The translations under genes were made by a program, and so were the position numbers. 64,000 nt of DNA, taken from positions 1-64,000 of the forward strand of contig JAILAR010000097.1 of the NCBI GenBank assembly GCA_024681515.1, read 5' to 3'. Below, one piece after another: positions 1-64,000 of this stretch (positions are counted from its first letter, which is position 1; the number at the start of each line of letters is the position of its first letter). A model generated the notes under the pieces. It was not told where the DNA came from. It was given only the letters and a program-made list of their open reading frames with translations, and ran no database searches. The stretch comes from Eubacterium sp. Its GTDB lineage: Bacteria; Bacillota; Clostridia; Lachnospirales; Lachnospiraceae.

Positions 1-25
1 TAAAAGCATTATTAGAATAGATTAA

Positions 26-41
26 TGTTTCACGTGAAACA
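26..41. promoter_or_regulatory. parS centromere site 1
   Basis: Perfect match to the canonical Firmicutes parS palindrome TGTTTCACGTGAAACA. It is the expected loading site for the ParB encoded at 1687-2622. Confidence 0.95.
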
Positions 42-277
42 TACGTAACAATATAATAGTAAATTACAACTATAAACATCCTCCCTAAAAATATTATAAC
101 TAAGCATACATCATACAAACAAAATTACTCTTTAAAAAAACAAAATGTTTCAAATGTAAGTAAAATTAATTCAGAGGAATACCAACAATTCCCCTCAAAA
201 CAATATTCAAATAATGTGAGTAAAGCTCACCCCATTCTATAGATATTAAACGAATAGAAGCCTGAGACAAAGTACAA

Positions 278-293
278 TGTTTCACGTGAAACA
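278..293. promoter_or_regulatory. parS centromere site 2
   Basis: Second exact TGTTTCACGTGAAACA palindrome, 252 bp from the first. Confidence 0.95.
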
Positions 294-425
294 ATGTATG
301 ATATAAAATAACTCCCGAAGCAAGCGTATTCATGATAATACTCAAAAGCTCAGTTAACGGGAATATTAAATCAACAATATAAATAGCTAAATAAAATACA
401 TAATTAGAACCATACATGCAATACA

Positions 426-441
426 TGTTTCACGTGAAACA
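426..441. promoter_or_regulatory. parS centromere site 3
   Basis: Third exact TGTTTCACGTGAAACA palindrome, 148 bp from the second and about 235 bp upstream of parA. Confidence 0.95.
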
Positions 442-592
442 TCATATGAAAGGATTATTATATTAAGATAATTAGAAGAATAAAAGCATATAAAAACCAA
501 AGGAAAAATCCAGGACAATATAAAAACAAAATATCTTGTGCTTTGTAAATGACAATACGCTATATCTAGTTATGGTAGAGAACATAAAAAAG

Positions 593-601
593 TGATATAA
601 T
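593..601 (+). promoter_or_regulatory. Extended -10 promoter of parA
   Basis: TGA followed by a perfect TATAAT forms an extended -10 element about 75 bp upstream of the parA start. No convincing -35 box sits 16-18 bp upstream, which fits an extended -10 promoter. Confidence 0.45.
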
Positions 602-675
602 ACAGCATGTATGTGCAAAAAGAAGCACTATTTTAGACTCAGAAAACAGGAAACATATCCGATTTGGAGAAGAAA

Positions 676-1461
676 ATGGGAAGAATCATAGCTGTAGCAA
701 ATCAAAAAGGAGGAGTAGGTAAAACCACAACCTCCATAAATCTGGCAGCCTGTCTTGCTGAGAAAGGCAAGAAAGTTCTGGCAATTGACATGGATCCCCA
801 GGGAAACATGACAAGCGGACTCGGAGTAGACAAGAACAATTTAGGGTATTCCATCTATGATGTCATGTGTGGAAACTGTAATCTTGGCGAAGCTCTTCAT
901 ATTAACATCTTTGCCAACCAGAATCTTCAGATAAGTTTACTTCCTTCCAGTCGAGAACTGGCAGGTGCAGAGATTGATTTTTTGGAAACAGAAGATAAAC
1001 AATTTATCTTAAAGAAACTGATCCGTCCTCTCAGAAAGAAATATGACTTTATCATTATTGACTGTCCTCCGGCATTGGGTATTCTGACGATCAACTCCAT
1101 GACCGCAGCAGATACGATCATCGTCCCGATCCAATGCGAGTTTTACGCATTGGATGGATTAACTCAGCTAATGTATACCATCGATCGTATCAAAAAGAAG
1201 CTGAACAAAACACTTGAAATCGAAGGCGTTGTCTTTACCATGTATGATTCCAGAAATAATCTTTCTCAGCAGGTAGTTGATAACGTAAAATCGAATCTGA
1301 ACGAGATCATATATAACACTTTGGTACCGAGAAATGTCCGTCTTGCAGAAGCACCCAGTTTTGGTCTCCCGATCAATCTGTATGACAGTAGATCTGCCGG
1401 TGCGGAAGCATATCGTGCTCTTGCGGAAGAAGTTATCCACAACAAACTGTTTTTAACTTAG
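676..1461 (+). CDS. parA: ParA/Soj chromosome-partitioning ATPase
   Basis: A ParA/MinD-type ATPase of 261 aa that works with ParB and parS in origin segregation and, in Bacillus, regulates DnaA. The deviant Walker A motif KGGVGKTT is near residues 10-17, followed by DMDPQGN and the Walker B segment IIIDCPPALG. The ORF track begins at TTG 664, but GGAGA lies six bases before ATG 676 and nothing suitable precedes the TTG, so I chose ATG 676. parB follows after a 225-bp gap, and three parS sites lie upstream. The gene is on the + strand left of oriC, so it is transcribed against the replication fork. Confidence 0.95.
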   Translation: MGRIIAVANQKGGVGKTTTSINLAACLAEKGKKVLAIDMDPQGNMTSGLGVDKNNLGYSIYDVMCGNCNLGEALHINIFANQNLQISLLPSSRELAGAEIDFLETEDKQFILKKLIRPLRKKYDFIIIDCPPALGILTINSMTAADTIIVPIQCEFYALDGLTQLMYTIDRIKKKLNKTLEIEGVVFTMYDSRNNLSQQVVDNVKSNLNEIIYNTLVPRNVRLAEAPSFGLPINLYDSRSAGAEAYRALAEEVIHNKLFLT

Positions 1462-1686
1462 TTTCTACTTATTTATAGATAGATCCGCATAATAACACGG
1501 AAAAGAAAGAGATATTTCGAAACATACATCTGATTTACATAAAAGTTATAAACAGTACAAGTAGACATTATGTAAACCATGTGGATAACTCCGTGTTCAT
1601 TATATATACGAATGATCCGTGGTTTTGATTTAGAATAATATCATCCTATATATAGATAGCAACCAGATATCAGCAAGGAGGACCCT

Positions 1687-2622
1687 ATGGCAGTAAAGAG
1701 AGGTCTCGGACGTGGAATTAACGAACTTATTCCGACCGATGAGAAAAAGCCGGGAAAAGAAAAGCCGGAGACAAAAACGGTAACAAAAACCGTTACGAAA
1801 ACAGTTACAAAAGAAGTCGAAAAAACTCTGAAGATTTCCGACATCGAACCAAATAAAAATCAGCCACGAAAGCATTTTAATGAAGATGCGTTAAATGAAC
1901 TGGCAGATTCTATCAAACAGATGGGAATGATCGAACCCATTGTTGTTGTTAAGAAGGCGAAGTACTACGAGATCATAGCTGGTGAGCGTCGTTGGCGCGC
2001 TGCACGATTGGCTGGACTGAAAGAAGTTCCTGTTGTGATCCGTGATTATACCAAACAACAGCAGGTTGAGATCGCACTGATTGAAAACCTTCAGCGTGAG
2101 GATCTCAATCCCATTGAAGAGGCACAAGCCTATCAACGACTGATCGAAGAATTTCATTTGAAGCAGGATGAAGTTGCCGATCGTGTTTCCAAGGGGCGTA
2201 CTACAATTACAAACTCCCTTCGTCTTCTGAAGCTCTGCGAGAAAGTACAGCAGATGGTGATTGATGAAATGATCACCACCGGACATGCCCGGTCTCTGAT
2301 CATGATCGAAGATCCCGAGCTTCAGTATGAAACCGCAATGAAGATATTTGATCAGGGAATGACGGTTCGTGAGACCGAGGTATATGTAAAGAAGGTTTTA
2401 GCTCATGCAGCTGAGAAACCGGAAGAGAAATCCTCGGAAACTGAAGAAAAGGATCTCACACCGATCTATAAAGAGATCGAAGAAAATCTGAAAAATGTTC
2501 TGGGAACAAAAACTTCCGTTAAAGCCAAGTCAAAAGGCCGCGGAAAGATCGAGATCGAATATTATTCCACGGATGACATGGAACGGATCCTGCATCTTCT
2601 GTACAGCATTCCACGAAACTGA
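1687..2622 (+). CDS. parB: ParB/Spo0J partition protein
   Basis: A 311-aa ParB-family CTPase that binds parS, spreads on DNA and recruits condensin. It has the conserved N-terminus GLGRGINELIP, the ParB nuclease-like/CTP-binding domain with GERRWRAA, and a helix-turn-helix around KQDEVADRVSKGRTTITNS. The start is set by AAGGAGG five bases before ATG 1687. Between the N-terminal ParA-interacting segment and the CTPase domain is a short KTVT repeat tract (about residues 37-52), not a usual ParB feature. Confidence 0.95.
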   Translation: MAVKRGLGRGINELIPTDEKKPGKEKPETKTVTKTVTKTVTKEVEKTLKISDIEPNKNQPRKHFNEDALNELADSIKQMGMIEPIVVVKKAKYYEIIAGERRWRAARLAGLKEVPVVIRDYTKQQQVEIALIENLQREDLNPIEEAQAYQRLIEEFHLKQDEVADRVSKGRTTITNSLRLLKLCEKVQQMVIDEMITTGHARSLIMIEDPELQYETAMKIFDQGMTVRETEVYVKKVLAHAAEKPEEKSSETEEKDLTPIYKEIEENLKNVLGTKTSVKAKSKGRGKIEIEYYSTDDMERILHLLYSIPRN

Positions 2623-2744
2623 TCCATTCCGGCTTATTGTATAGGTCAGATTCAAATTACCGCAAACAATCTGACGAACCCGTTTTTATCAAACGAATAC
2701 TTTCGTTACGATCAACGAAACAAATCCTGACATAGGAGATAACC

Positions 2745-3293
2745 ATGAATGAAAAAATCACCGTTTTCGGAATCCGGATCGAGATCCTTCTGATCCTCCT
2801 TCTGATCCTGATCATCATTCTGGCCGTTGCCCTCTTTTTTACGATCCGACGTCTGGAATATATTAACCGGAAATACGCCGCCGTCATGGGTGGAAAAAAA
2901 GGGAAAGACCTGGAGAAGATCATACTGACACGGTTCAAGGAAATGGACAAAGTCAAAAACAATGCCCGCCGTGTCACCTCTGAACATAAGCAATTTAAGG
3001 GTCATCTGGATTCCTGTATTAATAAGGTAGGTCTTGTGAAATACGACGCCTTTGAAAATGTAACGGGAGGACTCAGTTTTTCCCTTGCACTTTTGGATCA
3101 GGAGAATTCCGGAGTTGTACTGAACACCATGCATTCCAGAGATGGGTGCTACACCTACGCAAAAGAGATCATTAAAGGTGAATCCTTTATCACTCTTTCT
3201 TCCGAAGAAAAGGAAGCACTCAAAAAAGCGCAAACGGTAGAAGAGGAGATTGAAGAACTTACTTCACCGGATGAAACTTTTGATATCGACTGA
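2745..3293 (+). CDS. DUF4446 family membrane protein
   Basis: A 182-aa protein with one strongly hydrophobic N-terminal segment (about residues 12-34) followed by a soluble charged domain. Its sequence and place directly after parB match the DUF4446 family, often found between parB and serS in Clostridia. No catalytic motif is visible and its function is unknown. The acidic C-terminus (EEEIEELTSPDE) is probably flexible. AGGAG lies close upstream of ATG 2745. Confidence 0.75.
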   Translation: MNEKITVFGIRIEILLILLLILIIILAVALFFTIRRLEYINRKYAAVMGGKKGKDLEKIILTRFKEMDKVKNNARRVTSEHKQFKGHLDSCINKVGLVKYDAFENVTGGLSFSLALLDQENSGVVLNTMHSRDGCYTYAKEIIKGESFITLSSEEKEALKKAQTVEEEIEELTSPDETFDID

Positions 3294-3406
3294 AATTATC
3301 AAACTGAGAACCAACGACATAACAAATTACAAAAATAAATTCAGACATAATAATCAAATATCATCAATAAACTATCACCTAATCATCAACCGGAGGACAT
3401 ACGATC

Positions 3407-4696
3407 ATGTTAGACATTAAATTTCTCAGAGAGAATCCCGACATTGTAAAGAAGAACATTCAGAATAAATTCCAGGACCGAAAGCTTCCCATGGTAGACG
3501 AAGCCATCGAACTGGATCAGAAACGCAGAGACAATCAGGCCGAAGCCGATCAGCTCCGTGCAGACAAGAATAAGATTTCCAAAGAGATCGGTAAGTTCAT
3601 GGCACAGGGAGATAGAGAAGCTGCCGAAGAAGCAAAGAAGAAGGTTGCCGAATTCTCCAAGCGTCTGGCTGACCTGGAAGCAGAGGCTCCGCAAATTGAG
3701 GAAGCTCTTCGTAAGATCATGCTGGTTATTCCGAACATTATTGATTCGTCCGTTCCCATCGGAAAAGATGACAGTGAAAATGTTGAAGTGGAAAAATTCG
3801 GTGATCCGGTGGTTCCTGATTTTGAAATTCCCTATCACACAGAGATCATGGAGCGCCTGGCAGGCATTGATCTGGACGCAGCCAGAAAGGTTGCCGGAAA
3901 CGGTTTCTATTATCTGATCGGTGATATCGCACGCCTGCATTCCGCGATCCTGTCCTATGCACGAGACTTCATGATTGGAAAAGGATTTACCTACTGCATT
4001 CCTCCTTTCATGATCCGCAGTGATGTGGTGACCGGTGTTATGAGCTTTGATGAAATGGAATCCATGATGTACAAGATCGAAGGAGAGGATCTCTATCTGA
4101 TCGGTACCAGTGAACATTCCATGATCGGTCGTTTTATCGACTCCATGATCGACGCACCGACTCTGCCGCTTACGCTCACCAGCTATTCTCCCTGCTTCCG
4201 TAAAGAGAAGGGAGCTCATGGTATCGAAGAACGCGGCGTATACCGTATCCATCAGTTTGAAAAGCAGGAAATGATCGTGATCTGCAAGCCCGAAGAATCC
4301 ATGGACTGGTTCCACAAGCTGTATAGCTACACCGTGGAATTGTTCCGCAGTCTGGATGTTCCGGTACGTACACTGGAATGCTGCTCCGGCGATCTGGCAG
4401 ACCTGAAGGTAAAATCCATCGACGTCGAAGCATGGTCTCCGCGCCAGCAGAAATATTTTGAAGTCGGAAGCTGTTCCAATCTGGGTGACGCACAGGCAAG
4501 ACGTCTCCGCATCCGTGTAAAAGACGAAGACGGAAAGAAGTACCTGGCACATACTCTGAACAATACCGTAGTTGCACCTCCGCGTATGCTCATCGCATTT
4601 TTGGAGAACAACTTAAATGCCGACGGTTCCGTAAAGATTCCGGAGGCACTGCGTCCGTACATGGGAGGAACCGAGCTGCTCGTCCCGAAGAACTGA
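3407..4696 (+). CDS. serS: Seryl-tRNA synthetase
   Basis: A class II aminoacyl-tRNA synthetase of 429 aa that charges tRNA-Ser. The N-terminal ~110 residues form the long coiled-coil tRNA-binding arm (LDIKFLRENPDIVKKN onward). Motif 2 is seen in CFRKEKGAHGIEERGVYRIH and motif 3 in HTLNNTVVAPPRMLIAFLEN. The serine-site region reads GTSEHSMIG rather than the more common TAE sequence. The gene has its own strong ribosome site (CGGAGG) after a 113-bp gap; I see no T-box leader. It is oriented against the leftward fork. Confidence 0.95.
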   Translation: MLDIKFLRENPDIVKKNIQNKFQDRKLPMVDEAIELDQKRRDNQAEADQLRADKNKISKEIGKFMAQGDREAAEEAKKKVAEFSKRLADLEAEAPQIEEALRKIMLVIPNIIDSSVPIGKDDSENVEVEKFGDPVVPDFEIPYHTEIMERLAGIDLDAARKVAGNGFYYLIGDIARLHSAILSYARDFMIGKGFTYCIPPFMIRSDVVTGVMSFDEMESMMYKIEGEDLYLIGTSEHSMIGRFIDSMIDAPTLPLTLTSYSPCFRKEKGAHGIEERGVYRIHQFEKQEMIVICKPEESMDWFHKLYSYTVELFRSLDVPVRTLECCSGDLADLKVKSIDVEAWSPRQQKYFEVGSCSNLGDAQARRLRIRVKDEDGKKYLAHTLNNTVVAPPRMLIAFLENNLNADGSVKIPEALRPYMGGTELLVPKN

Positions 4697-4750
4697 TATT
4701 AAAAGCGTGAAGAGCACGAGACTAATAACAGAGAAATAAGGGTTTTGACC

Positions 4751-5620
4751 ATGCATCAGTATTTTCGAGCCGTTGGCTTCAGTAATTTAAAATCGCTCCA
4801 CCAACTGGACCAGGTTCAAAAGGAACTGAGGCACAATCCTGACCGACGGATCGTTGTCAGCCGGTCTCTTTTTACCTCCCTTGTTCAGCTGGACAAGGAA
4901 TACGGAGACGGGATCGGCATTTCCGTTATCGGAGAAATGAATGCAGAAGGAGAATTTCTGATCGAACATAGTTTTCCTTTTGTAACTCCCGGAAACTATG
5001 TTTATTCGGATGAGGTTCACGTTGATCAGCTGAATGATCGAAGCGGCTATTACGGAATGATCGATAATATCAATCTCTCCGTGATCTTTTCCCTGATCAA
5101 CATTGCGACGCTCACGGATCATCAGTGGCGGCAGCCGCTGCCGGCCACCCTTTCCGTTCGTCTGTCCGGTCTCTGTCTGGGAGCGGACATCCTGCTTCCT
5201 CTTATGAAAACAGAGCAGGATCTGCAATATGAATCCGATCGAATGCGGGATGAGCTTGCCACGATCCATCTGATCCGTCACGGAAATCAGGAATTGCTCA
5301 ATAAAATGATGATGCGGGAAATGGATATGAAGGATACCATCGACCACCGCATTGATACGGAGGACGTTCTTTCCATCGTCGACAGCAGTATGATTCCCTC
5401 CGGTCTGCAAAGTGATGTTTATGATATCATCGGTACCATACTGAACGTCAATTTAGTTCAGAATCGGAAGACCGGTGAGGAAGTATATCTCCTTGATGTA
5501 GCATGTCTGTACTACGTGATCCGGATTGCCGTAAACAAGCAGGACCTGCTCGGAAAGCCGGAGATCGGCCGTCGTTTCCGCGGAGTTACCTGGCTGCAGG
5601 GCGAAGCGATTCTTCGTTAA
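4751..5620 (+). CDS. DUF3881-like protein, function unknown
   Basis: A soluble 289-aa protein beginning MHQYFRAVGFSNL. That opening and the placement after serS fit the DUF3881 family of Lachnospiraceae, for which I know no function. No transmembrane segment, signal peptide or nucleotide-binding motif is visible. The ORF track starts at TTG 4745, but AAGGG is eight bases before ATG 4751, so I chose the ATG. The gap to serS is 54 bp with no terminator, suggesting co-transcription. Confidence 0.65.
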   Translation: MHQYFRAVGFSNLKSLHQLDQVQKELRHNPDRRIVVSRSLFTSLVQLDKEYGDGIGISVIGEMNAEGEFLIEHSFPFVTPGNYVYSDEVHVDQLNDRSGYYGMIDNINLSVIFSLINIATLTDHQWRQPLPATLSVRLSGLCLGADILLPLMKTEQDLQYESDRMRDELATIHLIRHGNQELLNKMMMREMDMKDTIDHRIDTEDVLSIVDSSMIPSGLQSDVYDIIGTILNVNLVQNRKTGEEVYLLDVACLYYVIRIAVNKQDLLGKPEIGRRFRGVTWLQGEAILR

Positions 5621-5655
5621 AAATCCTGCCTTAAAAGGCAACTCCTGATTCATTA

Positions 5656-5684
5656 TTGACAGTCCCATGTGTTTCATATAAAAT
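5656..5684 (+). promoter_or_regulatory. Promoter of tRNA-Arg
   Basis: TTGACA (5656-5661) and TAAAAT (5679-5684) are separated by exactly 17 bp, a near-consensus sigma-A promoter. Transcription would begin about 20 bp before the mature tRNA-Arg end. Confidence 0.8.
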
Positions 5685-5711
5685 CGAGTATGTAATTACA
5701 ATATTCGATCG

Positions 5712-5783
5712 GTTCTCGTAGTTTAACGGATAAAACAAGCGCCTCCTAAGCGCTAGCTCCGGGTTCGATTCCCGGCGGGAGCA
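5712..5783 (+). tRNA. tRNA-Arg (CCT anticodon)
   Basis: A 72-nt cloverleaf. The acceptor stem GTTCTCG pairs with CGGGAGC (two G-U pairs), the anticodon stem AGCGC/GCGCT encloses loop CTCCTAA with anticodon CCT, and the T arm is CCGGG-TTCGATT-CCCGG. The discriminator base is A and CCA is not encoded. No terminator follows before the next gene, so the transcript may continue into it. Confidence 0.93.
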
Positions 5784-5837
5784 CTCATTTATCATTGATC
5801 CTGAATCTTAAATCTAAATCTACTGGAGGTATCCTTT

Positions 5838-6440
5838 ATGAAATCAGATGTGATCCATGTAACCAGTTTCGGTGAAGGAACCGAAGAAGCACTTGCCCAG
5901 GCAGATGCATCCGCGGCATTCAAAGGATTATCAAAGAAAGAATCTCTTCATCTCCGGTTGCTGACCGAAGAGATGATGAGTCTTGTCAGAGCACTCACCG
6001 GAGAAAAGGAAGCAGACTTCTGGATTGAGGAAAATGGCGGAACCTTCTGTCTGAACCTGAAGACTCTGACGGTCATGAATTCCAAAATGCGTGAACAGCT
6101 TTTGAAGAGCTCTACCTCCGGTAAGAACACCGCTGCAAAGGGACTTCTCGGAAAGATCCGCGATCTTCTGGAGCGCTGCATGGAACCGGCAGACGATTCA
6201 CTGACGAACTATTATCCGGGCGGCTGGATGTATGCAGGTACCGATCCCTCTTCCATGTCCATGGCTTCCGCAGATGTATGGTCCTTCAATCGTTATCGTG
6301 AAGCCATAAAGAAGGATTCGGACGCGCTGGAAGAGTGGGATGAACTGGAAAAATCCATCCTTGCAAAGATAGCGGATGAGATCAAGGTTAATATCCAGAA
6401 TGATATCGTATATGTATCTATCTACAAAACCTTTAAATAA
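5838..6440 (+). CDS. Unknown protein, possibly HATPase-like
   Basis: A soluble 200-aa protein. The segment around residues 34-75 (KESLHLRLLTEEMMSLVRAL) resembles the first helix of GHKL/HATPase folds seen in anti-sigma and regulatory ATP-binding proteins, but the glycine-rich ATP-lid motifs are not visible. A degenerate or non-ATPase member is possible; this is inference from pattern only. It starts at ATG 5838 behind TGGAGG, follows tRNA-Arg, and ends at a strong bidirectional terminator shared with convergent jag. Confidence 0.5.
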   Translation: MKSDVIHVTSFGEGTEEALAQADASAAFKGLSKKESLHLRLLTEEMMSLVRALTGEKEADFWIEENGGTFCLNLKTLTVMNSKMREQLLKSSTSGKNTAAKGLLGKIRDLLERCMEPADDSLTNYYPGGWMYAGTDPSSMSMASADVWSFNRYREAIKKDSDALEEWDELEKSILAKIADEIKVNIQNDIVYVSIYKTFK

Positions 6441-6457
6441 GAATCATAATAACCAAT

Positions 6458-6497
6458 AACAAAACGATCCGGATTTCAGATTCCGGATCGTTTTGTT
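6458..6497. terminator. Bidirectional terminator
   Basis: Perfect 16-bp inverted repeat AACAAAACGATCCGGA / TCCGGATCGTTTTGTT with an 8-nt loop. The arms give A/T tracts on both sides, so it can end both the 5838-6440 gene and jag. Confidence 0.9.
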
Positions 6498-6508
6498 TAT
6501 ATAATGCC

Positions 6509-7330
6509 TTAGTTTTCGCGGCTGCCGTACTTTTCGTTCTTCTTCAGATATACAACAACCTTTCTGTACGGCTCTTCACCTTCACTTTTTGTTGCTACGA
6601 ACTTATCGTTCTGCAGCGTGGAGTGAATGATCCGACGCTCATAGGGATTCATAGGCTCCAGTGTGAAGGATCTTCTGGACCTCTTTACCTTGAAAGCAAT
6701 GTTCTTAGCCAGATTCTCAAGTGTTTCCTTCCGGCGCTCACGGTAGTTTTCCGTATCAAGCTTTACACGGATGTACTTGTCCTTGCTCTTCTTATTCACA
6801 TACAGACTGATCAGATACTGAAGCGCATCCAGAGTCTGTCCGCGCTTTCCGATCAGAACGCCCATATCCGGACCTTCCACATCTACGGAAAGAACGTTTT
6901 CCGTCTCATCCATTTCTACGGAAATGACTGCTTCCAGCTCCATCGCTTCAAACAGCCTGGTCAGATAAGTCTTTGTGTCTTCGATCAGATCCTTGCTTTC
7001 CTCGGTTAATTCAGCAGCCGGTTTTGCTTCTGATCCATCTTCGGCAGTACCGGAAACCGAATTCTTTGCAGACTCTTTAACTTCTTCTTTAACAACTTCT
7101 TTTGAAGACTCTTTCGCAGATTCCTTAATTGCAGAACCCTCGGTTGCCGTGTCCTTTACCTTTGCGCGGATCACTGCCTGCTTAGCACGCAGACCGAGAA
7201 ATCCGCTGCTGCCTTTTTCAACAACCTCAATATCAAGGTCTGCCGTTACGACACCGAACAGTCTGGCTGCATCAATTTCCGCATCCTCAACTGTCTTTGC
7301 GCGAAATTCTTTATAATCCATTTCGAACAT
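6509..7330 (-). CDS. khpB: Jag/KhpB RNA-binding protein
   Basis: An RNA-binding regulator (Jag, KhpB, EloR) that partners with KhpA and influences cell elongation in Firmicutes. The N-terminal Jag-N domain (to about residue 60) is followed by an acidic/Ser/Lys-rich linker, a KH domain with VLIGKRGQTLDALQYL, and a C-terminal R3H domain. The ORF opens at 7330, but AGAGG sits only one base before that ATG and ten before the in-frame ATG at 7321 (MDYKEF), so 7321 may be the true start. It lies downstream of yidC, the classic pairing. Confidence 0.92.
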   Translation of the reverse strand: MFEMDYKEFRAKTVEDAEIDAARLFGVVTADLDIEVVEKGSSGFLGLRAKQAVIRAKVKDTATEGSAIKESAKESSKEVVKEEVKESAKNSVSGTAEDGSEAKPAAELTEESKDLIEDTKTYLTRLFEAMELEAVISVEMDETENVLSVDVEGPDMGVLIGKRGQTLDALQYLISLYVNKKSKDKYIRVKLDTENYRERRKETLENLAKNIAFKVKRSRRSFTLEPMNPYERRIIHSTLQNDKFVATKSEGEEPYRKVVVYLKKNEKYGSREN

Positions 7331-7390
7331 ACCTCTTTTATATCAATTCGTATAACTGTTTTTAACTGTTTCCTGATGAACAACGGACTA

Positions 7391-8692
7391 TCAGTCCTTA
7401 TTGTTCTTTTCGTAATAATCCCGAAGTGCATTTGCCTTGGAAGCGATACTTCCTTCCTTGTACTTCACGTTCTTTTTCTCTTCAACGTCATTCTTATAGG
7501 AAGTAGAGGAAGTATAACTCTTCAGTCTTGCACTGCCGAAGTTCCTCATGCCTTCTGAATCCTGTGATTTCTGTTCCGCCGTATTCTGACCGGTGGCTGC
7601 TTCCTGCATTCGATCCAGGAAACCTTTCTTTTCTACACCGCCGTTTCTTGCTTTCTTTCTTTCCGCCTTTGCTTCTGCCTTCAGCCTTGCCTTTTCCGTA
7701 ATGGCCTGCATATCCGCATGCTTGTAGTAGAAATTCTGGGACAGTGTGATGATCACACTTACCATGGCGCTGACTGCCCAGTACAGACCGAGACCGGCCG
7801 GTACGCTGATGGTTACAAAGAAAGACATGATGGGCATAACCATCATAAAACGACGCATGGACTTCATCTGAGCATCCTGCTGTGGATCTCCGGAAGACTG
7901 CTGCGGTGTTACGATCATGGACAGTAACTGGAAAGCAAAAGCAGCGATCGGGATGATAAGCGCCCAGGTCCATGCCCAGCCGGGAACCTCTGACAGGTTG
8001 ATTCCAAGAATGAAATCGTTGGATGCAATGATCTTATCTTTATTTGCCGCGATCGATGATGCAACCTCGGAATTACTGCTGAATACAGTTCCGATCTTAT
8101 CTAATGCATCTCCGTTACATTTAGCAAGTACGTCAATGACGTAATTGGAAGTCAGTTCAGAAACCTTTGACAGATCCGGTGCTCTCTGGATCGCATTTTC
8201 CGTAACAAAGGTAGTCAGTGTCTCCTTTGCGCCGGATACCTTCATAATGGCATCTGCAATCGGCTGATAAAGTGCCTTGATCCTGTCTACGTAGGCCGGA
8301 ATATTCTGGATCACGTTATAGAGAGACAGGAAGATCGGGAGCTGAATGAGTGCGGTGATACAACCGGTACTCATTTTGATACCGTACTTTTTCTGCAGCG
8401 CGCTGGTTTCCTTCTGCTTTGCAAGGATGGAAGCCTGATCCTTCTTTCCTCTGTACTTCTTGTTGATCTTCTGGAACTCCGGCTGCAGATATGCCTGAAT
8501 CTTGGAAGACCTTGTGGATTTGATGGAAAGAGGGAACATGAGAAGTCTTACTATCACCGTGAATACGATGATACTCAGGGCGATGGTTAAAACCCCCATG
8601 TTATTGAACAGGTTATAGATCCCGTTCATGATCCATCCAAGCAGCTTTGACAGACCACCCAGCAAAAAGCTGCTTGACTGTGTTAATATCAT
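7391..8692 (-). CDS. yidC: YidC/Oxa1 membrane protein insertase
   Basis: A 433-aa polytopic insertase for membrane proteins, acting alone or with SecYEG. The first TM is near residues 33-53, followed by the cytoplasmic coiled-coil region (IQAYLQPEFQKINKKYRGK) and the conserved LIQLPIFLSLYNVI segment; further TMs include WTWALIIPIAAFAFQLLSM and VPAGLGLYWAVSAM. No lipobox is present near the N-terminus, unlike Bacillus SpoIIIJ. A ~70-residue loop between TM2 and TM3 is longer than the minimal YidC core. The C-terminal tail is highly basic. Confidence 0.95.
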   Translation of the reverse strand: MILTQSSSFLLGGLSKLLGWIMNGIYNLFNNMGVLTIALSIIVFTVIVRLLMFPLSIKSTRSSKIQAYLQPEFQKINKKYRGKKDQASILAKQKETSALQKKYGIKMSTGCITALIQLPIFLSLYNVIQNIPAYVDRIKALYQPIADAIMKVSGAKETLTTFVTENAIQRAPDLSKVSELTSNYVIDVLAKCNGDALDKIGTVFSSNSEVASSIAANKDKIIASNDFILGINLSEVPGWAWTWALIIPIAAFAFQLLSMIVTPQQSSGDPQQDAQMKSMRRFMMVMPIMSFFVTISVPAGLGLYWAVSAMVSVIITLSQNFYYKHADMQAITEKARLKAEAKAERKKARNGGVEKKGFLDRMQEAATGQNTAEQKSQDSEGMRNFGSARLKSYTSSTSYKNDVEEKKNVKYKEGSIASKANALRDYYEKNNKD

Positions 8693-8823
8693 TTTTTTTC
8701 TCCAATTTTCGGATTATCGGCAAGTTATCTTCAGGATATCCACAGGTTTTTTCCAACTTATCAACAAATTCACAACAATTATAGACAACCTGAATTTAAA
8801 AATATTATTTTTGCCGACAAATG
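8693..8823. promoter_or_regulatory. yidD-yidC spacer with degenerate DnaA boxes
   Basis: This 131-bp gap upstream of yidC carries ATATCCACA (8736-8744) and TTATCAACA (8758-8766), each one mismatch from TTATCCACA, and TTATCTTCA (8725-8733), two mismatches away. All are in the same orientation. Whether DnaA binds here is an inference. Confidence 0.4.
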
Positions 8824-9036
8824 CTAGGGAACCGGATCATATCCACCTTCGCTGAAAGGATTGCAACGCAGAATTCTCCAAATGGTAAGCCCTGTTGCCT
8901 TGAAAAATCCATATTTCTCATATGCCTGCAGGGCATACTCCGAGCAGGTGGGATAAAAGATACAGGTTCCGTGCCCCTTCAGAGGGGACAACCTTTTTCT
9001 GTAAAATCTGATCAGTCTGATGCATATTTTCTTCAT
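8824..9036 (-). CDS. yidD: YidD membrane-insertion efficiency factor
   Basis: A 70-aa YidD family protein that supports YidC-dependent insertion. It shows the family core [19 protein letters not shown] and the C-terminal segment [17 protein letters not shown], with an N-terminal amphipathic basic stretch ([14 protein letters not shown]). The ORF extends to TTG 9060, but AAAGGG lies seven bases before ATG 9036, so I chose that start. It sits between rnpA and yidC as usual. Confidence 0.93.
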
Positions 9037-9071
9037 ATGATAACCCTTTAATAAACCCAAAAAAGCTATTA

Positions 9072-9419
9072 TTATCCTATAATATGATGCAGCCGGCAGA
9101 GATGAAGAAAGGCACTCTCTATCTCCTGATAGCCGGTTCCCTTTGCGCTTGCTCTTGCAACAACAACGAGATCCATGCCTTTCTCCAGTTTCATCTCAAT
9201 CTCATTTTTATGAAGCCGGTAGCTTTCCCTGATCAAACGTGTAACTCTGTGCCTTACGACACTGTTTCCAACCTTTTTACTTACAGAGATTCCGATTCTA
9301 CTGCACGTTGTCTGGTTGGGGGCAACGTACATCACTAAATACTTATTGGCAAACGATTCTCTGTGGGCATACACCCTGCCAAACTCTCTGTAATTTTTCA
9401 GTGAAATAATGTTTCTCAT
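9072..9419 (-). CDS. rnpA: Ribonuclease P protein component
   Basis: A basic 115-aa protein subunit of RNase P, which removes 5' leaders from pre-tRNAs. It carries [21 protein letters not shown], where the family normally reads R-N-R in the RNR motif; here the central residue is His. Length and basic character are normal. It is the second gene of the rpmH-rnpA-yidD-yidC-jag run, with 21 bp between its stop codon and rpmH's stop-proximal boundary and 35 bp to yidD. Confidence 0.95.
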
Positions 9420-9440
9420 CTGAATTAAAATAAAATCTGA

Positions 9441-9575
9441 TTACGCGGAAAGTACTTTTCTTCCCTTAGCTCTTCTTGCAGACAGAACCTTGCGGCCGTT
9501 TGTCGTGCTCATCCTCTTTCTGAAGCCGTGTACTTTGGATCTGGAACGCTTCTTCGGCTGAAATGTCATCTTCAT
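9441..9575 (-). CDS. rpmH: Ribosomal protein L34
   Basis: A 44-aa protein too short for the ORF track: it begins [20 protein letters not shown] and ends GRKVLSA, the standard bL34 sequence, very rich in Lys and Arg. It is a structural component of the 50S subunit. ATG 9575-9573 is preceded on the minus strand by AAGGAG. It is the first gene leftward from oriC. Confidence 0.97.
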
Positions 9576-10017
9576 GGGTATTCACTCCTTTCCTTATTAA
9601 AGATAATAAAAATTATAAAACTATATGGTTTGTTCCCACTTTTGAGGGAAAACCTACAATATTCTATTAGAAACGACCGAAAAAGTCAAGTATTTCATTT
9701 TTCTTAGTTAACGTAATTATCCACATTTTGTTTATAATATGTGGATAACTTACTGCTAATCTGTGGATAGTATGTTTTTAAAAAATATAAAGTACGCTTT
9801 TACAGGCTCTTTCAGCGATTTTTCTATCAACAGTTATTTTTTTTCATTTTTCATAATATAGGCGGCTGTAATCGCCATAAAACCTTGTTATTTGAGCCAT
9901 TTTGTAGTATTATTATTACTGTGTGTTTTTATGCCTGTTTATACTTATATAATGCATATTTATGTTATTTCAGATAATATTTCAGACAGGGCTTTAGACT
10001 TAGATAGGAAAACTAAT
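9576..10017. other. oriC part 1: rpmH-dnaA spacer
   Basis: A 442-bp AT-rich divergent spacer. It holds a perfect DnaA box at 9717-9725 (+), a perfect one at 9740-9748 (-), and a one-mismatch box at 9762-9770 (-). The ORF track extends dnaA upstream through this region, but the translation is hydrophobic and unlike DnaA, so I treat it as non-coding. Promoters for rpmH and dnaA must lie here; I could not assign clear -35/-10 pairs. Confidence 0.85.
9717..9770. promoter_or_regulatory. DnaA-box cluster
   Basis: TTATCCACA at 9717-9725, its complement TGTGGATAA at 9740-9748 and TGTGGATAG at 9762-9770. The boxes are spaced roughly 22 bp apart. Confidence 0.88.
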
Positions 10018-11454
10018 ATGAGTGAAACATTAAATACCAATAAAACAATAAATGATGAATCCATAAAAGAAGCGATCATTGAAAACTGGGACAGTATCAT
10101 GAATGTGATGGAAACACAATATGACGTTCCAAATGTGATCATCGCTACCTGGATTCGTTCCATAAGTATTTATGACGTGCATGATAAAACCGTTTATTTT
10201 TATGTGGACGAGAAATTAGGTCTGCACGGAGTCGAGTATATTCACAGGAAAGGGTATCATGATTTTCTTCTTGCCTCCGTCCGTGAAGTTCTGAATGATC
10301 TGGATATTGAGATCCAGATCAATGAAAAAGACTTCTATATAAAGTCAGAACAGGAAAAGCTGGCCGAGAAGAATGAAAAAAAGCCGGAGCATAATGCCTC
10401 CGGTTCGGAAGAAAAGGAAAATCTCAATAAGAATTATACCTTTGAAAACTTCGTTGTGGGAGATAACAACAAACATGCCTTTGCAACCTGCGTTGCGGTT
10501 GCGGATGCACCCTGTCAGGATAATTTTAATCCTCTGTTCCTCTACGGGGGTCCGGGACTCGGCAAGACCCACCTGATTCAGGCGATCGCTCATTACATTA
10601 TAGACCACCATTCGGATATGAAAGTCCTGTATGTATCTTCCGAAGTATTTACAAATGATATCATTACTTCTATTAAAAGTAATCAGATGGAAGACTTCAG
10701 AGACCGGTACCGTCAGGTTGATGTTCTGATCATTGACGATATTCAGGAGATCATAGGAAGAGATCAGACGCAGAGAGAGTTTTTCAACACATTTAACTTC
10801 CTTTATGATCATGGGAAACAGATTGTTCTTTCTTCCGATCGTCCTCCAAAGGAACTTTCCACTCTGGAAGAACGACTTCGTTCCCGGTTTGAATGGGGTC
10901 TTCCCATCGATATCCATGCTCCTGACTATGAAACCCGTATGGCAATCCTGAAAAACAAGGCAAAGCTGATGGGAATCGTAAACATTTCGGAAGATATCTA
11001 TGTTTACATTGCAGAGAATATCGTCTCTAATGTAAGGGAACTGGAAGGTGCACTGAAGAAGTTTAATTTATACTCCACCATGCAGCATACTGCCATCGAT
11101 CTGAATCTGGCAAAGGAAATATTAAAGGATCTGATCTCCAAGGATTCAAATATATCCATTACGCCGGAATATATCCTGGAAGTTGTTGCAAAACAGATGA
11201 ACATCTCCATCGATGACATCAAATCCAAAAAGAGAAGCGCTGATATCGCCCTTGCCAGACAGCTGGTTATGTATCTTTCCAGGGAAATGACAGACAAGAG
11301 CCTGGCTTCCATCGGTGCTGTGGTCGGTGGAAAGGATCACTCCACCGTATTCAGCGGAATCAACCGCATTACCGAAAAGCTGGATAAGGATCCTGAATTC
11401 CGTCTCCGGGTATCTGCGATCAAAAAACAGATCAATCCGAACCAGGAATCTTAA
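10018..11454 (+). CDS. dnaA: Replication initiator DnaA
   Basis: The AAA+ initiator that binds DnaA boxes and opens the origin. It is 478 aa from ATG 10018, which follows AGGA with an 8-base spacer; the longer ORF from 9892 adds a hydrophobic stretch not found in DnaA. Domain I covers about residues 1-90, then a charged linker; domain III has Walker A GGPGLGKTH and Walker B VLIIDDIQEI with sensor VLSSDRPP; domain IV carries VGGKDHSTV, the DnaA signature with Lys where Arg is more common. dnaN follows after a 320-bp origin segment. Confidence 0.97.
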   Translation: MSETLNTNKTINDESIKEAIIENWDSIMNVMETQYDVPNVIIATWIRSISIYDVHDKTVYFYVDEKLGLHGVEYIHRKGYHDFLLASVREVLNDLDIEIQINEKDFYIKSEQEKLAEKNEKKPEHNASGSEEKENLNKNYTFENFVVGDNNKHAFATCVAVADAPCQDNFNPLFLYGGPGLGKTHLIQAIAHYIIDHHSDMKVLYVSSEVFTNDIITSIKSNQMEDFRDRYRQVDVLIIDDIQEIIGRDQTQREFFNTFNFLYDHGKQIVLSSDRPPKELSTLEERLRSRFEWGLPIDIHAPDYETRMAILKNKAKLMGIVNISEDIYVYIAENIVSNVRELEGALKKFNLYSTMQHTAIDLNLAKEILKDLISKDSNISITPEYILEVVAKQMNISIDDIKSKKRSADIALARQLVMYLSREMTDKSLASIGAVVGGKDHSTVFSGINRITEKLDKDPEFRLRVSAIKKQINPNQES

Positions 11455-11774
11455 TATAAAAGCCTGATTTATCCACATAGTTTTTATAACTGCGTGTTAG
11501 TAATCTATGGATAACCTTTATTTGAACTTTTTAAACAGATACAGTAACGATCTGAAACGGCATTGATAAAACTGAATCTGATGCTTTACAGATCTGAGAA
11601 AGGAATTTATCAAATACCTGTATCCACGTTATCCTAAGTGATACAAACATCAGAGAAGCCTTAATTTATAAGGACCCGGGGCTCTTTTCAACAAATCCAC
11701 AGCCCCTACTACTACTACGATATATTATATTTATTTATTATACAGCCGCGAAGGCAGGAGGCACGAAACATACC
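11455..11774. other. oriC part 2: dnaA-dnaN unwinding region
   Basis: A 320-bp non-coding spacer. It holds a perfect DnaA box at 11469-11477 (+), a one-mismatch box at 11506-11514 (-), weaker ones near 11620-11637, and AAATCCACA at 11693-11701. The last is followed by a short GC run, a TAC repeat and an AT-only stretch, matching the order described for the Bacillus unwinding site. Confidence 0.85.
11693..11743. promoter_or_regulatory. DnaA-trio and DNA unwinding element
   Basis: DnaA box AAATCCACA (11693-11701), GC-rich GCCCC (11702-11706), then four TAC repeats (11707-11718), i.e. 3'-GAT-5' trios on the opposite strand, then about 25 bp of nearly pure A/T (11719-11743). This is the box/GC/trio/AT order of the DnaA-trio system known from Bacillus subtilis. 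Confidence 0.8.
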
Positions 11775-12893
11775 ATGATCATCAAATGCAAGAAAAATCT
11801 GCTCACCTCTGCAATCAATATCGTATCCAAGGCAGTATCTACAAAAACGACCATGCCTATTCTGGAATGCATTCTTCTGAAAGCAGAAGGAGGAAAAGTA
11901 TATCTGACTGCAAATAATCTGGAACTTGGTATCGAGACAGTGATCGATGCAACGGTTTTGGAGGAAGGACAGGTTGCACTGGAAGCAAAGATCTTCTCGG
12001 ATATCATCCGAAAGCTGCCGGACAGTGAGATCGATCTTGAAACAACTTCGGATATACGCGTAGATATTCGATGCGAAAAATCCAAATTTACGATTCCCTG
12101 CAGATCCGGAGATGAGTTTTCACCGCTTCCTTCCATCGAGAAGGAGAACAGTATCCGCATCTCTCAGATGGCACTTCGCGATATCATCCGTCAGACGATC
12201 TTCTCGGTATCGGATAATGAAAGCACGAAGATGATGACCGGTGAATACTTTGAAGTAAAGGATAACCAGCTGATCGTCATTTCTTTGGACGGACATCGTA
12301 TCTCCAGAAGAAAGATAAACCTTGCAGGAGAAAATAAAGATGTTAAGGTTGTAGTTCCGGGCAAGACGCTGCAGGAACTCAGCAAGATCATCAACGGTGA
12401 TGCAGAAGATATGGTGGATATCTTCTTCTCAGACAGACATCTTCTTTTTGAATTTGAGGATACAAGGGTGGTATCCCGTCTGATCGAGGGTGAGTATTTT
12501 AAGATTACCAACATGATGACCATGGGTCATAGTCTGGCCGTTAAGGCGAATAAGAAAGAATTTATGGGAATCATCGATCGTGCCAGCCCACTGATCCAGG
12601 AGACGGATAAGAAGCCCATCATTGTCAGCGTAAAGAATGACAATAATCTTTATGTGAGACTGGATACAAATCTCGGTTCCATGAAGGAAGAGATGGAGAT
12701 AGAGAAAGAAGGAGACGAGATCATTATCGGCTTCAACCCGAAATTCCTCATGGATGCAATGCGCGTGATCGATGATGATGACGTTAATATTTATATGATG
12801 GATTCCAAGAATCCCTGTATCATCAAGGATGCAGAGGAGAGCTACGTATATATCATCCTGCCCATCAATATCAATACGGATGTATATGCTTGA
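11775..12893 (+). CDS. dnaN: DNA polymerase III beta clamp
   Basis: The sliding clamp, 372 aa, three-domain beta fold; it tethers polymerase to DNA and docks repair factors. The start MIIKCKKNLLTSAINIVSKA and the C-terminus YVYIILPININ are typical. The nearest strong ribosome site, AGGAGG at 11756-11761, lies 13 bases from ATG 11775, an unusually long spacing, with no better start in frame. It sits immediately after the unwinding element, first in a dnaN-S4-recF-gyrB-gyrA run. Confidence 0.96.
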   Translation: MIIKCKKNLLTSAINIVSKAVSTKTTMPILECILLKAEGGKVYLTANNLELGIETVIDATVLEEGQVALEAKIFSDIIRKLPDSEIDLETTSDIRVDIRCEKSKFTIPCRSGDEFSPLPSIEKENSIRISQMALRDIIRQTIFSVSDNESTKMMTGEYFEVKDNQLIVISLDGHRISRRKINLAGENKDVKVVVPGKTLQELSKIINGDAEDMVDIFFSDRHLLFEFEDTRVVSRLIEGEYFKITNMMTMGHSLAVKANKKEFMGIIDRASPLIQETDKKPIIVSVKNDNNLYVRLDTNLGSMKEEMEIEKEGDEIIIGFNPKFLMDAMRVIDDDDVNIYMMDSKNPCIIKDAEESYVYIILPININTDVYA

Positions 12894-12949
12894 TCTGTCC
12901 GGAAAAAATCCGGAGTCAAATATAATGAGATTTAAAAAGGAATCGACCC

Positions 12950-13159
12950 ATGAACAGTATTAAGATCAAAGATGAATTTATAAAACTCGGACAGGCTCTG
13001 AAGCTGGCCGGGCTGGTGGATTCCGGGCTGGAAGCAAAGGAAGTCATTCAAAACGGAGAAGTAAAGGTAAACGGTGAAACAGACACCCGGCGAGGAAGAA
13101 AGCTGATGAATGGAGATACCTTTACCTATCGTGATCAGACTGTAAAAGTAGAGGCATAG
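12950..13159 (+). CDS. yaaA: S4-domain RNA-binding protein YaaA
   Basis: A 69-aa single S4 domain protein of the YaaA/RlbA type, likely binding structured RNA, probably rRNA. The S4 core is seen in LKLAGLVDSGLEAKEVIQNG and VKVNGETDTRRGRKL. Position between dnaN and recF is conserved in Firmicutes. Its stop lies 10 bp before the recF start, and recF has no good ribosome site of its own, suggesting translational coupling. Confidence 0.92.
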   Translation: MNSIKIKDEFIKLGQALKLAGLVDSGLEAKEVIQNGEVKVNGETDTRRGRKLMNGDTFTYRDQTVKVEA

Positions 13160-13169
13160 ATGTAAATAG

Positions 13170-14279
13170 ATGTATATAGAGTCCATCACATTAACGAATT
13201 TCAGAAATTACGAAAGCCTGGAACTCGGCTTCAGTGATAAGACAAACATCCTCTATGGAGAAAATGCCCAGGGCAAGACCAATGTTCTGGAGGCGGCATA
13301 TGTGGGTGCTACGACGCGTTCGCACCGAATGGCACGGGATAAGGATATGATCCGTTTCGGAGCCGAAGAAGCACATATCCGTCTGAATGTAAAAAAGAGA
13401 AATGTGGGGCATCGCATCGATATGCAGCTCCGAAAGACAAACGGAAAGACCGTAAATATCGACGGTCTGCCGATCCGCAGGAGCTCGGAACTGTTTGGAC
13501 TCATCAATATCATTTTCTTCTCACCGGAGGATCTGTCCATCGTTAAGGAAGGACCGGCGGAAAGAAGAAGATTCATGGATTCGGAGATCTGTCAGCTCAG
13601 CAGGATTTATTATTCGAATCTGGCTGACTATAACAAGGTTCTGAATCAGAGAAATAACCTTCTCAGAGAGATTCTTTCTCGAAGAAGCAGGCACAGCTCC
13701 TGCGAAGAACTTCTTGAAACGCTGGATATATGGGATATGCAGTTGGTTCAATACGGAAAAAGGATCATAGAAGAACGTCAGAATTTTATTCACATGCTTT
13801 ATGAGGTTGTGGAGCGTGTGCATGAGAAGATCACCGGAGGAAGGGAGAAAGTCGAACTTCGGTATGAACCAAGCGTTTCCGCTGACCGGTTGGAAGAGCA
13901 GCTGAAAGCAAGGAGAGAATCCGATCTTCGATATGCCGCTACTTCGGTCGGACCCCAGAGAGATGACATCGGGATCTACATCAATGAAAATGATGTAAGA
14001 GTGTTTGGCTCCCAGGGACAGCAGAGAACTGCGGCACTTACGCTGAAGCTGGCGGAGATCGAGTTGGTAAAAGAGATGATCAGTGATACTCCGATCCTGC
14101 TTCTGGATGATGTGATGTCTGAGCTGGACGAACGGCGAAGGGATGCACTTCTCGGAAGTATCGACGGGATACAAACCATCATTACCTGCACGGGATATGG
14201 TGATTTTATCCGAGAGAGAATGCAGCAGGACCGGGTCTATCAGGTGATACAGGGAAAAATAACTGAAACAAAAGCGTGA
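13170..14279 (+). CDS. recF: RecF gap-repair ATPase
   Basis: An SMC-like ABC ATPase of 369 aa that loads RecA at ssDNA gaps with RecO and RecR. Walker A is [13 protein letters not shown] near residues 29-41, the ABC signature is [18 protein letters not shown] and Walker B is [15 protein letters not shown]. The start [17 protein letters not shown] is the standard RecF opening. The GAGG about 15 bases upstream is too far, so coupling to the S4 gene is likely. The stop overlaps the annotated extension of gyrB but not its chosen start. Confidence 0.96.
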
Positions 14280-14305
14280 AATTTATAACAAAAAAAGGAG
14301 ACGAC

Positions 14306-16255
14306 ATGGCTGAAAATCAGGAGAATCAGGTGAATCAGGAAAACCAGAATTATGGCGCAGAACAGATTCAGATCCTGGAAGGACTGGAAGCAGTGCGGCT
14401 TCGTCCGGGCATGTACATCGGAAGTACATCTTCCAGAGGTCTGCATCATCTGGTTTACGAGATCGTAGACAATGCGGTGGATGAGGCTCTGGCCGGTTAT
14501 TGCAGCGAGATCAATGTATATATCAACGAAGATAATTCTATTACGGTTGTGGATAACGGACGAGGAATTCCGGTAGATATTCAGAAAAAAGCCGGTCGTC
14601 CGGCAGTAGAAGTCGTATTTACCGTACTGCATGCCGGCGGAAAGTTCGGCGGTGGGGGATATAAGGTATCCGGCGGTCTTCACGGAGTAGGTTCCTCTGT
14701 TGTAAACGCTCTGTCTGACTGGCTGGAAGTAGAGGTTTCCCGAGACGGAAAGATCTATAAGCAGCGGTATGAACGCGGAACGGTCATGTATGATCTGAAG
14801 GTGGTGGGTGAGACGGAAGGTACCGGAACCAAGGTTACCTTTAAACCGGATGCAACCATCTTTGATGATGTGATCTATGATTACGATACCCTTCGGATCC
14901 GTCTCAGAGAGACGGCATTTCTGACAAAGAATCTGAAGATCACACTGGAGGATCTTCGCGGACCGGAGGAAGAACGCCGCAAGGATTCCTTCCACTACGA
15001 GGGTGGTATCAAGGAATTCGTGGCTTATCTGAACCGTCACAAGAATGCGCTTTACGATAAGACTATTTACTGCGAAGGCAGCAGGGACAACATCTATGTG
15101 GAAGTTGCGCTGCAGCACAATGATTCCTACAATGAGACCATTTACAGCTTTGTAAATAACATCGTTACACCGGAGGGCGGTATGCACCTGACGGGCTTCC
15201 GTTCGGCCATCACAAAGGTGTTCAACGATTATGCGAGAAATAACAAGTTCCTGAAGGAGAAGGATGAGAATCTGATGGGAGAGGACCTTCGGGAAGGTCT
15301 GACTGCTATCATTTCCATTAAGATCGAGAATCCGCAGTTTGAGGGACAGACCAAGCAGAAGCTCGGAAATGCCACCGCCCGTACGGCAGTGGAATCCATT
15401 ATGAATGAGCAGCTGGTTTATTTCCTGGAGCAGAATCCGGCGGTTGCCAGAACCATCATCGAGAAGGCACTGCAGGCACAGAAGGCCCGGAATGCGGCCC
15501 GGAAGGCCAAGGAAATGATACGGAAGACAGAGCTTTCCCAGGGTATGGCTTTGCCCGGAAAGCTGGCAGACTGCTCGGATAAAAATCCGAAAAATTGCGA
15601 GATCTATATCGTCGAGGGAGATTCCGCAGGCGGTTCCGCCAAGACCGCAAGAAACCGTGCGACTCAGGCCATCCTGCCGCTTCGTGGCAAGATCCTGAAT
15701 GTGGAGAAGGCACGTCTGGATCACATTTTGGAGAACAAAGAAATCCAGGCCATGATCACAGCCTTCGGCACGGGGATCCATGATAATTTTGATATCGAGA
15801 AGCTGCGTTATGACAAGATCATCATCATGACGGATGCCGACGTGGACGGTGCGCACATTGCGACGTTATTGCTTACGTTCTTCTACCGGTTCATGCCGGA
15901 GCTGATCCGTCAGGGACATGTTTATCTGGCTCAGCCGCCGCTGTACCGACTGGAGAAAAATAAGAAGTTCTGGTACGCATACAGCGATGATGAACTGGCG
16001 AAGATCATCGAGGAAGTCGGCCGTGATCAGCAGAACAAAGTGCAGCGATACAAGGGACTCGGTGAGATGGATGCTGACCAGCTTTGGGATACGACCATGG
16101 ATCCAGAGAAGCGGATACTGCTCAGAGTCGGTATCGAAGATATGGATGAATCCGAGGTAGATGTGACCTTTAATATCCTGATGGGAGACAAGGTAGAGCC
16201 GAGAAAGAAATTCATCGAAGAAAATGCGAAATTTGTGAAGAATCTCGATATATAG
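14306..16255 (+). CDS. gyrB: DNA gyrase subunit B
   Basis: The 649-aa ATPase subunit of gyrase, which introduces negative supercoils with GyrA. The GHKL ATPase domain shows [24 protein letters not shown] and DNGRGIPVD; the TOPRIM domain shows [21 protein letters not shown] and DADVDGAHI. The ORF track begins at 14276, but AAAGGAG sits five bases before ATG 14306 (MAENQ), so I chose that start. The first ~20 residues are an Asn/Gln/Glu-rich extension. Confidence 0.97.
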
Positions 16256-16326
16256 TTGAGGGATGTGTCGGGCAAAGAAACGCCGAATTATCACAAAAAT
16301 ATAGGCACAAAAATTAAAGGATAGGT

Positions 16327-18891
16327 ATGAATATGGATGACGATAAGATCTTTGACGATGTGCGAGAAGTAGATCTGAAAAAGACGATGGAGAATTCCTA
16401 TATAGACTACGCCATGAGCGTAATTGCGGCCCGTGCCCTGCCGGATGTAAGAGACGGTCTGAAACCGGTACAGCGCCGGATCCTGTTCTCCATGATCGAA
16501 CTGAACAACGGTCCCGACAAGCCGCACCGTAAATGTGCGCGTATCGTCGGTGATACCATGGGTAAATATCATCCCCACGGTGACAGCTCCATTTACGATG
16601 CATTGGTAAAACTTGCGCAGGAATGGAATACCCGATATCCGTTGGTAGACGGCCATGGAAACTTCGGTTCCGTGGACGGTGACGGCGCGGCTGCCATGCG
16701 TTATACGGAAGCAAGACTTACCAGAATGTCCATCGAGATGCTGACGGACATCAACAAGGACACGGTGGATTTTATCCCGAACTTTGACGAGACAGAGAAG
16801 GAACCTACCGTTCTGCCCAGTCGGTATCCGAATCTGTTGGTAAACGGAACCACAGGTATCGCCGTCGGAATGGCAACCAACATTCCGCCGCATAACCTGA
16901 AAGAAGTTATCGACGCAGTTGTTAAGATCATCAACAACCGGATCGATGAAGACCGTGAGACACAGATCGAAGAGCTGCTGGAGATCGTCAAGGGACCGGA
17001 TTTCCCCACAGGTGCGGAGATCCTGGGACGGGCAGGCATCGAGGAAGCATACCGGACAGGACACGGCAAGATCAAAGTGCGTGCCATCTCCGATATCGAA
17101 GCCATGGCCGGCGGAAAGCAGCGCATCGTTGTGACCGAGCTTCCTTATATGGTGAACAAGGCCATGCTGATCGCAAAGATCGCGGAGCTGGTCAAGACCA
17201 AGAGGGTGGACGGTATCACGGATCTTCGTGATGAATCCAACCGCGAAGGTATGCGGATCGTTATCGAGCTTCGTAAGGACTGCAATGCAAATGTGATGCT
17301 GAACAATCTGTACCGGCATACCCAGCTGGAGGATACCTTCGGCGTAAATATGCTGGCACTGGTAAATAATGAACCGAAGGTGCTGTCCCTTCTGGATATG
17401 CTGAAGTACTATCTGAAGCATCAGGAGGAAGTCGTTACCAGACGTACAAGGTATGATCTGGACAAGGCGGAAAAACGTGCCCATATCGTAGAAGGCCTGC
17501 TGATCGCCATTGATAATATCGATGAGGTCATCAAGATCATTCGCGGATCCGAAAATGTTTCCGTAGCCAAGACTTCCCTGATGGAGCGTTTCGGTCTGTC
17601 GGAAGAGCAGGCAAGTGCCATCGTTGAAATGAAACTCCGCCAGCTGACCGGTCTGGAAAGAGAAAAGCTGGAAGATGAGTACAGAGAACTGATGGAGAAG
17701 ATCGCCGAATATAAGGCAATCCTGGCTGATCCGAAGAAGCTTCTGGCAGTGATCCGGGAAGAGCTTCTGATCATTGCCACAAAGTTCGGTGATGAGCGGC
17801 GGACAAGGATCGGTGCCGCAGTCGGCGAGATCATGGACGAGGATCTGATCAAGCGGGAGAATACCGTGATCGCCATGACTCATCTCGGATATATCAAACG
17901 GATGAGCGTGTCCAATTTCCGTGCGCAGGGACGCGGCGGAAGAGGGATCAAGGGAATGCAGACCATCGAAGATGACTACATCGAGGATCTGCTGATGACC
18001 ACAACGCTGCATTACATCCTGTTCTTTACGAACAAGGGCAGATGCTACCGGCTCCGTGCATACCAGATCCCGGAGGCGGGCAGACAGGCACGCGGAACAG
18101 CCGTTGTCAACCTGATGCAGCTGGACGGCGACGAGAAGATCACCGCCATCATTCCCATCAAGGAATACACGGATAAGAAGTACCTGCTGATGGTAACCAA
18201 ACACGGTATGATAAAGAAGACACCGGAATCCGAGTATGCGAATATCCGGAAGAACGGTCTGATCGCGATCACACTGAAGGATGATGATGAGCTGATCGAA
18301 GTAAAGACCACGGATAATACCCGTGACATTTTCATGGTATCCAAAAACGGTATGTGCATCCGATTCAATGACCGGGATGTACGTAGCACCGGACGGAGTT
18401 CCATGGGCGTACGGGGCATGAATCTGACTCCGGGTGACGAAGTGATCGGTATGCAGATGAATACCCAGGGTGAGTCCCTGCTGATCGTGTCGGAAAAAGG
18501 CATGGGCAAGCGGACGAAGATCGATGAATTCACGGTACAGAAGCGCGGCGGCAAGGGTCTGAAGTGTTATAAGATCACGGGCAAGACCGGTGATATCATC
18601 GGCGTAAAGGCCGTGAACGATGATCATGAGATCATGATGATCACTACGCAGGGTATCATCATTCAGCTGAAATGCAGTGATATCTCTACCTACAGCCGGA
18701 TCACCTCCGGTGTGAAGCTGATCCGACTGGATCAGGGCGAGGATATCACGGTTGCAAGCATCGCAAAGGTCAGAGATGCCGTTGCACAGACCGAAGAGCA
18801 GCTTCGGAAGCTGGAAGAGGAAGAAGGCAGCGAAGAACCTGCAGCTGACAGTGCAGAAGATAGTGCAGAAGAAAGCACGAAAGAGGATTAG
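16327..18891 (+). CDS. gyrA: DNA gyrase subunit A
   Basis: The 854-aa breakage-reunion subunit. The catalytic tyrosine is in AAAMRYTEARL, the quinolone-resistance region reads GKYHPHGDSSIYDAL with the susceptible-type Ser and Asp retained, and the C-terminal wrapping domain has a GyrA box, QGRGGRG. The last ~25 residues are a strongly acidic Ser/Ala/Glu tail, similar in kind to tails that tune supercoiling in other gyrases. AAAGGA precedes ATG 16327. gyrB ends 71 bp upstream. Confidence 0.97.
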   Translation: MNMDDDKIFDDVREVDLKKTMENSYIDYAMSVIAARALPDVRDGLKPVQRRILFSMIELNNGPDKPHRKCARIVGDTMGKYHPHGDSSIYDALVKLAQEWNTRYPLVDGHGNFGSVDGDGAAAMRYTEARLTRMSIEMLTDINKDTVDFIPNFDETEKEPTVLPSRYPNLLVNGTTGIAVGMATNIPPHNLKEVIDAVVKIINNRIDEDRETQIEELLEIVKGPDFPTGAEILGRAGIEEAYRTGHGKIKVRAISDIEAMAGGKQRIVVTELPYMVNKAMLIAKIAELVKTKRVDGITDLRDESNREGMRIVIELRKDCNANVMLNNLYRHTQLEDTFGVNMLALVNNEPKVLSLLDMLKYYLKHQEEVVTRRTRYDLDKAEKRAHIVEGLLIAIDNIDEVIKIIRGSENVSVAKTSLMERFGLSEEQASAIVEMKLRQLTGLEREKLEDEYRELMEKIAEYKAILADPKKLLAVIREELLIIATKFGDERRTRIGAAVGEIMDEDLIKRENTVIAMTHLGYIKRMSVSNFRAQGRGGRGIKGMQTIEDDYIEDLLMTTTLHYILFFTNKGRCYRLRAYQIPEAGRQARGTAVVNLMQLDGDEKITAIIPIKEYTDKKYLLMVTKHGMIKKTPESEYANIRKNGLIAITLKDDDELIEVKTTDNTRDIFMVSKNGMCIRFNDRDVRSTGRSSMGVRGMNLTPGDEVIGMQMNTQGESLLIVSEKGMGKRTKIDEFTVQKRGGKGLKCYKITGKTGDIIGVKAVNDDHEIMMITTQGIIIQLKCSDISTYSRITSGVKLIRLDQGEDITVASIAKVRDAVAQTEEQLRKLEEEEGSEEPAADSAEDSAEESTKED

Positions 18892-18894
18892 CCT

Positions 18895-19092
18895 ATGGAC
18901 GGATTAAAGGAAAATATTGAAAACCTCACGAATACGAAGGGCATAGAAGATTTTCTGATCGGAATCTCCTACTGGCTTGCCGTGATCGTTGTTGTACTTC
19001 TGATCTTTTATGTCTGTATCAAGATCTATAATTATTCCCAGCAGAAGAAGGTGAAGAAGCCTTTCAAGGGAAGAGATGACTTTCTGTCGTAG
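18895..19092 (+). CDS. Small single-pass membrane protein
   Basis: A 65-aa protein starting three bases after the gyrA stop, with its ribosome site (AGAGGA) inside the gyrA end, so it is translationally linked. It has one TM helix around residues 25-45 (SYWLAVIVVVLLIFYVCIKI) and a short basic tail. I do not recognise a family; gyrase-linked function is only suggested by position. Confidence 0.6.
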   Translation: MDGLKENIENLTNTKGIEDFLIGISYWLAVIVVVLLIFYVCIKIYNYSQQKKVKKPFKGRDDFLS

Positions 19093-19103
19093 ATTTAGGA
19101 AGG

Positions 19104-19146
19104 GCGCGGAATACGGGGGCGGTTCTATGCTTTCCGTGTTCCGCGT
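19104..19146 (+). terminator. Probable terminator after the gyr operon
   Basis: A 13-bp stem (GCGCGGAATACGG pairing with CCGTGTTCCGCGT, two G-U pairs) with a 17-nt loop. The T-tract after it is weak, so termination may be partial. Confidence 0.5.
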
Positions 19147-19240
19147 CTTATAACGTGAATACTTTTTCGAAATATCTGATCATGTTTCGGAACTACCGGG
19201 CAAAAACGCCCGGTATCATTGTGAAATAAAGGGGAACACT

Positions 19241-20080
19241 ATGCGTGAGATCATAGCGCAGGAGATCACTGCTGCGGTAAAAACGATGTGCATTGAGGCG
19301 AATCTGACTCTTGCACCGGATATGGCAAGAGCACTGGACCTGGCGAAGGACAGTGAGAACTCTTCTCTTGGAAAGAAGATCCTGGGACAGCTGCAGGAAA
19401 ATCTGAAACTGGCAAAAGAGGAGCAGATCCCCATTTGTCAGGACACGGGAATGGCAGTCTTTTTTGTGCGTCTCGGACAGGAGGTGCATGTGGAAGGCGG
19501 ATTGACGGAGGCCATCAATGAGGGTGTCCGGCAGGGATATACGGAAGGATATCTCAGAAAATCCGTTGTCGGAGATCCGCTCCAGCGGATAAATACAAGG
19601 GACAACACCCCGGCCATCATCCATTACGATGTGGTTCCGGGAGACGAACTGTCCATTACCATAGCTCCGAAGGGATTCGGAAGCGAAAATATGAGCAAAC
19701 AGTATATGCTGAAACCCGCAGACGGCGTTGAAGGTGTGAAGAATGCGGTGATAAAGACAGTCAGTGAAGCAGGTCCGAATGCCTGTCCGCCGTTTGTGGT
19801 CGGTGTCGGCATCGGCGGCGATTTTGAACTGTCGGCTATTCTTGCAAAGAAGGCCCTGACCCGCTCCGCAGCACAGCGAAGCAATCTGCCGCATATACGG
19901 CTGCTGGAGGAGGAACTGCTCGCGTCCATTAACCGTCTGGGTATCGGCCCTGCCGGTCTGGGCGGAAAGAATACCGCCCTTGCCGTGAACATCGAGACCT
20001 ATGCAACCCATATCGCAGGACTTCCGGTGGCCGTGAACATGTGCTGCCATGTAAACCGTCATAAAACGGTGAAACTGTGA
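19241..20080 (+). CDS. Fumarate hydratase class I, alpha subunit
   Basis: The N-terminal (catalytic [4Fe-4S]) half of the two-subunit, oxygen-sensitive fumarase/tartrate dehydratase family, 279 aa. Candidate cluster cysteines are in ICQDTGM, GPNACPPFVVG and MCCHVNRH. It interconverts fumarate and malate, but the L-tartrate dehydratase alpha subunit looks similar and cannot be excluded from sequence alone. A strong AAAGGGG precedes ATG 19241, and the beta subunit follows 34 bp later. A small perfect hairpin lies just upstream. Confidence 0.88.
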   Translation: MREIIAQEITAAVKTMCIEANLTLAPDMARALDLAKDSENSSLGKKILGQLQENLKLAKEEQIPICQDTGMAVFFVRLGQEVHVEGGLTEAINEGVRQGYTEGYLRKSVVGDPLQRINTRDNTPAIIHYDVVPGDELSITIAPKGFGSENMSKQYMLKPADGVEGVKNAVIKTVSEAGPNACPPFVVGVGIGGDFELSAILAKKALTRSAAQRSNLPHIRLLEEELLASINRLGIGPAGLGGKNTALAVNIETYATHIAGLPVAVNMCCHVNRHKTVKL

Positions 20081-20114
20081 CGGATCATAACCAGTCTGAA
20101 AAAAAGGAGACAAT

Positions 20115-20681
20115 ATGGAAACATCACTCCACGTCCCTGCTTCGAGAGAAGAACTGACCGAGCTTCGGGCAGGGGATTATGTATATATAACCGGAACCAT
20201 TTACACTGCCAGGGATGCGGCACATAAGCGGCTGTATGAAAGCCTGACCCAGGGAGAGGATATCCCCATCTCGCTGGATGGGACATTTCTGTATTACCTG
20301 GGTCCCACACCTGCGCGGGAGGGCCGGGTGATCGGTTCTGCGGGACCGACGACCTCCAGCCGTATGGACAAATACACGCCGCTCCTTCTTCGGAAGGGTC
20401 TGGCCGGTATGATCGGCAAGGGCAAGCGCTCCGAGGAGGTACGCAGGACCATCGTAGAGCAGCAGGCGGTATATTTTGCGGCAGTTGGCGGTGCCGGAGC
20501 GCTGCTTTCCAAATGCATTACCTCCGCGGAGGTCGTTGCCTACGAGGATCTCGGAACCGAGGCCATCCGGAAACTGACGGTAGAGCGGCTTCCGGTGATC
20601 GTGATCATTGACAGTCAGGGAAATAATCTGTATGAGTCCGCAGTGCAGGGGTATCTTGCGAAGCACTCCGGAGATAATTAA
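20115..20681 (+). CDS. Fumarate hydratase class I, beta subunit
   Basis: The C-terminal swivelling domain of the class I fumarase/tartrate dehydratase family as a separate 188-aa subunit. It shows GDYVYITGTIYTARDAAHKR, the substrate-binding stretch GPTTSSRMD and YEDLGTEAIRKL. It pairs with the product of 19241-20080 to form the active enzyme. Ribosome site AAAAGGAG lies just before ATG 20115. Confidence 0.88.
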   Translation: METSLHVPASREELTELRAGDYVYITGTIYTARDAAHKRLYESLTQGEDIPISLDGTFLYYLGPTPAREGRVIGSAGPTTSSRMDKYTPLLLRKGLAGMIGKGKRSEEVRRTIVEQQAVYFAAVGGAGALLSKCITSAEVVAYEDLGTEAIRKLTVERLPVIVIIDSQGNNLYESAVQGYLAKHSGDN

Positions 20682-20789
20682 GATACAGATATTTCGGAAT
20701 TCTTATGCATCAAGGTACCGTCAATTCGAAACCCGGTGATCATACACTTAACAAACAGGTTTTAGTTTTGAACAGATTTATTAAGAAAA

Positions 20790-21419
20790 ATGGCAGAACA
20801 AGAGAACGTAAAAAAGAAAGTTAATAACGCAAAAAAAACGGCACATAAGAAACCGGCGAAGAAAAAGAAGATAAACAAGAAAAAGCTGGCACTGATCCTC
20901 AGTATTCTGGGGGTTTTTGTGCTGGCCGGTATCGGATATGCCGTTTTTGCTTTTACCGGGCGGGGCAGCATCACCATCGGCGGTGCGATCCGTGGATATT
21001 TCAAGTCCATTGAGGCGGAGGATGTGGATAAATATATCCGTACCTGTTATCCCTCCGCCTGGTCGGATCACTATGTGCCCCGCGGATATGATGTGGATAT
21101 AACGCTTCTTACGGAAGCAGTGTTTGCGCGTCAGACCGGCATTTCTGTGAAGGAAGTAAATGTTCAGCGCGAAGAAAAACTGGAAGAGGTTTTTGTAAAA
21201 AGGTTTCACGATAAGATCCAGGAGATCTATGACGTGGATCTCGGGATCTCCGAGGTGTATCGTGTCTACTTCTCGCTGAAGGTCAGCTACATCGATAACG
21301 GAGAAGAAGTAACGTATGACAGTGATACCCGTGCCCGGTACATTTACAAGTACAAGGGAAAATGGTATTACATGGCGGATACGCTTCTGCTGGTCGACAT
21401 GGATCTGGAGGACCAGTAG
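20790..21419 (+). CDS. Unknown membrane-anchored protein
   Basis: A 209-aa protein: a very Lys-rich cytoplasmic N-terminus (residues 1-32), one TM helix (about 33-56, LALILSILGVFVLAGIGYAVFAF), and an extracytoplasmic domain of ~150 residues that might adopt an NTF2-like fold (KSIEAEDVDKYIRTCYPSAW). I do not recognise a defined family. The ribosome site is poor. It is convergent with upp, only 2 bp apart, with no terminator between. Confidence 0.6.
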   Translation: MAEQENVKKKVNNAKKTAHKKPAKKKKINKKKLALILSILGVFVLAGIGYAVFAFTGRGSITIGGAIRGYFKSIEAEDVDKYIRTCYPSAWSDHYVPRGYDVDITLLTEAVFARQTGISVKEVNVQREEKLEEVFVKRFHDKIQEIYDVDLGISEVYRVYFSLKVSYIDNGEEVTYDSDTRARYIYKYKGKWYYMADTLLLVDMDLEDQ

Positions 21420-21421
21420 GC

Positions 21422-22066
21422 CTATTTCGTTCCGAAGATACGGTCGCCGGCATCGCCGAGACCCGGGCAGATGTAAGCCTGCTCATTCAGGCAGCGGTCC
21501 AGATTTCCCACATAGATTTCGATATCCGGATGCGCCTCGGCCAGGCGCTCCAGACCTTCCGGTGCGGCAATGATGCACATGAATTTGATATGTTCTCCGC
21601 CGCGTTCTTTTATGGAATTCACGGCTTCCACGGCAGATCCGCCGGTTGCCAGCATGGGATCGAGAATAACGACCAGACGTTCCTCGATCGGGCTGGGAAG
21701 CTTACAGAAATATTCATGCGGCTCATGGGTCTCCGGATCCCGGTAGAGTCCGATGTGTCCGACCTTCGCGGAGGGAACCAGTGCATGGATGCCGTTCACC
21801 ATACCAAGTCCTGCACGCAGGATGGGAACGATGGCCAGTTTCTTTCCGTCGATGACCGGTGACATGCAGGTCTCGATGGGAGTTTCCACCTCCTGATCGC
21901 GGAGGGGCAGATCCCGCAGTGCTTCGAAGGCCTCCAGCATGGCGATCTCTTCCACCAGACTGCGGAATTCGGATGTGGCGGTATTCCTGTCCCGAAGCAG
22001 AGTGATCTTGTGTTTGATCAGAGGATGCTCCAGGATGGTGACATTTTTATAGTTTTTGTAATTCAT
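21422..22066 (-). CDS. upp: Uracil phosphoribosyltransferase
   Basis: A 214-aa pyrimidine salvage enzyme converting uracil and PRPP to UMP. It has the PRPP-binding loop [13 protein letters not shown], the conserved [12 protein letters not shown], and the C-terminal uracil-binding [13 protein letters not shown]. The ORF opens at TTG 22069, but the GGGGG ribosome site is eight bases before ATG 22066, so I chose the latter. It is divergent from the moxR gene. Confidence 0.96.
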
Positions 22067-22167
22067 CAATTTAACCCCCTTATTCTATAATCAAGTAAGT
22101 CTGCATACATTTTAACACAGCAAAGATGGTTATTCAAAACAATCGGGATATAAAGAGAGGAAAAATT

Positions 22168-23112
22168 GTGTCCACAAATGATACTTTCAAGGAAAAAATA
22201 GATAATCTGAAAGAGAACATCCGGAGGATCTATGCAGGAAAGGATGCGGTGGTGAAGAATCTGATCATCGCCCTTCTGGCAGGTGGGCATGTGCTTCTGG
22301 AGGACGTGCCGGGAGTCGGAAAAACCACGCTGGCAAAGGCTTTTGCGGCGTCCGTTACCATGGATTTCTCGCGCGTGCAGTTTACGCCGGACACCCTTCC
22401 GACAGATCTGTTGGGAACCACGGTCTTTGAACCGGAGACGAAGACCTTTCGTCTGATCAAAGGACCGGTATTTCACCGTTTCCTGCTGGCAGATGAGATC
22501 AATCGTACTTCTCCGAAGACCCAGTCAGCGCTTCTGGAGGTGATGGAGGAACATCAGGTGACCATCGACGGAACCAGCTATCCGCTTCCGGAGCCGTTCC
22601 TGGTGGTAGCGACCCAGAACCCGGTGGAGCAGCTGGGAACCTACCCGCTGCCGGAAGCAGAACTGGACCGGTTTCTTATGAAGCTGACCCTGGGCTATCC
22701 TGGCAAGAAGGAGCAGATGACTCTGGCACAGCGGTTCCTGACAGGTGAACTTCAGCAGCCCCTGTCTGCAGTCATTTCCGTAGAGGAGCTTGTGGAAATG
22801 ATGTCGGCCGTGAAGCAGGTGATCTTCTCCGAGGAACTGGTGGAATATGCACTGGCGATCGTGGAGGCTACACGGACAAAAACCGAGGTACGATGCGGCC
22901 TGTCCCCCCGTGCCGGTCTGGATCTTCTTCGTGCTTCCCGCGCCGCAGCCTTTGTGCATGGCAGAGATTTTGTTACGCCGGAGGATATACTGGATATGGC
23001 AAAAGTGGTGCTGCCGCACCGCATCGTGCTGACCACGGAAGCAAGGATCAATCATTTCACGGGGTATCAGGTGATCCTGGATGTACTGGAGAGTGTGAAA
23101 CGTCCGAAATAA
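22168..23112 (+). CDS. MoxR-type AAA+ ATPase
   Basis: A MoxR-family chaperone-like AAA+ ATPase (about 314 aa). Walker A is LLEDVPGVGKTTLAKAF, Walker B FLLADEINRTSPKTQSALLE, and sensor/arginine-finger regions LVVATQNPVEQLGTYPLPEAELDRF follow. The ORF opens at ATG 22126, but AGAGG sits seven bases before GTG 22168 (STNDTFKEKI), the more likely start. MoxR genes are commonly followed by DUF58 and transglutaminase genes, as here; the set is thought to act in envelope maturation, though its substrate is unknown. Confidence 0.9.
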   Translation: MSTNDTFKEKIDNLKENIRRIYAGKDAVVKNLIIALLAGGHVLLEDVPGVGKTTLAKAFAASVTMDFSRVQFTPDTLPTDLLGTTVFEPETKTFRLIKGPVFHRFLLADEINRTSPKTQSALLEVMEEHQVTIDGTSYPLPEPFLVVATQNPVEQLGTYPLPEAELDRFLMKLTLGYPGKKEQMTLAQRFLTGELQQPLSAVISVEELVEMMSAVKQVIFSEELVEYALAIVEATRTKTEVRCGLSPRAGLDLLRASRAAAFVHGRDFVTPEDILDMAKVVLPHRIVLTTEARINHFTGYQVILDVLESVKRPK

Positions 23113-23142
23113 TAAGAGCGTGCGAGCGCAAAGTGTAGAATC

Positions 23143-24201
23143 ATGAGCAACAAAACCGTTAAACGCAGACGCCGGTGGATACCGCGCGGGATCTATCTGC
23201 TCTTCCTCATTGCAACCATTGTTTTTGTAAGCAATCGGGGAGGAGCTTTTTCGTATGTCCTGTTTTACGCAACCGTCCTGTATCCTCCGCTGGCATTTCT
23301 GTACCTCCTGTATATCCGGGCTACGGTGCGGATCTACCAGGAGATGCCGCTGAGGGAAGTACGCAAGGGCAAGGAAGAGTCCTACTACCTGACGGTGGAG
23401 AATGCCGGCTGGCTTCCGGCTTCGGGTCTGATCCTTTCTCTTGAGACAGGAACCGAATTCCGGGAGGATATGACAGGTCAGCCCCTGTCCTTCTTTCCCC
23501 GGGAGAAAAAGGAATTCCGGACCCGGATGCGTTGTGTTTATGCAGGCAGTTACATAGCCGGCATCGAAGGCATCATTTTCCGTGACTGTTTCGGTCTGAT
23601 CAGACTGACGCTTCGAAATCCCAATCCCCTGCGGCTGCAGGTGCTTCCGATGGTGACCGGGATGGCGGGAGAGGATATGAGCCGCGTGATCTGGGAAATG
23701 GTCCACGGTGCCCCGGGTCGTAAACGGGAGTATGAAAACACGCTGGGGGTAGACCTTGCAAAATATTCAGCCGGGGATCCCCTGAAAAGGATCCACTGGA
23801 AGAACTATGCCCGAAGCGGGGAACTGTTTGTCAGGCTTCCGGAGGAGCGGGAATATGACCTGCTGTCAGTCGCTCTTATCGCTAGGGCGGGAGAAGAGAA
23901 AGAATCCGCGGAGGATCGGCTGATCCGAAGAGACCGGTTTTTGGAGTATGCAGTGTCTGTGGCCGGGATCCTTGCGGAGCAGCGGCAGCCCGTACAGTTT
24001 CATTTTTACAGTTCAGACGTGAAGCGGGTTCTGGTGGAAGATCTGGAGGGCATGGAGTCCCTTTGCCGGGAGCTCTCAAAGGAGATCATCCTGCGGGATA
24101 AGGCAGATGCCATCGAAGAACGTGTAAGACAGTCGGTGCGTCAGACGGATGCGGTGGCACTGTATATCAAAGAGGGAGAAGAGCAGCTATGCCTGATGTG
24201 A
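23143..24201 (+). CDS. DUF58 membrane protein
   Basis: A 352-aa DUF58 protein with two N-terminal TM helices (about residues 14-62) and the diagnostic motif DPLKRIHWKNYARSGELFVR. DUF58 proteins carry a degenerate VWA-like fold and usually partner with MoxR ATPases. The start lies directly after a copy of the recurrent leader element (GCGCAAAGTGTAGAAT), with no separate Shine-Dalgarno visible. It is 30 bp from the moxR stop. Confidence 0.88.
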   Translation: MSNKTVKRRRRWIPRGIYLLFLIATIVFVSNRGGAFSYVLFYATVLYPPLAFLYLLYIRATVRIYQEMPLREVRKGKEESYYLTVENAGWLPASGLILSLETGTEFREDMTGQPLSFFPREKKEFRTRMRCVYAGSYIAGIEGIIFRDCFGLIRLTLRNPNPLRLQVLPMVTGMAGEDMSRVIWEMVHGAPGRKREYENTLGVDLAKYSAGDPLKRIHWKNYARSGELFVRLPEEREYDLLSVALIARAGEEKESAEDRLIRRDRFLEYAVSVAGILAEQRQPVQFHFYSSDVKRVLVEDLEGMESLCRELSKEIILRDKADAIEERVRQSVRQTDAVALYIKEGEEQLCLM

Positions 24202-24223
24202 GGCAGGTCATGGAATGTAAACA

Positions 24224-26500
24224 ATGAAAGAAAAAACGGTTCGCAGAAAACAGAATAAAGAAACACCCTCCGTCGCAGCGGCCCGAAACGCGATCTGGAC
24301 GTACATCCTGGAAGGACTTCCGGTCATCGCTCTGGCAGCGGCGGGAGCAGGCCTGCTGGAGGAGATTCCATACCTTTCACTGGAGGCGGGCTTTCTCCTG
24401 CTGTATTTTGCTGCGTTCTTTTTTGCAGGCCTGATCTTTTTATGCATGGATCGCCGGACACTTATGTTTCGGCTCCTGCCGGCCATTCCCCTTACGGTGC
24501 TGCTCATTTCCAGAGATCTGCCTCTGTTTTTCAATGCTGCAGCGGCCCTTTTACTTTTTGCCCTGGTGCATCTGATCCGTCATTGCAGCGCATGGAAATG
24601 GTGTCTCTCCGGTCTGTTTCTGCTTTGCACGGTTCTCTGGTTTATCTTCGGCGGCATGCCCGGATATGCAGCGGTGAGTCTTGTCTTTCTTTTTACGGCC
24701 GCGGTTTCGGAATTTTGGAACCGTCAGTCCCGCTATTGGGGTGTGCTTCTCGCCATCGTCGCGGGGATTGCACTGGCGATCCCGAATTCGGAGGATCCCA
24801 TGCGCTGGGAAGGTGTCCGCAGATTTTTCTCCAGAGTAGGAGATTATATTGTCACGGCCTATCGGGATGTGTCCTACTTTTTTGAAGGACTGTTTGATAC
24901 CGACGATACGGCGTACACCGGTTATTCCGAGGCAGGCCGTCTCAGCGGCGGACTATCGGATTCCGGAAGGGAAGCCATTTTCTTTGATACAAATGAGAGC
25001 GGCCGCGGCGTATACCTTGCGGGAGCGGAGTATGCCAAACTCGGGCCGGAGGGCTTTACGGAGCGGGTAAACTCCGGGCTTCCGGTAAATGCCTGGCTGG
25101 CCATGTATCTGTCCGCGCTCGCAGAAAGTGATGTGACAAAGGCAGAGGCGTCCTGCTTTTCCGGCACGCAGAAAGGCACGGTGACCTATCACTATATCCG
25201 AACTTCGGATCTTCTGCTTCCGTCCACGGTCTACCGGATCGATAAAGGACTGGAGTACGGCAGCGGGGAGCAGAGAAAGAAAGGCTTTTCCTACGGGTTT
25301 AATTACATAGCGCTGGATCAGGCAAATCCGTATTTTGCTCGGCTGGCGGAGCAGTCGGAGCGCCGCGCGGCGTCCGGCATGGGTGAACTCCCGGATAAGG
25401 GGAAGGATGAAGTATACGGCTCTGCCGCGACCTACGAGGACGCAGCAAAGGTTGCAAAAGAATATTACGGCCTGAATCTGTCGGATTATATGTCTGAGGA
25501 GGAATATCAAACCTGCATCCGGGCTTATCAGTCCATCGAAGAAAATGACGAATATCTGGATACGTCCATGTCCACAAAGCGGATAAAGGAGCTGGCGGCG
25601 CAGCTGACGGAAGGCTGTGAGACCTCGTTTGAGAAAGCAAAGCAGATCGAGGCATATCTAAGGCAGTATACGTATGATGCATCCACCGACCTTCGCGGAC
25701 GGGATAATTATGTGGACGCATTTCTCTTTGAGGTGGAACGGGGCTATTGTGTTCACTATGCATCGGCCATGGTCCTGCTGCTCCGGGAAAACGGGATACC
25801 GGCCCGATTTGTACAGGGCTTCCTCTATCTTCCGTCGGATGAGGATGCTGAGAAAGACAAAAACAAAGGGGAAGCAGTCTATGACCGGAACGCTCATGCG
25901 TGGGTGGAAGCTTACATCTCCGGTCTTGGATGGATCCGGTTTGAACCCACGGCGGTGTACGAAAATGCAGAAGATACCGCCTGGGGGCTCACGGTTTCGG
26001 AGGCCGGTCCTTCCGGTTCATCCGGAACTGAAAAGAACCCGTCCGGGCAGGCCGATATTCCGAAACCGCCGGAGATCCCGATCCCTCAGGGACAGACGGA
26101 TCCGGAGGCTTTGAAACAGGGACATTCCGTATGGCAGATCCTGCGGACCGTGGGCTTATATCTGCTTTCGGTGGTTGCTGCATCCGGGATTCTTCTGCTG
26201 ATCACGCTTTTGGTCCGCAGGATCCGATACGCACGGCTGTCTCCGGAGCGCAGATTAATGACGGATATGCAGGTACTTCGAAAACGTCTGGATGCGGGAC
26301 TTCCGGACGGCGTAACGGCAGAATCGGTCTATGATTATCTTCCCTATGTTAAGGAAATGCAGGTGCGCGAGAAACTGGAGACGGTGTTCCGAGGCTATTA
26401 CCGTGTACGTTTCCGCGGAGATGCAGCGAAGCCGGATTTTGTGGAGCAGGTGCGGAAGATCTCGCGAGAGATCCGTCGGGACTGCCTGGGAGAGATATAA
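24224..26500 (+). CDS. TgpA-like transglutaminase membrane protein
   Basis: A 758-aa protein of the DUF3488/transglutaminase-core type. About six TM helices fill residues 25-190, then a large extracytoplasmic region with the transglutaminase triad: Cys in RGYCVHYASAMVLLL (about 507), His in RNAHAWVEAYI (about 557) and Asp/Glu context near GWIRFEPT. A final TM (about 650-675) leads to a cytoplasmic DUF4129-like tail. The Pro-rich linker (PPEIPIPQGQTDPEA) separates these. Third gene of the moxR-DUF58-tgpA set. Confidence 0.87.
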   Translation: MKEKTVRRKQNKETPSVAAARNAIWTYILEGLPVIALAAAGAGLLEEIPYLSLEAGFLLLYFAAFFFAGLIFLCMDRRTLMFRLLPAIPLTVLLISRDLPLFFNAAAALLLFALVHLIRHCSAWKWCLSGLFLLCTVLWFIFGGMPGYAAVSLVFLFTAAVSEFWNRQSRYWGVLLAIVAGIALAIPNSEDPMRWEGVRRFFSRVGDYIVTAYRDVSYFFEGLFDTDDTAYTGYSEAGRLSGGLSDSGREAIFFDTNESGRGVYLAGAEYAKLGPEGFTERVNSGLPVNAWLAMYLSALAESDVTKAEASCFSGTQKGTVTYHYIRTSDLLLPSTVYRIDKGLEYGSGEQRKKGFSYGFNYIALDQANPYFARLAEQSERRAASGMGELPDKGKDEVYGSAATYEDAAKVAKEYYGLNLSDYMSEEEYQTCIRAYQSIEENDEYLDTSMSTKRIKELAAQLTEGCETSFEKAKQIEAYLRQYTYDASTDLRGRDNYVDAFLFEVERGYCVHYASAMVLLLRENGIPARFVQGFLYLPSDEDAEKDKNKGEAVYDRNAHAWVEAYISGLGWIRFEPTAVYENAEDTAWGLTVSEAGPSGSSGTEKNPSGQADIPKPPEIPIPQGQTDPEALKQGHSVWQILRTVGLYLLSVVAASGILLLITLLVRRIRYARLSPERRLMTDMQVLRKRLDAGLPDGVTAESVYDYLPYVKEMQVREKLETVFRGYYRVRFRGDAAKPDFVEQVRKISREIRRDCLGEI

Positions 26501-26513
26501 ATCGTGGTTTTTG

Positions 26514-26542
26514 TTGTATGCAGGCCGATTTTGTGGTATTCT
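26514..26542 (+). promoter_or_regulatory. Possible promoter of zinc-ribbon gene 1
   Basis: TTGTAT and TATTCT separated by 17 bp, about 120 bp upstream of the ATG. Confidence 0.4.
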
Positions 26543-26583
26543 GTGGGCAGATGTTGAACGTTCATCAAAGGAAGGTATTCAAC

Positions 26584-26605
26584 GTTTTGCAGTTTGCAAA
26601 ACTGC
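26584..26605 (+). promoter_or_regulatory. Overlapping alternative hairpins
   Basis: GTTTTGC-AGTTT-GCAAAAC (26584-26602) and GCAGTTT-GCA-AAACTGC (26589-26605) are two perfect 7-bp hairpins that share bases and cannot form together. They lie in the leader of the zinc-ribbon gene. Confidence 0.4.
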
Positions 26606-26662
26606 CGGAAACCAATAATAACCATTAAAAGTACTGGAGAGGGTAAAAAGGAGGGTTTGATT

Positions 26663-27454
26663 ATGAATTGTCCGAATTGTGGAACTCCGCTTCCGGATGG
26701 AGCGATGTTCTGTGGCAGCTGTGGGACCCCGCTGGGTCAGCAGGCACAGCAGATGCAGTATCAGCCGGGGATGCAGCCGCAGGGTCAGCCGGGAATGCAG
26801 CCGCAGGGTCAGCCAGGAATGCAGCCACAGGGTCAGCCGGGAATGCAGCCGCAGGGCCAGCCGGAGATGTATGGCCAGTCGCAGCAGGGAATGTACGGCC
26901 AGCCGCAGCAGGGGATGTACGGCCAGCCGCAGCAGGGCATGTACGGTCAGCCGCAGCAGGGCATGTATGGCCAGCCGCAGCAGCAGGGTATGTATCCCCC
27001 GGGATACATGGCACCGAAGCCGAAAATGATACGTGTCCCCAAATATGTAAAGCCTTCGATCTGCCGGATCGTCGGAGCCGTCCTGATCCTGATCGCGTCT
27101 ATCGTACCGGTCTGGTTTGGACAGAGTTACGGCGGTGGATATGCAGGTGCCGGTTTCTTTGTATCCGGCGGCGGTATCCTGGGTCTCTGGGGTGTCCTCC
27201 TTATGCTGACGGCAGTTGCGCTGCTCTTCTTTGAAGTGGATGTAACCGCATTCCGAAATGCACAGGGCAAGTTCCATGCACTGCCATTTGCACGTTTCTA
27301 TCTTCCTGGATTTGCACTGTTCCTTCTGCTGATGGGAACCTTCGCACATTCCGCAGGAACTCACGACATCGGCTGGGGCTGGTGGCTGTGCCTGATCGGC
27401 ATTCTGCTTTCCTGCATCTCTCCGGTGATGGACATCATCCAGGCGAAGAAATGA
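26663..27454 (+). CDS. Zinc-ribbon membrane protein with repeats 1
   Basis: A 263-aa protein of unknown function. It opens with a four-Cys zinc ribbon (CPNCG...CGSCG, residues 2-26), then four copies of MQPQGQPG and five of MYGQPQQG-type octapeptides, then about four TM helices (ICRIVGAVLILIASIVP, GGGILGLWGVLLMLTAVA, FYLPGFALFLLLMGTF, WWLCLIGILLSCISP). AAGGAGG lies eight bases before ATG 26663; the ORF track start at 26594 lacks one. A paralogue with different repeats follows. Confidence 0.75.
   Translation: MNCPNCGTPLPDGAMFCGSCGTPLGQQAQQMQYQPGMQPQGQPGMQPQGQPGMQPQGQPGMQPQGQPEMYGQSQQGMYGQPQQGMYGQPQQGMYGQPQQGMYGQPQQQGMYPPGYMAPKPKMIRVPKYVKPSICRIVGAVLILIASIVPVWFGQSYGGGYAGAGFFVSGGGILGLWGVLLMLTAVALLFFEVDVTAFRNAQGKFHALPFARFYLPGFALFLLLMGTFAHSAGTHDIGWGWWLCLIGILLSCISPVMDIIQAKK
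26771..26986 (+). repeat. Coding tandem repeats, 24-bp units
   Basis: Four 24-bp units encoding MQPQGQPG/E (26771-26866) followed directly by five 24-bp units encoding MYGQ(P/S)QQG (26867-26986). Units keep frame and vary mostly at third positions. Confidence 0.9.
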
Positions 27455-27495
27455 TCGCGGAGCGTTTGCGCGAAGTGTGGAATCGCATATATCAT

Positions 27496-27519
27496 AAAAA
27501 AGGCCTTCGGGCCTTTTTT
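27496..27519 (+). terminator. Strong terminator
   Basis: Perfect 10-bp stem AAAAAAGGCC / GGCCTTTTTT with a TTCG tetraloop. It ends the zinc-ribbon 1 transcript. Confidence 0.93.
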
Positions 27520-27585
27520 ATGTTTATCGACTATTGCAAAAAAATGGTTTTTATGTTAAGTTTTATTGTGGTAAAGGATTGTCTA

Positions 27586-27661
27586 TATTTTTCGGACAAT
27601 CATAAAAGGGGATCCGGCGCGAGCCGGAAATGTGTCCGGCAGGGGACTCTCTGCGGACAGG
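27586..27661 (+). promoter_or_regulatory. Structured leader of zinc-ribbon gene 2
   Basis: Three consecutive hairpins precede the ribosome site: GATTGTC/GACAATC, TCCGGC-GCGA-GCCGGA with a GNRA-type loop, and TGTCCGGCAG/CTGCGGACA with one bulged G. I do not recognise a known riboswitch class. Confidence 0.5.
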
Positions 27662-27683
27662 GTAATCAAAAGGAGGAATCGTT

Positions 27684-28448
27684 ATGAATTGTCCAAATTG
27701 TGGTGCACCGCTTGCTGAAGGTGCAGCATTCTGCGGAACCTGCGGAATGCCGATTCAGCAGCCACAGCAGCCTGGAATGCAGCAGCCGAACATGCAGTAT
27801 CAGCAGCCCGGAATGCAGCAGCCGAACATGCAGTACCAGCAGCCCGGAATGCAGCAGCCGAACATGCAGTATCAGCAGCCCGGAATGCAGCAGCCGAATA
27901 TGCAGTATCAGCAGCCCGCCGGTATGCAGCAACAGTGGCAGGCACAGCAGCCCACCGGTTCATATGCGCCGAAGGGAAACATCATTGAAATGATCAAGAG
28001 CAAGCCTATTCTGATCGTTACATATGTCGGCTTCTTCTTTATCTTAATCACATCCTTCCTGAAGGGATGGGTAACGGCAAACATATACGGTATCACCAGC
28101 AGTGAAGGTCTGCTTGTTACAGGCGGCGGAATCCTGAAGCTGTATGCACTGTTGTTTGCGTTGATCGCGATCTGGGGAATCCTTGTAGAGTTTGGTTCCT
28201 TCATTCCTGCGATCAACGGAATCGTTGATAAGTTTAAGAAGCTTCCGTATTCACAGTTTTATCTTCCGTGCCTTGCGCTTCTCGTATGGCTCCTTTCCAT
28301 CCTGAACGGCGAGTTCCGGGATCTGGTGAAGATCAGCGGTATCCATTACGGAATCTGCATGTACCTCAACATTATCGGTATCCTGATGATCGCGGCTCGT
28401 CCGGTAATTGCACTGATCCAGAAGAAGAATTACTGGGAAGAGGGATAA
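27684..28448 (+). CDS. Zinc-ribbon membrane protein with repeats 2
   Basis: A 254-aa paralogue of the preceding zinc-ribbon protein. Zinc ribbon CPNCG...CGTCG at residues 2-26, then four 12-residue repeats of GMQQPNMQYQQP, then about four TM helices (ILIVTYVGFFFILITSF, ILKLYALLFALIAIWGIL, FYLPCLALLVWLLSIL, MYLNIIGILMIAARPVIAL). The tail and ribbon should face the cytoplasm. AAAAGGAGG precedes ATG 27684. Function unknown; its separate terminator-promoter arrangement indicates independent expression from gene 1. Confidence 0.75.
   Translation: MNCPNCGAPLAEGAAFCGTCGMPIQQPQQPGMQQPNMQYQQPGMQQPNMQYQQPGMQQPNMQYQQPGMQQPNMQYQQPAGMQQQWQAQQPTGSYAPKGNIIEMIKSKPILIVTYVGFFFILITSFLKGWVTANIYGITSSEGLLVTGGGILKLYALLFALIAIWGILVEFGSFIPAINGIVDKFKKLPYSQFYLPCLALLVWLLSILNGEFRDLVKISGIHYGICMYLNIIGILMIAARPVIALIQKKNYWEEG
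27774..27917 (+). repeat. Coding tandem repeats, 36-bp units
   Basis: Four nearly identical 36-bp units encoding GMQQPNMQYQQP within zinc-ribbon protein 2. Confidence 0.9.
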
Positions 28449-28477
28449 TAAAAAATATAATAAAGATTAAAATAATT

Positions 28478-28517
28478 AAAAGGTGTGTCTGAGCGTATGG
28501 GCACACCTTTTATTTTT
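28478..28517 (+). terminator. Terminator after zinc-ribbon gene 2
   Basis: 10-bp stem AAAAGGTGTG / CACACCTTTT with a 14-nt loop and a following T-rich run. Confidence 0.85.
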
Positions 28518-28717
28518 GCATGAGTAATGAGACATGCAGGACGAATGTATGAATTGCTAACGTATGAAAAATGAACGAAAAAACAAATATCCATGGAAGC
28601 TCCCTCTTTACATCTAATCTCAAATCGTGTAACTTATTATTCATACGGAGGGTCCCATAACCTCGGCAAAGCTCCGGTATGGTCCGGATGTTACACTGAA
28701 GGGGAGGGATAAAAACA

Positions 28718-30052
28718 ATGAGAGGACAGGATCCTTTGGGAACGGGAGGAACCCCGAACCTTTATGATCGAAATAAATATTCGGCAGTGCTGGATGCCAA
28801 TAGTGGGGCACCACCCGGTGGACGGGGAGTGCCCCCGGGAGCATCGATGAACGGTTACGCCGGTTCACCGATGGGCTATCCCGGAGCGCCGACGAACGGT
28901 TACGGAGGATCGCCGATGGGTTATCCAAAAGCGCCGACGAACGGTTATGTCGGTTCACCAATGGGCTATCCCGGAAACCCGATGAACGGCTATGCGGGAG
29001 CACCCGGAAACCCGATGAATGGATATCCGGGAAATCCCACCGGAGGTTACGGTGGTGAGTTCCGGAAGAATTTTATGGGTATGCCGTCCGGAGGTATGAA
29101 CCGCGGAATGGGTACGCCGCAGAACGGTTCGCAGCCACCCGTGAATGCGCAGAGCATTTCCGCAACCCTTGCGGAAATGGAGGAACTCCGGAAAAAGATA
29201 AACTCCCAGACCTTCTGGGCAGTCTTTTCCATGGTTGCGATGTTTATCGTGATCTTCATCCTTCGGATGAATCGAGGAAATCTGAGAAACAATGCGCTGG
29301 TACCGTTGCTTCCTTTTTTCATCATTGCATGTGCGATCGTCTTTGTTTTTGCGTTGAAGGGCGAAAGCGGAAAAAAGAAGAGGCTGAAATATCTTTACAA
29401 GGAAACCTTTGTACGGCAGATGCTGAACCAGCATTTCCAGGATGTGTATTATAACTGGGAACAGGGGATGGATCAGATGCTGATCAAGGCCAGCGGCGTA
29501 TGCAGGTTGGGAAACAGGTATCATTCGGAGGATTATCTGAATGCGGTATATCGTGGAATCCGGTTCCAGCAGGCGGATGTGACGATCCAGTATCACACCA
29601 GCAACGGAAAGAATTCCCATACCACCACCTATTTTCAGGGACGGATGTTCTGCTTTGAATATCCGACGAAGCGAAGCCTGGCGGTGCAGGTTTTCTCGAA
29701 GAATTTCCTGTATGCAGGAGAACCCGGGGGCCGGATCCGAAAGGACAAGCTGCAGATGGAGAGTGTGGAATTCAATAAAGAATTCACGGTGCGCTCGGAA
29801 ATGGAGCATGATGCATTTTACATCCTGACGCCGCAGATGATGGAGCGGCTGATGGCGCTGAAACGGAAGTACGGAAATGTAACGTTGGTTTTTGATCGTG
29901 GGTATCTGATGGTAGGTCTCAATTCGAGGATGGATTCCTTCGATGCGAACCTGCACAAACCCATTGATTATCAAAATGAGATGATGAGGATGCGCGCGGA
30001 TGTGGCTGTGATCGAGGAACTGATCCAGCTGCTGAACTGCATTCCGAACTGA
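28718..30052 (+). CDS. DUF3137 membrane protein
   Basis: A 444-aa protein. The first ~140 residues are a Gly/Pro/Asn/Tyr-rich repeat tail (MGYPGAPTNGYGGSP units), followed by a short coiled-coil, two TM helices (about 164-182 and 193-211), and a soluble domain of DUF3137 type (YRGIRFQQADVTIQ, FQGRMFCFEYP, VQVFSKNFLYAG). DUF3137 genes are often next to lemA, as here. GGGAGGG lies nine bases before ATG 28718. The low-complexity N-terminus is additional to the usual DUF3137 architecture. Function unknown. Confidence 0.78.
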   Translation: MRGQDPLGTGGTPNLYDRNKYSAVLDANSGAPPGGRGVPPGASMNGYAGSPMGYPGAPTNGYGGSPMGYPKAPTNGYVGSPMGYPGNPMNGYAGAPGNPMNGYPGNPTGGYGGEFRKNFMGMPSGGMNRGMGTPQNGSQPPVNAQSISATLAEMEELRKKINSQTFWAVFSMVAMFIVIFILRMNRGNLRNNALVPLLPFFIIACAIVFVFALKGESGKKKRLKYLYKETFVRQMLNQHFQDVYYNWEQGMDQMLIKASGVCRLGNRYHSEDYLNAVYRGIRFQQADVTIQYHTSNGKNSHTTTYFQGRMFCFEYPTKRSLAVQVFSKNFLYAGEPGGRIRKDKLQMESVEFNKEFTVRSEMEHDAFYILTPQMMERLMALKRKYGNVTLVFDRGYLMVGLNSRMDSFDANLHKPIDYQNEMMRMRADVAVIEELIQLLNCIPN

Positions 30053-30172
30053 TGGAGCGCGAACTCAAATCGAAAAATAAAAGCAGATAGTCGCCAAATA
30101 CGCGCTTCGTGATGATTCACGGAGCGCCGGAAGGTGCGAAGTATTGAATAAAATAATTAGGAGGATAAAACT

Positions 30173-30718
30173 ATGTTGTGGGCAATAATCGGAACAATAG
30201 TAGGTTTGATTCTGATCTTTGTGATCGCATGGATCAGCATGGCAAACGGAATCAAAGTGGCAGGTCTGAAATGCAATGAGGCACTGTCCGGGATCGACAT
30301 TGCGTTGACAAAGCGTTATGACGTTCTGACAAAAATGGTAGACGTTGTGAAGGGTTATCAGAAGCATGAGGTTGAGACCCTGACAAAGATCGTACAGATG
30401 AGAAGCAACATGTCCATGCCGGAGCGGCAGGATGCCAGCAATCGGATGGACCAGCTGTCCGGTCAGATCCGGATCCTGGCAGAGCATTATCCGGAACTTC
30501 GTTCCAGCCAGAATTTTCTGGGGCTGCAGAGTGCCATCGTGGATGTGGAAGAGCATCTGCAGGCAGCACGCAGACTGTATAATGCAAATGTGACTGCTTA
30601 CAATACCAAGCTCGTGACCTTCCCGAGCAGCATGGTGGCAGGCAGCATGGGCGCAACCCCGCGTCAGTTCTTTGAAGCAGATCCGACCAGACGGATGGAT
30701 GTGCCGATGAATTTCTGA
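30173..30718 (+). CDS. LemA family protein
   Basis: A 181-aa LemA protein: a single N-terminal TM helix (residues 3-23) and a helical domain with the family signature YDVLTKMVDVVKGYQKHE and ARRLYNANVTAYNTKLVTFP. LemA proteins are envelope proteins of unclear function, often linked to DUF3137 or transglutaminase/peptidase genes. AGGAGG precedes ATG 30173. The upstream gap contains a copy of the recurrent leader element. Confidence 0.9.
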   Translation: MLWAIIGTIVGLILIFVIAWISMANGIKVAGLKCNEALSGIDIALTKRYDVLTKMVDVVKGYQKHEVETLTKIVQMRSNMSMPERQDASNRMDQLSGQIRILAEHYPELRSSQNFLGLQSAIVDVEEHLQAARRLYNANVTAYNTKLVTFPSSMVAGSMGATPRQFFEADPTRRMDVPMNF

Positions 30719-30772
30719 TCCGGTAACTTTTGATCTGATAACTTCTGATCCGATAGCTTCTGATCCGGTTTT
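30713..30772 (+). repeat. 15-bp tandem repeat, four copies
   Basis: Four copies of TTCTGATCCGATAAC-type units; the first overlaps the lemA stop codon (TTC TGA). Copies differ at 1-4 positions. Confidence 0.85.
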
Positions 30773-30810
30773 TCATGATCAACGAATTTAAAAGGTATCG
30801 AATAGCGAGG

Positions 30811-30843
30811 CGGCTCCGTGTGAAGAACACGGGGCCGTTTTTT
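30811..30843 (+). terminator. Terminator after lemA
   Basis: 11-bp stem CGGCTCCGTGT / ACACGGGGCCG (one G-T pair), 5-nt loop, then six T residues. Confidence 0.9.
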
Positions 30844-30920
30844 GAGTGTCTTCGTCGGAAAAACGATGCTGCATAGCTGTGTGAAACCGCAAGAAACAGG
30901 TTCCATATTTGCAGATTTTC

Positions 30921-30929
30921 TGCTATACT
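30921..30929 (+). promoter_or_regulatory. Extended -10 of the HD-GYP gene
   Basis: TGC followed by TATACT, about 60 bp upstream of the start; no good -35 box. Confidence 0.4.
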
Positions 30930-30989
30930 ATTCGATGGGGTAACAGACTATTTTCGTATGTTTGGGTTACAGGGATTTCAGGAATTTTA

Positions 30990-33128
30990 ATGAATAATAA
31001 AACTTTTCTTGAAAAAAATCGAATCCTGAAAATGCTTTTGATCGTTCTGGTCTGCATGGGGATCAACATCGCCGGAAGCCGGCTGATGGATGCGCTGGAC
31101 TGTCCGCTTTATCTGGACTGTGTCGGTACGGTGATCGCTGCAGCCATGTGCGGTTATCTTCCCGGGATCAGTGTCGGTATCTTTACCAATCTGATCAAGA
31201 GTCTTTTTGACGTGTCGTCCGTCTATTACTCCATTATCAATGCCATCATAGCAATCCTGGCCTTCTGGGTTGCAAAGAAGGGTTATCTGAAGAAGGTTTA
31301 CGGTGTCCTCGGACTGATCCTGATCATTACGGCCATCGGTGTCAGCTATGAACTGATGCTGGCTGCCATCATGGAAGGGACTATCAGTGATGTTCCCGTT
31401 GTCCATGATATCCTGATCGAACTGGCAGATAAATCCATCACTGTCGGGATCCTGATTCTTCTCCTTTGGCTGCTGCCTGAAAAACACCGGAAGTTCCTCC
31501 GGTGTGAAGGCTGGCAGCAGAACCCGCTTTCGGAAGAGGCAGCCAGGATAGTAAAAAAGGGCAAGAAGAATCGGGGACTTTCTCTTCGGATGAAGCTGGT
31601 CCTCGTTCTGGTTGTGGTCTTTGTTCTGATGGGGATCGCAGCCATGTCCATCAGTGTTCTGCTGTACCGGAGCTATACGATCGATGAACATACGGAGCTT
31701 GCGGAAGGAACCAGCAAACTGGTGGCGGAACTGATCGACGGGGACCTGGTGGATGACTATATCGAGCGGGGGTACGATGCTCCCGGATATAAGGAGGCGG
31801 AGACAAGGCTTTACAAGATCCTGGAGCAGAATAAGGAGATCAAATATCTCTATGTTTATAAAATGCTTCCGGACGGATGTCATGTGGTGCTGGATGTGGA
31901 GACGCCGGACGTTCCGTCGGAACCGCCGGGAACCGTCATGCCCTTTGATGAATCCTTTGAGGAGGAGCTTCCCCAGCTGCTGGAGGGGGAACCCATCGAC
32001 CCGAAGGTTACGGTGGATTCCTACGGATGGCTGGTTACCTCGTATGTACCGGTGAAGAATTCTGCCGGAGAGACGGTATGTTATGCCATCACGGATGTTA
32101 CACTGGAAATGATCACGGCCAAGGAACTGAACTTCCTGTCGCGGCTGCTGCTCATTTTCGTGAGTTTCCTGGTGCTGGCCATCGCCATCGGCCTATGGAT
32201 CTCGGAATACGATATCATCATTCCCATCAACTCCATGGCTCTCAGCGCCAGCAAGTTTGCTTACGATGAAGAGGATTCTCTGGAAGAGAACGTGGAACGG
32301 ATCCGCGGCCTGGACATCCATACCGGCGACGAGATCGAGAACATGTACAAGGCGCTGACCAAGACCACGGAAGACAGTGGAAATTACGTCAGTGCGCTGC
32401 GGACGAAGACCGAGACCATCGCCCGGATGCAGAACGCCCTGATCATGGTTCTGGCGGACATGGTGGAAAGCCGGGACGAGACCACGGGTGATCATGTACG
32501 GAAGACCGCTGCCTACACGCGGATCATCATGGATAAGCTGCGGGAGTTCGGTTACTATACGGACCAGCTGACGGATCAGTTTATCTTTGATGTGGAGCAT
32601 TCCGCACCGCTGCACGATATCGGAAAGATCGCGGTTTCGGATGTGATCTTGAACAAACCGGGCAGGCTGACGGAAGAAGAGTATAATATCATGAAGACGC
32701 ACACCGTTGCCGGTGCACAGCTGATCGATCAGGTTATCCAGACGGTTCCGGATTCCGGATACCTGAAGGAAGCAAAGAATCTGGCGGAGTTCCACCACGA
32801 GAAATGGAACGGCATGGGATATCCCCACGGTCTGGCGGGAGAGGCGATCCCCCTTTCCGCGCGGATCATGGCGGTAGCGGATGTCTTTGATGCATTGGTA
32901 TCCAGGCGCTGCTACAAAGAAGCATTTCCGTTTGAAAAAGCGATGCAGATCATTCGGGAGGATTCCGGCAAGCATTTCGACCCGAAGGTGGCGGAGGCAT
33001 TTCTGGCAGCAGAGGATGAGGTACGGCAGGTGGCGGAGCATTTTACGGTGAAGAAGGCTGCCCGCGAGGTGGGCATGACCGACCAGCTCCGCGCGGAGAT
33101 AAATGAAGAGCAGGGGACGCGCGTTTAA
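30990..33128 (+). CDS. Membrane HD-GYP c-di-GMP phosphodiesterase
   Basis: A 712-aa protein. The N-terminal ~170 residues are a multi-TM module resembling ECF transporter S-components (DCPLYLDCVGTVIAAAMCGY). A cytoplasmic linker, a TM near 205-228, an extracytoplasmic sensor domain of ~165 residues, a TM near 390-410 and a HAMP-like segment follow. The C-terminus is an HD-GYP domain with HDIGKIAV and HHEKWNGMGYPHGL, so both the HD and GYP motifs are intact. It likely degrades cyclic di-GMP. AGGA is six bases before ATG 30990. Confidence 0.85.
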   Translation: MNNKTFLEKNRILKMLLIVLVCMGINIAGSRLMDALDCPLYLDCVGTVIAAAMCGYLPGISVGIFTNLIKSLFDVSSVYYSIINAIIAILAFWVAKKGYLKKVYGVLGLILIITAIGVSYELMLAAIMEGTISDVPVVHDILIELADKSITVGILILLLWLLPEKHRKFLRCEGWQQNPLSEEAARIVKKGKKNRGLSLRMKLVLVLVVVFVLMGIAAMSISVLLYRSYTIDEHTELAEGTSKLVAELIDGDLVDDYIERGYDAPGYKEAETRLYKILEQNKEIKYLYVYKMLPDGCHVVLDVETPDVPSEPPGTVMPFDESFEEELPQLLEGEPIDPKVTVDSYGWLVTSYVPVKNSAGETVCYAITDVTLEMITAKELNFLSRLLLIFVSFLVLAIAIGLWISEYDIIIPINSMALSASKFAYDEEDSLEENVERIRGLDIHTGDEIENMYKALTKTTEDSGNYVSALRTKTETIARMQNALIMVLADMVESRDETTGDHVRKTAAYTRIIMDKLREFGYYTDQLTDQFIFDVEHSAPLHDIGKIAVSDVILNKPGRLTEEEYNIMKTHTVAGAQLIDQVIQTVPDSGYLKEAKNLAEFHHEKWNGMGYPHGLAGEAIPLSARIMAVADVFDALVSRRCYKEAFPFEKAMQIIREDSGKHFDPKVAEAFLAAEDEVRQVAEHFTVKKAAREVGMTDQLRAEINEEQGTRV

Positions 33129-33158
33129 GCGCGAAGTATGGAATAGGAGGAGTGTAAA

Positions 33159-34091
33159 ATGGGAGACAAGAAGCGACTGGTAACGAGAAGTGACTTTGAT
33201 GGGCTGGTATGCGCCATGCTTCTGAAGGAGATCGATCTGATCGATGATATCAAGTTCGTACATCCGAAAGATGTGCAGGACGGCAAGGTGGATATTACGG
33301 AAAATGATATCACCACGAACCTGCCCTTTGACAAGCGGGTGGGACTGGCCTTCGACCATCATGAGAGTGAGCTGATCCGAAACAAGAAAGAGGATTATGA
33401 GGGCAAGTATATCATCGACGGAGACGCAAAATCCGCTGCCCGGGTGGTATATGATTATTACGGTGGTGCTAAGACCTTTACCCGCGTGTCCGAGGAGATC
33501 ATGTGGGCCGTGGATAAGGGCGACAGCGCGGATTTCACCGAGGACGAGATCCTGCATCCGACGGACTGGGTGCTGATGAATTTCCTGATGGATGCAAGAA
33601 CCGGACTGGGACGTTTCCATGATTTCCGGATCTCCAACTATGCCCTGATGATGGAGCTGATCGACTACTGCGTGGATCATGACATCAAGCAGGTTCTGGA
33701 ACTGCCGGATGTAAAGGAACGCGTGGATATGTATTTTGATCAGCAGGAGAAGTTTATCGCGCAGCTGAAGGAGGTTACCACCATCCATGACAAGGTTGCG
33801 GTGATCGATCTTCGGGAGCTGGAGACCATTTATACAGGCAACCGCTTTATGGTTTATGCACTGTGGCCGGAGGTTGAGGTGTCCGTGCATGTGGCATGGG
33901 GCTTCCGCAAGCAGAACACGGCGGTCATGATCGGGCGGTCCATCATCAACAAGAGTTCCACCGTGGACATCGGCGAACTGTGCCTGTCCTATGGCGGCGG
34001 CGGACATCGCAAGGCCGGAACCTGCCAGCTGGACAATGACAAGGTGGACGGTGAGCTTCCGAATATCATCGAAAAATTAAATGGAAGATAA
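33159..34091 (+). CDS. DHH family phosphoesterase
   Basis: A cytoplasmic 310-aa DHH/DHHA1 protein. Metal-binding motifs are TRSDFDGLVCA near the start and FDHHES (about residue 68); the DHHA1 nucleotide-binding motif is YGGGGHRKAGTCQL near the C-terminus. Family members hydrolyse nanoRNA, cyclic dinucleotides or polyphosphate; the substrate cannot be decided here. A c-di-NMP/linear dinucleotide role would fit the HD-GYP gene 30 bp upstream, but that is inference. AGGAGG adjoins a leader element copy. Confidence 0.82.
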   Translation: MGDKKRLVTRSDFDGLVCAMLLKEIDLIDDIKFVHPKDVQDGKVDITENDITTNLPFDKRVGLAFDHHESELIRNKKEDYEGKYIIDGDAKSAARVVYDYYGGAKTFTRVSEEIMWAVDKGDSADFTEDEILHPTDWVLMNFLMDARTGLGRFHDFRISNYALMMELIDYCVDHDIKQVLELPDVKERVDMYFDQQEKFIAQLKEVTTIHDKVAVIDLRELETIYTGNRFMVYALWPEVEVSVHVAWGFRKQNTAVMIGRSIINKSSTVDIGELCLSYGGGGHRKAGTCQLDNDKVDGELPNIIEKLNGR

Positions 34092-34217
34092 GCCGGTGAT
34101 ATACCGAAAACGGATCGATAATAAACCACAAATCGAATGATTGGAATGACTGGATAGACTGGATAGACTGGAATAATTGAATTTGTGTCGCGGTTTGACC
34201 GTGGCTTGGAGATGAAT

Positions 34218-35876
34218 ATGAAAAAACAGGTGTTTAACCCGTTCCTTCCGCTGAATGTGTGCATTCCCGATGGGGAGCCGCATCTTTTTGACGGGCGGGT
34301 ATATCTTTACGGATCCCATGACCGCGAAGGCGGCTGGACCTTCTGTATGGAGGATTACGAGGTCTGGTCCGCACCGGAGGAGGATCTGTCGGACTGGCGG
34401 TGTGAGGGGATCACGTATCGGGCGTCGCAGGATCCGGCGTATCCGGAGCGGAAATACATGTACGCGCCGGATGTGGTGCGCGGAAATGACGGCCGCTATT
34501 ATCTCTATTACTGTATGTCCGGAGATTACGGTGTGGGCGGTTATACCCAGCCCATCAGTGTGGCGGTGTGTGACACTCCGGCCGGGAAGTACGAATTTCT
34601 GGGACATGTGAAGAATCCGGACGGATCGCTCATGATGCGGTATGTCTGTTTCGATCCGGCGGTGCTGAATGATAATGGTGTGATCCGTCTGTACTACGGC
34701 ACCCAGTATGGCTTTGAGGAGGATCACCCGGGGGAGGAATGGGTTCTCGAAACAGAGCAGGAAATGTTTGGCCGTACGCGGGAGGAAATTCTGTCCTATC
34801 CCGATTCCATTAACGGACCGGTTATGGCGGTTCTGGAGGATGACATGCTGACGGTGAAAGAGCCTGCGAAGCATATCATTCCCTATAAGGTGAAGGGAAC
34901 GTCCTTTGAGGAGCACCCCTTCTTTGAGGCTTCCTCCATGCGGAAGATGGGAGAGAAGTATTATTTTGTATACTCTTCCTGGCAGAACCATGAGCTCTGC
35001 TATGCGGTGTCCGATCATCCGGACCGGGATTTTTCTTTCGGAGGAACCATTGTCTCCAACGGGGATGTGGGGATCGATGGTCGGAAGATCGAAGACAAAC
35101 TGAACATGACCGGAACGACCCACGGAAGTATTATTCAGCTAAGCGGTCAGTGGTATGTGTTCTATCACCGGCTCACCCACAAATCCGATTACAGCCGTCA
35201 GGCCTGCGCCGAGAAGATCGAGATCGCAGAGGACGGAAGTATCAAACAGGTGGAGATCACCAGCTGCGGACTGAATGACGGTCCGCTACGGGCGGAGGGG
35301 ATTTATCCTGCGGGAATCTGCTGCAATCTGACCAACGGACGGATGCCCCACGGCTGCAACAGCGTGTATCCCATCGCATTTCCCAATATTACGAATCTGG
35401 GTGAGGAGCGTTTCATCGGGGAGATCGAGGACGGAACCCTGATCGGCTACAAGTATTTTGAATGTAAAGGTCTTTCGGAGATCGGGATCAAAGTACGGTA
35501 TGAAACACCGGAGAATCTGGTGACCTTTCACGGCCCTGCGCGGATCGACGAGCGAAGCGCAGACGAGATGAAGAAATATGAGAAACCGGAGAATGTGGCG
35601 GAAGACGAGTTGAAAAGCGGAGAAGATTTCGATGAAGGATACTTTGATGAAGGATATTTCGACATCTCAACATCCATCGACGGACCGGTGATCGCCCGGA
35701 TCGCGGTTCCGTTGACAGAGCCGGGAGTGACTGATGCGTCGGCTTTGGATCCTATGACCTGGCTGGACTGCTCGGGTCTGATCGATCCCGATACCCTGCC
35801 GGACGGAACGTATGCCTTCTTCCTTCGCTACCACGGGAAGAGGAAGACGCAGCTAAGGGAGATTTGGTTCCGATAA
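34218..35876 (+). CDS. Glycoside hydrolase family 43 enzyme
   Basis: A 552-aa protein without signal peptide, so cytoplasmic. The five-bladed propeller carries candidate catalytic residues: Asp in IPDGEPHLFDGR, Asp in CFDPAVLNDNG and Glu in HPFFEASSMRKMG, matching the GH43 pattern. Activity is probably beta-xylosidase or arabinofuranosidase on imported oligosaccharides. The C-terminal ~150 residues look like a CBM6-type beta domain, with a small internal duplication (DEGYFDEGYFD). GGAG is six bases before ATG 34218; the ORF track starts earlier at 34185. Confidence 0.82.
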   Translation: MKKQVFNPFLPLNVCIPDGEPHLFDGRVYLYGSHDREGGWTFCMEDYEVWSAPEEDLSDWRCEGITYRASQDPAYPERKYMYAPDVVRGNDGRYYLYYCMSGDYGVGGYTQPISVAVCDTPAGKYEFLGHVKNPDGSLMMRYVCFDPAVLNDNGVIRLYYGTQYGFEEDHPGEEWVLETEQEMFGRTREEILSYPDSINGPVMAVLEDDMLTVKEPAKHIIPYKVKGTSFEEHPFFEASSMRKMGEKYYFVYSSWQNHELCYAVSDHPDRDFSFGGTIVSNGDVGIDGRKIEDKLNMTGTTHGSIIQLSGQWYVFYHRLTHKSDYSRQACAEKIEIAEDGSIKQVEITSCGLNDGPLRAEGIYPAGICCNLTNGRMPHGCNSVYPIAFPNITNLGEERFIGEIEDGTLIGYKYFECKGLSEIGIKVRYETPENLVTFHGPARIDERSADEMKKYEKPENVAEDELKSGEDFDEGYFDEGYFDISTSIDGPVIARIAVPLTEPGVTDASALDPMTWLDCSGLIDPDTLPDGTYAFFLRYHGKRKTQLREIWFR

Positions 35877-35931
35877 AAAATCTGCAAAGTTTCGAATCGG
35901 AAGATTGCACCGCATTGGTAAAAAACAAAGA

Positions 35932-35971
35932 ACCCTCGAACGATACGTGAGTAACCATATCGTTCGAGGGT
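35932..35971. terminator. Bidirectional terminator
   Basis: Perfect 14-bp stem ACCCTCGAACGATA / TATCGTTCGAGGGT with a 12-nt loop, between two convergent genes. The minus-strand side has the better T-tract. Confidence 0.88.
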
Positions 35972-36013
35972 CTTATTATGCAAAGAACGTCGTAGAGAAG
36001 ATTCTCCCACTGT

Positions 36014-37129
36014 TTATCCGGCGATATAGAAGCTGTCGTCCAGGGAACCGTCCTTCAGGAAGGTATATTCCACACCTTCGATGGTGAAGGTTCCGATGAC
36101 CATGGCACCGTCATTCAGGTAGTAGATCTTTCCTCCTTCTTCCAGCCAGCCGCTCTGCATCTCTCCGTCCTCGTTAAAGAAGTACCAGATTCCGCCGATG
36201 CATTTCCAGCCGGTGATCATGGCGCCGCCGGAGAAATAATACCAGTTTCCGCTGAGCTTCTTCCAGCCGTTTACCATGGCGCCGCCGGCAAAGTAGTACC
36301 AGCTGTCATCGATCAGCTTCCAGCCCTTGGCCATCACACCGTTCTTCCCGAAGTAGTACCATTTCTTACCAATCTTTTTCCAATCGGTCTGCATCGCACC
36401 GCTTCCGGTGAAATAGTACCATTTATTTCCGATCTGCTGCCAGCCTGTCAGCATGTAGCCGTCATGTCCGAAATAGTACCATTTTCCGTTGATCCGGGAC
36501 CAGGAATCCTGAAGGTAGAAACCGTAGGAGTCCTCGTAGCGCCAGCCGCCTGAGGTATGCTTCCAGGCTTTGGCTCCCGTGTCCTCCGGCACGAAATGAT
36601 AACCGCGCTCAAATTTGTGGCGGCTGCCGGTGACGTTATCTTCCACGATCTCATAATGATAGAACGGGCAGATCCAGGTGTAATCGCCCCAGTTGCCCTC
36701 AGCGGTATAGAGCAGATTTCCCTCCCGCTTCAGGACTGCAAACCAGTGACCGGATTTCTCACTGGTCAGGTGGACGATATCACCGGCGCGGATCTCGTCC
36801 GGGTCCGTGTAGGAATCGCTGGTGGTCAGCGCACCGCTGTCAAAGCAGTACTTGGAGAAATCCACACAGTAGGAGGCGCAGCCCGTGGCACCGCCGTTGG
36901 TCAGCTTCGGCGTCTGATGGATGTCCCAGTATACGTCATCCGTATGCTCAGGATCGTGGATGAAATCATCGAAGAAGCTGTTGCCGGTAGGCGGCAGATA
37001 GTCGTCCTCGTCATAGGCGTAGCTGCGGATCGGGAACAGGCAGATCGCCAGTCCCGCGGCGAGCACCAGAAGGAGAGATGCCAGCCGGAGGGGAAGCCCT
37101 GTGAGGGATCGTTTTTGTTCTTTGATCAT
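36014..37129 (-). CDS. Secreted choline-binding-repeat protein
   Basis: A 371-aa exported protein. A signal peptide occupies about residues 1-38 (LASLLLVLAAGLAICLFP...SYA). The next ~150 residues contain GCASYCVDFSKYCF and AGDIVHLTSEKSGHWFAVL, a Cys/His arrangement like CHAP/amidase-type cysteine hydrolases, so peptidoglycan or peptide cleavage is possible. The C-terminal half is eight or so ~20-residue aromatic repeats (GKWYYFGHDGYMLTGWQQI) of the choline/glucan-binding type, which anchor proteins to wall polymers. AAAGGA precedes ATG 37129. Confidence 0.82.
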   Translation of the reverse strand: MIKEQKRSLTGLPLRLASLLLVLAAGLAICLFPIRSYAYDEDDYLPPTGNSFFDDFIHDPEHTDDVYWDIHQTPKLTNGGATGCASYCVDFSKYCFDSGALTTSDSYTDPDEIRAGDIVHLTSEKSGHWFAVLKREGNLLYTAEGNWGDYTWICPFYHYEIVEDNVTGSRHKFERGYHFVPEDTGAKAWKHTSGGWRYEDSYGFYLQDSWSRINGKWYYFGHDGYMLTGWQQIGNKWYYFTGSGAMQTDWKKIGKKWYYFGKNGVMAKGWKLIDDSWYYFAGGAMVNGWKKLSGNWYYFSGGAMITGWKCIGGIWYFFNEDGEMQSGWLEEGGKIYYLNDGAMVIGTFTIEGVEYTFLKDGSLDDSFYIAG

Positions 37130-37309
37130 ATTCAGAGGTCCTTTCTATTTATTCAACATTTCATGCGCTCCGTGGATTATTGCGCGTAGTATCATAATAT
37201 ATCACCCTTCCCTGTTTTTCAATACGTTCACAAGTATAAAATCAACAGAAACAGGCAGTGTTTTTGTCAGACATTTTCCTATTTTTCGGTGGAGAAATGC
37301 ATGGATTCA

Positions 37310-37318
37310 TGGTAAAAT
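37310..37318 (+). promoter_or_regulatory. Extended -10 of the EAL gene
   Basis: TGG followed by TAAAAT, about 70 bp upstream of the ATG. Confidence 0.35.
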
Positions 37319-37386
37319 AAAAGTAACTATGGCTGTGGGGGCGAAGCGGAGCGCTTTAGGCGCGAAGTGTGGAATAGGAGGGGCTT

Positions 37387-39018
37387 ATGGGATTATATGA
37401 GGCAGAACCTCAGGGAAAAATGAGCGAACCGGAACTGGTGGGCTGTTTTGAAGATGCCCTGCAGTTCGATCATATCTTTGCGGTGTATCAGCCGCAGATC
37501 AATCATTCCACCGGCCGCATGGTGGGGGCCGAAGCGCTGATGCGCTGGCGTCACCCAATCTATGGCGTTCAGATGCCGGGGGATTTCATTCCCGTGCTGG
37601 AGAAGAACAACCTGATCTATCGCGCGGATCTGCACATTTTCGAGACCGTGTGTAAGTTCCAGCGGAAATGTCTGGATCAGGGACTCTCTATCATACCCAT
37701 TTCGGTGAACATGTCCCGTTATGACATTTACAATACAAACTATGTGGAGGCGATCGAAGGGATCCGCGTGAAATACGACATCCCCGTGCAGTATCTGCGT
37801 CTGGAGATCACGGAGTCCTCGGCCATCGGCGGCCGGGAGATGATCACTCGGGTGCTCCGGCAGCTGCATGACCACGGATATACCGTGGAAATGGACGATT
37901 TCGGCAGCGGCTATTCTTCTCTGAACATCCTGAAGGATCTGGATGTGGACGTGATCAAGCTGGATATGGCCTTCCTGTCCGGAGACATCGGCGGCCGCGG
38001 CGGTACGATCCTGTCCTCCATCGTTCAGATGACCAAATGGCTGAACACGCCGGTCATCGCAGAGGGCGTGGAGACCATGGAGCAGGCGGACTACATGAAG
38101 AGCACCGGCTGCAACTACATCCAGGGGTATCTCTACTATAAGCCCATGCCTGAGGAGGAATTCCGGGAGAAGATGGTACAGCTGGACCACGAACCGCTGA
38201 CGCCGGCCATGCATCTGGTGAAGACACTGGATGCCGGGAAATTCTGGGATCCGAATTCCATGGAGACCCTCATTTTCAACAACTTTGTAGGCGGAGCAGC
38301 AATCTTCACGTACAATACCGATACGAAGGAGAAGAAGATCCTTCGCGTGAACCGGAAATATGTTAAGGAGCTCGGCATGAATATGAACGAGCACGACATC
38401 ATCGGCCACGACACCTGGAACAATTTTGATGAGGGTCAGGACGAAAAATATGAAGACATGCTGAAACGAGCTATCGAGAGCGGTGACGAGGAGATGTCCG
38501 AGACCTGGCGTACCGTAACCTCCGATTGCTGCGGCGAGGATCATATCTGTATCCGTACCTACGCCCGTATCATCGGAGAAGCCGACAATGAATATCTGGT
38601 CTATGCCATGGTGCAGAATGTGACCGCGGAGAAGAAGCGGGAGATCCAGGCAACGGCGGATGAGATCCGCTACAAGGCGGCCTTTGAACATGCAAATATC
38701 TATGCCTGGGAGTACACCATTGCTACGAAGGAGATGCGGCCCTGCTTCCGCTGCATGCGGGATCTGGGACTTCCGCCGCTGCTTAAGAATTATCCGGAAC
38801 CGGTGATCGAAAGCGGAGTCTTCCCGCCGGATTATGCGGATATGTACCGTGACTGGCATAAACAGCTGGAAAACGGTGTGGAGAGTCTGGAGGCGATCAT
38901 TCCGCTGACGGTGGGACGGGTACCCTTCCATGTGCGGTATACGCTGGTGAGGGATGAGAACGGACGGCCGCTGAAGGCACTGGGTTCCGCAACCCTGGTG
39001 GTGGACGGAGAGGCATGA
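37387..39018 (+). CDS. EAL-domain c-di-GMP phosphodiesterase
   Basis: A cytoplasmic 543-aa protein. The N-terminal EAL domain (about residues 20-262) keeps the catalytic set: AEALMRW (the EAL motif), ISVNMSRYD, EITESSA, MDDFGSGYSSL and VIAEGVET, so it is predicted active. The remaining ~280 residues look like two PAS-type sensory modules; no GGDEF motif is present. AGGAGGGG lies directly after a leader-element copy and before ATG 37387. A GGDEF remnant lies downstream. Confidence 0.87.
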   Translation: MGLYEAEPQGKMSEPELVGCFEDALQFDHIFAVYQPQINHSTGRMVGAEALMRWRHPIYGVQMPGDFIPVLEKNNLIYRADLHIFETVCKFQRKCLDQGLSIIPISVNMSRYDIYNTNYVEAIEGIRVKYDIPVQYLRLEITESSAIGGREMITRVLRQLHDHGYTVEMDDFGSGYSSLNILKDLDVDVIKLDMAFLSGDIGGRGGTILSSIVQMTKWLNTPVIAEGVETMEQADYMKSTGCNYIQGYLYYKPMPEEEFREKMVQLDHEPLTPAMHLVKTLDAGKFWDPNSMETLIFNNFVGGAAIFTYNTDTKEKKILRVNRKYVKELGMNMNEHDIIGHDTWNNFDEGQDEKYEDMLKRAIESGDEEMSETWRTVTSDCCGEDHICIRTYARIIGEADNEYLVYAMVQNVTAEKKREIQATADEIRYKAAFEHANIYAWEYTIATKEMRPCFRCMRDLGLPPLLKNYPEPVIESGVFPPDYADMYRDWHKQLENGVESLEAIIPLTVGRVPFHVRYTLVRDENGRPLKALGSATLVVDGEA

Positions 39019-39020
39019 TC

Positions 39021-39080
39021 GGGATTCCGGGATGACAGACATATGTCATTCGAGCCGTACGGAGTACGGTGAAGAATCCC
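39021..39080. repeat. Three-way-junction inverted repeat element
   Basis: GGGATTC (39021-39027) pairs with GAATCCC (39074-39080), enclosing two perfect hairpins: ATGACA/TGTCAT (39032-39049) and CCGTAC/GTACGG (39055-39069). The TGTCATTC...GAAGAATC wording resembles a short hairpin repeat I have seen recurring between genes in many unrelated bacteria. Confidence 0.7.
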
Positions 39081-39113
39081 ATAACTCGCATAGATAACCG
39101 GAGGAAACACAGG

Positions 39114-39402
39114 ATGAAACGACTGATCGTGGACCGCCCCAACACCCGGGCAGATGTGCAGCAGGTGCTGGATTATATGAAAGAGAACAACACGGTGATC
39201 TTCGCCGTTCCGGCACTGGTTCTGACGGATGAGGAGAATGCAGAGAAGGATCTGGAATATCTTTCGGATCCATGGACAGAAGCTGTCGGTATCCTTCGGT
39301 ACTTCCACCATGCAGGCGAAGGAGGGGTCCTTCCGGGATGCCATCGAGCTGTCGGATGCGGAAATGTACCGTAACAAACAACGCAGAAAGTATCGCGCGT
39401 AA
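39114..39402 (+). pseudogene. GGDEF-domain gene remnant
   Basis: An ORF from ATG 39114 (MKRLIVDRPNTRADVQQVLD) runs to about 39300. In the +1 frame, open from 39226 to a TAA at 39400-39402, the translation reads GQKLSVSFGTSTMQ, then FRDAIELSDAEMYRNKQ, which is the C-terminal end of a diguanylate cyclase GGDEF domain. The GGDEF active-site motif itself is absent. I read this as a frameshifted and deleted diguanylate cyclase tail; the upstream frame may alternatively be a short real protein. Confidence 0.6.
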
Positions 39403-39426
39403 GCGTGCGAAAGGGGGTGCCTACCT

Positions 39427-40536
39427 TTGGCATTTCGGATCGTAAGAAACGATATAACGAAAGTAAAGGCTGACGCCATTGTAAACTCGGCCAATCCCGA
39501 ACCGATCTATGCGGACGGAACGGATCGGGCCGTATATGAAGCGGCAGGTGCAGACCTGCTGCTGGCAGAGCGTGCGCGGATCGGACGTCTGAATATCGGG
39601 CAGGCAGCGGCCACACCGGCATTTGCCCTGCCGGCAAGATATATCATCCATGCAGTCGGACCTGTATGGGAAGACGGCGCCCATGGCGAGATCGATGCCC
39701 TCAGGCAGTGCTACGAGAACAGTCTTGCGGTAGCGGAGGAACTCGGATGCGAAAGCGTTGCATTTCCGCTGATCTCCACCGGCGTATACGGATTCCCGAA
39801 GGACGAGGCACTGAAGGTGGCGGTTTCCGTGTTCAGTGAGTATCTGCTGGAGCATGAGATAAAGATCGTTCTGGTGGTATTCGATTCCGAGGCCTTTGTG
39901 CTATCCGGCAAGATCTTCGATGAGATCGATGAGTATATCGATGAGAAGACGGCGGAGGCAAAGAAGAAGGAAGAGTACGGAGTATATGGAACGGGACGTA
40001 TCGCAGGCCGAGCAGCGGAAGCGGCCCGCATGAATTCATTTTCCTTTGGGATGGTTTGTGGGGACATGGCTGCGGAGAGACCCGAAGCGGATGTGCCATC
40101 TGAGGTTGTTTTGGAAGATGCGGCTCCCGAGGAGGCTGTATGCGCAGAGATTCCGGCTTCAAAGGAGGATACCCTCGAGGAGCGCATGAAGCATATCGCG
40201 GACACCTGGCAGGAGGCCCTGCTCTGGTGGATCGATGAAAAGGGCTACACGGACGTGGAGGTGTACAAGCGGGCCAACGTGGACCGCAAGCTCTTCTCCA
40301 AGATTCGCAGCAAGGAAGAATACCAGCCGAAGAAAATGACGGCGGTTGCCTTCGCATTGGCGCTCAGGCTCAACCTGGATGAAACTCAGGACCTTTTGCA
40401 ACGTGCCGGTTTCGCACTGTCCAAGAGCAACAAGTTTGACCTCATCATCGAGTATTTTATCGAGCACGAGGTGTATGATACCTATACCATCAACCTCGCA
40501 CTGTTTGATCACAAGCAGCCGCTGCTGGGAGAGTAG
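39427..40536 (+). CDS. Macro-domain protein with HTH-like C-terminus
   Basis: A 369-aa protein. Residues 1-165 are a macro domain: DAIVNSANPEPIYADGTDRA, YIIHAVGPVW and PLISTGVYGFPKDEAL give the ADP-ribose-binding loops. Such domains bind or remove ADP-ribose. A low-complexity Glu/Ala linker follows, then a ~100-residue helical domain (DVEVYKRANVDRKLFSKIRS...FALALRLNLDETQDLLQRAG) resembling XRE-type helix-turn-helix. The start is TTG 39427, about ten bases after AGGGGG; no ATG is suitable. The TTG start may lower expression. Confidence 0.82.
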   Translation: MAFRIVRNDITKVKADAIVNSANPEPIYADGTDRAVYEAAGADLLLAERARIGRLNIGQAAATPAFALPARYIIHAVGPVWEDGAHGEIDALRQCYENSLAVAEELGCESVAFPLISTGVYGFPKDEALKVAVSVFSEYLLEHEIKIVLVVFDSEAFVLSGKIFDEIDEYIDEKTAEAKKKEEYGVYGTGRIAGRAAEAARMNSFSFGMVCGDMAAERPEADVPSEVVLEDAAPEEAVCAEIPASKEDTLEERMKHIADTWQEALLWWIDEKGYTDVEVYKRANVDRKLFSKIRSKEEYQPKKMTAVAFALALRLNLDETQDLLQRAGFALSKSNKFDLIIEYFIEHEVYDTYTINLALFDHKQPLLGE

Positions 40537-40556
40537 CGATAAGGATGTGTCAACCA

Positions 40557-40591
40557 AAAGCTCCGACCATTTGCAGGATGGTCGGAGCTTT
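40557..40591. terminator. Bidirectional terminator
   Basis: Perfect 14-bp stem AAAGCTCCGACCAT / ATGGTCGGAGCTTT with a 7-nt loop between convergent macro and VWA genes. Confidence 0.9.
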
Positions 40592-40614
40592 CTGGCTGTG
40601 TTGATGTTTTCGGA

Positions 40615-41298
40615 TCATTTCCGCTCTTTTTTATGTCTCCGTTTGTAATCCTCCTGAATCGGTGCGAGCATTGCGTCGCCTTCAAACGCTTCCTCCATGG
40701 CCTCTGCCGTAGAGGCGCTTCTTGCGCAGGAGACCATCTGGGACATTACTTTGAAATTCAGTGCGGTTCCTGCCTCATCGCATTCATATCGCACCGCGTG
40801 ATGCCGGTCCACGCCGAATCTTCCGGCCACTTCCACTGCGTCGATGTTCGCACCCAGGAAGACAAACTCCCAGTGGTACCGCTCCTTCTGACGCTCTACC
40901 ATCTTCTTCACCTTGTCGTAGCTGTACTGACGACTGGCATTTTCCATACCGTCCGTGGTGATGATGAAGAGTGTCTTCTCCGGTACATCTTCTTCCCTTG
41001 CGTACTTATGGACATTTCCGATGTGGTGAATGGCTCCGCCCACCGCATCCAGCAGCGCCGTGCAGCCGCGTACAAAATACTCCTTGTCGGTGATGGGTTT
41101 CACCTCGGCCAGCGGCTTCCGGTCATGCAGGACTTCTGTCTTGTCATCGAAAAGCACCGTGGAAATGATGGCCTCACCCTCTTCCTTCTGCTGCTTCTTC
41201 AGCATGGAGTTGTAGCCGCCGATGGTGTCTGCTTCCAATCCGCCCATGGATCCGCTGCGATCCAGGATAAAAACGATCTCTGTAAGTCCTTTCTTCAT
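40615..41298 (-). CDS. VWA-domain protein
   Basis: A cytoplasmic 227-aa protein that is essentially one von Willebrand A domain. The MIDAS motif is DRSGSMGG near the start, with TDGMEN and a conserved Thr region (CTALLDAVGG). No signal peptide or TM is present. VWA proteins of this size often act as metal-dependent adaptors; the partner is unknown. The ORF track begins at 41472, but AAGGAGG is nine bases before ATG 41298 (MKKGLTEIVF). A variant leader element lies just upstream on the minus strand. Confidence 0.82.
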   Translation of the reverse strand: MKKGLTEIVFILDRSGSMGGLEADTIGGYNSMLKKQQKEEGEAIISTVLFDDKTEVLHDRKPLAEVKPITDKEYFVRGCTALLDAVGGAIHHIGNVHKYAREEDVPEKTLFIITTDGMENASRQYSYDKVKKMVERQKERYHWEFVFLGANIDAVEVAGRFGVDRHHAVRYECDEAGTALNFKVMSQMVSCARSASTAEAMEEAFEGDAMLAPIQEDYKRRHKKERK

Positions 41299-41640
41299 AT
41301 GTCGGTTCCTCCTTATCTCACTCTTCGCGTTGACGCGTGTTTTTTTTGTTTCTAATGAAAGTGTACCGTAAATGCAGATTCTTTTGGTCGCTTCCCATGC
41401 GACATTGCAGGCAGACTCGGGGCGGGTCGTTCTGTGACTGTTTCGGTGTCGGTCAATTTCCGTCGACATCAAGAAAATTATGGGAAAATCTGTCCCTTTC
41501 GGCTATAATGATAATTGGAATTCGTGTCATCCGCATATATGCAGGCCCGGGGTTCTGCGGGAGCGGACGCGAATACCCTGTTATGAGAAAAATACTGCAA
41601 TGAACATGATGTAAATACTTCAGTGGAGGAAAGGTTGTCT
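41299..41640. other. Divergent spacer, VWA and SDR genes
   Basis: A 342-bp gene-free stretch. It holds a variant leader element for the VWA gene (41311-41337, minus), a small hairpin GTCGC/GCGAC near 41388-41404, and TATAAT at 41504-41509 as a possible -10 for the SDR gene, without a clear -35. No coding signal was seen. Confidence 0.6.
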
Positions 41641-42456
41641 ATGAATTTATCATCTCTGAAAGATAAAACCGTATTTATCACGGGCGCGTCCAGCGGTATC
41701 GGAAAGGCCTGTGCACTGGCATTTGCGCACTGCGGCTGTCAGGTGATCGGCGTATCCCGCCACTGCCCCGAGGGGACAAAACAGTTTCCGGGAGGCGGAA
41801 GTCTGACCCTGCGAAGGATGGACGTAACAAAGAAAACGTCGATCCAGCATGTCATCCGTGATCTGCCGAAGATCGATATCGCCATCCTGGCTGCCGGAAT
41901 GGGTGTGGCAGGTTCCATCGAAGATACACCGCTGGAATATGCACATCAGCAGATGGAAGTCAATTATTTCGGTGTACTTCGCTCCTGTCAGGCGATCCTG
42001 CCGGTGATGCGGGCTGCAGGCGAGGGACGGATCATCGTGATCGGCTCTGTGGCCGGACGGATCTCCATTCCCATGCAGAGTCATTATTCCTCCAGCAAAT
42101 ACGCGTTGGAGGCGTTGGTGGATGCGCTGCGCATGGAGATCGCGCCTTACGGTCTTTCTGCCTGCATTATCGAACCGGGAGATACGAAGACCGGCTTCAC
42201 CGACTGTCGCAAAACCTACTACAAAGAGGGCTCTCCCTACAACGAAGCTATAGAGAAGGCCGTTGGACAGATGGAAGGGGATGAAAGGAACGGGGACAGT
42301 CCCTACAGCATCGCCCGTCTGGCACTGCGGATGGCAGTGAAGAAGAACCCGCCTGCAAGAGTGACTGCGGGGATTAAGTACAAAGCTGCCGTACAACTGA
42401 CACGACATCTGCCGGACAGAGTACGGGAGAGTATCGTAAAAATGATTTATATGTAA
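41641..42456 (+). CDS. Short-chain dehydrogenase/reductase
   Basis: A 271-aa SDR enzyme with the NAD(P)-binding motif TGASSGIGKACALAF near residues 15-29 and the catalytic YSSSKYALEAL (Tyr-x-x-x-Lys). The Ser is in GSVAGRISI. Substrate unknown. The C-terminal region is extended by ~40 basic residues compared with minimal SDRs, perhaps membrane-associated. AAAGG is six bases before ATG 41641; the ORF track starts 18 bases earlier. Confidence 0.88.
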   Translation: MNLSSLKDKTVFITGASSGIGKACALAFAHCGCQVIGVSRHCPEGTKQFPGGGSLTLRRMDVTKKTSIQHVIRDLPKIDIAILAAGMGVAGSIEDTPLEYAHQQMEVNYFGVLRSCQAILPVMRAAGEGRIIVIGSVAGRISIPMQSHYSSSKYALEALVDALRMEIAPYGLSACIIEPGDTKTGFTDCRKTYYKEGSPYNEAIEKAVGQMEGDERNGDSPYSIARLALRMAVKKNPPARVTAGIKYKAAVQLTRHLPDRVRESIVKMIYM

Positions 42457-42472
42457 TTTAATACGATCGCAA

Positions 42473-42517
42473 AAAAACATCCGGCCGGGCTATCCGCACG
42501 CCCTGCCGGATGTTTTT
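42473..42517. terminator. Terminator after the SDR gene
   Basis: 13-bp outer stem AAAAACATCCGGC / GCCGGATGTTTTT, extended by GGGC/GCCC inside. A and T tracts on both sides allow bidirectional function. Confidence 0.9.
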
Positions 42518-42543
42518 CATCTTTATCCTCAGCAATCTGCTGT

Positions 42544-42591
42544 TTAGCTGTTCTCCACGACCTTCTTGATCGCATCCATCTGCTTTTCTTT
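42544..42591 (-). pseudogene. Possible C-terminal gene remnant
   Basis: On the minus strand the sequence reads KEKQMDAIKKVVENS then TAA, bounded upstream by an in-frame stop. The wording and codon use look like the end of a real protein, and the terminator at 42473-42517 lies where that gene would end. Too short to identify. Confidence 0.3.
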
Positions 42592-42790
42592 TTATGATTT
42601 TGTTTTTGTTAGTGTTTTTTGTTATTGCTTTGTTTCAAGTTCATGTGTAGTATATCAGGCCAATCCTTGTAACTTCTTTGCAGACTTTTGTACAAATCTA
42701 ATATTTTCTGTTCAGAAGCATGTGGATGTGATAAGATTGTATCATCGGGGTTTGCTCCGATAATGAGATCATGTGAGGGCGGAGGATTCC
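42592..42790. other. AT-rich spacer before the acyltransferase gene
   Basis: Part of the 334-bp gap between the SDR and acyltransferase genes. A weak promoter candidate TTTGCA-16-TAATAT lies at 42677-42704. The small listed ORFs are not credible. Confidence 0.4.
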
Positions 42791-43969
42791 ATGTCAGAAG
42801 AAAAAAAATGTCGAAGACATCGAAGATACTGGCGTATCCTCTTGCCGACCATGGGGAAGTTGATCTGGCGTAAATTTCGGTTTTCCGCAGAGCCGATCCC
42901 CTGCGAAGGTGCGTACCTTCTGATCACCAATCATGTCACATCCTATGACCCGATCCTTCTGGGAAAAAGCTCGCGGAAGCAGCAGATCTATTATGTTTCC
43001 AGTGAGCATCTGTTTCGACTGGGCTGGATCTCTAAGGTGATCTCGCATATCGTGGATCCGATCCCGCGGATGAAAGCGGCATCGGGTGCGGACAGTGTGC
43101 GTCTGATGCTGAAGAGGCTGAAGGATGGTCAGGCGATCTGTCTTTTTGCAGAAGGTGAACAAAGCTGGGACGGACGAAGCATCGGAATCGTGCCCTCCAC
43201 AGGAAAGATGGTTCGTCTCTCCGGCGTACCGCTGGTGACCTACCGGATCGAGGGCGGATATCTCGCGCTTCCCCGCTGGCGGAAGAAGATTTGTAAAGGT
43301 AAGGTGTATGGACATCCGGTAAAGGTGTATCAGCCGGAAGAATTAAAGCGGATGAAACCGGAGGAGATCACGGAATGCATCAACCGGGACATTTATGAGG
43401 ATGCCTGGGAGAGACAAAAGCAGGAGTCTGTGATCTTTAAGGGAAGGAAACGTGCCGAAGGTATGGAGACCGCGGTTTATCTCTGCCCGGCCTGCCGGAA
43501 GATAGGGACCTTGCATTCAAAGAAAAGCAGAGTGTTCTGTGACTGCGGTTTTTCGCTGGAGTACACGGAGACATGTCGGTTCGAGCCTGCGGAGCTCTTT
43601 GAAAATGTCGGCGAATGGATCGCCTGGCAGAAGACTGCGCTGGGGGAACTGGTGAATCCCAGGGGCGCCGGGGATGTGAATCATGCAGATGCCATTTTCA
43701 GTGACGAAGGGATCACACTTTCGATTCTTGACACCGGTCATGAGGAGAAGCAGCTGGGAGAAGGCCGGCTGATCCTGTATGCCGATCGGCTTGAAGCGGC
43801 AGGACATACATTTCCCTGCGCGGAGATCGAGGATATGGCTATGGTAATGAACCGAAGGCTGCTGATCTCAACGGCGAAGGAATACTATGAGATCCGTGCC
43901 CCGAAGGGTTCGAATCTGAAGAAATATCTGGATTTTTATGAATTGAACGCGGATCATGGAAAAAATTGA
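42791..43969 (+). CDS. PlsC-type acyltransferase with zinc-finger tail
   Basis: A 392-aa protein. The N-terminal ~220 residues are a 1-acylglycerol-3-phosphate acyltransferase domain: NHVTSYDPILL carries the catalytic HX4D motif, followed by FAEGEQSWDGRS. It would transfer acyl chains to lysophospholipids at the membrane. The C-terminal ~170 residues contain CPACRKIGTLHSKKSRVFCDCG, a zinc-ribbon-like motif, and a beta-rich domain, an addition not usual for PlsC. GGAGG is five bases before ATG 42791. Confidence 0.82.
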   Translation: MSEEKKCRRHRRYWRILLPTMGKLIWRKFRFSAEPIPCEGAYLLITNHVTSYDPILLGKSSRKQQIYYVSSEHLFRLGWISKVISHIVDPIPRMKAASGADSVRLMLKRLKDGQAICLFAEGEQSWDGRSIGIVPSTGKMVRLSGVPLVTYRIEGGYLALPRWRKKICKGKVYGHPVKVYQPEELKRMKPEEITECINRDIYEDAWERQKQESVIFKGRKRAEGMETAVYLCPACRKIGTLHSKKSRVFCDCGFSLEYTETCRFEPAELFENVGEWIAWQKTALGELVNPRGAGDVNHADAIFSDEGITLSILDTGHEEKQLGEGRLILYADRLEAAGHTFPCAEIEDMAMVMNRRLLISTAKEYYEIRAPKGSNLKKYLDFYELNADHGKN

Positions 43970-44016
43970 TCGTATCTGTATCTTTGAGACTGAGAAAGCA
44001 GAAGGAGTTTATCCCC

Positions 44017-45387
44017 ATGGATTATTCGGCAGCAAATAAAGATCTCTGGAATATCATCATCCAGCTCGGAATGATAGCGGGTGTGCTGTTGGTGGCGAAT
44101 TTTCTCCGGCAGAAGCTTTCTTTCGTGCGCCGAAGCATGATGCCCATCGCCGTGCTGGGCGGGTTCCTGATGCTGGGACTGAAATACACGGGGCTGGTCA
44201 CCATCGACCAGACACTGATGGAGACTCTGGTCTATCACGGCATTGCGCTGGGATTTATCGCCATGAGTCTGCGTGTACCCATGCAGAAAGCATCAAAAGG
44301 AGATCTGACCGGCTTTAAGTCCGGGGCGGTGATCGTGTCTACCTATCTGGTGCAGGGCACGGTGGGACTTCTTCTTACGATTCTTTTGTCACTCACGGTA
44401 TTTCCGGAGCTTTTTTCGGCAGCGGGCATGCTCCTTCCCATGGGCTACGGACAGGGACCCGGGCAGGCCAACAATGTAGGCGGTACCTATGAATCTCTGG
44501 GCTTTGTCGGTGGGCGGAGCTTCGGTCTGGCCATTGCGGCAGCGGGATATATCGTTGCCTGCGTTGTGGGCGTGATCATTTTAAATGTCCTTCGGGCAAA
44601 TGGAAAACTGAAGAAGGCGGAGGCATCCGCGGAGGCTCGTCCGGCTGCGGACTTCTTCCAGAGCGAAAATGAGATCCCCATTTCCGATTCCATCGACAAG
44701 CTGTCGGTGCAGCTGGCCATGGTGCTGCTCACCTATCTGGTAACGTATCTCGTCACCTGGGGTATCACCTCCGGGATCTCGGCGGCCTCTCCGGGCGTTG
44801 CAAATACGATAAATCCGCTGCTCTGGGGCTTTAATTTCATCATCGGTTCGGCCCTTGCCATTCTGCTTAGGGTTTCCCTGGAAAAAGGGAAGAAGATGGG
44901 GATCGTTCATCGGCAGTACCAGAACAACTATCTGCTGAATCGCATCTCCGGGTTCTTCTTTGATATCATGATCGTAGCAGGTATTGCTTCGATTAACGTG
45001 GAGGATATCAGTGTGCACTGGATTCCGTTCCTTCTGCTGGCGGTGGTGGGTGCGATCGTAACCTGGGTGCATTTAGCGGTGATCTGCAAGGTCGTTTATC
45101 CGGATTATTATTACGAAGGCCTGATCTCCATGTACGGCATGCTGACCGGAACCATCAGCTCCGGCGTCCTGCTTCTTCGGGAGATCGATCCGGGTCTCTC
45201 TACACCTGCCGCAAATAATCTGGTCTCCGGCTCCGGTTTCGGTATCATTCTCGGTGCGCCGGTGCTGATCCTGGTGGGCTTGGCTCCGAAATCCCTGACG
45301 TTCTGCTGGATCGTGGCAGGGCTGGCTGCACTATACTGTGTGATCCTCTGCATCGTGATCCGGAAAGTACATGGCAGGTCTAAATGA
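44017..45387 (+). CDS. GltS-like sodium/glutamate symporter
   Basis: A 456-aa polytopic membrane protein with about ten to twelve TM helices and the ESS/GltS-type reentrant motifs LPMGYGQGPGQANNVGGTYE and NLVSGSGFGIILGAP. It is likely a secondary carrier for an acidic amino acid or related anion; substrate is uncertain. A charged cytoplasmic loop (RPAADFFQSENEIPISD) divides the two halves. AAGGAG is nine bases before ATG 44017; the ORF track starts upstream. Confidence 0.8.
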   Translation: MDYSAANKDLWNIIIQLGMIAGVLLVANFLRQKLSFVRRSMMPIAVLGGFLMLGLKYTGLVTIDQTLMETLVYHGIALGFIAMSLRVPMQKASKGDLTGFKSGAVIVSTYLVQGTVGLLLTILLSLTVFPELFSAAGMLLPMGYGQGPGQANNVGGTYESLGFVGGRSFGLAIAAAGYIVACVVGVIILNVLRANGKLKKAEASAEARPAADFFQSENEIPISDSIDKLSVQLAMVLLTYLVTYLVTWGITSGISAASPGVANTINPLLWGFNFIIGSALAILLRVSLEKGKKMGIVHRQYQNNYLLNRISGFFFDIMIVAGIASINVEDISVHWIPFLLLAVVGAIVTWVHLAVICKVVYPDYYYEGLISMYGMLTGTISSGVLLLREIDPGLSTPAANNLVSGSGFGIILGAPVLILVGLAPKSLTFCWIVAGLAALYCVILCIVIRKVHGRSK

Positions 45388-45476
45388 TCCGAAAAGCGCA
45401 CCGTTGACCTAAATGAGAGACTGTAAAGCGGCGGCTGGTCTTCGTATGTGGCTTTGAGATTGAATCAATTCTTTTC

Positions 45477-45514
45477 ACTCCCGAGCGTTTTGCGCTTCGG
45501 GAGTTCTTTATTTT
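45477..45514 (+). terminator. Terminator after gltS-like gene
   Basis: ACTCCCGA/TCGGGAGT stem extended by GCG/CGC with one bulged T, followed by a T-rich run. Confidence 0.85.
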
Positions 45515-45729
45515 GGGAGTTTTTACTTTCGGAGCATTTTCTATCAAAACTGCACAAAAAATCCGCGCATCTTCATGCATCTTGTACATGCGTTTTTTTC
45601 CACCGATTTAAGGCCAAATAAACTCCAACTGAATATCAATTATCTTCACATGAAGGTTGCTTATCTCCATCTGAATGCCGATCTGAAAATGTGGCTTTTT
45701 GGGGGTTCTTTGGAGGCCTGAAAACGGTA

Positions 45730-45758
45730 TGGACACATGGGTTTTGCTGTGTTATTCT
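45730..45758 (+). promoter_or_regulatory. Promoter of the DUF6273 gene
   Basis: TGGACA and TATTCT separated by 17 bp, roughly 100 bp upstream of the start. Confidence 0.6.
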
Positions 45759-45860
45759 GCAAGCAGAAAAAGCAGGAAGAATGAACACAGTCCGATTTAT
45801 AGGACACTATTCAAGAGACACCGTAAGAGCGAAGTGTGGAATTGAGAGGAGGCACAGGAT

Positions 45861-46559
45861 ATGAAGGAAATGAATGATCAGGAAAACACTCAGCAGGCGA
45901 ACACGGAGGAAGGCAGCATGATTGGAAAGATCATTCAGTTTGGACGTTATCCCCAGAGCAATGTGAATGAGGACTTTAGCGAACCCATTCTTTGGGTGGT
46001 TGTTGAAGAGCAGCGGGATCGGATCCGGCTTCTTGCCACGCAGGGATTGGATGCGGTGTATTATTTCCAGCCTCTGAAGGCAGGCAGCTACGGATGTCTG
46101 CCTTCCGGGACATGGCGGGATTCCCATATCCGGGATTGGCTGAATTCGGATTTTGCTGAAAAGGCATTTAATCGGTATGAGTTTGAAAGGATTTTAGATA
46201 CCGTGACAACGATAAAGGATGCGGGTGGATGTACATTTTTCGGAGAGAAATATACCTGGGAGCCAACGGTTACGGATAAGGTATCGCTTCTTTCCATTCA
46301 GGATGTCTGCAAGTATGTAAAAGAGGCGGCCGGGAAGTGGATACGCACTTGCGATGCAACGGAGTATGCCGTGCGCAGAGGAGTTATAGCGGATAGGGAT
46401 CGGGGTTGCAGATGGTGGCTCACGGATAATGCTCCCGGGGATCTTATCTTTGCGGCAGTTGCAAAGGACGCGCACATTCAAGCCTATGCTGCGACAAATG
46501 TGGTTGACCGCCCGGCTGTCCGCCCGTCCATCTGGATCCGCAAGGAAGGCATCTGCTGA
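45861..46559 (+). CDS. DUF6273 domain protein
   Basis: A 232-aa soluble protein. The pattern FGRYPQSN...EPILWVVVEE, RDSHIRDWLNSDF, SLLSIQDVCKYV, CDATEYAVRRG, WWLTDNA and AVRPSIWIRK is characteristic of DUF6273, a family frequent in gut Firmicutes, sometimes attached to zinc ribbons. Its function is unknown. AGGAGG lies close before ATG 45861, directly after the leader element. Confidence 0.82.
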   Translation: MKEMNDQENTQQANTEEGSMIGKIIQFGRYPQSNVNEDFSEPILWVVVEEQRDRIRLLATQGLDAVYYFQPLKAGSYGCLPSGTWRDSHIRDWLNSDFAEKAFNRYEFERILDTVTTIKDAGGCTFFGEKYTWEPTVTDKVSLLSIQDVCKYVKEAAGKWIRTCDATEYAVRRGVIADRDRGCRWWLTDNAPGDLIFAAVAKDAHIQAYAATNVVDRPAVRPSIWIRKEGIC

Positions 46560-46594
46560 TGCAGGGAGCGGCGGGAGCCGCGAAGTATGGAATA

Positions 46595-46626
46595 GGATTC
46601 GATTCTCCATCGGGAGAATTGAATCC
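46595..46626 (+). other. 14-bp perfect hairpin
   Basis: GGATTCGATTCTCC pairs with GGAGAATTGAATCC (one G-T) around loop ATCG. No T-tract follows, so it is not an obvious terminator. Confidence 0.75.
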
Positions 46627-46655
46627 GTATACAGCCACAAACACCGAAGGGAGGA

Positions 46656-46686
46656 TTTGTGACCGCCCACAATAGGCGGTCACAAA
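46656..46686 (+). repeat. CACAATA-loop hairpin, copy 1
   Basis: Perfect 12-bp stem TTTGTGACCGCC / GGCGGTCACAAA with loop CACAATA. The core CGCCCACAATAGGCGG and trailing CAAAGGCAG recur at 60073-60100. Confidence 0.75.
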
Positions 46687-46722
46687 GGCAGGCGAGCAGG
46701 ATGCGAAGCAAGGAGACCGACT

Positions 46723-46944
46723 ATGAAAAAAACGAATGACAACAGCCAAACAAATAAAGAAAACGCAGTCGCAAAAAGAAGTATCACGAACGGTACCGCT
46801 GATGAGGACGTGGCTGCATCTGATAATGCTCCTGCGCGTATGGAACAGCTCTGTCATTGGGTGATCGAACATGTGGCCTATGCAAAACTCCAAATAAATG
46901 TTAGACGAGCCCTTGTTTTACAGAGCAAAGGCTCGTTTTTTTAA
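46723..46944 (+). pseudogene. Truncated small ORF overlapping a terminator
   Basis: A 73-aa reading frame with a good AAGGAG seven bases before ATG. It opens with a polar, Asn/Lys-rich stretch (MKKTNDNSQTNKENAVAKRS). The last dozen codons form a terminator hairpin (46905-46942), so the frame appears to run into non-coding DNA. It is most simply a gene cut off by deletion; a genuine short peptide is possible. Confidence 0.45.
46905..46942 (+). terminator. Terminator inside the truncated ORF
   Basis: ACGAGCC / GGCTCGT stem, extended by TTG/CAA after one mismatch, followed by seven T residues. Confidence 0.85.
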
Positions 46945-46980
46945 TTGCCAAATTGAGTTTTGATATCGAAGGAAACATCA

Positions 46981-47052
46981 GCTGGGGGCAAAATACCTTT
47001 TGACCCCAGCATCATTAATATTCGGATCTGATCATTTCGTTCGGAATGATCA
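46981..47052. other. Two intergenic hairpins
   Basis: GCTGGGG-G-CAAAA / TTTTG-A-CCCCAGC with loop TACC (46981-47010) and TGATCATTTC / GGAATGATCA with loop GTTC (47029-47052). No T-tract follows either. Confidence 0.6.
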
Positions 47053-47089
47053 CACTCATTTTTAAAAGAAAGTTGTAATTGAATGCAAT

Positions 47090-47711
47090 ATGATCGGAAT
47101 GAACACATTTAATCTGAAATATCCGAAGAGGAAGCTGAAGCTTTCCGGCTTTATCCGTGTGGCACATTCTTTACCGTGGGTGCGTTGCTCTGGTTCTTTG
47201 TTTTTGTCAGGGGATTGCACGCAACTTCTTTTGATGGGCTTTCGAAGGAACCGCATTTTACCTGCCGCGGAAAGGAATTTGTCCTGGGAAAAACCACGGT
47301 GGATGAGCTGACGGCAGCGGGTGTCGAACTGGATTTTCGCCCGCTGGATACACCGAACAGGTACAAAACTGCGCCTCCGCCGGGAGGGGAGGAAGAGCTT
47401 CTGGCTGCCGGAGGAGCGGTGACTGTACAGTGGTGGAGATCTGGGCAAATAGCGAAGATCGAAAGACGGAAGAAAAAAGGAAAAAGAAGGGCAACTCATT
47501 TGATGATATGATCCAACTGGAGATCCCCATGAATATCAGCCGGTGGAATGTGCGTAAATATGCCGGTAAGCCGGATGCGATCGAGGACCTGCTTCATGGC
47601 GTGGATGAGGAGTTGTGGTATTACGGTGAAGAATGGACCGGAGAGGCGTGCTATTTTCTCCAGTTTGAACGGGATGAGCTGCGGACGATCCATATCGATA
47701 TGGATTATTAA
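47090..47711 (+). pseudogene. Frameshifted membrane-protein gene
   Basis: Coding character moves through three frames: MNTFNLKYP at 47099 in one, then from about 47120 EEEAEAFRLYPCGTFF with a TM helix (VGALLWFFVFV) and FTCRGKEFVLGKTTVDEL in the next, then from about 47430 VEIWANSEDRKTEEKR and IEDLLHGVDEELWYYGEEW in a third. The middle part resembles small Lachnospiraceae lipoprotein/membrane proteins that share a DGKxYxLGxTTVxDL motif. At least two frameshifts make it inactive. Confidence 0.65.
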
Positions 47712-47757
47712 TAATCGTAAAGCAAGCAAACACGAAGTGTGAGGCAAGAGGGGATAA

Positions 47758-48414
47758 ATGATGCGTGATCAGGTGTGGGCATGTCTGACAAATGATCGAA
47801 AAAAGATGGACCGCTTCGGACGGGCACTTTCATATACGTGCCGTCTGGGGTGTGTTTTTGTTGTGCTGCCCTTTCTTGCGCTGGGTATTTCAACGTTTAT
47901 CGACGGAATTTACTACACAGTGCACAGCCTTGCGTTTTGGTCTTTTCTGCTGGCGGCGGTCTGCTTCGGACTCTGGATCTGGGGCAGCATCGCGCGGCAT
48001 AACGGGTATACCACGGAAAAACTCTACCGCTGGTGTCCGATCACGAAAATGGAACAGCTGTATCTTCTGGACCTGACGGATCCGGAGGTTTTGAAAATGA
48101 TCGGCGAGAAACCGATCGAGGAGGATAATTATGTGGTGCGTCTTCACGCGCTGCATCAGAGGCTGACGGATTCGGCTTTTGCAGAGCGGCTCCTGAGATC
48201 TGATGTAGTGGAACGCTTTGGGATTCATGTATTTGGAGTGCCGGCCGGGCCATCCGGACTCTTCTGCACCAAATGCGATTTCTGGTTCGGGCTGGACGGA
48301 GAAGGAAAGGATATCCGACAGACCTTTCGATTTGGAGAGAATCGTCCGGATCCAAAGGCCTTCCGGGATATGCTGCAGGTGATGTATCAAAAGACCGGCA
48401 GGGTAATCGGATGA
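47758..48414 (+). CDS. Unknown two-TM membrane protein
   Basis: A 218-aa protein with two TM helices (about 30-52 and 60-82) and a ~135-residue cytoplasmic C-terminal domain containing CTKCDFWFGL. I do not recognise a family. Two in-frame ATGs occur at 47758 and 47761 behind AGAGGGG. A partial leader element (CACGAAGTGTGAGGC) lies just upstream. Confidence 0.55.
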   Translation: MMRDQVWACLTNDRKKMDRFGRALSYTCRLGCVFVVLPFLALGISTFIDGIYYTVHSLAFWSFLLAAVCFGLWIWGSIARHNGYTTEKLYRWCPITKMEQLYLLDLTDPEVLKMIGEKPIEEDNYVVRLHALHQRLTDSAFAERLLRSDVVERFGIHVFGVPAGPSGLFCTKCDFWFGLDGEGKDIRQTFRFGENRPDPKAFRDMLQVMYQKTGRVIG

Positions 48415-48512
48415 CAGGAGCGACGATTATTATTCCTAATCGGTCGGAATCAAAGGAGCGTATGAGCACAGAGTAAAAGTTGCTTAAAACTTGCTCAAAT
48501 TATTGTTTGTGC

Positions 48513-48541
48513 TTGACAGTTCGCATGCGATTTGATATTAT
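48513..48541 (+). promoter_or_regulatory. Promoter of the tRNA-Ser-Asn-Cys operon
   Basis: TTGACA (48513-48518) and TATTAT (48536-48541) with exactly 17 bp between. It would transcribe an ~85-nt leader and all three tRNAs to the terminator at 49161. Confidence 0.85.
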
Positions 48542-48632
48542 ATTTAAGCGTTTGAAATCATATGAAAACGCAAAAGCTGATGAAGTCACTGGTTTCGTGG
48601 CATGCGAAGCCTTGGTGAGGGATTCAGGCACT

Positions 48633-48720
48633 GGAGATGTACTCAAGTGGCTGAAGAGGCGCCCCTGCTAAGGGTGTAGGTCGGGGAACCGGCGCGAGGG
48701 TTCAAATCCCTCCATCTCCG
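48633..48720 (+). tRNA. tRNA-Ser (GCT anticodon)
   Basis: An 88-nt class II tRNA with a long variable arm. Acceptor GGAGATG pairs with CATCTCC; the anticodon loop is CTGCTAA; the T arm is GAGGG-TTCAAAT-CCCTC. Discriminator G; CCA not encoded. Confidence 0.95.
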
Positions 48721-48723
48721 TGG

Positions 48724-48832
48724 GTCGTGTTTTTCGAAGAAAAACACGACGAAGACAATTCACGAAGTGAATTGTCACAGTGAAGCTTGACAGCCGCAGC
48801 TGCTGAAAGCAGCGGAGGGTGGCAAGCGGAAC
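48724..48832 (+). repeat. tRNA-spacer element, copy 1
   Basis: 109-nt spacer between tRNA-Ser and tRNA-Asn. It folds into a 12-bp hairpin (GTCGTGTTTTTC/GAAAAACACGAC), a 10-bp hairpin (GACAATTCAC/GTGAATTGTC) and a larger stem CTTG...CAAG enclosing GCTGC/GCAGC. Confidence 0.85.
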
Positions 48833-48869
48833 TTGCGCAGCTCATCTATGTATGAGTATCAGCGTATAT

Positions 48870-48941
48870 TCCTCGATAGCTCAATGGTAGAGCACGCGGC
48901 TGTTAACCGCGGGGTTGTAGGTTCGAGCCCTACTCGGGGAG
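48870..48941 (+). tRNA. tRNA-Asn (GTT anticodon)
   Basis: A 72-nt cloverleaf. Acceptor TCCTCGA pairs with TCGGGGA, anticodon stem CGCGG/CCGCG holds loop CTGTTAA, T arm GTAGG-TTCGAGC-CCTAC. Discriminator G; CCA not encoded. Confidence 0.96.
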
Positions 48942-48944
48942 CAT

Positions 48945-49053
48945 GTCGTGATTTTCAAAGAAAATCACGACGAAGACAATCCGCGCAGTGGATTGTCACA
49001 GTGAAGCTTGACAGCCGCAGCTGCTGAAGGCAGCGGAGGGTGGCAAGCGGAAC
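48945..49053 (+). repeat. tRNA-spacer element, copy 2
   Basis: 109-nt spacer between tRNA-Asn and tRNA-Cys, identical in length to copy 1 and differing at 8 positions by hand count. The first two hairpins stay fully paired through compensatory changes. Confidence 0.85.
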
Positions 49054-49086
49054 CTGGCCATTTGGATGGTCGGGATTCACAAACCA

Positions 49087-49157
49087 GGTGCTGTAGCCAA
49101 GTGGTAAGGCGTGGGACTGCAACTCCCTGATCATCGGTTCAAATCCGTTCAGCACCT
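49087..49157 (+). tRNA. tRNA-Cys (GCA anticodon)
   Basis: A 71-nt cloverleaf. Acceptor GGTGCTG pairs with CAGCACC, anticodon loop CTGCAAC, and the T arm is CGG-TTCAAAT-CCG with flanking pairs. Discriminator T (U), as usual for tRNA-Cys. Confidence 0.95.
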
Positions 49158-49160
49158 CTG

Positions 49161-49196
49161 AAAAGCCTTTCGGTTGAATGCCGGAAGGCTTTTTTT
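49161..49196 (+). terminator. Terminator of the tRNA operon
   Basis: AAAAGCCTT and CGG pair with CCG and AAGGCTTTT around one mismatch, loop TTGAATG, then a T-run. Confidence 0.9.
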
Positions 49197-49236
49197 GTTT
49201 GTATTTACGGTATACAGATGGTAGAATAATCATCAC

Positions 49237-49327
49237 GAAGCATGGAATTGAAGCGTGGAATTGAAGCGTGGATTTGAAGCGTGGAATCGAAGTGTGGATT
49301 CGAATCGTGGATCTGAAACGTGGAATC
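49237..49327 (+). repeat. Seven 13-bp tandem repeats of leader core
   Basis: Seven consecutive 13-bp units of the form GAAGYGTGGAATN (49237, 49250, 49263, 49276, 49289, 49302, 49315). The unit matches the core of the dispersed leader element. Confidence 0.9.
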
Positions 49328-49365
49328 AAAACGAGCGGCTCAAAAGTTTGAAAGGGATGGAAACC

Positions 49366-50466
49366 ATGCATGAATGGGTCACGGTAAAAAAGAAACAAAT
49401 GAATCTCTGGATCCTGATCGGAAGTGGCGCAGCCATCGTGCCGATGTTTCTTCTGGCGAAGACAGTCGTCCAAAAATATCTGCTGGCGAGGATCGTGGAT
49501 GATCTGTCTCTCGGAGGCAGGATCGGGTATTTCTGCCTGTGTGCCGTACTGTATCTGGCAAATATGTGGCTGGTGGAGATCTTTTTTTCCGGGCTGAGCA
49601 AATGGCTGCTGGATCGGGAGAGCTATGTGGTTCTCCGGAAAAGCTCGACGGAGAATCCTGCCGCGGTACATTTCTATGAGGAATACCAGAGGAAGATGCA
49701 CAGGATCGCATTTCTCAATCAGGTGCTCTTAAATGTCCTGATGGTGGGCCTGCTGATGTTTTATCTGCTGAAGGGAGGCAGCGCGGGACAGTTTTCCCTG
49801 GTGATCTGGCTGGTATGCTTTCTCGCGATCCTGAATCCGGTGGATCGGAAGAAGAGACGGGCGGAAATGGAGAGGCGGACAAGGATCCTGTATCATGACT
49901 GTGATCCGGTGTTGTCATTTGATGTCTATGAACTCTTTCTGCAGGAGCCCATGGCCCGGCAGGAAAAGAATATGCATCTGCTTCAGCAGGCGCTGTCCTG
50001 CTATTATCTCTGCGATTATCCCGAAATGCGCCGCAAACTGGACGGAATGCAGAAGATCCTGCTGCAGAATATCCTTGCGGTACGGATCGAGCTGAAAGGG
50101 ATGGCGGCCATAGATGAGAACCGGCCGGATCTCTTTCAGCAGTATTCCGAAGAATTGGCCGAACTGGAGGGGAAGCTTCGGATGACGGAAGCAACGCGGA
50201 AGGTATTCCTGAATGTCCGGAAGGATTGGCAGGGACGGATCGATCTGGCGAGCCCGGATCCCTCCAGGGCTGAAGCGTATGTGAATGAAGAGCTTGCGAA
50301 AGGAAAGCACCCTGTTGAATGGATGGACAGTACCTTCCAGATGGCCTGGATCCAGCTCTGCCGTGGTGAAAAAGAGCAGGCCAGAGCAAATCTGCAATTG
50401 GTGGCGGAACGCGCCGGGACCATGGCGATCAAAAAGAAAGCGGTGGAAATGCTGAAAACTATATGA
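49366..50466 (+). CDS. Unknown membrane protein
   Basis: A 366-aa protein with four probable TM helices grouped in two pairs (about 15-37, 50-72; 125-145 and 152-170), then a ~190-residue helical cytoplasmic domain possibly of TPR-like character (QQALSCYYLCDYPEMRRKLDG). I do not recognise a family. The ORF track starts at 49255 inside the tandem repeat; AAAGGG nine bases before ATG 49366 makes that the better start, so the repeats are leader, not protein. Confidence 0.55.
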   Translation: MHEWVTVKKKQMNLWILIGSGAAIVPMFLLAKTVVQKYLLARIVDDLSLGGRIGYFCLCAVLYLANMWLVEIFFSGLSKWLLDRESYVVLRKSSTENPAAVHFYEEYQRKMHRIAFLNQVLLNVLMVGLLMFYLLKGGSAGQFSLVIWLVCFLAILNPVDRKKRRAEMERRTRILYHDCDPVLSFDVYELFLQEPMARQEKNMHLLQQALSCYYLCDYPEMRRKLDGMQKILLQNILAVRIELKGMAAIDENRPDLFQQYSEELAELEGKLRMTEATRKVFLNVRKDWQGRIDLASPDPSRAEAYVNEELAKGKHPVEWMDSTFQMAWIQLCRGEKEQARANLQLVAERAGTMAIKKKAVEMLKTI

Positions 50467-50492
50467 TTTATATGACAGTTGCGTGTTTTTGA

Positions 50493-50520
50493 TTGATTTT
50501 CTGAAATAAAATGCTACAAT
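50493..50520 (+). promoter_or_regulatory. Promoter of the lipoprotein gene
   Basis: TTGATT and TACAAT separated by 16 bp, about 60 bp upstream of the ATG. Confidence 0.6.
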
Positions 50521-50578
50521 ATCGATACTGTTAATACCAGCACTGCCAAAAGAGCGGCAGATTCGGAGGTGTATTTTC

Positions 50579-51322
50579 ATGAAGAAAAGCGGCAGAAAGT
50601 TTGTTGCTGTAATAAGTGCGGTCTGCCTTCTGTCCATGGCCGGTTGTGGCTTTGAGGACGGAAGAAATGTGAAATCCAAGAACGCCGTAGAAGATGCGAT
50701 CCAGGGGCAGATCGCTGTAGAGGAACAAAAAACCTCAGCGGCGACAGAAGCAGTAACGGAATCGACCACCATTGAGGTGGATACCGGATCCGTACAGGAA
50801 TCGATCAGTACGGAAGAACCGCTGACGGAATCTGAAACAGAGAAGAAGGCGGAGCGAACACCGGAAGATGACAGGAAATTGCTGGATGAGATTCATGCGG
50901 CTTATCAGGATACGGCGGATATGTCGGTGGATATTGACCTTACCGCCATGGATGGTGATATGGTCTATGCTACGGTATACCAGATGATCTATGGGGATCC
51001 GGATGCTTATGTCGGGAAGACCTTCAAAGCCGCAGGCACACTTACGATAGCGACCTCCAACGTCACGAATCTCTATTATCCTTACGTTTTGATCAAGGAT
51101 GCGCTGGCTTGCTGTCAGCAGGGTGTGGAGTTTCAGTGGGGAGAAGGAGATCACACCACGCCGGAGGATTTTGCAGAGGAAGGATCCGAGATCGAGGTGA
51201 TCGGTACCTTTGAAACCTACCGGGAAGAAGGAGATCCGTCCCTGTATACCAGACTGAAAGACACAAATGTCAAGGTTATCAGTGAACCGGAGAAGCATAA
51301 GATCACATTTACCTATGACTAA
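50579..51322 (+). CDS. Lipoprotein of unknown function
   Basis: A 247-aa lipoprotein: signal peptide with lipobox LSMAGC, so Cys at about residue 22 is lipidated. A Thr/Glu-rich linker (about 35-95) precedes a compact domain of ~150 residues (TVYQMIYGDPDAYVGKTFKAAG...EIEVIGTFETY) that looks like an OB-type beta-barrel. No catalytic motif is visible. CGGAGG precedes ATG 50579. Confidence 0.7.
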   Translation: MKKSGRKFVAVISAVCLLSMAGCGFEDGRNVKSKNAVEDAIQGQIAVEEQKTSAATEAVTESTTIEVDTGSVQESISTEEPLTESETEKKAERTPEDDRKLLDEIHAAYQDTADMSVDIDLTAMDGDMVYATVYQMIYGDPDAYVGKTFKAAGTLTIATSNVTNLYYPYVLIKDALACCQQGVEFQWGEGDHTTPEDFAEEGSEIEVIGTFETYREEGDPSLYTRLKDTNVKVISEPEKHKITFTYD

Positions 51323-51348
51323 ATAAAGAATATACTATGCAGTGGGGG

Positions 51349-51389
51349 AGCATACACCGGCAGCGCAAGGCTTTGAGACGGCGTATGCT
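51349..51389 (+). terminator. Probable terminator after the lipoprotein gene
   Basis: AGCATACACCG pairs with CGGCGTATGCT (one mismatch) around a 19-nt loop; the following T-tract is interrupted. Confidence 0.55.
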
Positions 51390-51497
51390 TCTTTGCTTTC
51401 TGTGGAAGAATTACCATAATATCGATGATGAGAGACGTATTTTTAACAGAAGTGTCTGTCAATAATGTACAAATCGTAAAAAGATTTACATAAAATC

Positions 51498-51538
51498 TTG
51501 TGGTTGCTATTGCAAAGCCACAAAATGTAGTGTAAACT
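51498..51538 (+). promoter_or_regulatory. Promoter with overlapping inverted repeat
   Basis: TTGCAA (51510-51515) and TAAACT (51533-51538) at 17 bp spacing. The -35 box lies inside an inverted repeat, TTGTGG...CCACAA (51498-51523) with TTGC/GCAA nested in it, which could be an operator. Confidence 0.5.
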
Positions 51539-51581
51539 GTACAAGTTAAAGTCTACCTATTTCAGATATGGAGAATATAAC

Positions 51582-54500
51582 ATGAGTGATGAAATGAGAG
51601 TGAATTCCGAAACAGAGGAAGATCTGGACTTCATCCGTGAATTGGAGGAAGAGGAAGAGGAGCTTCTGTCAGGAAAGCGCAGACCCGAGCGGACACTATA
51701 TGGTTACGGCGGAACGGCGGAACGGTATGGCGTGAGCAGAAGCTACGCGGCAACCGGAACCGACGGCACATCTTCTTATGCCCGAACCGGATCTGCTGAG
51801 GCTGATGAGTCGAGGCGTCCATGGCGTACGAACGGGCAGGATCGGCGGGAGAAGACGGTTGCTAAACCATCCAGTCAGGGAATCTTTGACGAGACGGAAA
51901 CGGGCCATACGGCTCCGAAAGCGCGGAATATCCGAATGTCAGCGCTGCAGGCAGAGACAAGTGTTCCGACGGAGAGAACTGTGGGAGTGGCCGCAGGACC
52001 CGTAGCAGGGTTAGCCGCGCCTGTGAGGTCTTCCAAAGGAACGACCGCAGATTTGTCCGGAAGTTCTCTGCAGCTGCCGCCGGGCGGACGGAACCGTCAG
52101 AGGATCTATGCGGATGCGGAAGGGGAGCGCCCTATGCGTCAGCCGGGAAGTATGCAGAGACCAGGAACATCCCAGTCTTCCGGATATCGGTCTGAGGGAA
52201 ATCCTGAACGAAGAAGATCCGGCGGCGGAGGCAATGGCGGCGGTGGAAACCGTGGCGGCGGGGGCGGAAACCGCGGAAATGGCGGTGGCGGCAATGGCCG
52301 TGATGGTGGAAGCCGCGGAAATCGCGGAAACAGTGGAAAGAAGACGCTTCAGGCAAAGTTCGAGACGTCATTCCAGAATAATAAACAGCTCTTCTTCTTT
52401 ATTTCAAGGGCGATGATTCCTTTCTCGATCTTTTATTATGAGCTGGTATTCAGTCTCGGGACAAAAAAGGAATTTTTTGGATGGCATACCGTCTACATTT
52501 TGCTCTTCTCCATCGCATATGGAATGATCGGATCGGTACTTTCGTCCATTTCCAAGAATCGAAAAGTGAACATGATCGTGAAGGCAGTGCTGATCTTCCT
52601 TCCGGTGATCCTGTTCATAGTAGAGTTCTTTGTGTTCTTCCAGTTTGGTGTATTCTATGATCTGAATACCGTTACGGAAGGTGCGGGCGGTGTTGTAAAG
52701 CAGTTCATGGGTGACGTCATGGATATGGTATTCTCCTTCAAGGGAATCTTCCATATCATCCTGTTCCTGCTGCCGACGGTGGCCTTCCTGATCTTCGAGC
52801 TGAAGATCGATAAGAAACATCTGATGTCCCTGAAGACCGGATGGCGACGAAAGGTGAAGATGGGCATCGTGATCGCAGCTACCTGGATCGGAGCACTTCT
52901 TCTGATCCTGATCGCGAAGACGTATCGGGAGACCTACTGGTCCAAGTATACATTTGAGCCGAATGTCGTTAATTTCGGTCTGCTGACCGGTGTTCGTCAG
53001 GAAGTCCAGCGAAAGATCACCAATGCGGATAAAAATCGAGGGTTTGATATTGATGCCGATGATGATACAACGGCAACGGAACCGTCCAGCGGCAGCCCTG
53101 TTCCGGGAAGTACGGATACAGGTGTGACCCCGGGAAGCGAGCAGGCTACCACGGAGAAGCCGAAGGAATACAAGATGGCGACCTATGCCGTGGATTATTC
53201 GCAGCTTGCGGATGAAGAAACCAGCGATACCTATGCGGATCTGGATACCTATGTCGGCTCCGTGAAGCCGTATAAGACAAATGATTATACCGGCATGTTC
53301 AAGGGCAAGAACCTGATCTTCATTTCAGCAGAGGCCTTCAGCGGTGATATCATTGATCCGGAACTGACACCGACGTTATACCGTATGGCAACCAAGGGTA
53401 TCAATTTCACTGATTACTATCAGCCGGCAACGGCAGGTACTACGGGCGGTGAGTTTGAGAACCTGATGGGCTTCTTCCCCACTATGGGTGGTAAGTCCAT
53501 GAAGCAGACGGCAAGCTACAACAACTATTTCACCATGGGAAGTCAGCTGGATCGGCTGGGTTACTATGGAAAGATGTTCCATAACAACGATTATACCTAT
53601 TACAGCCGTGATCTGACACATGTGAACCTGGGTTACTGCGACGGGTTTGAGGGTGTCGGAAATGGTGCTGAGGCGTACATCAGCGGCGGCTGGCCGGAAA
53701 GTGATCTGGAGATGATGGAAGGAACACTTCCGCAGTACATCAACAAACAGCCGTTCAATATTTACTACATGTCCGTCAGCGGACATTCCTCCTACAGTTA
53801 CAACTCCAATGCCATGTCCAGAAAACATTGGGATAAGGTGGAGAACCTTCCGTATTCGGAAGATGTTAAAGCGTATATCGCATGTAATCTGGAGCTGGAG
53901 GCGGCGCTGACATACCTGATCGATCAGCTGGAGAAGGCCGGAATCGCAGATGAAACCGTAATCTGTATTTCAGCGGATCATTTCCCGTACGGTCTGGATG
54001 ATGATGCGGCGTTGGGCGAGATGCCGCTGTTGTCAGAACTGTACGGATACACCGTAACCAACTATCTGCAGCGTGACCATAACCGACTGATCCTCTGGAG
54101 CGGTTGTCTGGAGAAGATGGAACCGATCATCGTGGATGATCCGGTCTGCTCCATCGATATCCTGCCGACGCTGTCGAATCTGTTCGGAACGGAATGGGAT
54201 TGTCGGTTGCTTCCGGGTAGAGATGTATTCTCGGATACGGATCCGATCATGTTCAATCTGTGGTACAACTGGAAGACAGACAAGGGTACTTATATCGGTG
54301 GTGAGTTTACACCGGCAAATGCAGCTGAAAAGCTTCCGGATGATTATGTGGACAAGATCAACCGGATCGTAAGCAACAAGATCAATTACTGCTATGGCGT
54401 TCTTGAAACCGATTACTTCGGACATTTGTACAATAAGGGCGTCTTCCCCGAGATTAAGAAGGAATACGACTATACGAAGAACATGGGAAGAGCAGCCTAT

Positions 54501-54677
54501 ACACCGACGCCAAGCAGCGGCGGAACGGACTCTGGAACCGGAACGGGGACAGGTGATGGAACCGGCAACGGAACCGGTACAGGTACAGGTACAGGTGACA
54601 ATGCCGGCACCGGCGATAATGCGGGTACCGGAAATGACACAAATAACGCCGGAAACGGCGATGGGATGACACCATAA
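51582..54677 (+). CDS. LTA-synthase-like sulfatase-fold enzyme
   Basis: A 1031-aa membrane enzyme of the lipoteichoic acid synthase/phosphoglycerol transferase family. Residues 1-265 are disordered, acidic at first and then Gly/Arg/Asn-rich (GGGGNRGGGGGNRGNGG). About five TM helices lie at 270-450. The extracytoplasmic sulfatase-fold domain has the metal Glu in FISAEAFSG, the nucleophile Thr region ATAGTTGGEFENLMG and SADHFPYGL. A ~60-residue Gly/Thr/Asn-rich tail ends the protein. It likely transfers glycerol-phosphate or a related group to surface glycolipids. The disordered N-terminus is not part of typical LtaS. Confidence 0.85.
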   Translation: MSDEMRVNSETEEDLDFIRELEEEEEELLSGKRRPERTLYGYGGTAERYGVSRSYAATGTDGTSSYARTGSAEADESRRPWRTNGQDRREKTVAKPSSQGIFDETETGHTAPKARNIRMSALQAETSVPTERTVGVAAGPVAGLAAPVRSSKGTTADLSGSSLQLPPGGRNRQRIYADAEGERPMRQPGSMQRPGTSQSSGYRSEGNPERRRSGGGGNGGGGNRGGGGGNRGNGGGGNGRDGGSRGNRGNSGKKTLQAKFETSFQNNKQLFFFISRAMIPFSIFYYELVFSLGTKKEFFGWHTVYILLFSIAYGMIGSVLSSISKNRKVNMIVKAVLIFLPVILFIVEFFVFFQFGVFYDLNTVTEGAGGVVKQFMGDVMDMVFSFKGIFHIILFLLPTVAFLIFELKIDKKHLMSLKTGWRRKVKMGIVIAATWIGALLLILIAKTYRETYWSKYTFEPNVVNFGLLTGVRQEVQRKITNADKNRGFDIDADDDTTATEPSSGSPVPGSTDTGVTPGSEQATTEKPKEYKMATYAVDYSQLADEETSDTYADLDTYVGSVKPYKTNDYTGMFKGKNLIFISAEAFSGDIIDPELTPTLYRMATKGINFTDYYQPATAGTTGGEFENLMGFFPTMGGKSMKQTASYNNYFTMGSQLDRLGYYGKMFHNNDYTYYSRDLTHVNLGYCDGFEGVGNGAEAYISGGWPESDLEMMEGTLPQYINKQPFNIYYMSVSGHSSYSYNSNAMSRKHWDKVENLPYSEDVKAYIACNLELEAALTYLIDQLEKAGIADETVICISADHFPYGLDDDAALGEMPLLSELYGYTVTNYLQRDHNRLILWSGCLEKMEPIIVDDPVCSIDILPTLSNLFGTEWDCRLLPGRDVFSDTDPIMFNLWYNWKTDKGTYIGGEFTPANAAEKLPDDYVDKINRIVSNKINYCYGVLETDYFGHLYNKGVFPEIKKEYDYTKNMGRAAYTPTPSSGGTDSGTGTGTGDGTGNGTGTGTGTGDNAGTGDNAGTGNDTNNAGNGDGMTP

Positions 54678-54724
54678 TCGGTCCCGAAATCTAACAAGGG
54701 ATCTGAAAATGATCTGCAAAAAAG

Positions 54725-54755
54725 AACCGGCGTGGGCATGGCCCACGCCGGTTTT
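54725..54755. terminator. Bidirectional terminator
   Basis: Perfect 13-bp stem AACCGGCGTGGGC / GCCCACGCCGGTT with loop ATG and a T-run, between convergent genes. Confidence 0.92.
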
Positions 54756-54817
54756 GCTGTTATCATATTATTGCCGTTTTTATGACGGTGGTTAGAATGG
54801 ATACTGATACTGTCCGA

Positions 54818-55873
54818 TCAGCTTCGTGTATAAGAATCCGAATTATACGAATCCGAGGTTGCAGAGTCCGGTGCAACGAGAACGGTTGTGTCATCCTCGG
54901 AGGATGAAGCGCCCGGGAAGCTTGCTCCCTGTGCCTGCGGATCCTGGACCTGAGTATCTGTGCCGTAGGGGGCTGCGCCTGTGTTTGCATACGGATTTGC
55001 AGGAGCTTCTGTACCGGCGGCGCCGTATGGGTTCGTGCCTGCTGTGTATGGGTTCGGTGTTTCAGCCTGGCTTCCTGCCGCGTAGGGGTTCGTGCTATCC
55101 GGAGCATTCATGCTTGCCGCATAGGGATTCGCAGTAGCACTTGCTCCGTTCAGAAACGGATTCAGGGACGGATCCGCTGCATTTTCACGGGCGATGGCCT
55201 GGATATCTTCCACGTTCTTCATCTGCTTCCGGCTGCCAAAAGCACCGAGGATACAGAAGAATGCCAGGAGCAGGAAGAATCCGAGATACAGGAACTTTGA
55301 GAGGCGGGATTCCGTTGCGTCCAGTGTGAGTTCGTAGATCTGTTTGAAATACTCCGTTGTAACACCGGCCTGAGAGAGCTGTTGCTTGTAGAAACCGAGG
55401 ATCTGGGAATCCATGGTGGTGATCTTGCCGGTCAGCTCCACCGTGTCGTCGGGCCACTGCTCGGATTCACCGGTCAGAAGAGCCCAGGAGGCGTCAACCA
55501 TTTTTTCCAGACGATCGATATCGCTCTTGTTCTTTACGGTTGCGGAAATGACATAGAGCGCATCTTCATCGAAGAGGACGATGGCGTAGTGCTGGTCGGT
55601 ACCGATGGGGATGATCCCGTTGATCCGGTGCTTTGTCTCCGCATAATTTCCGAGAACCAGCTTGACATTCAGTGTGGCGTAGTCTCCTTTTTGGGGAGCG
55701 TTGCCCATCATGATCTCGGTGTTCAGCTGCGTGGTTTTGCCCAGGATCATATAATTCCAGTGGATTGCAATCCAGATCCCGGCGACGGCGAGGAAGATGC
55801 CTGCCAGGACGAAGCAGAGGATCATCGACTTTCTGTATTCGTTTTTGGTTTTCTTTTTGGTTGGCTTTGCCAT
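54818..55873 (-). CDS. Unknown two-TM protein with NPYA repeats
   Basis: A 351-aa protein. A Lys-rich start, TM1 (about 17-37), an extracytoplasmic domain of ~150 residues (GDYATLNVKLVLGNYAETKH...), TM2 (about 192-212), then a cytoplasmic tail of ~135 residues with five or so NPYA(A/T)G-type repeats and acidic Ser-rich end. I do not recognise a named family with confidence. CCGGAGG lies seven bases before ATG 55873. It is divergent from the decarboxylase gene. Confidence 0.6.
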   Translation of the reverse strand: MAKPTKKKTKNEYRKSMILCFVLAGIFLAVAGIWIAIHWNYMILGKTTQLNTEIMMGNAPQKGDYATLNVKLVLGNYAETKHRINGIIPIGTDQHYAIVLFDEDALYVISATVKNKSDIDRLEKMVDASWALLTGESEQWPDDTVELTGKITTMDSQILGFYKQQLSQAGVTTEYFKQIYELTLDATESRLSKFLYLGFFLLLAFFCILGAFGSRKQMKNVEDIQAIARENAADPSLNPFLNGASATANPYAASMNAPDSTNPYAAGSQAETPNPYTAGTNPYGAAGTEAPANPYANTGAAPYGTDTQVQDPQAQGASFPGASSSEDDTTVLVAPDSATSDSYNSDSYTRS

Positions 55874-55919
55874 TGATATACCTCCGGTGATGCATTATCT
55901 TTTTGCATGCTGAAACCTG

Positions 55920-55928
55920 TGCTATAAT
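55920..55928 (+). promoter_or_regulatory. Extended -10 of the decarboxylase gene
   Basis: TGC followed by perfect TATAAT, about 64 bp upstream of the start. Confidence 0.55.
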
Positions 55929-55991
55929 AGGCTTTGAAACATACAGACACTGAAACATTATATATAACGAGATTGAAAAAGGCAACGGGAA

Positions 55992-57953
55992 ATGAAACGA
56001 TATATTAAAGAAATGCTGGAAACCTATACAGGGCGGGATCTGTCCCCCTGGCATATGCCCGGCCATAAACGCAGGCCCGTGCTGGGCGGACTGTGGGACG
56101 ATGTGTTCCGATTGGATGTAACGGAGGTTCCGGGAACGGACGATCTGCATCGTGCAACGGGTCCGATCCTGGAATCCGAACAGGCGGCAGCAGATATGGT
56201 GGGAGCGGCCTATGCCCATTATCTGGTGGGCGGATCCACGGCAGGGATCCTTGCTGCGATAGGAGCGACCGCAATGCTGTGGAGAGAGGACCTGTACCGA
56301 AATCATGCTTGGAGACCTGCCTGGATGACTGATTCGGAAGACACTCAGGAACCTGCTTCGGAATCCGATTCAAGTTCAGCTTCGGAAGACGATCCGACGG
56401 AGCAACTCTTTGACTGGATGGCCCCGGGTGCGGCGAAGAAAGAGGTTTCCTTTGAAAAGATACGGACGGAGCTGGATGCGCTTACTCCGATCTTCCTGGT
56501 GGGTGCGAACTGCCATCTCTCCGTTCATCATGGTCTGAGGCTCGCGGGAGCGGAAATGATAATGCTGAGGACAGAAAATGATTCGGACTATGGACCGATC
56601 TCTTCGGAGGAATTGCTTCGTGTTCTTTCTGAGGAAGTGAAGGATCTGCGACGGGTCGCAGGATGTATCATTACCTCACCGACTTACGGCGGAAGTCTGT
56701 CTCCTTTGGGGGAACTGCATGCGGTTCTTGAAGTGTACGGCATTCGTATGATCGTGGATGAAGCCCATGGGGCACATTTGCCGTTTTCCTCGGAGCTTGC
56801 GGGTTTCAGCGGCATATCTTGCGGAGCGGATTATGTGATCGCAAGTCTGCACAAGACCCTGCCGGCCCTGACACAGACAGCGGTTCTCTATGTGGGAGGG
56901 GATCGAAGAGAGGAACCGGATCCGAATGAAGATTACCATGTCAGTATGATAGATGAGCAGGGAAAGGTGATGGCGAGGCGGGAGATTTGTATCCACTCGG
57001 AGCTGTCGGTGTTTCAGAGCAGTTCCCCTTCCTACATCCTGATGCTTTCTGCGGAAGAGGCGCTGGCCTGGGCGGATGAAAATCGTGAGAAGATAGATAC
57101 ATATGTCCGGAGGATGTGGGATTTCCGGGAGGAATTAAGAGAGGCGTTGTCTGCGCTGAAACTTGTTCAATACGGCGCGGACCAGGATCCTTCGCGTATG
57201 GTCCTGACCGTGGCTCCGGAATTTTTTGCCGGTTGGCAGGCGGTGATCGAGGAGTCGAGGAACCTGGCGGATCGGCTGAAGGGAGGCTATGATAAAGAGG
57301 CCTATGACCGTTATTTTGAGCAGAACCATATTATGGAATCATGTTGCAGGGGGACGCAAATGGCTCGCTGGCTGGAGCAGGAAACCGGGATCGTTGTAGA
57401 GCTTGCCGGATTCAGTGAAATGATCCTGATCTCCACGGTATGTGATGAGGAGTCGGATCTGCAGCGGCTGAAAGAATCTCTGATCTCGCTAGACCGCTGG
57501 ATCATGGAGAAGAGGGATACCGAGTGTGCGGCTATACAGCGGCAGATCGAGAGTGTGCGTGCAGAGCTGGAAGCCAGGGAGACGGAACTTTTGTCTGAAA
57601 AAACGAAATTCTGCGAAGATAAGAGGAAATCTGTCGGAATCGGAAATGAAAAGAAACGCAGACGTCGCAGGAAAAGAGAGAGTGCTTCTGGCATGGAAGT
57701 TCGGAAGCGCCGGGAACCGAACGCGGACGTTGAAGAGCGACCTGAATCGAATGTCGAACAGGAGCGTGTGACCGGACCTGCGCCCGGAATCGGATCTCCG
57801 CGCCTGCCGAAGGTGGGGGACTTTGTGCAGCGAGATATTTATGTCTATCCGCCGGGAGTGCCCATCGTCCGGGCAGGGCAGCGGGTGACGGAGGAAGCGC
57901 TCAGAAGGCTGCAGGAAGAGCAGGCGGCAGGACGGCGGATCTACGGCCTGTGA
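55992..57953 (+). CDS. Orn/Lys/Arg decarboxylase-like PLP enzyme
   Basis: A 653-aa fold-type I PLP enzyme of the Orn/Lys/Arg decarboxylase (YaaO) group. Diagnostic motifs are WHMPGHK near residue 20, VDEAHGAHLPF (the PLP Asp) and ASLHKTLPALTQTAVLY with the Schiff-base Lys, plus the C-terminal YVYPPGVPIVRAGQRV. Two insertions are unusual: an acidic Ser-rich loop at about 112-148 and a coiled-coil then Arg/Lys-rich stretch (KKRRRRRKRES) at about 510-600. In Bacillus yaaO lies near tmk and holB, as here. Product probably a polyamine. Confidence 0.85.
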   Translation: MKRYIKEMLETYTGRDLSPWHMPGHKRRPVLGGLWDDVFRLDVTEVPGTDDLHRATGPILESEQAAADMVGAAYAHYLVGGSTAGILAAIGATAMLWREDLYRNHAWRPAWMTDSEDTQEPASESDSSSASEDDPTEQLFDWMAPGAAKKEVSFEKIRTELDALTPIFLVGANCHLSVHHGLRLAGAEMIMLRTENDSDYGPISSEELLRVLSEEVKDLRRVAGCIITSPTYGGSLSPLGELHAVLEVYGIRMIVDEAHGAHLPFSSELAGFSGISCGADYVIASLHKTLPALTQTAVLYVGGDRREEPDPNEDYHVSMIDEQGKVMARREICIHSELSVFQSSSPSYILMLSAEEALAWADENREKIDTYVRRMWDFREELREALSALKLVQYGADQDPSRMVLTVAPEFFAGWQAVIEESRNLADRLKGGYDKEAYDRYFEQNHIMESCCRGTQMARWLEQETGIVVELAGFSEMILISTVCDEESDLQRLKESLISLDRWIMEKRDTECAAIQRQIESVRAELEARETELLSEKTKFCEDKRKSVGIGNEKKRRRRRKRESASGMEVRKRREPNADVEERPESNVEQERVTGPAPGIGSPRLPKVGDFVQRDIYVYPPGVPIVRAGQRVTEEALRRLQEEQAAGRRIYGL

Positions 57954-57977
57954 TTCTTCATTCTGACCATTCGACGA

Positions 57978-58061
57978 GGCACTATACAGGAATGGGCATG
58001 ATGCCGTTCGAGGGTCGCGCTGCCGGGCCGAGAAAGGCATCTGTGCCCATTCCATAGTGCC
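57978..58061. other. 84-nt long hairpin element
   Basis: GGCACTAT pairs with ATAGTGCC, then GGAATGGGCA pairs with TGCCCATTCC after a 3-nt bulge, then ATGCC pairs with GGCAT, leaving a GC-rich ~30-nt apical region. About 23 base pairs in total; no T-tract follows. Confidence 0.75.
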
Positions 58062-58135
58062 GAGGACAATTTATGTGATAGAAATCCTGACTATTACCTG
58101 ACAGAGACTGACATAATTCGGTGGTTGATAATCCA

Positions 58136-58194
58136 TGTGGTTTGAAGTATGATAGAGACGGTGGTTTGAAGTATGATAGAGACGGTGGTTTAAA
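58136..58194 (+). repeat. 24-bp tandem repeat, 2.5 copies
   Basis: Units of GGTGGTTTGAAGTATGATAGAGAC at 58136-58159 and 58160-58183, plus a partial third. The GAAGTATGAT part resembles the leader-element core at 60142. Confidence 0.9.
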
Positions 58195-58260
58195 TCTGGC
58201 AAGGCAGCAATGGGGGCGGCTTTGCAGAACAAGGAAGATTATAGATGGGGGTGCAGCGAT

Positions 58261-58899
58261 ATGACGAAGGATATCGAGCTATTTACGCAAAACAGTATCA
58301 AGATCATGGAAGGCGATCGAAGGATCTACATCGATCCGTTTCAGATGCGCAGGGAGCCGCAGAATGCGGACTTTATCCTGATCACACATGATCATTATGA
58401 TCATTTTTCTCCGAAGGACATCGCAAAGGTGGCTTCTCCGTCAACGGTTCTGGTGGTTCCGGAGACCATGGCCGAGAAAGCGAAGGAAGTTGAATCGCTG
58501 GTTGCGAAGATCTGTACGGTGCGTCCCGGTGAGGAATATGTCTTTGACGGGCTTCGATTGGAGACGGTGGCCGCCTACAATATCGGAAAGGCGTTTCATC
58601 CGAAGGAAGCAGGATGGGTAGGCTATATCGTGATCATTGCCGGGCAGCGGATCTATATCGCAGGGGATACGGATGAGACCGCAGAGGCTCTGGATGTGAT
58701 CTGTGATATCGCCATGGTGCCCGTGGGAGGAACCTATACCATGGACGCCCGGGAGGCGGCGCGGTTGGTGAACAATATCAAGCCGAAGGCAGCGATCCCG
58801 ACACACTACGGGAATTCGGTCAGCTCCAAATCTGCAGCGGAGACCTTCCGTGAGCATGTGGATCTGTCAATTAAGGTTGAGATAAAAATGCTTTATTGA
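58261..58899 (+). CDS. MBL-fold metal-dependent hydrolase
   Basis: A cytoplasmic 212-aa metallo-beta-lactamase fold protein of the UlaG/UPF0173 type. The metal motif is ITHDHYDHFSP, with further ligands in GWVGYIV/AGDTDET and a terminal His in AIPTHYGNSV. Substrate unknown. I chose ATG 58261 (MTKDIELFTQ), nine bases after GGGGG; the track start at 58210 is also possible. It ends at a strong terminator. Confidence 0.85.
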   Translation: MTKDIELFTQNSIKIMEGDRRIYIDPFQMRREPQNADFILITHDHYDHFSPKDIAKVASPSTVLVVPETMAEKAKEVESLVAKICTVRPGEEYVFDGLRLETVAAYNIGKAFHPKEAGWVGYIVIIAGQRIYIAGDTDETAEALDVICDIAMVPVGGTYTMDAREAARLVNNIKPKAAIPTHYGNSVSSKSAAETFREHVDLSIKVEIKMLY

Positions 58900-58915
58900 T
58901 CGGGATGATGAATGC

Positions 58916-58957
58916 AAAACGAGTAACCATTTTATATGTGGTTACTCGTTTTTGTTT
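58916..58957 (+). terminator. Terminator after the MBL gene
   Basis: 14-bp stem AAAACGAGTAACCA / TGGTTACTCGTTTT with a 9-nt loop and T-rich tail. Confidence 0.92.
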
Positions 58958-58993
58958 TCGGGCCGGTTATTTATAAAGGTTTTCGTGGGATTA

Positions 58994-59022
58994 TTGAACG
59001 TATTTAAACAACATGTTATAAT
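58994..59022 (+). promoter_or_regulatory. Promoter of ispE
   Basis: TTGAAC (58994-58999) and perfect TATAAT (59017-59022) at 17 bp spacing; leader of about 110 nt. Confidence 0.8.
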
Positions 59023-59137
59023 GATGAATACAGGCATACTGTATACAATGTGCACGATCATATTTTGCGGATGACGGAACATGGCTTAGAAAGATGTCGG
59101 TTGGACATATTAATTGATCGTTAACGGGGGATAGGAT

Positions 59138-60064
59138 ATGGGAGACAGGATCGAGCGGAGAGCGTATGCAAAGGTGAATCTGGGACTGGATATCATCGGA
59201 CGCAGAGAGGATGGGTATCATCTGGTCCGGATGGTGATGCAGCAGATCGGACTGTATGATGTGCTGATCTTTGAGAAAACTCCGGAACCCGGGGTTTTGT
59301 TGCAACTCGCCGAGGGGTGCAGCATCCCGGACATCGATGAGATGCCTCTGGATGACAGAAACCTGATCGTTCGGGCCGCGAAAGTCGTGTTGGAGAAGTA
59401 TGATATCCGCTGCGGGGTGAGCATCACGTTGGAGAAGCATATCCCCATGGCGGCGGGTATGGCCGGTGGCAGTACGGACTGTGCGGCAGTTCTTACCGGT
59501 GTTGCGGAATTGTTTGGCACCGGCAGTACGCCGGAGGAACTGGCGGAGCTGGGTGTCCGTCTCGGGGCGGACGTTCCCTACTGTCTGATGGGGGGAACCG
59601 CTCTGGCGGAAGGGATCGGAGAGAAACTGTCGCGACTTCCGGATCTGCCGGAGTGTCAGTTCATTATCATCAAGCCCTCTTTCGGGGTTTCCACGAAGGA
59701 GGTATACACGGCCTATGACAGTCAGGCACCAGAGGAAGTGATCCATCCGGACATTGACGGGATGGTTGATGCTTTGAAGGAAGGAGACCTTTCCGGCGTT
59801 ACCGACCGCCTCGGAAATGTTCTGGAGCCTGTTACCGTGGCGCGATATCCGGAGATCACACGGATCGAGGAATGTCTGAGAAAGATGGGCATTACAGCGA
59901 CCATCATGACCGGCAGCGGACCGACGGTATTCGGGATCCTGCCCGGCGCAGCTGTGGATAACGAGGATGGAGAAACGGATCTTCAGTCGGATATTTCAGA
60001 GCTGCAGGAGCAGCTGGCGAAGGACGGAATTTCCGCGATGATCTTCCTGGTGGGAACCCGTTAA
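59138..60064 (+). CDS. ispE: CDP-methylerythritol kinase IspE
   Basis: A 308-aa GHMP kinase of the MEP isoprenoid pathway, phosphorylating CDP-ME at the 2-hydroxyl. It has RAYAKVNLGLDIIGRREDGYH at the start with the catalytic Lys, the ATP loop PMAAGMAGGSTDCAAVL, LGADVPYCLMGGTALAEG with the catalytic Asp, and TGSGPTVFGIL. AACGGGGGATAGG precedes ATG 59138. A short Asp/Glu insertion (DNEDGETDLQSD) near the C-terminus is extra. Confidence 0.94.
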   Translation: MGDRIERRAYAKVNLGLDIIGRREDGYHLVRMVMQQIGLYDVLIFEKTPEPGVLLQLAEGCSIPDIDEMPLDDRNLIVRAAKVVLEKYDIRCGVSITLEKHIPMAAGMAGGSTDCAAVLTGVAELFGTGSTPEELAELGVRLGADVPYCLMGGTALAEGIGEKLSRLPDLPECQFIIIKPSFGVSTKEVYTAYDSQAPEEVIHPDIDGMVDALKEGDLSGVTDRLGNVLEPVTVARYPEITRIEECLRKMGITATIMTGSGPTVFGILPGAAVDNEDGETDLQSDISELQEQLAKDGISAMIFLVGTR

Positions 60065-60072
60065 TCTGTATT

Positions 60073-60100
60073 CGCCCACAATAGGCGGGCGCAAAGGCAG
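60073..60100 (+). repeat. CACAATA-loop hairpin, copy 2
   Basis: CGCCCACAATAGGCGG followed after three bases by CAAAGGCAG, matching 46664-46692. The stem here is short (CGCC/GGCG) but the loop is identical. Confidence 0.7.
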
Positions 60101-60169
60101 TTGAACACGAAATGATAATCTCACGGAGCACGCCTGCGTGCGAAGTATGATAATAACAAGGAGGCACAT

Positions 60170-60850
60170 ATGAAACTGGAATTCGATCCGGCAGAATATC
60201 TGCCACTCAGAGAAGTCGTTTTTAAAACATTACGAAATGCCATCATTCGCGGGGAGATGAAGCCCGGAGAGCGATTGATGGAGGAGAAGCTGGCCAAGAG
60301 TCTGGAGGTCAGCCGGACGCCGGTAAGAGAAGCCATCCGCATGCTGGAGCTGGAGGGACTGGTCGTCATGCTGCCGCGGAAGGGTGCGGAAGTGGCGAGG
60401 ATCACGGTGGAGGATCTGCAGGAAACTCTGGAGGTCCGTATGGCGGTGGAAGATCTGGCCGTGCGCCTGGCCAGCCTGCGGATCGATGAAGAAGGAAAGG
60501 CTAAACTCCGAAAGGCGGCGGAGGCATTTGATGCGGCCCTGGAGAAGAAGGATGTGGTGAAGATCGTGGAGAAGGACGAGAGGTTCCACGATGTCATTTT
60601 TGAAGCCACAAAAAACCGGCGGCTGGTGAGTCTGGCCCACAGTCTGCGGGAGCAGGCTTACCGTTATCGCTATGAATATGTGAAGGATTTCAGTTCCCAT
60701 GACAAGCTTTCCCGTGAGCATGCCCGTATCATGGAAGCGATCCTGGAAGGGGACGTTGTGAAAGCACAGCAGGCCATGCGCGGACACATTTCCGATCAGC
60801 TGCAGCGCGTCATCGAGATCATCCAGCTGGAGACGGGAGGACAGTTTTGA
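60170..60850 (+). CDS. GntR/FadR-family regulator (FCD)
   Basis: A 226-aa transcription regulator. The N-terminal winged helix-turn-helix (LRNAIIRGEMKPGERLMEEKLAKSLEVSRTPVREAIRML) is followed by an all-helical FCD ligand-binding domain with candidate metal ligands in ERFHDVIF, EHARIMEAI and GHISDQ. The effector is unknown; FCD members usually sense carboxylates. AAGGAGG precedes ATG 60170, right after a leader-element copy. No metabolic gene adjacent suggests its target. Confidence 0.9.
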   Translation: MKLEFDPAEYLPLREVVFKTLRNAIIRGEMKPGERLMEEKLAKSLEVSRTPVREAIRMLELEGLVVMLPRKGAEVARITVEDLQETLEVRMAVEDLAVRLASLRIDEEGKAKLRKAAEAFDAALEKKDVVKIVEKDERFHDVIFEATKNRRLVSLAHSLREQAYRYRYEYVKDFSSHDKLSREHARIMEAILEGDVVKAQQAMRGHISDQLQRVIEIIQLETGGQF

Positions 60851-60990
60851 GCGTGCCGGCGGTACGTTATATCTGACGGGAGTACGCAGCGGATGATCAA
60901 CTGGAAAATCCGTTTTTCATATTTCGTGAACAGTGTTTGGACATGTGAGGAATTCGAAGAGATCCTCGCAGCATAATCGGAGGTTTTGTG

Positions 60991-61614
60991 ATGAGAGGAT
61001 TATTCATTACGATGGAGGGTCCGGACGGGGCCGGAAAGACCACGCAGATCGAATGCCTGAAGGCCTATCTTACAAAGCAGGGCTACGATGTTCTGCTGAC
61101 CCGGGAGCCGGGAGGAACGGTGATCAGTGAGGCGGTTCGTGAGCTGCTGCTGGATCCTGCCCATAAGGAAATGAAACCGGCTACGGAGCTTCTTCTTTAT
61201 GCGGCTGCCCGCGCCCAGCTGGTGGGGGAAGTCATCGGACCCGCGGTAGAAGCCGGAAAGGCCGTGATCAGCGACAGGTTTGTGGATTCCTCGGTGGTTT
61301 ATCAGGGCATCGCACGCGGCCTGGGTGTGGAGACGGTGTATGCCGTGAACAAGCCGGCTATCGGGGAGTATATGCCGGACGTGACATTTCTGCTGGACCT
61401 GCCGGCAGAGATCGGAATCGCCCGGAAGAAGAATCAGGCCGAACTGGACCGGATGGAGCAGGAATCCATCGACTTTCATAAGAAGGTGGCAGAGGGGTAT
61501 CGCACCCTGGCGGCCAGAGATCCGGAGCGGATCCTCAAAGTAGATGCCACTTTACCAATCGACACCATCTGTGATATGATTAAAGGTAGGGTTAATGAGC
61601 TGCTCGCGCGCTAA
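60991..61614 (+). CDS. tmk: Thymidylate kinase
   Basis: A 207-aa P-loop kinase phosphorylating dTMP to dTDP. The P-loop is MEGPDGAGKTTQIE, the DR motif is ISDRFVDSSVVYQG, and TREPGGTVISE is the dTMP site. The ORF opens at GTG 60988, but CGGAGG is seven bases before ATG 60991, the better start. It ends 21 bp before holB, in the tmk-holB-ricT order of Firmicutes. Confidence 0.95.
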   Translation: MRGLFITMEGPDGAGKTTQIECLKAYLTKQGYDVLLTREPGGTVISEAVRELLLDPAHKEMKPATELLLYAAARAQLVGEVIGPAVEAGKAVISDRFVDSSVVYQGIARGLGVETVYAVNKPAIGEYMPDVTFLLDLPAEIGIARKKNQAELDRMEQESIDFHKKVAEGYRTLAARDPERILKVDATLPIDTICDMIKGRVNELLAR

Positions 61615-61635
61615 TTGGAGAATAAGGGGGGCTAT

Positions 61636-62622
61636 ATGGACTTTCAGCATATCATCGGACATGAAGATATCATCCGGCATTTTAAAAGCAGTATCGAGCA
61701 AAACCGGGTAGGTCACGCATATATCATCTGCGGTGAAGATGAGAGCGGACGCAGTTCTCTGGCCTTTTCCTTTGCGAAGACACTGCAGTGTGAGAAGGGC
61801 GGGGCGGATCCATGCAACGAATGTCCCTCCTGCAAGAAAGCGGATTCCGGGAATCATCCGGATATCATTATGGTGCAGCACGAAAAGCCGAACCTGATCT
61901 CTGTGGATGAGGTCCGGGATCAGCTGGTGAACACCATGGATATCCGTCCCTACAGCGGAAAATACAAGATCTATATCATTAATGATGCGCAGCTGATGAA
62001 TCCCGCAGCACAGAATGCGATCCTGAAGACCATCGAGGAGCCGCCGGAGTACGGTATCGTGATCCTGATCACAAACTCACTGGAAAAACTTCTTCCGACG
62101 ATCATTTCCAGATGCATCTCCCTCAGTACGAAGCCGGTGAAGGAGCGTGACGTGGAAGAATATCTGAAGGAGCATTATAATCTGGATGATAAAACGGCGC
62201 GGTTCTGTACGGAGTATGCACAGGGCAATCTCGGCAAGGCAATCCTGCTGGCGACCAATGAAGACTACGAGGCATTGGTACGGTCCGTGATCCGACTGGA
62301 AAAACAGATCTATGATATGGATATGGAAGATATTGCAGATGCCATTGAATCCTGTGTGAATTACAAGATGAGCATCGGGGAGTACCTGGATCTTATGATG
62401 GTATGGTATCGTGATATCCTGATGCTGAAGGTGACGGGAAAACCCGACAAGATCATTTTCCGGGAGGAATACAGTACCATCCGGAATCAGGCGCAGTACC
62501 TGTCCTATAACGAGCTGGAGGACAAGGCGAAGGCCATCGAAAATGCAAAAAAGCGGATCGCCGCAAATGCCAGACTGGAGGACGTAATGCGTCTTCTGAT
62601 CCTGACTCTGAAAGAGTTATAA
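61636..62622 (+). CDS. holB: DNA polymerase III delta-prime subunit
   Basis: A 328-aa clamp-loader AAA+ subunit. The P-loop is degenerate (CGEDESGRSSLA), as expected for delta-prime, with a zinc knuckle CNECPSCKKADSGNHPD and the SRC motif in IISRCISLS. It opens clamps with tau/gamma and delta. The ORF starts at TTG 61615 without a ribosome site, whereas AAGGGGG lies five bases before ATG 61636 (MDFQHIIGH), so I chose that start. Confidence 0.93.
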   Translation: MDFQHIIGHEDIIRHFKSSIEQNRVGHAYIICGEDESGRSSLAFSFAKTLQCEKGGADPCNECPSCKKADSGNHPDIIMVQHEKPNLISVDEVRDQLVNTMDIRPYSGKYKIYIINDAQLMNPAAQNAILKTIEEPPEYGIVILITNSLEKLLPTIISRCISLSTKPVKERDVEEYLKEHYNLDDKTARFCTEYAQGNLGKAILLATNEDYEALVRSVIRLEKQIYDMDMEDIADAIESCVNYKMSIGEYLDLMMVWYRDILMLKVTGKPDKIIFREEYSTIRNQAQYLSYNELEDKAKAIENAKKRIAANARLEDVMRLLILTLKEL

Positions 62623-62645
62623 AGAAAATAGGAGTAATATTTGAT

Positions 62646-64000
62646 ATGAAGGAAGTGATCGGCGTCCGGTTCAGGACGAATGGACGAATCTATTATTTTG
62701 ACCCGAAGGACAAGGAAGTCCCTCTCGGTACGAAGGTAGTGGTAGAGACTACCAAAGGCATCGAGCTGGGGTGGGTCGTTCTGGGACGCCACGAAGTAGA
62801 TGAATCGAGGGTACAGAACCTGCGGCCGATCCAGCGGCTGGCAACGGAGCAGGATCTGGCCAGGTATGAGGCAAATAAGGAAAAGGCAGACAAGGCCTTT
62901 GAGGTATGTGTTCAGAAGATCAGAGAACGTGATCTGAAAATGAAGCTGATCTCCACGGAGTGTTCATTTGATAACAACAAGATCATGTTTTATTTTACTG
63001 CGGACGGCAGAGTGGATTTCCGGGAACTGGTCAAGGATCTGGCTTCCGTGTTCCGCACACGCATCGAGCTTCGGCAGGTAGGTGTTCGGGACGAGGCAAA
63101 GATCCGCGGCGGGATCGGCATGTGCGGAAGAGAGCTCTGCTGCCATTCTTATCTGGCGGACTTTATTCCGGTGTCCATAAAAATGGCGAAAGAACAGAGC
63201 CTGTCGCTGAACCCGACAAAGATCTCCGGTGTTTGCGGGAGACTGATGTGCTGCCTGAAGCACGAGCAGGATACCTACGAGTATCTGAATTCCAAACTTC
63301 CGAATGTCGGTGACCGCGTAACGGCGTATGACGGGGTGACCGGTGAAGTGGCATCTCTGAATGTGCTCCGCCAGAAGGTAAAGATCTATGTAACGGATGA
63401 AGAAGGCAATAAAGAACTGGTGGAATATCGCGTAGAGGAACTGGTATCCGGCCCCCGTGGAAGAAAGTTCGATACGGATCTTTCTTTACTGGATCCGGAG
63501 CTGTCTCAGCTGGAAGATGGCGATGAGGAAGGAGAAGCCGGTGAAATGACGGCTTCGGAGGGCGGTCAGCGCAGGCGTGAGGCCCAAAAGGGCGGACGGA
63601 ATTCCCGCGGCCGTGGCGGCAGAGATGCGGGCGGTGATAACCAGGGCAGAAATCAGGAGAATAAGTTTGATCGAAATCAGGACAAAAAGTCGTCAAGATC
63701 AGATAGATCGGACAGAAATGAAGAATCCCGGGATCGGAAAGACCGTCCTCAGAAGGATCGCCAGGACCGGAGACAGGATCGGGAAGGAGCCGGAAAGGAT
63801 CGTCCGGAAGGCGAAAAGAGAAGCCATGGCCGTCAGGAGGGCGGAAACGCTGAGGGCGAAAAGTGGGATCGAAGAAATAATCGGGATCAAAACCGAGGAA
63901 AAAGGCAGGGTCAGCAGACGAAAGCTGACGGGACGCAGGGCGGAAACCAGGGTGAAAACCAAAACGGAAACCAAAGCGGAAATAAGGGACAAAGGTTTCA
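62646..64000 (+). CDS. ricT: RicT/YaaT PSP1-domain protein (3' partial)
   Basis: Not in the ORF track because no stop occurs before the window ends; at least 451 aa. The PSP1 domain covers about residues 1-260 with the four-plus-four cysteine region GMCGRELCCHSY and GVCGRLMCCLKHE, which in Bacillus RicT binds Fe-S clusters with RicA and RicF and helps Y-complex/RNase Y function. From about residue 275 to the edge is a long Arg/Asp/Gly/Asn/Gln-rich disordered tail, far longer than in Bacillus. GGAG lies about 11 bases before ATG 62646. Confidence 0.9.
   Translation, partial: MKEVIGVRFRTNGRIYYFDPKDKEVPLGTKVVVETTKGIELGWVVLGRHEVDESRVQNLRPIQRLATEQDLARYEANKEKADKAFEVCVQKIRERDLKMKLISTECSFDNNKIMFYFTADGRVDFRELVKDLASVFRTRIELRQVGVRDEAKIRGGIGMCGRELCCHSYLADFIPVSIKMAKEQSLSLNPTKISGVCGRLMCCLKHEQDTYEYLNSKLPNVGDRVTAYDGVTGEVASLNVLRQKVKIYVTDEEGNKELVEYRVEELVSGPRGRKFDTDLSLLDPELSQLEDGDEEGEAGEMTASEGGQRRREAQKGGRNSRGRGGRDAGGDNQGRNQENKFDRNQDKKSSRSDRSDRNEESRDRKDRPQKDRQDRRQDREGAGKDRPEGEKRSHGRQEGGNAEGEKWDRRNNRDQNRGKRQGQQTKADGTQGGNQGENQNGNQSGNKGQRF

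Follow-up and report, generated by a model that had tools for sequence, protein, structure and literature searches.

The window (the whole 64,000-nucleotide stretch of DNA analysed here) carries the gene order jag-yidC-rnpA-rpmH/dnaA-dnaN, with rnpA, yidC and jag upstream of dnaA on the opposite strand (Table 1). The first-pass annotation had placed an unwinding element directly before dnaN and had remarked on the long, 13-nt spacer of the dnaN ribosome site. Both statements are correct: the A/T-rich stretch ends at 11743 and is followed by AGGAGG at 11756–11761 and the ATG at 11775, and similar spacers, of about 12–14 nt, are found in close relatives. Between the A/T-rich stretch and the ribosome site lies a short GCC-N4-GGC dyad (11746–11755), which is retained in close relatives, in some of them altered on both arms. 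Among these relatives DnaA identity is 66–74%, against 84–90% for DnaN, so that DnaA evolves faster; the window DnaA (10018–11454) has no DnaA N-terminal domain among the Pfam matches listed.

Table 1. Genes and sequence features of the origin region, in window coordinates.
Feature	Position	Strand	Remarks
rpmH	9441–9575	−	44 codons ending RKVLSA, read from sequence; divergent from dnaA; left border of oriC1
oriC1 DnaA-box cluster	9717–9770		TTATCCACA 9717(+), TTATAAACA 9729(−), TTATCCACA 9740(−), CTATCCACA 9762(−)
dnaA	10018–11454	+	478 aa; Pfam-confirmed
oriC2 upstream boxes	11469–11514		TTATCCACA 11469(+), TTATCCATA 11506(−)
Distal DnaA box of unwinding module	11685–11693	+	TTTTCAACA; conserved in relatives
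Proximal DnaA box	11693–11701	+	AAATCCACA; 1-base overlap with distal box
GC-rich spacer	11702–11705	+	GCCC; read from sequence
Four perfect DnaA-trios	11706–11717	−	CTACTACTACTA; top strand CTA ×4; bound strand 3′-GAT-5′
Three TnnT units, strand opposite trios	11706–11717	+	Match to B. subtilis DnaD recognition element
Fifth, C-centred trio	11718–11720	−	Top strand CGA; bound strand 3′-GCT-5′
A/T-rich stretch, presumed DNA unwinding element	11721–11743		22/23 A/T
AGGAGG ribosome site	11756–11761	+	13 nt before dnaN ATG
dnaN	11775–12893	+	372 aa sliding clamp; Pfam-confirmed; ATG 11775

DnaA boxes flank dnaA on either side, as had been claimed, and show significant enrichment in each of the two intergenic gaps but not in the ORFs. 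The rpmH–dnaA gap holds three boxes at one mismatch or fewer, at 9717(+), 9740(−) and 9762(−), where shuffled sequence averages 0.14 and none of 200 shuffles has as many. Six are found in the dnaA–dnaN gap, at 11469(+) and 11506(−) and, at two mismatches, at 11620, 11629, 11685 and 11693, where the shuffle mean is 1.26 (0/200 shuffles); the same comparison gives no excess inside the dnaA or dnaN ORFs. This pair of clusters, one to either side of dnaA, is the arrangement of a bipartite oriC. In the whole genome, TTATCCACA has 51 copies against 7 for the reversed pattern.

The unwinding module itself had been described as a box, a GC run, four trinucleotides and an A/T stretch, and this order is exact: AAATCCACA, GCCC at 11702–11705, CTACTACTACTA at 11706–11717, and then 22/23 A/T. 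The box at 11693–11701 had been noted but its co-oriented partner, TTTTCAACA at 11685–11693, had been missed, and the trio unit is not TAC, as first read, because the phase anchored on the box gives CTA (3′-GAT-5′ on the bound strand). The components are those by which a basal unwinding system (BUS), predicted in 85% of 2070 species (PMC8287927), is recognised: a box with at most two mismatches within 16 bp of the trios (the spacer here is 4 bp), a second co-oriented box, a GC-rich spacer and an A/T-rich stretch in the expected order, and at least three trios with a central adenine (3′-NAN-5′), here the four CTA units at 11706–11717. The DnaD recognition element, which needs at least two TnnT opposite the trios, is represented by sequence with three. 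Apart from CTACTACTACTA, neither strand of the window has a run of at least four CTA units, and CTACTACTACTACG occurs once when up to two mismatches are allowed. A matrix covering the box pair, the spacer and six trios, and built only from other families and classes, scores 40.2 bits at 11685(+); the next best score in the 64 kb, both strands, is 4.8, and the largest in 30 simulated windows is 14.3. No second trio module was found upstream of dnaA in this 64-kb scan. Two features count against reading the region as such an origin: the trio-adjacent boxes TTTTCAACA and AAATCCACA have two mismatches each from the consensus, and the window has four or five trios against six in most relatives.

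A CCTT..AAGG inverted repeat (11658–11673) precedes the box pair by about 11–15 bp, and its spacing to the box is constant in close relatives (AAGG-N11-box). It resembled a hairpin in these relatives but was dropped as one, since the complementarity of its own arms is not above that of permuted arms, in a test that cut arms lying close together. Further boxes are scattered outside the dnaA gaps. In the yidC–rnpA gap, about 1 kb from oriC1, a cluster at 8736–8774 consists of ATATCCACA and then TTATCAACA overlapping AAATTCACA; it has an overlapping-pair geometry like that of the BUS, without trios, and is the second-best matrix match in the window. Two consensus boxes in opposite orientation, 140 bp apart (1433–1441 and 1580–1588), are found 8 kb upstream of dnaA. 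Elsewhere in the same genome, contig C180 (L318) has three consensus boxes in 350 bp (374–720), just downstream of an arginyl-tRNA synthetase-like ORF, and contig C15 (L319) has two opposed consensus boxes 4 bp apart in an inter-ORF gap (2201–2222).

The position of the origin agrees with the nucleotide skew. The cumulative GC-skew minimum of the window is at 11862. A relative assembled as one 3.86-Mb contig was sampled at 20 stretches, and its skew has a negative sign to one side of dnaA, a positive sign to the other, and reverses again near the opposite pole; this is the GC-skew switch of a chromosome origin.

For the comparison with relatives, dnaA–dnaN gaps were gathered from the genus, order, class, family and phylum. 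Loss of the trio sequence in relatives had been set beforehand as a refuting check, and the trios are kept: at least three in-phase A-centred trios are present in 46/46 distinct genus sequences and in 34/34 admitted order and class sequences, the latter selected with a score that included the trio columns. The genus consensus is TTTTCAACATATCAACA-GCCC-CTATTATTATTACTACTA and that of other families TTATCCACATATCCACA-GCCC-CTACTACTATTACTACTA. The perfect trios and the AAATCCACA box, which had been put forward as departures from Bacillus, are indeed present, but we rejected them as special features because both are common in Clostridia: L094, L098 and L180 likewise have perfect CTA runs, and AAATCCACA is the trio-proximal box in L122, L151, L158 and L180. 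The window origin thus joins an already known kind. On sequence and conservation together, the box pair, the spacer, the phase of the trios and the location are established, and a Bacillus-type DnaA-trio element in a bipartite oriC, as originally proposed, is the best reading, on which matrix score, conservation and architecture agree. We put the probability that the region is the chromosomal replication origin of a rumen Lachnospiraceae bacterium, a bipartite oriC with the BUS at 11685–11743, at about 0.93. It is ordinary in kind, with a normal BUS as in Bacillus and Clostridioides.

Like the B. subtilis BUS (DnaA-boxes 6/7 and DnaA-trios, incC), the window has two co-oriented boxes, a GC-rich spacer, 3′-GAT-5′ trios on the same strand, an A/T-rich stretch, conserved pocket residues and a location in the dnaA–dnaN gap. 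It differs in that both of its boxes are weaker than box 6, which is a consensus box, and overlap by one base, and in having four perfect trios and one C-centred trio where B. subtilis has CTACTATTACTTCTACTA. The module also lies much nearer to dnaN than in B. subtilis. With oriC2 of C. difficile it shares the bipartite oriC and a trio element, there CACCTACTACTATTACTACTATGA, beside an unwinding region between dnaA and dnaN; the C. difficile unwinding was shown by P1 nuclease, and the need for both parts of oriC, with looping between them, has been shown for C. difficile only (PMC7561715).

By analogy with B. subtilis and C. difficile, from which we infer binding, oligomerisation and opening at the window origin, domain IV of DnaA would bind the two co-oriented, overlapping boxes at 11685–11701, and further ATP-DnaA subunits would load from the box pair onto the bottom strand. 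Each adjacent pair of DnaA molecules would capture the first two bases of one trio, after which the A/T-rich stretch just before dnaN would open. In the structure from B. subtilis, capture involves the first and second base of every trio, and the second of them, the middle base, touches Asn187 through its amine (PMC10721633). The window DnaA has the equivalents of all five B. subtilis residues of the nucleobase pocket, N187, I190, I193, R202 and E228, that is, the ISM residues for dinucleotide capture. No DnaA relatives were found on viral contigs.

The larger result comes from the other genera of the same GTDB family, in which the trios look degenerate (CTA CGG CGG, or TGA AGA AGA). Here only the box pair, followed by a spacer fixed at 4 nt, was used to locate the module, which makes the phase independent of trio content, and one sequence was kept per distinct element (n = 93 other genera, six trios each, 558 trios). 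The middle base on the top strand is T in 385 trios, G in 159, A in 12 and C in 2; the DnaA-bound strand, in other words, has A or C at the trio centre in 97.5%, and G is preferred to C on the top strand with p = 9e-45. The outer positions are constrained as well, the first base on the top strand being G in only 4/558 and the third A or G in 520/558, and the pattern ends after trio six. Of the bases other than T, 92% are G at trio centres, compared with 3% over the 15 positions that follow (p = 2e-128). A stricter subset (n = 57) agrees, with T 234, G 101, A 7 and C 0. Elsewhere C-centred trios are rare (T 620, G 14, A 26 and C 6 over the genus, order, class and phylum sets, which were partly chosen on trio content and include 24 phylum rows transcribed by hand). 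Three consecutive in-phase trios are A-centred in 52/93 genera and A- or C-centred in 91/93, a possible reason why origins escape searches for NAN trios.

The trio code of the family can be written 3′-(not C)(A or C)(T or C, less often A)-5′, which fits recognition by DnaA of the amine on the central base. From these sequences we infer that DnaA reads an amine, of A or of C, at the trio centre, and that the family drifts between the two. The window shares in this code through one C-centred trio, CGA at 11718–11720. In B. subtilis, trios with cytosine in place of the central adenine still allow DnaA to drive opening in vitro and permit initiation in vivo, and the same 2023 paper raised natural C-centred trios as a mere possibility (PMC10721633); those C-substituted trios were engineered, whereas in the Lachnospiraceae C-centred trios are natural and frequent. 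A full-text search of the main texts of open-licence papers found no description of natural C-centred trios, and we regard the code as new only provisionally. An insertion of about three residues in the DnaA ISM loop, between the equivalents of I193 and R202, is present in most of the family's other genera (L183–L197, L198–L287) but not in the genus of the window; we discarded it as a cause of C-centred trios, since genera without it also have them and the trend is weak.

Could the trios be something other than a signal for DnaA? In the window, the CTA run might be a chance or slippage microsatellite beside dnaN, with the true opening site at another position, such as one upstream of dnaA. In favour of this, its repeats are perfect, and the closest relatives have imperfect trios at that place. 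Place, spacing and phase are nevertheless constant in every usable relative, including those whose trios do not form a repeat, and the 64 kb contain no second module, so that we give this explanation next to no credence. It is very improbable, too, that the family pattern reflects nothing more than a relaxed element drifting by mutation toward GC. Such drift would fit the rise in the number of C-centred (top-strand G) trios with dnaA GC3 (rho 0.44, p = 8e-6), yet it should also yield C through the usually commoner T-to-C transition, and the ratio of G to C is 159:2. Parsimony on the DnaA tree gives, at trio centres, 60 changes from T to G, 40 from G to T and 15 others, and the neighbouring A/T stretch has the opposite spectrum, with 188 from T to A, 37 from T to C and 10 from T to G; nor would such drift stop past trio six, as the pattern does.

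A more serious competitor, although still an unlikely one, is that a DnaD-like loader reads a conserved keto base (T or G) on the top strand, and that the bottom-strand amine read by DnaA is not the conserved property. Sequence cannot tell the two rules apart, as both give identical letters; B. subtilis DnaD does bind the strand opposite the trios, and a two-domain DnaB_2 (DnaD/DnaB-type) protein is encoded in 20/20 genomes tested. However, B. subtilis DnaD needs two TnnT (PMC10201434), and the thymines it requires are precisely what a G removes: TnnT is lost or below two copies in 30/93 other genera of the family, with none in 10. Against the keto rule stand also the activity of C in place of the central A, in vitro and in vivo (PMC10721633), and the retention of the pocket residues N187, R202 and E228 in 92/93, 93/93 and 93/93 genera, respectively.

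The window, with its three TnnT repeats opposite the trios, resembles the B. subtilis DnaD element (PMC10201434), whereas the family loader, unlike B. subtilis DnaD, has two DnaB_2 domains in one protein. Since TnnT is reduced in those 30 genera, although all 20 genomes tested encode this protein, the loader may read another signal there. In the genome of the window, contig C109 (3942–5533) has a two-domain DnaB_2 ORF followed by a DnaA-family AAA+ match below the curated cut-off, and the two ORFs are likely a helicase-loader pair. On balance we favour the view that natural trios follow an amine code, not NAN, with C-centred trios spread widely in the Lachnospiraceae, and that about one third of the genera dissociate the trios read by DnaA from the TnnT read by DnaD, implying a different strand-specific helicase loading.

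Taken alone, the window adds a rumen lineage to those with a known origin design, a routine result; the family comparison matters more. In the box-anchored trio pattern, evolution seems to support the biochemical claim of a trio amine read by DnaA, and natural origins that separate the signal for DnaA from that for DnaD would allow the second helicase-loading step to be tested.
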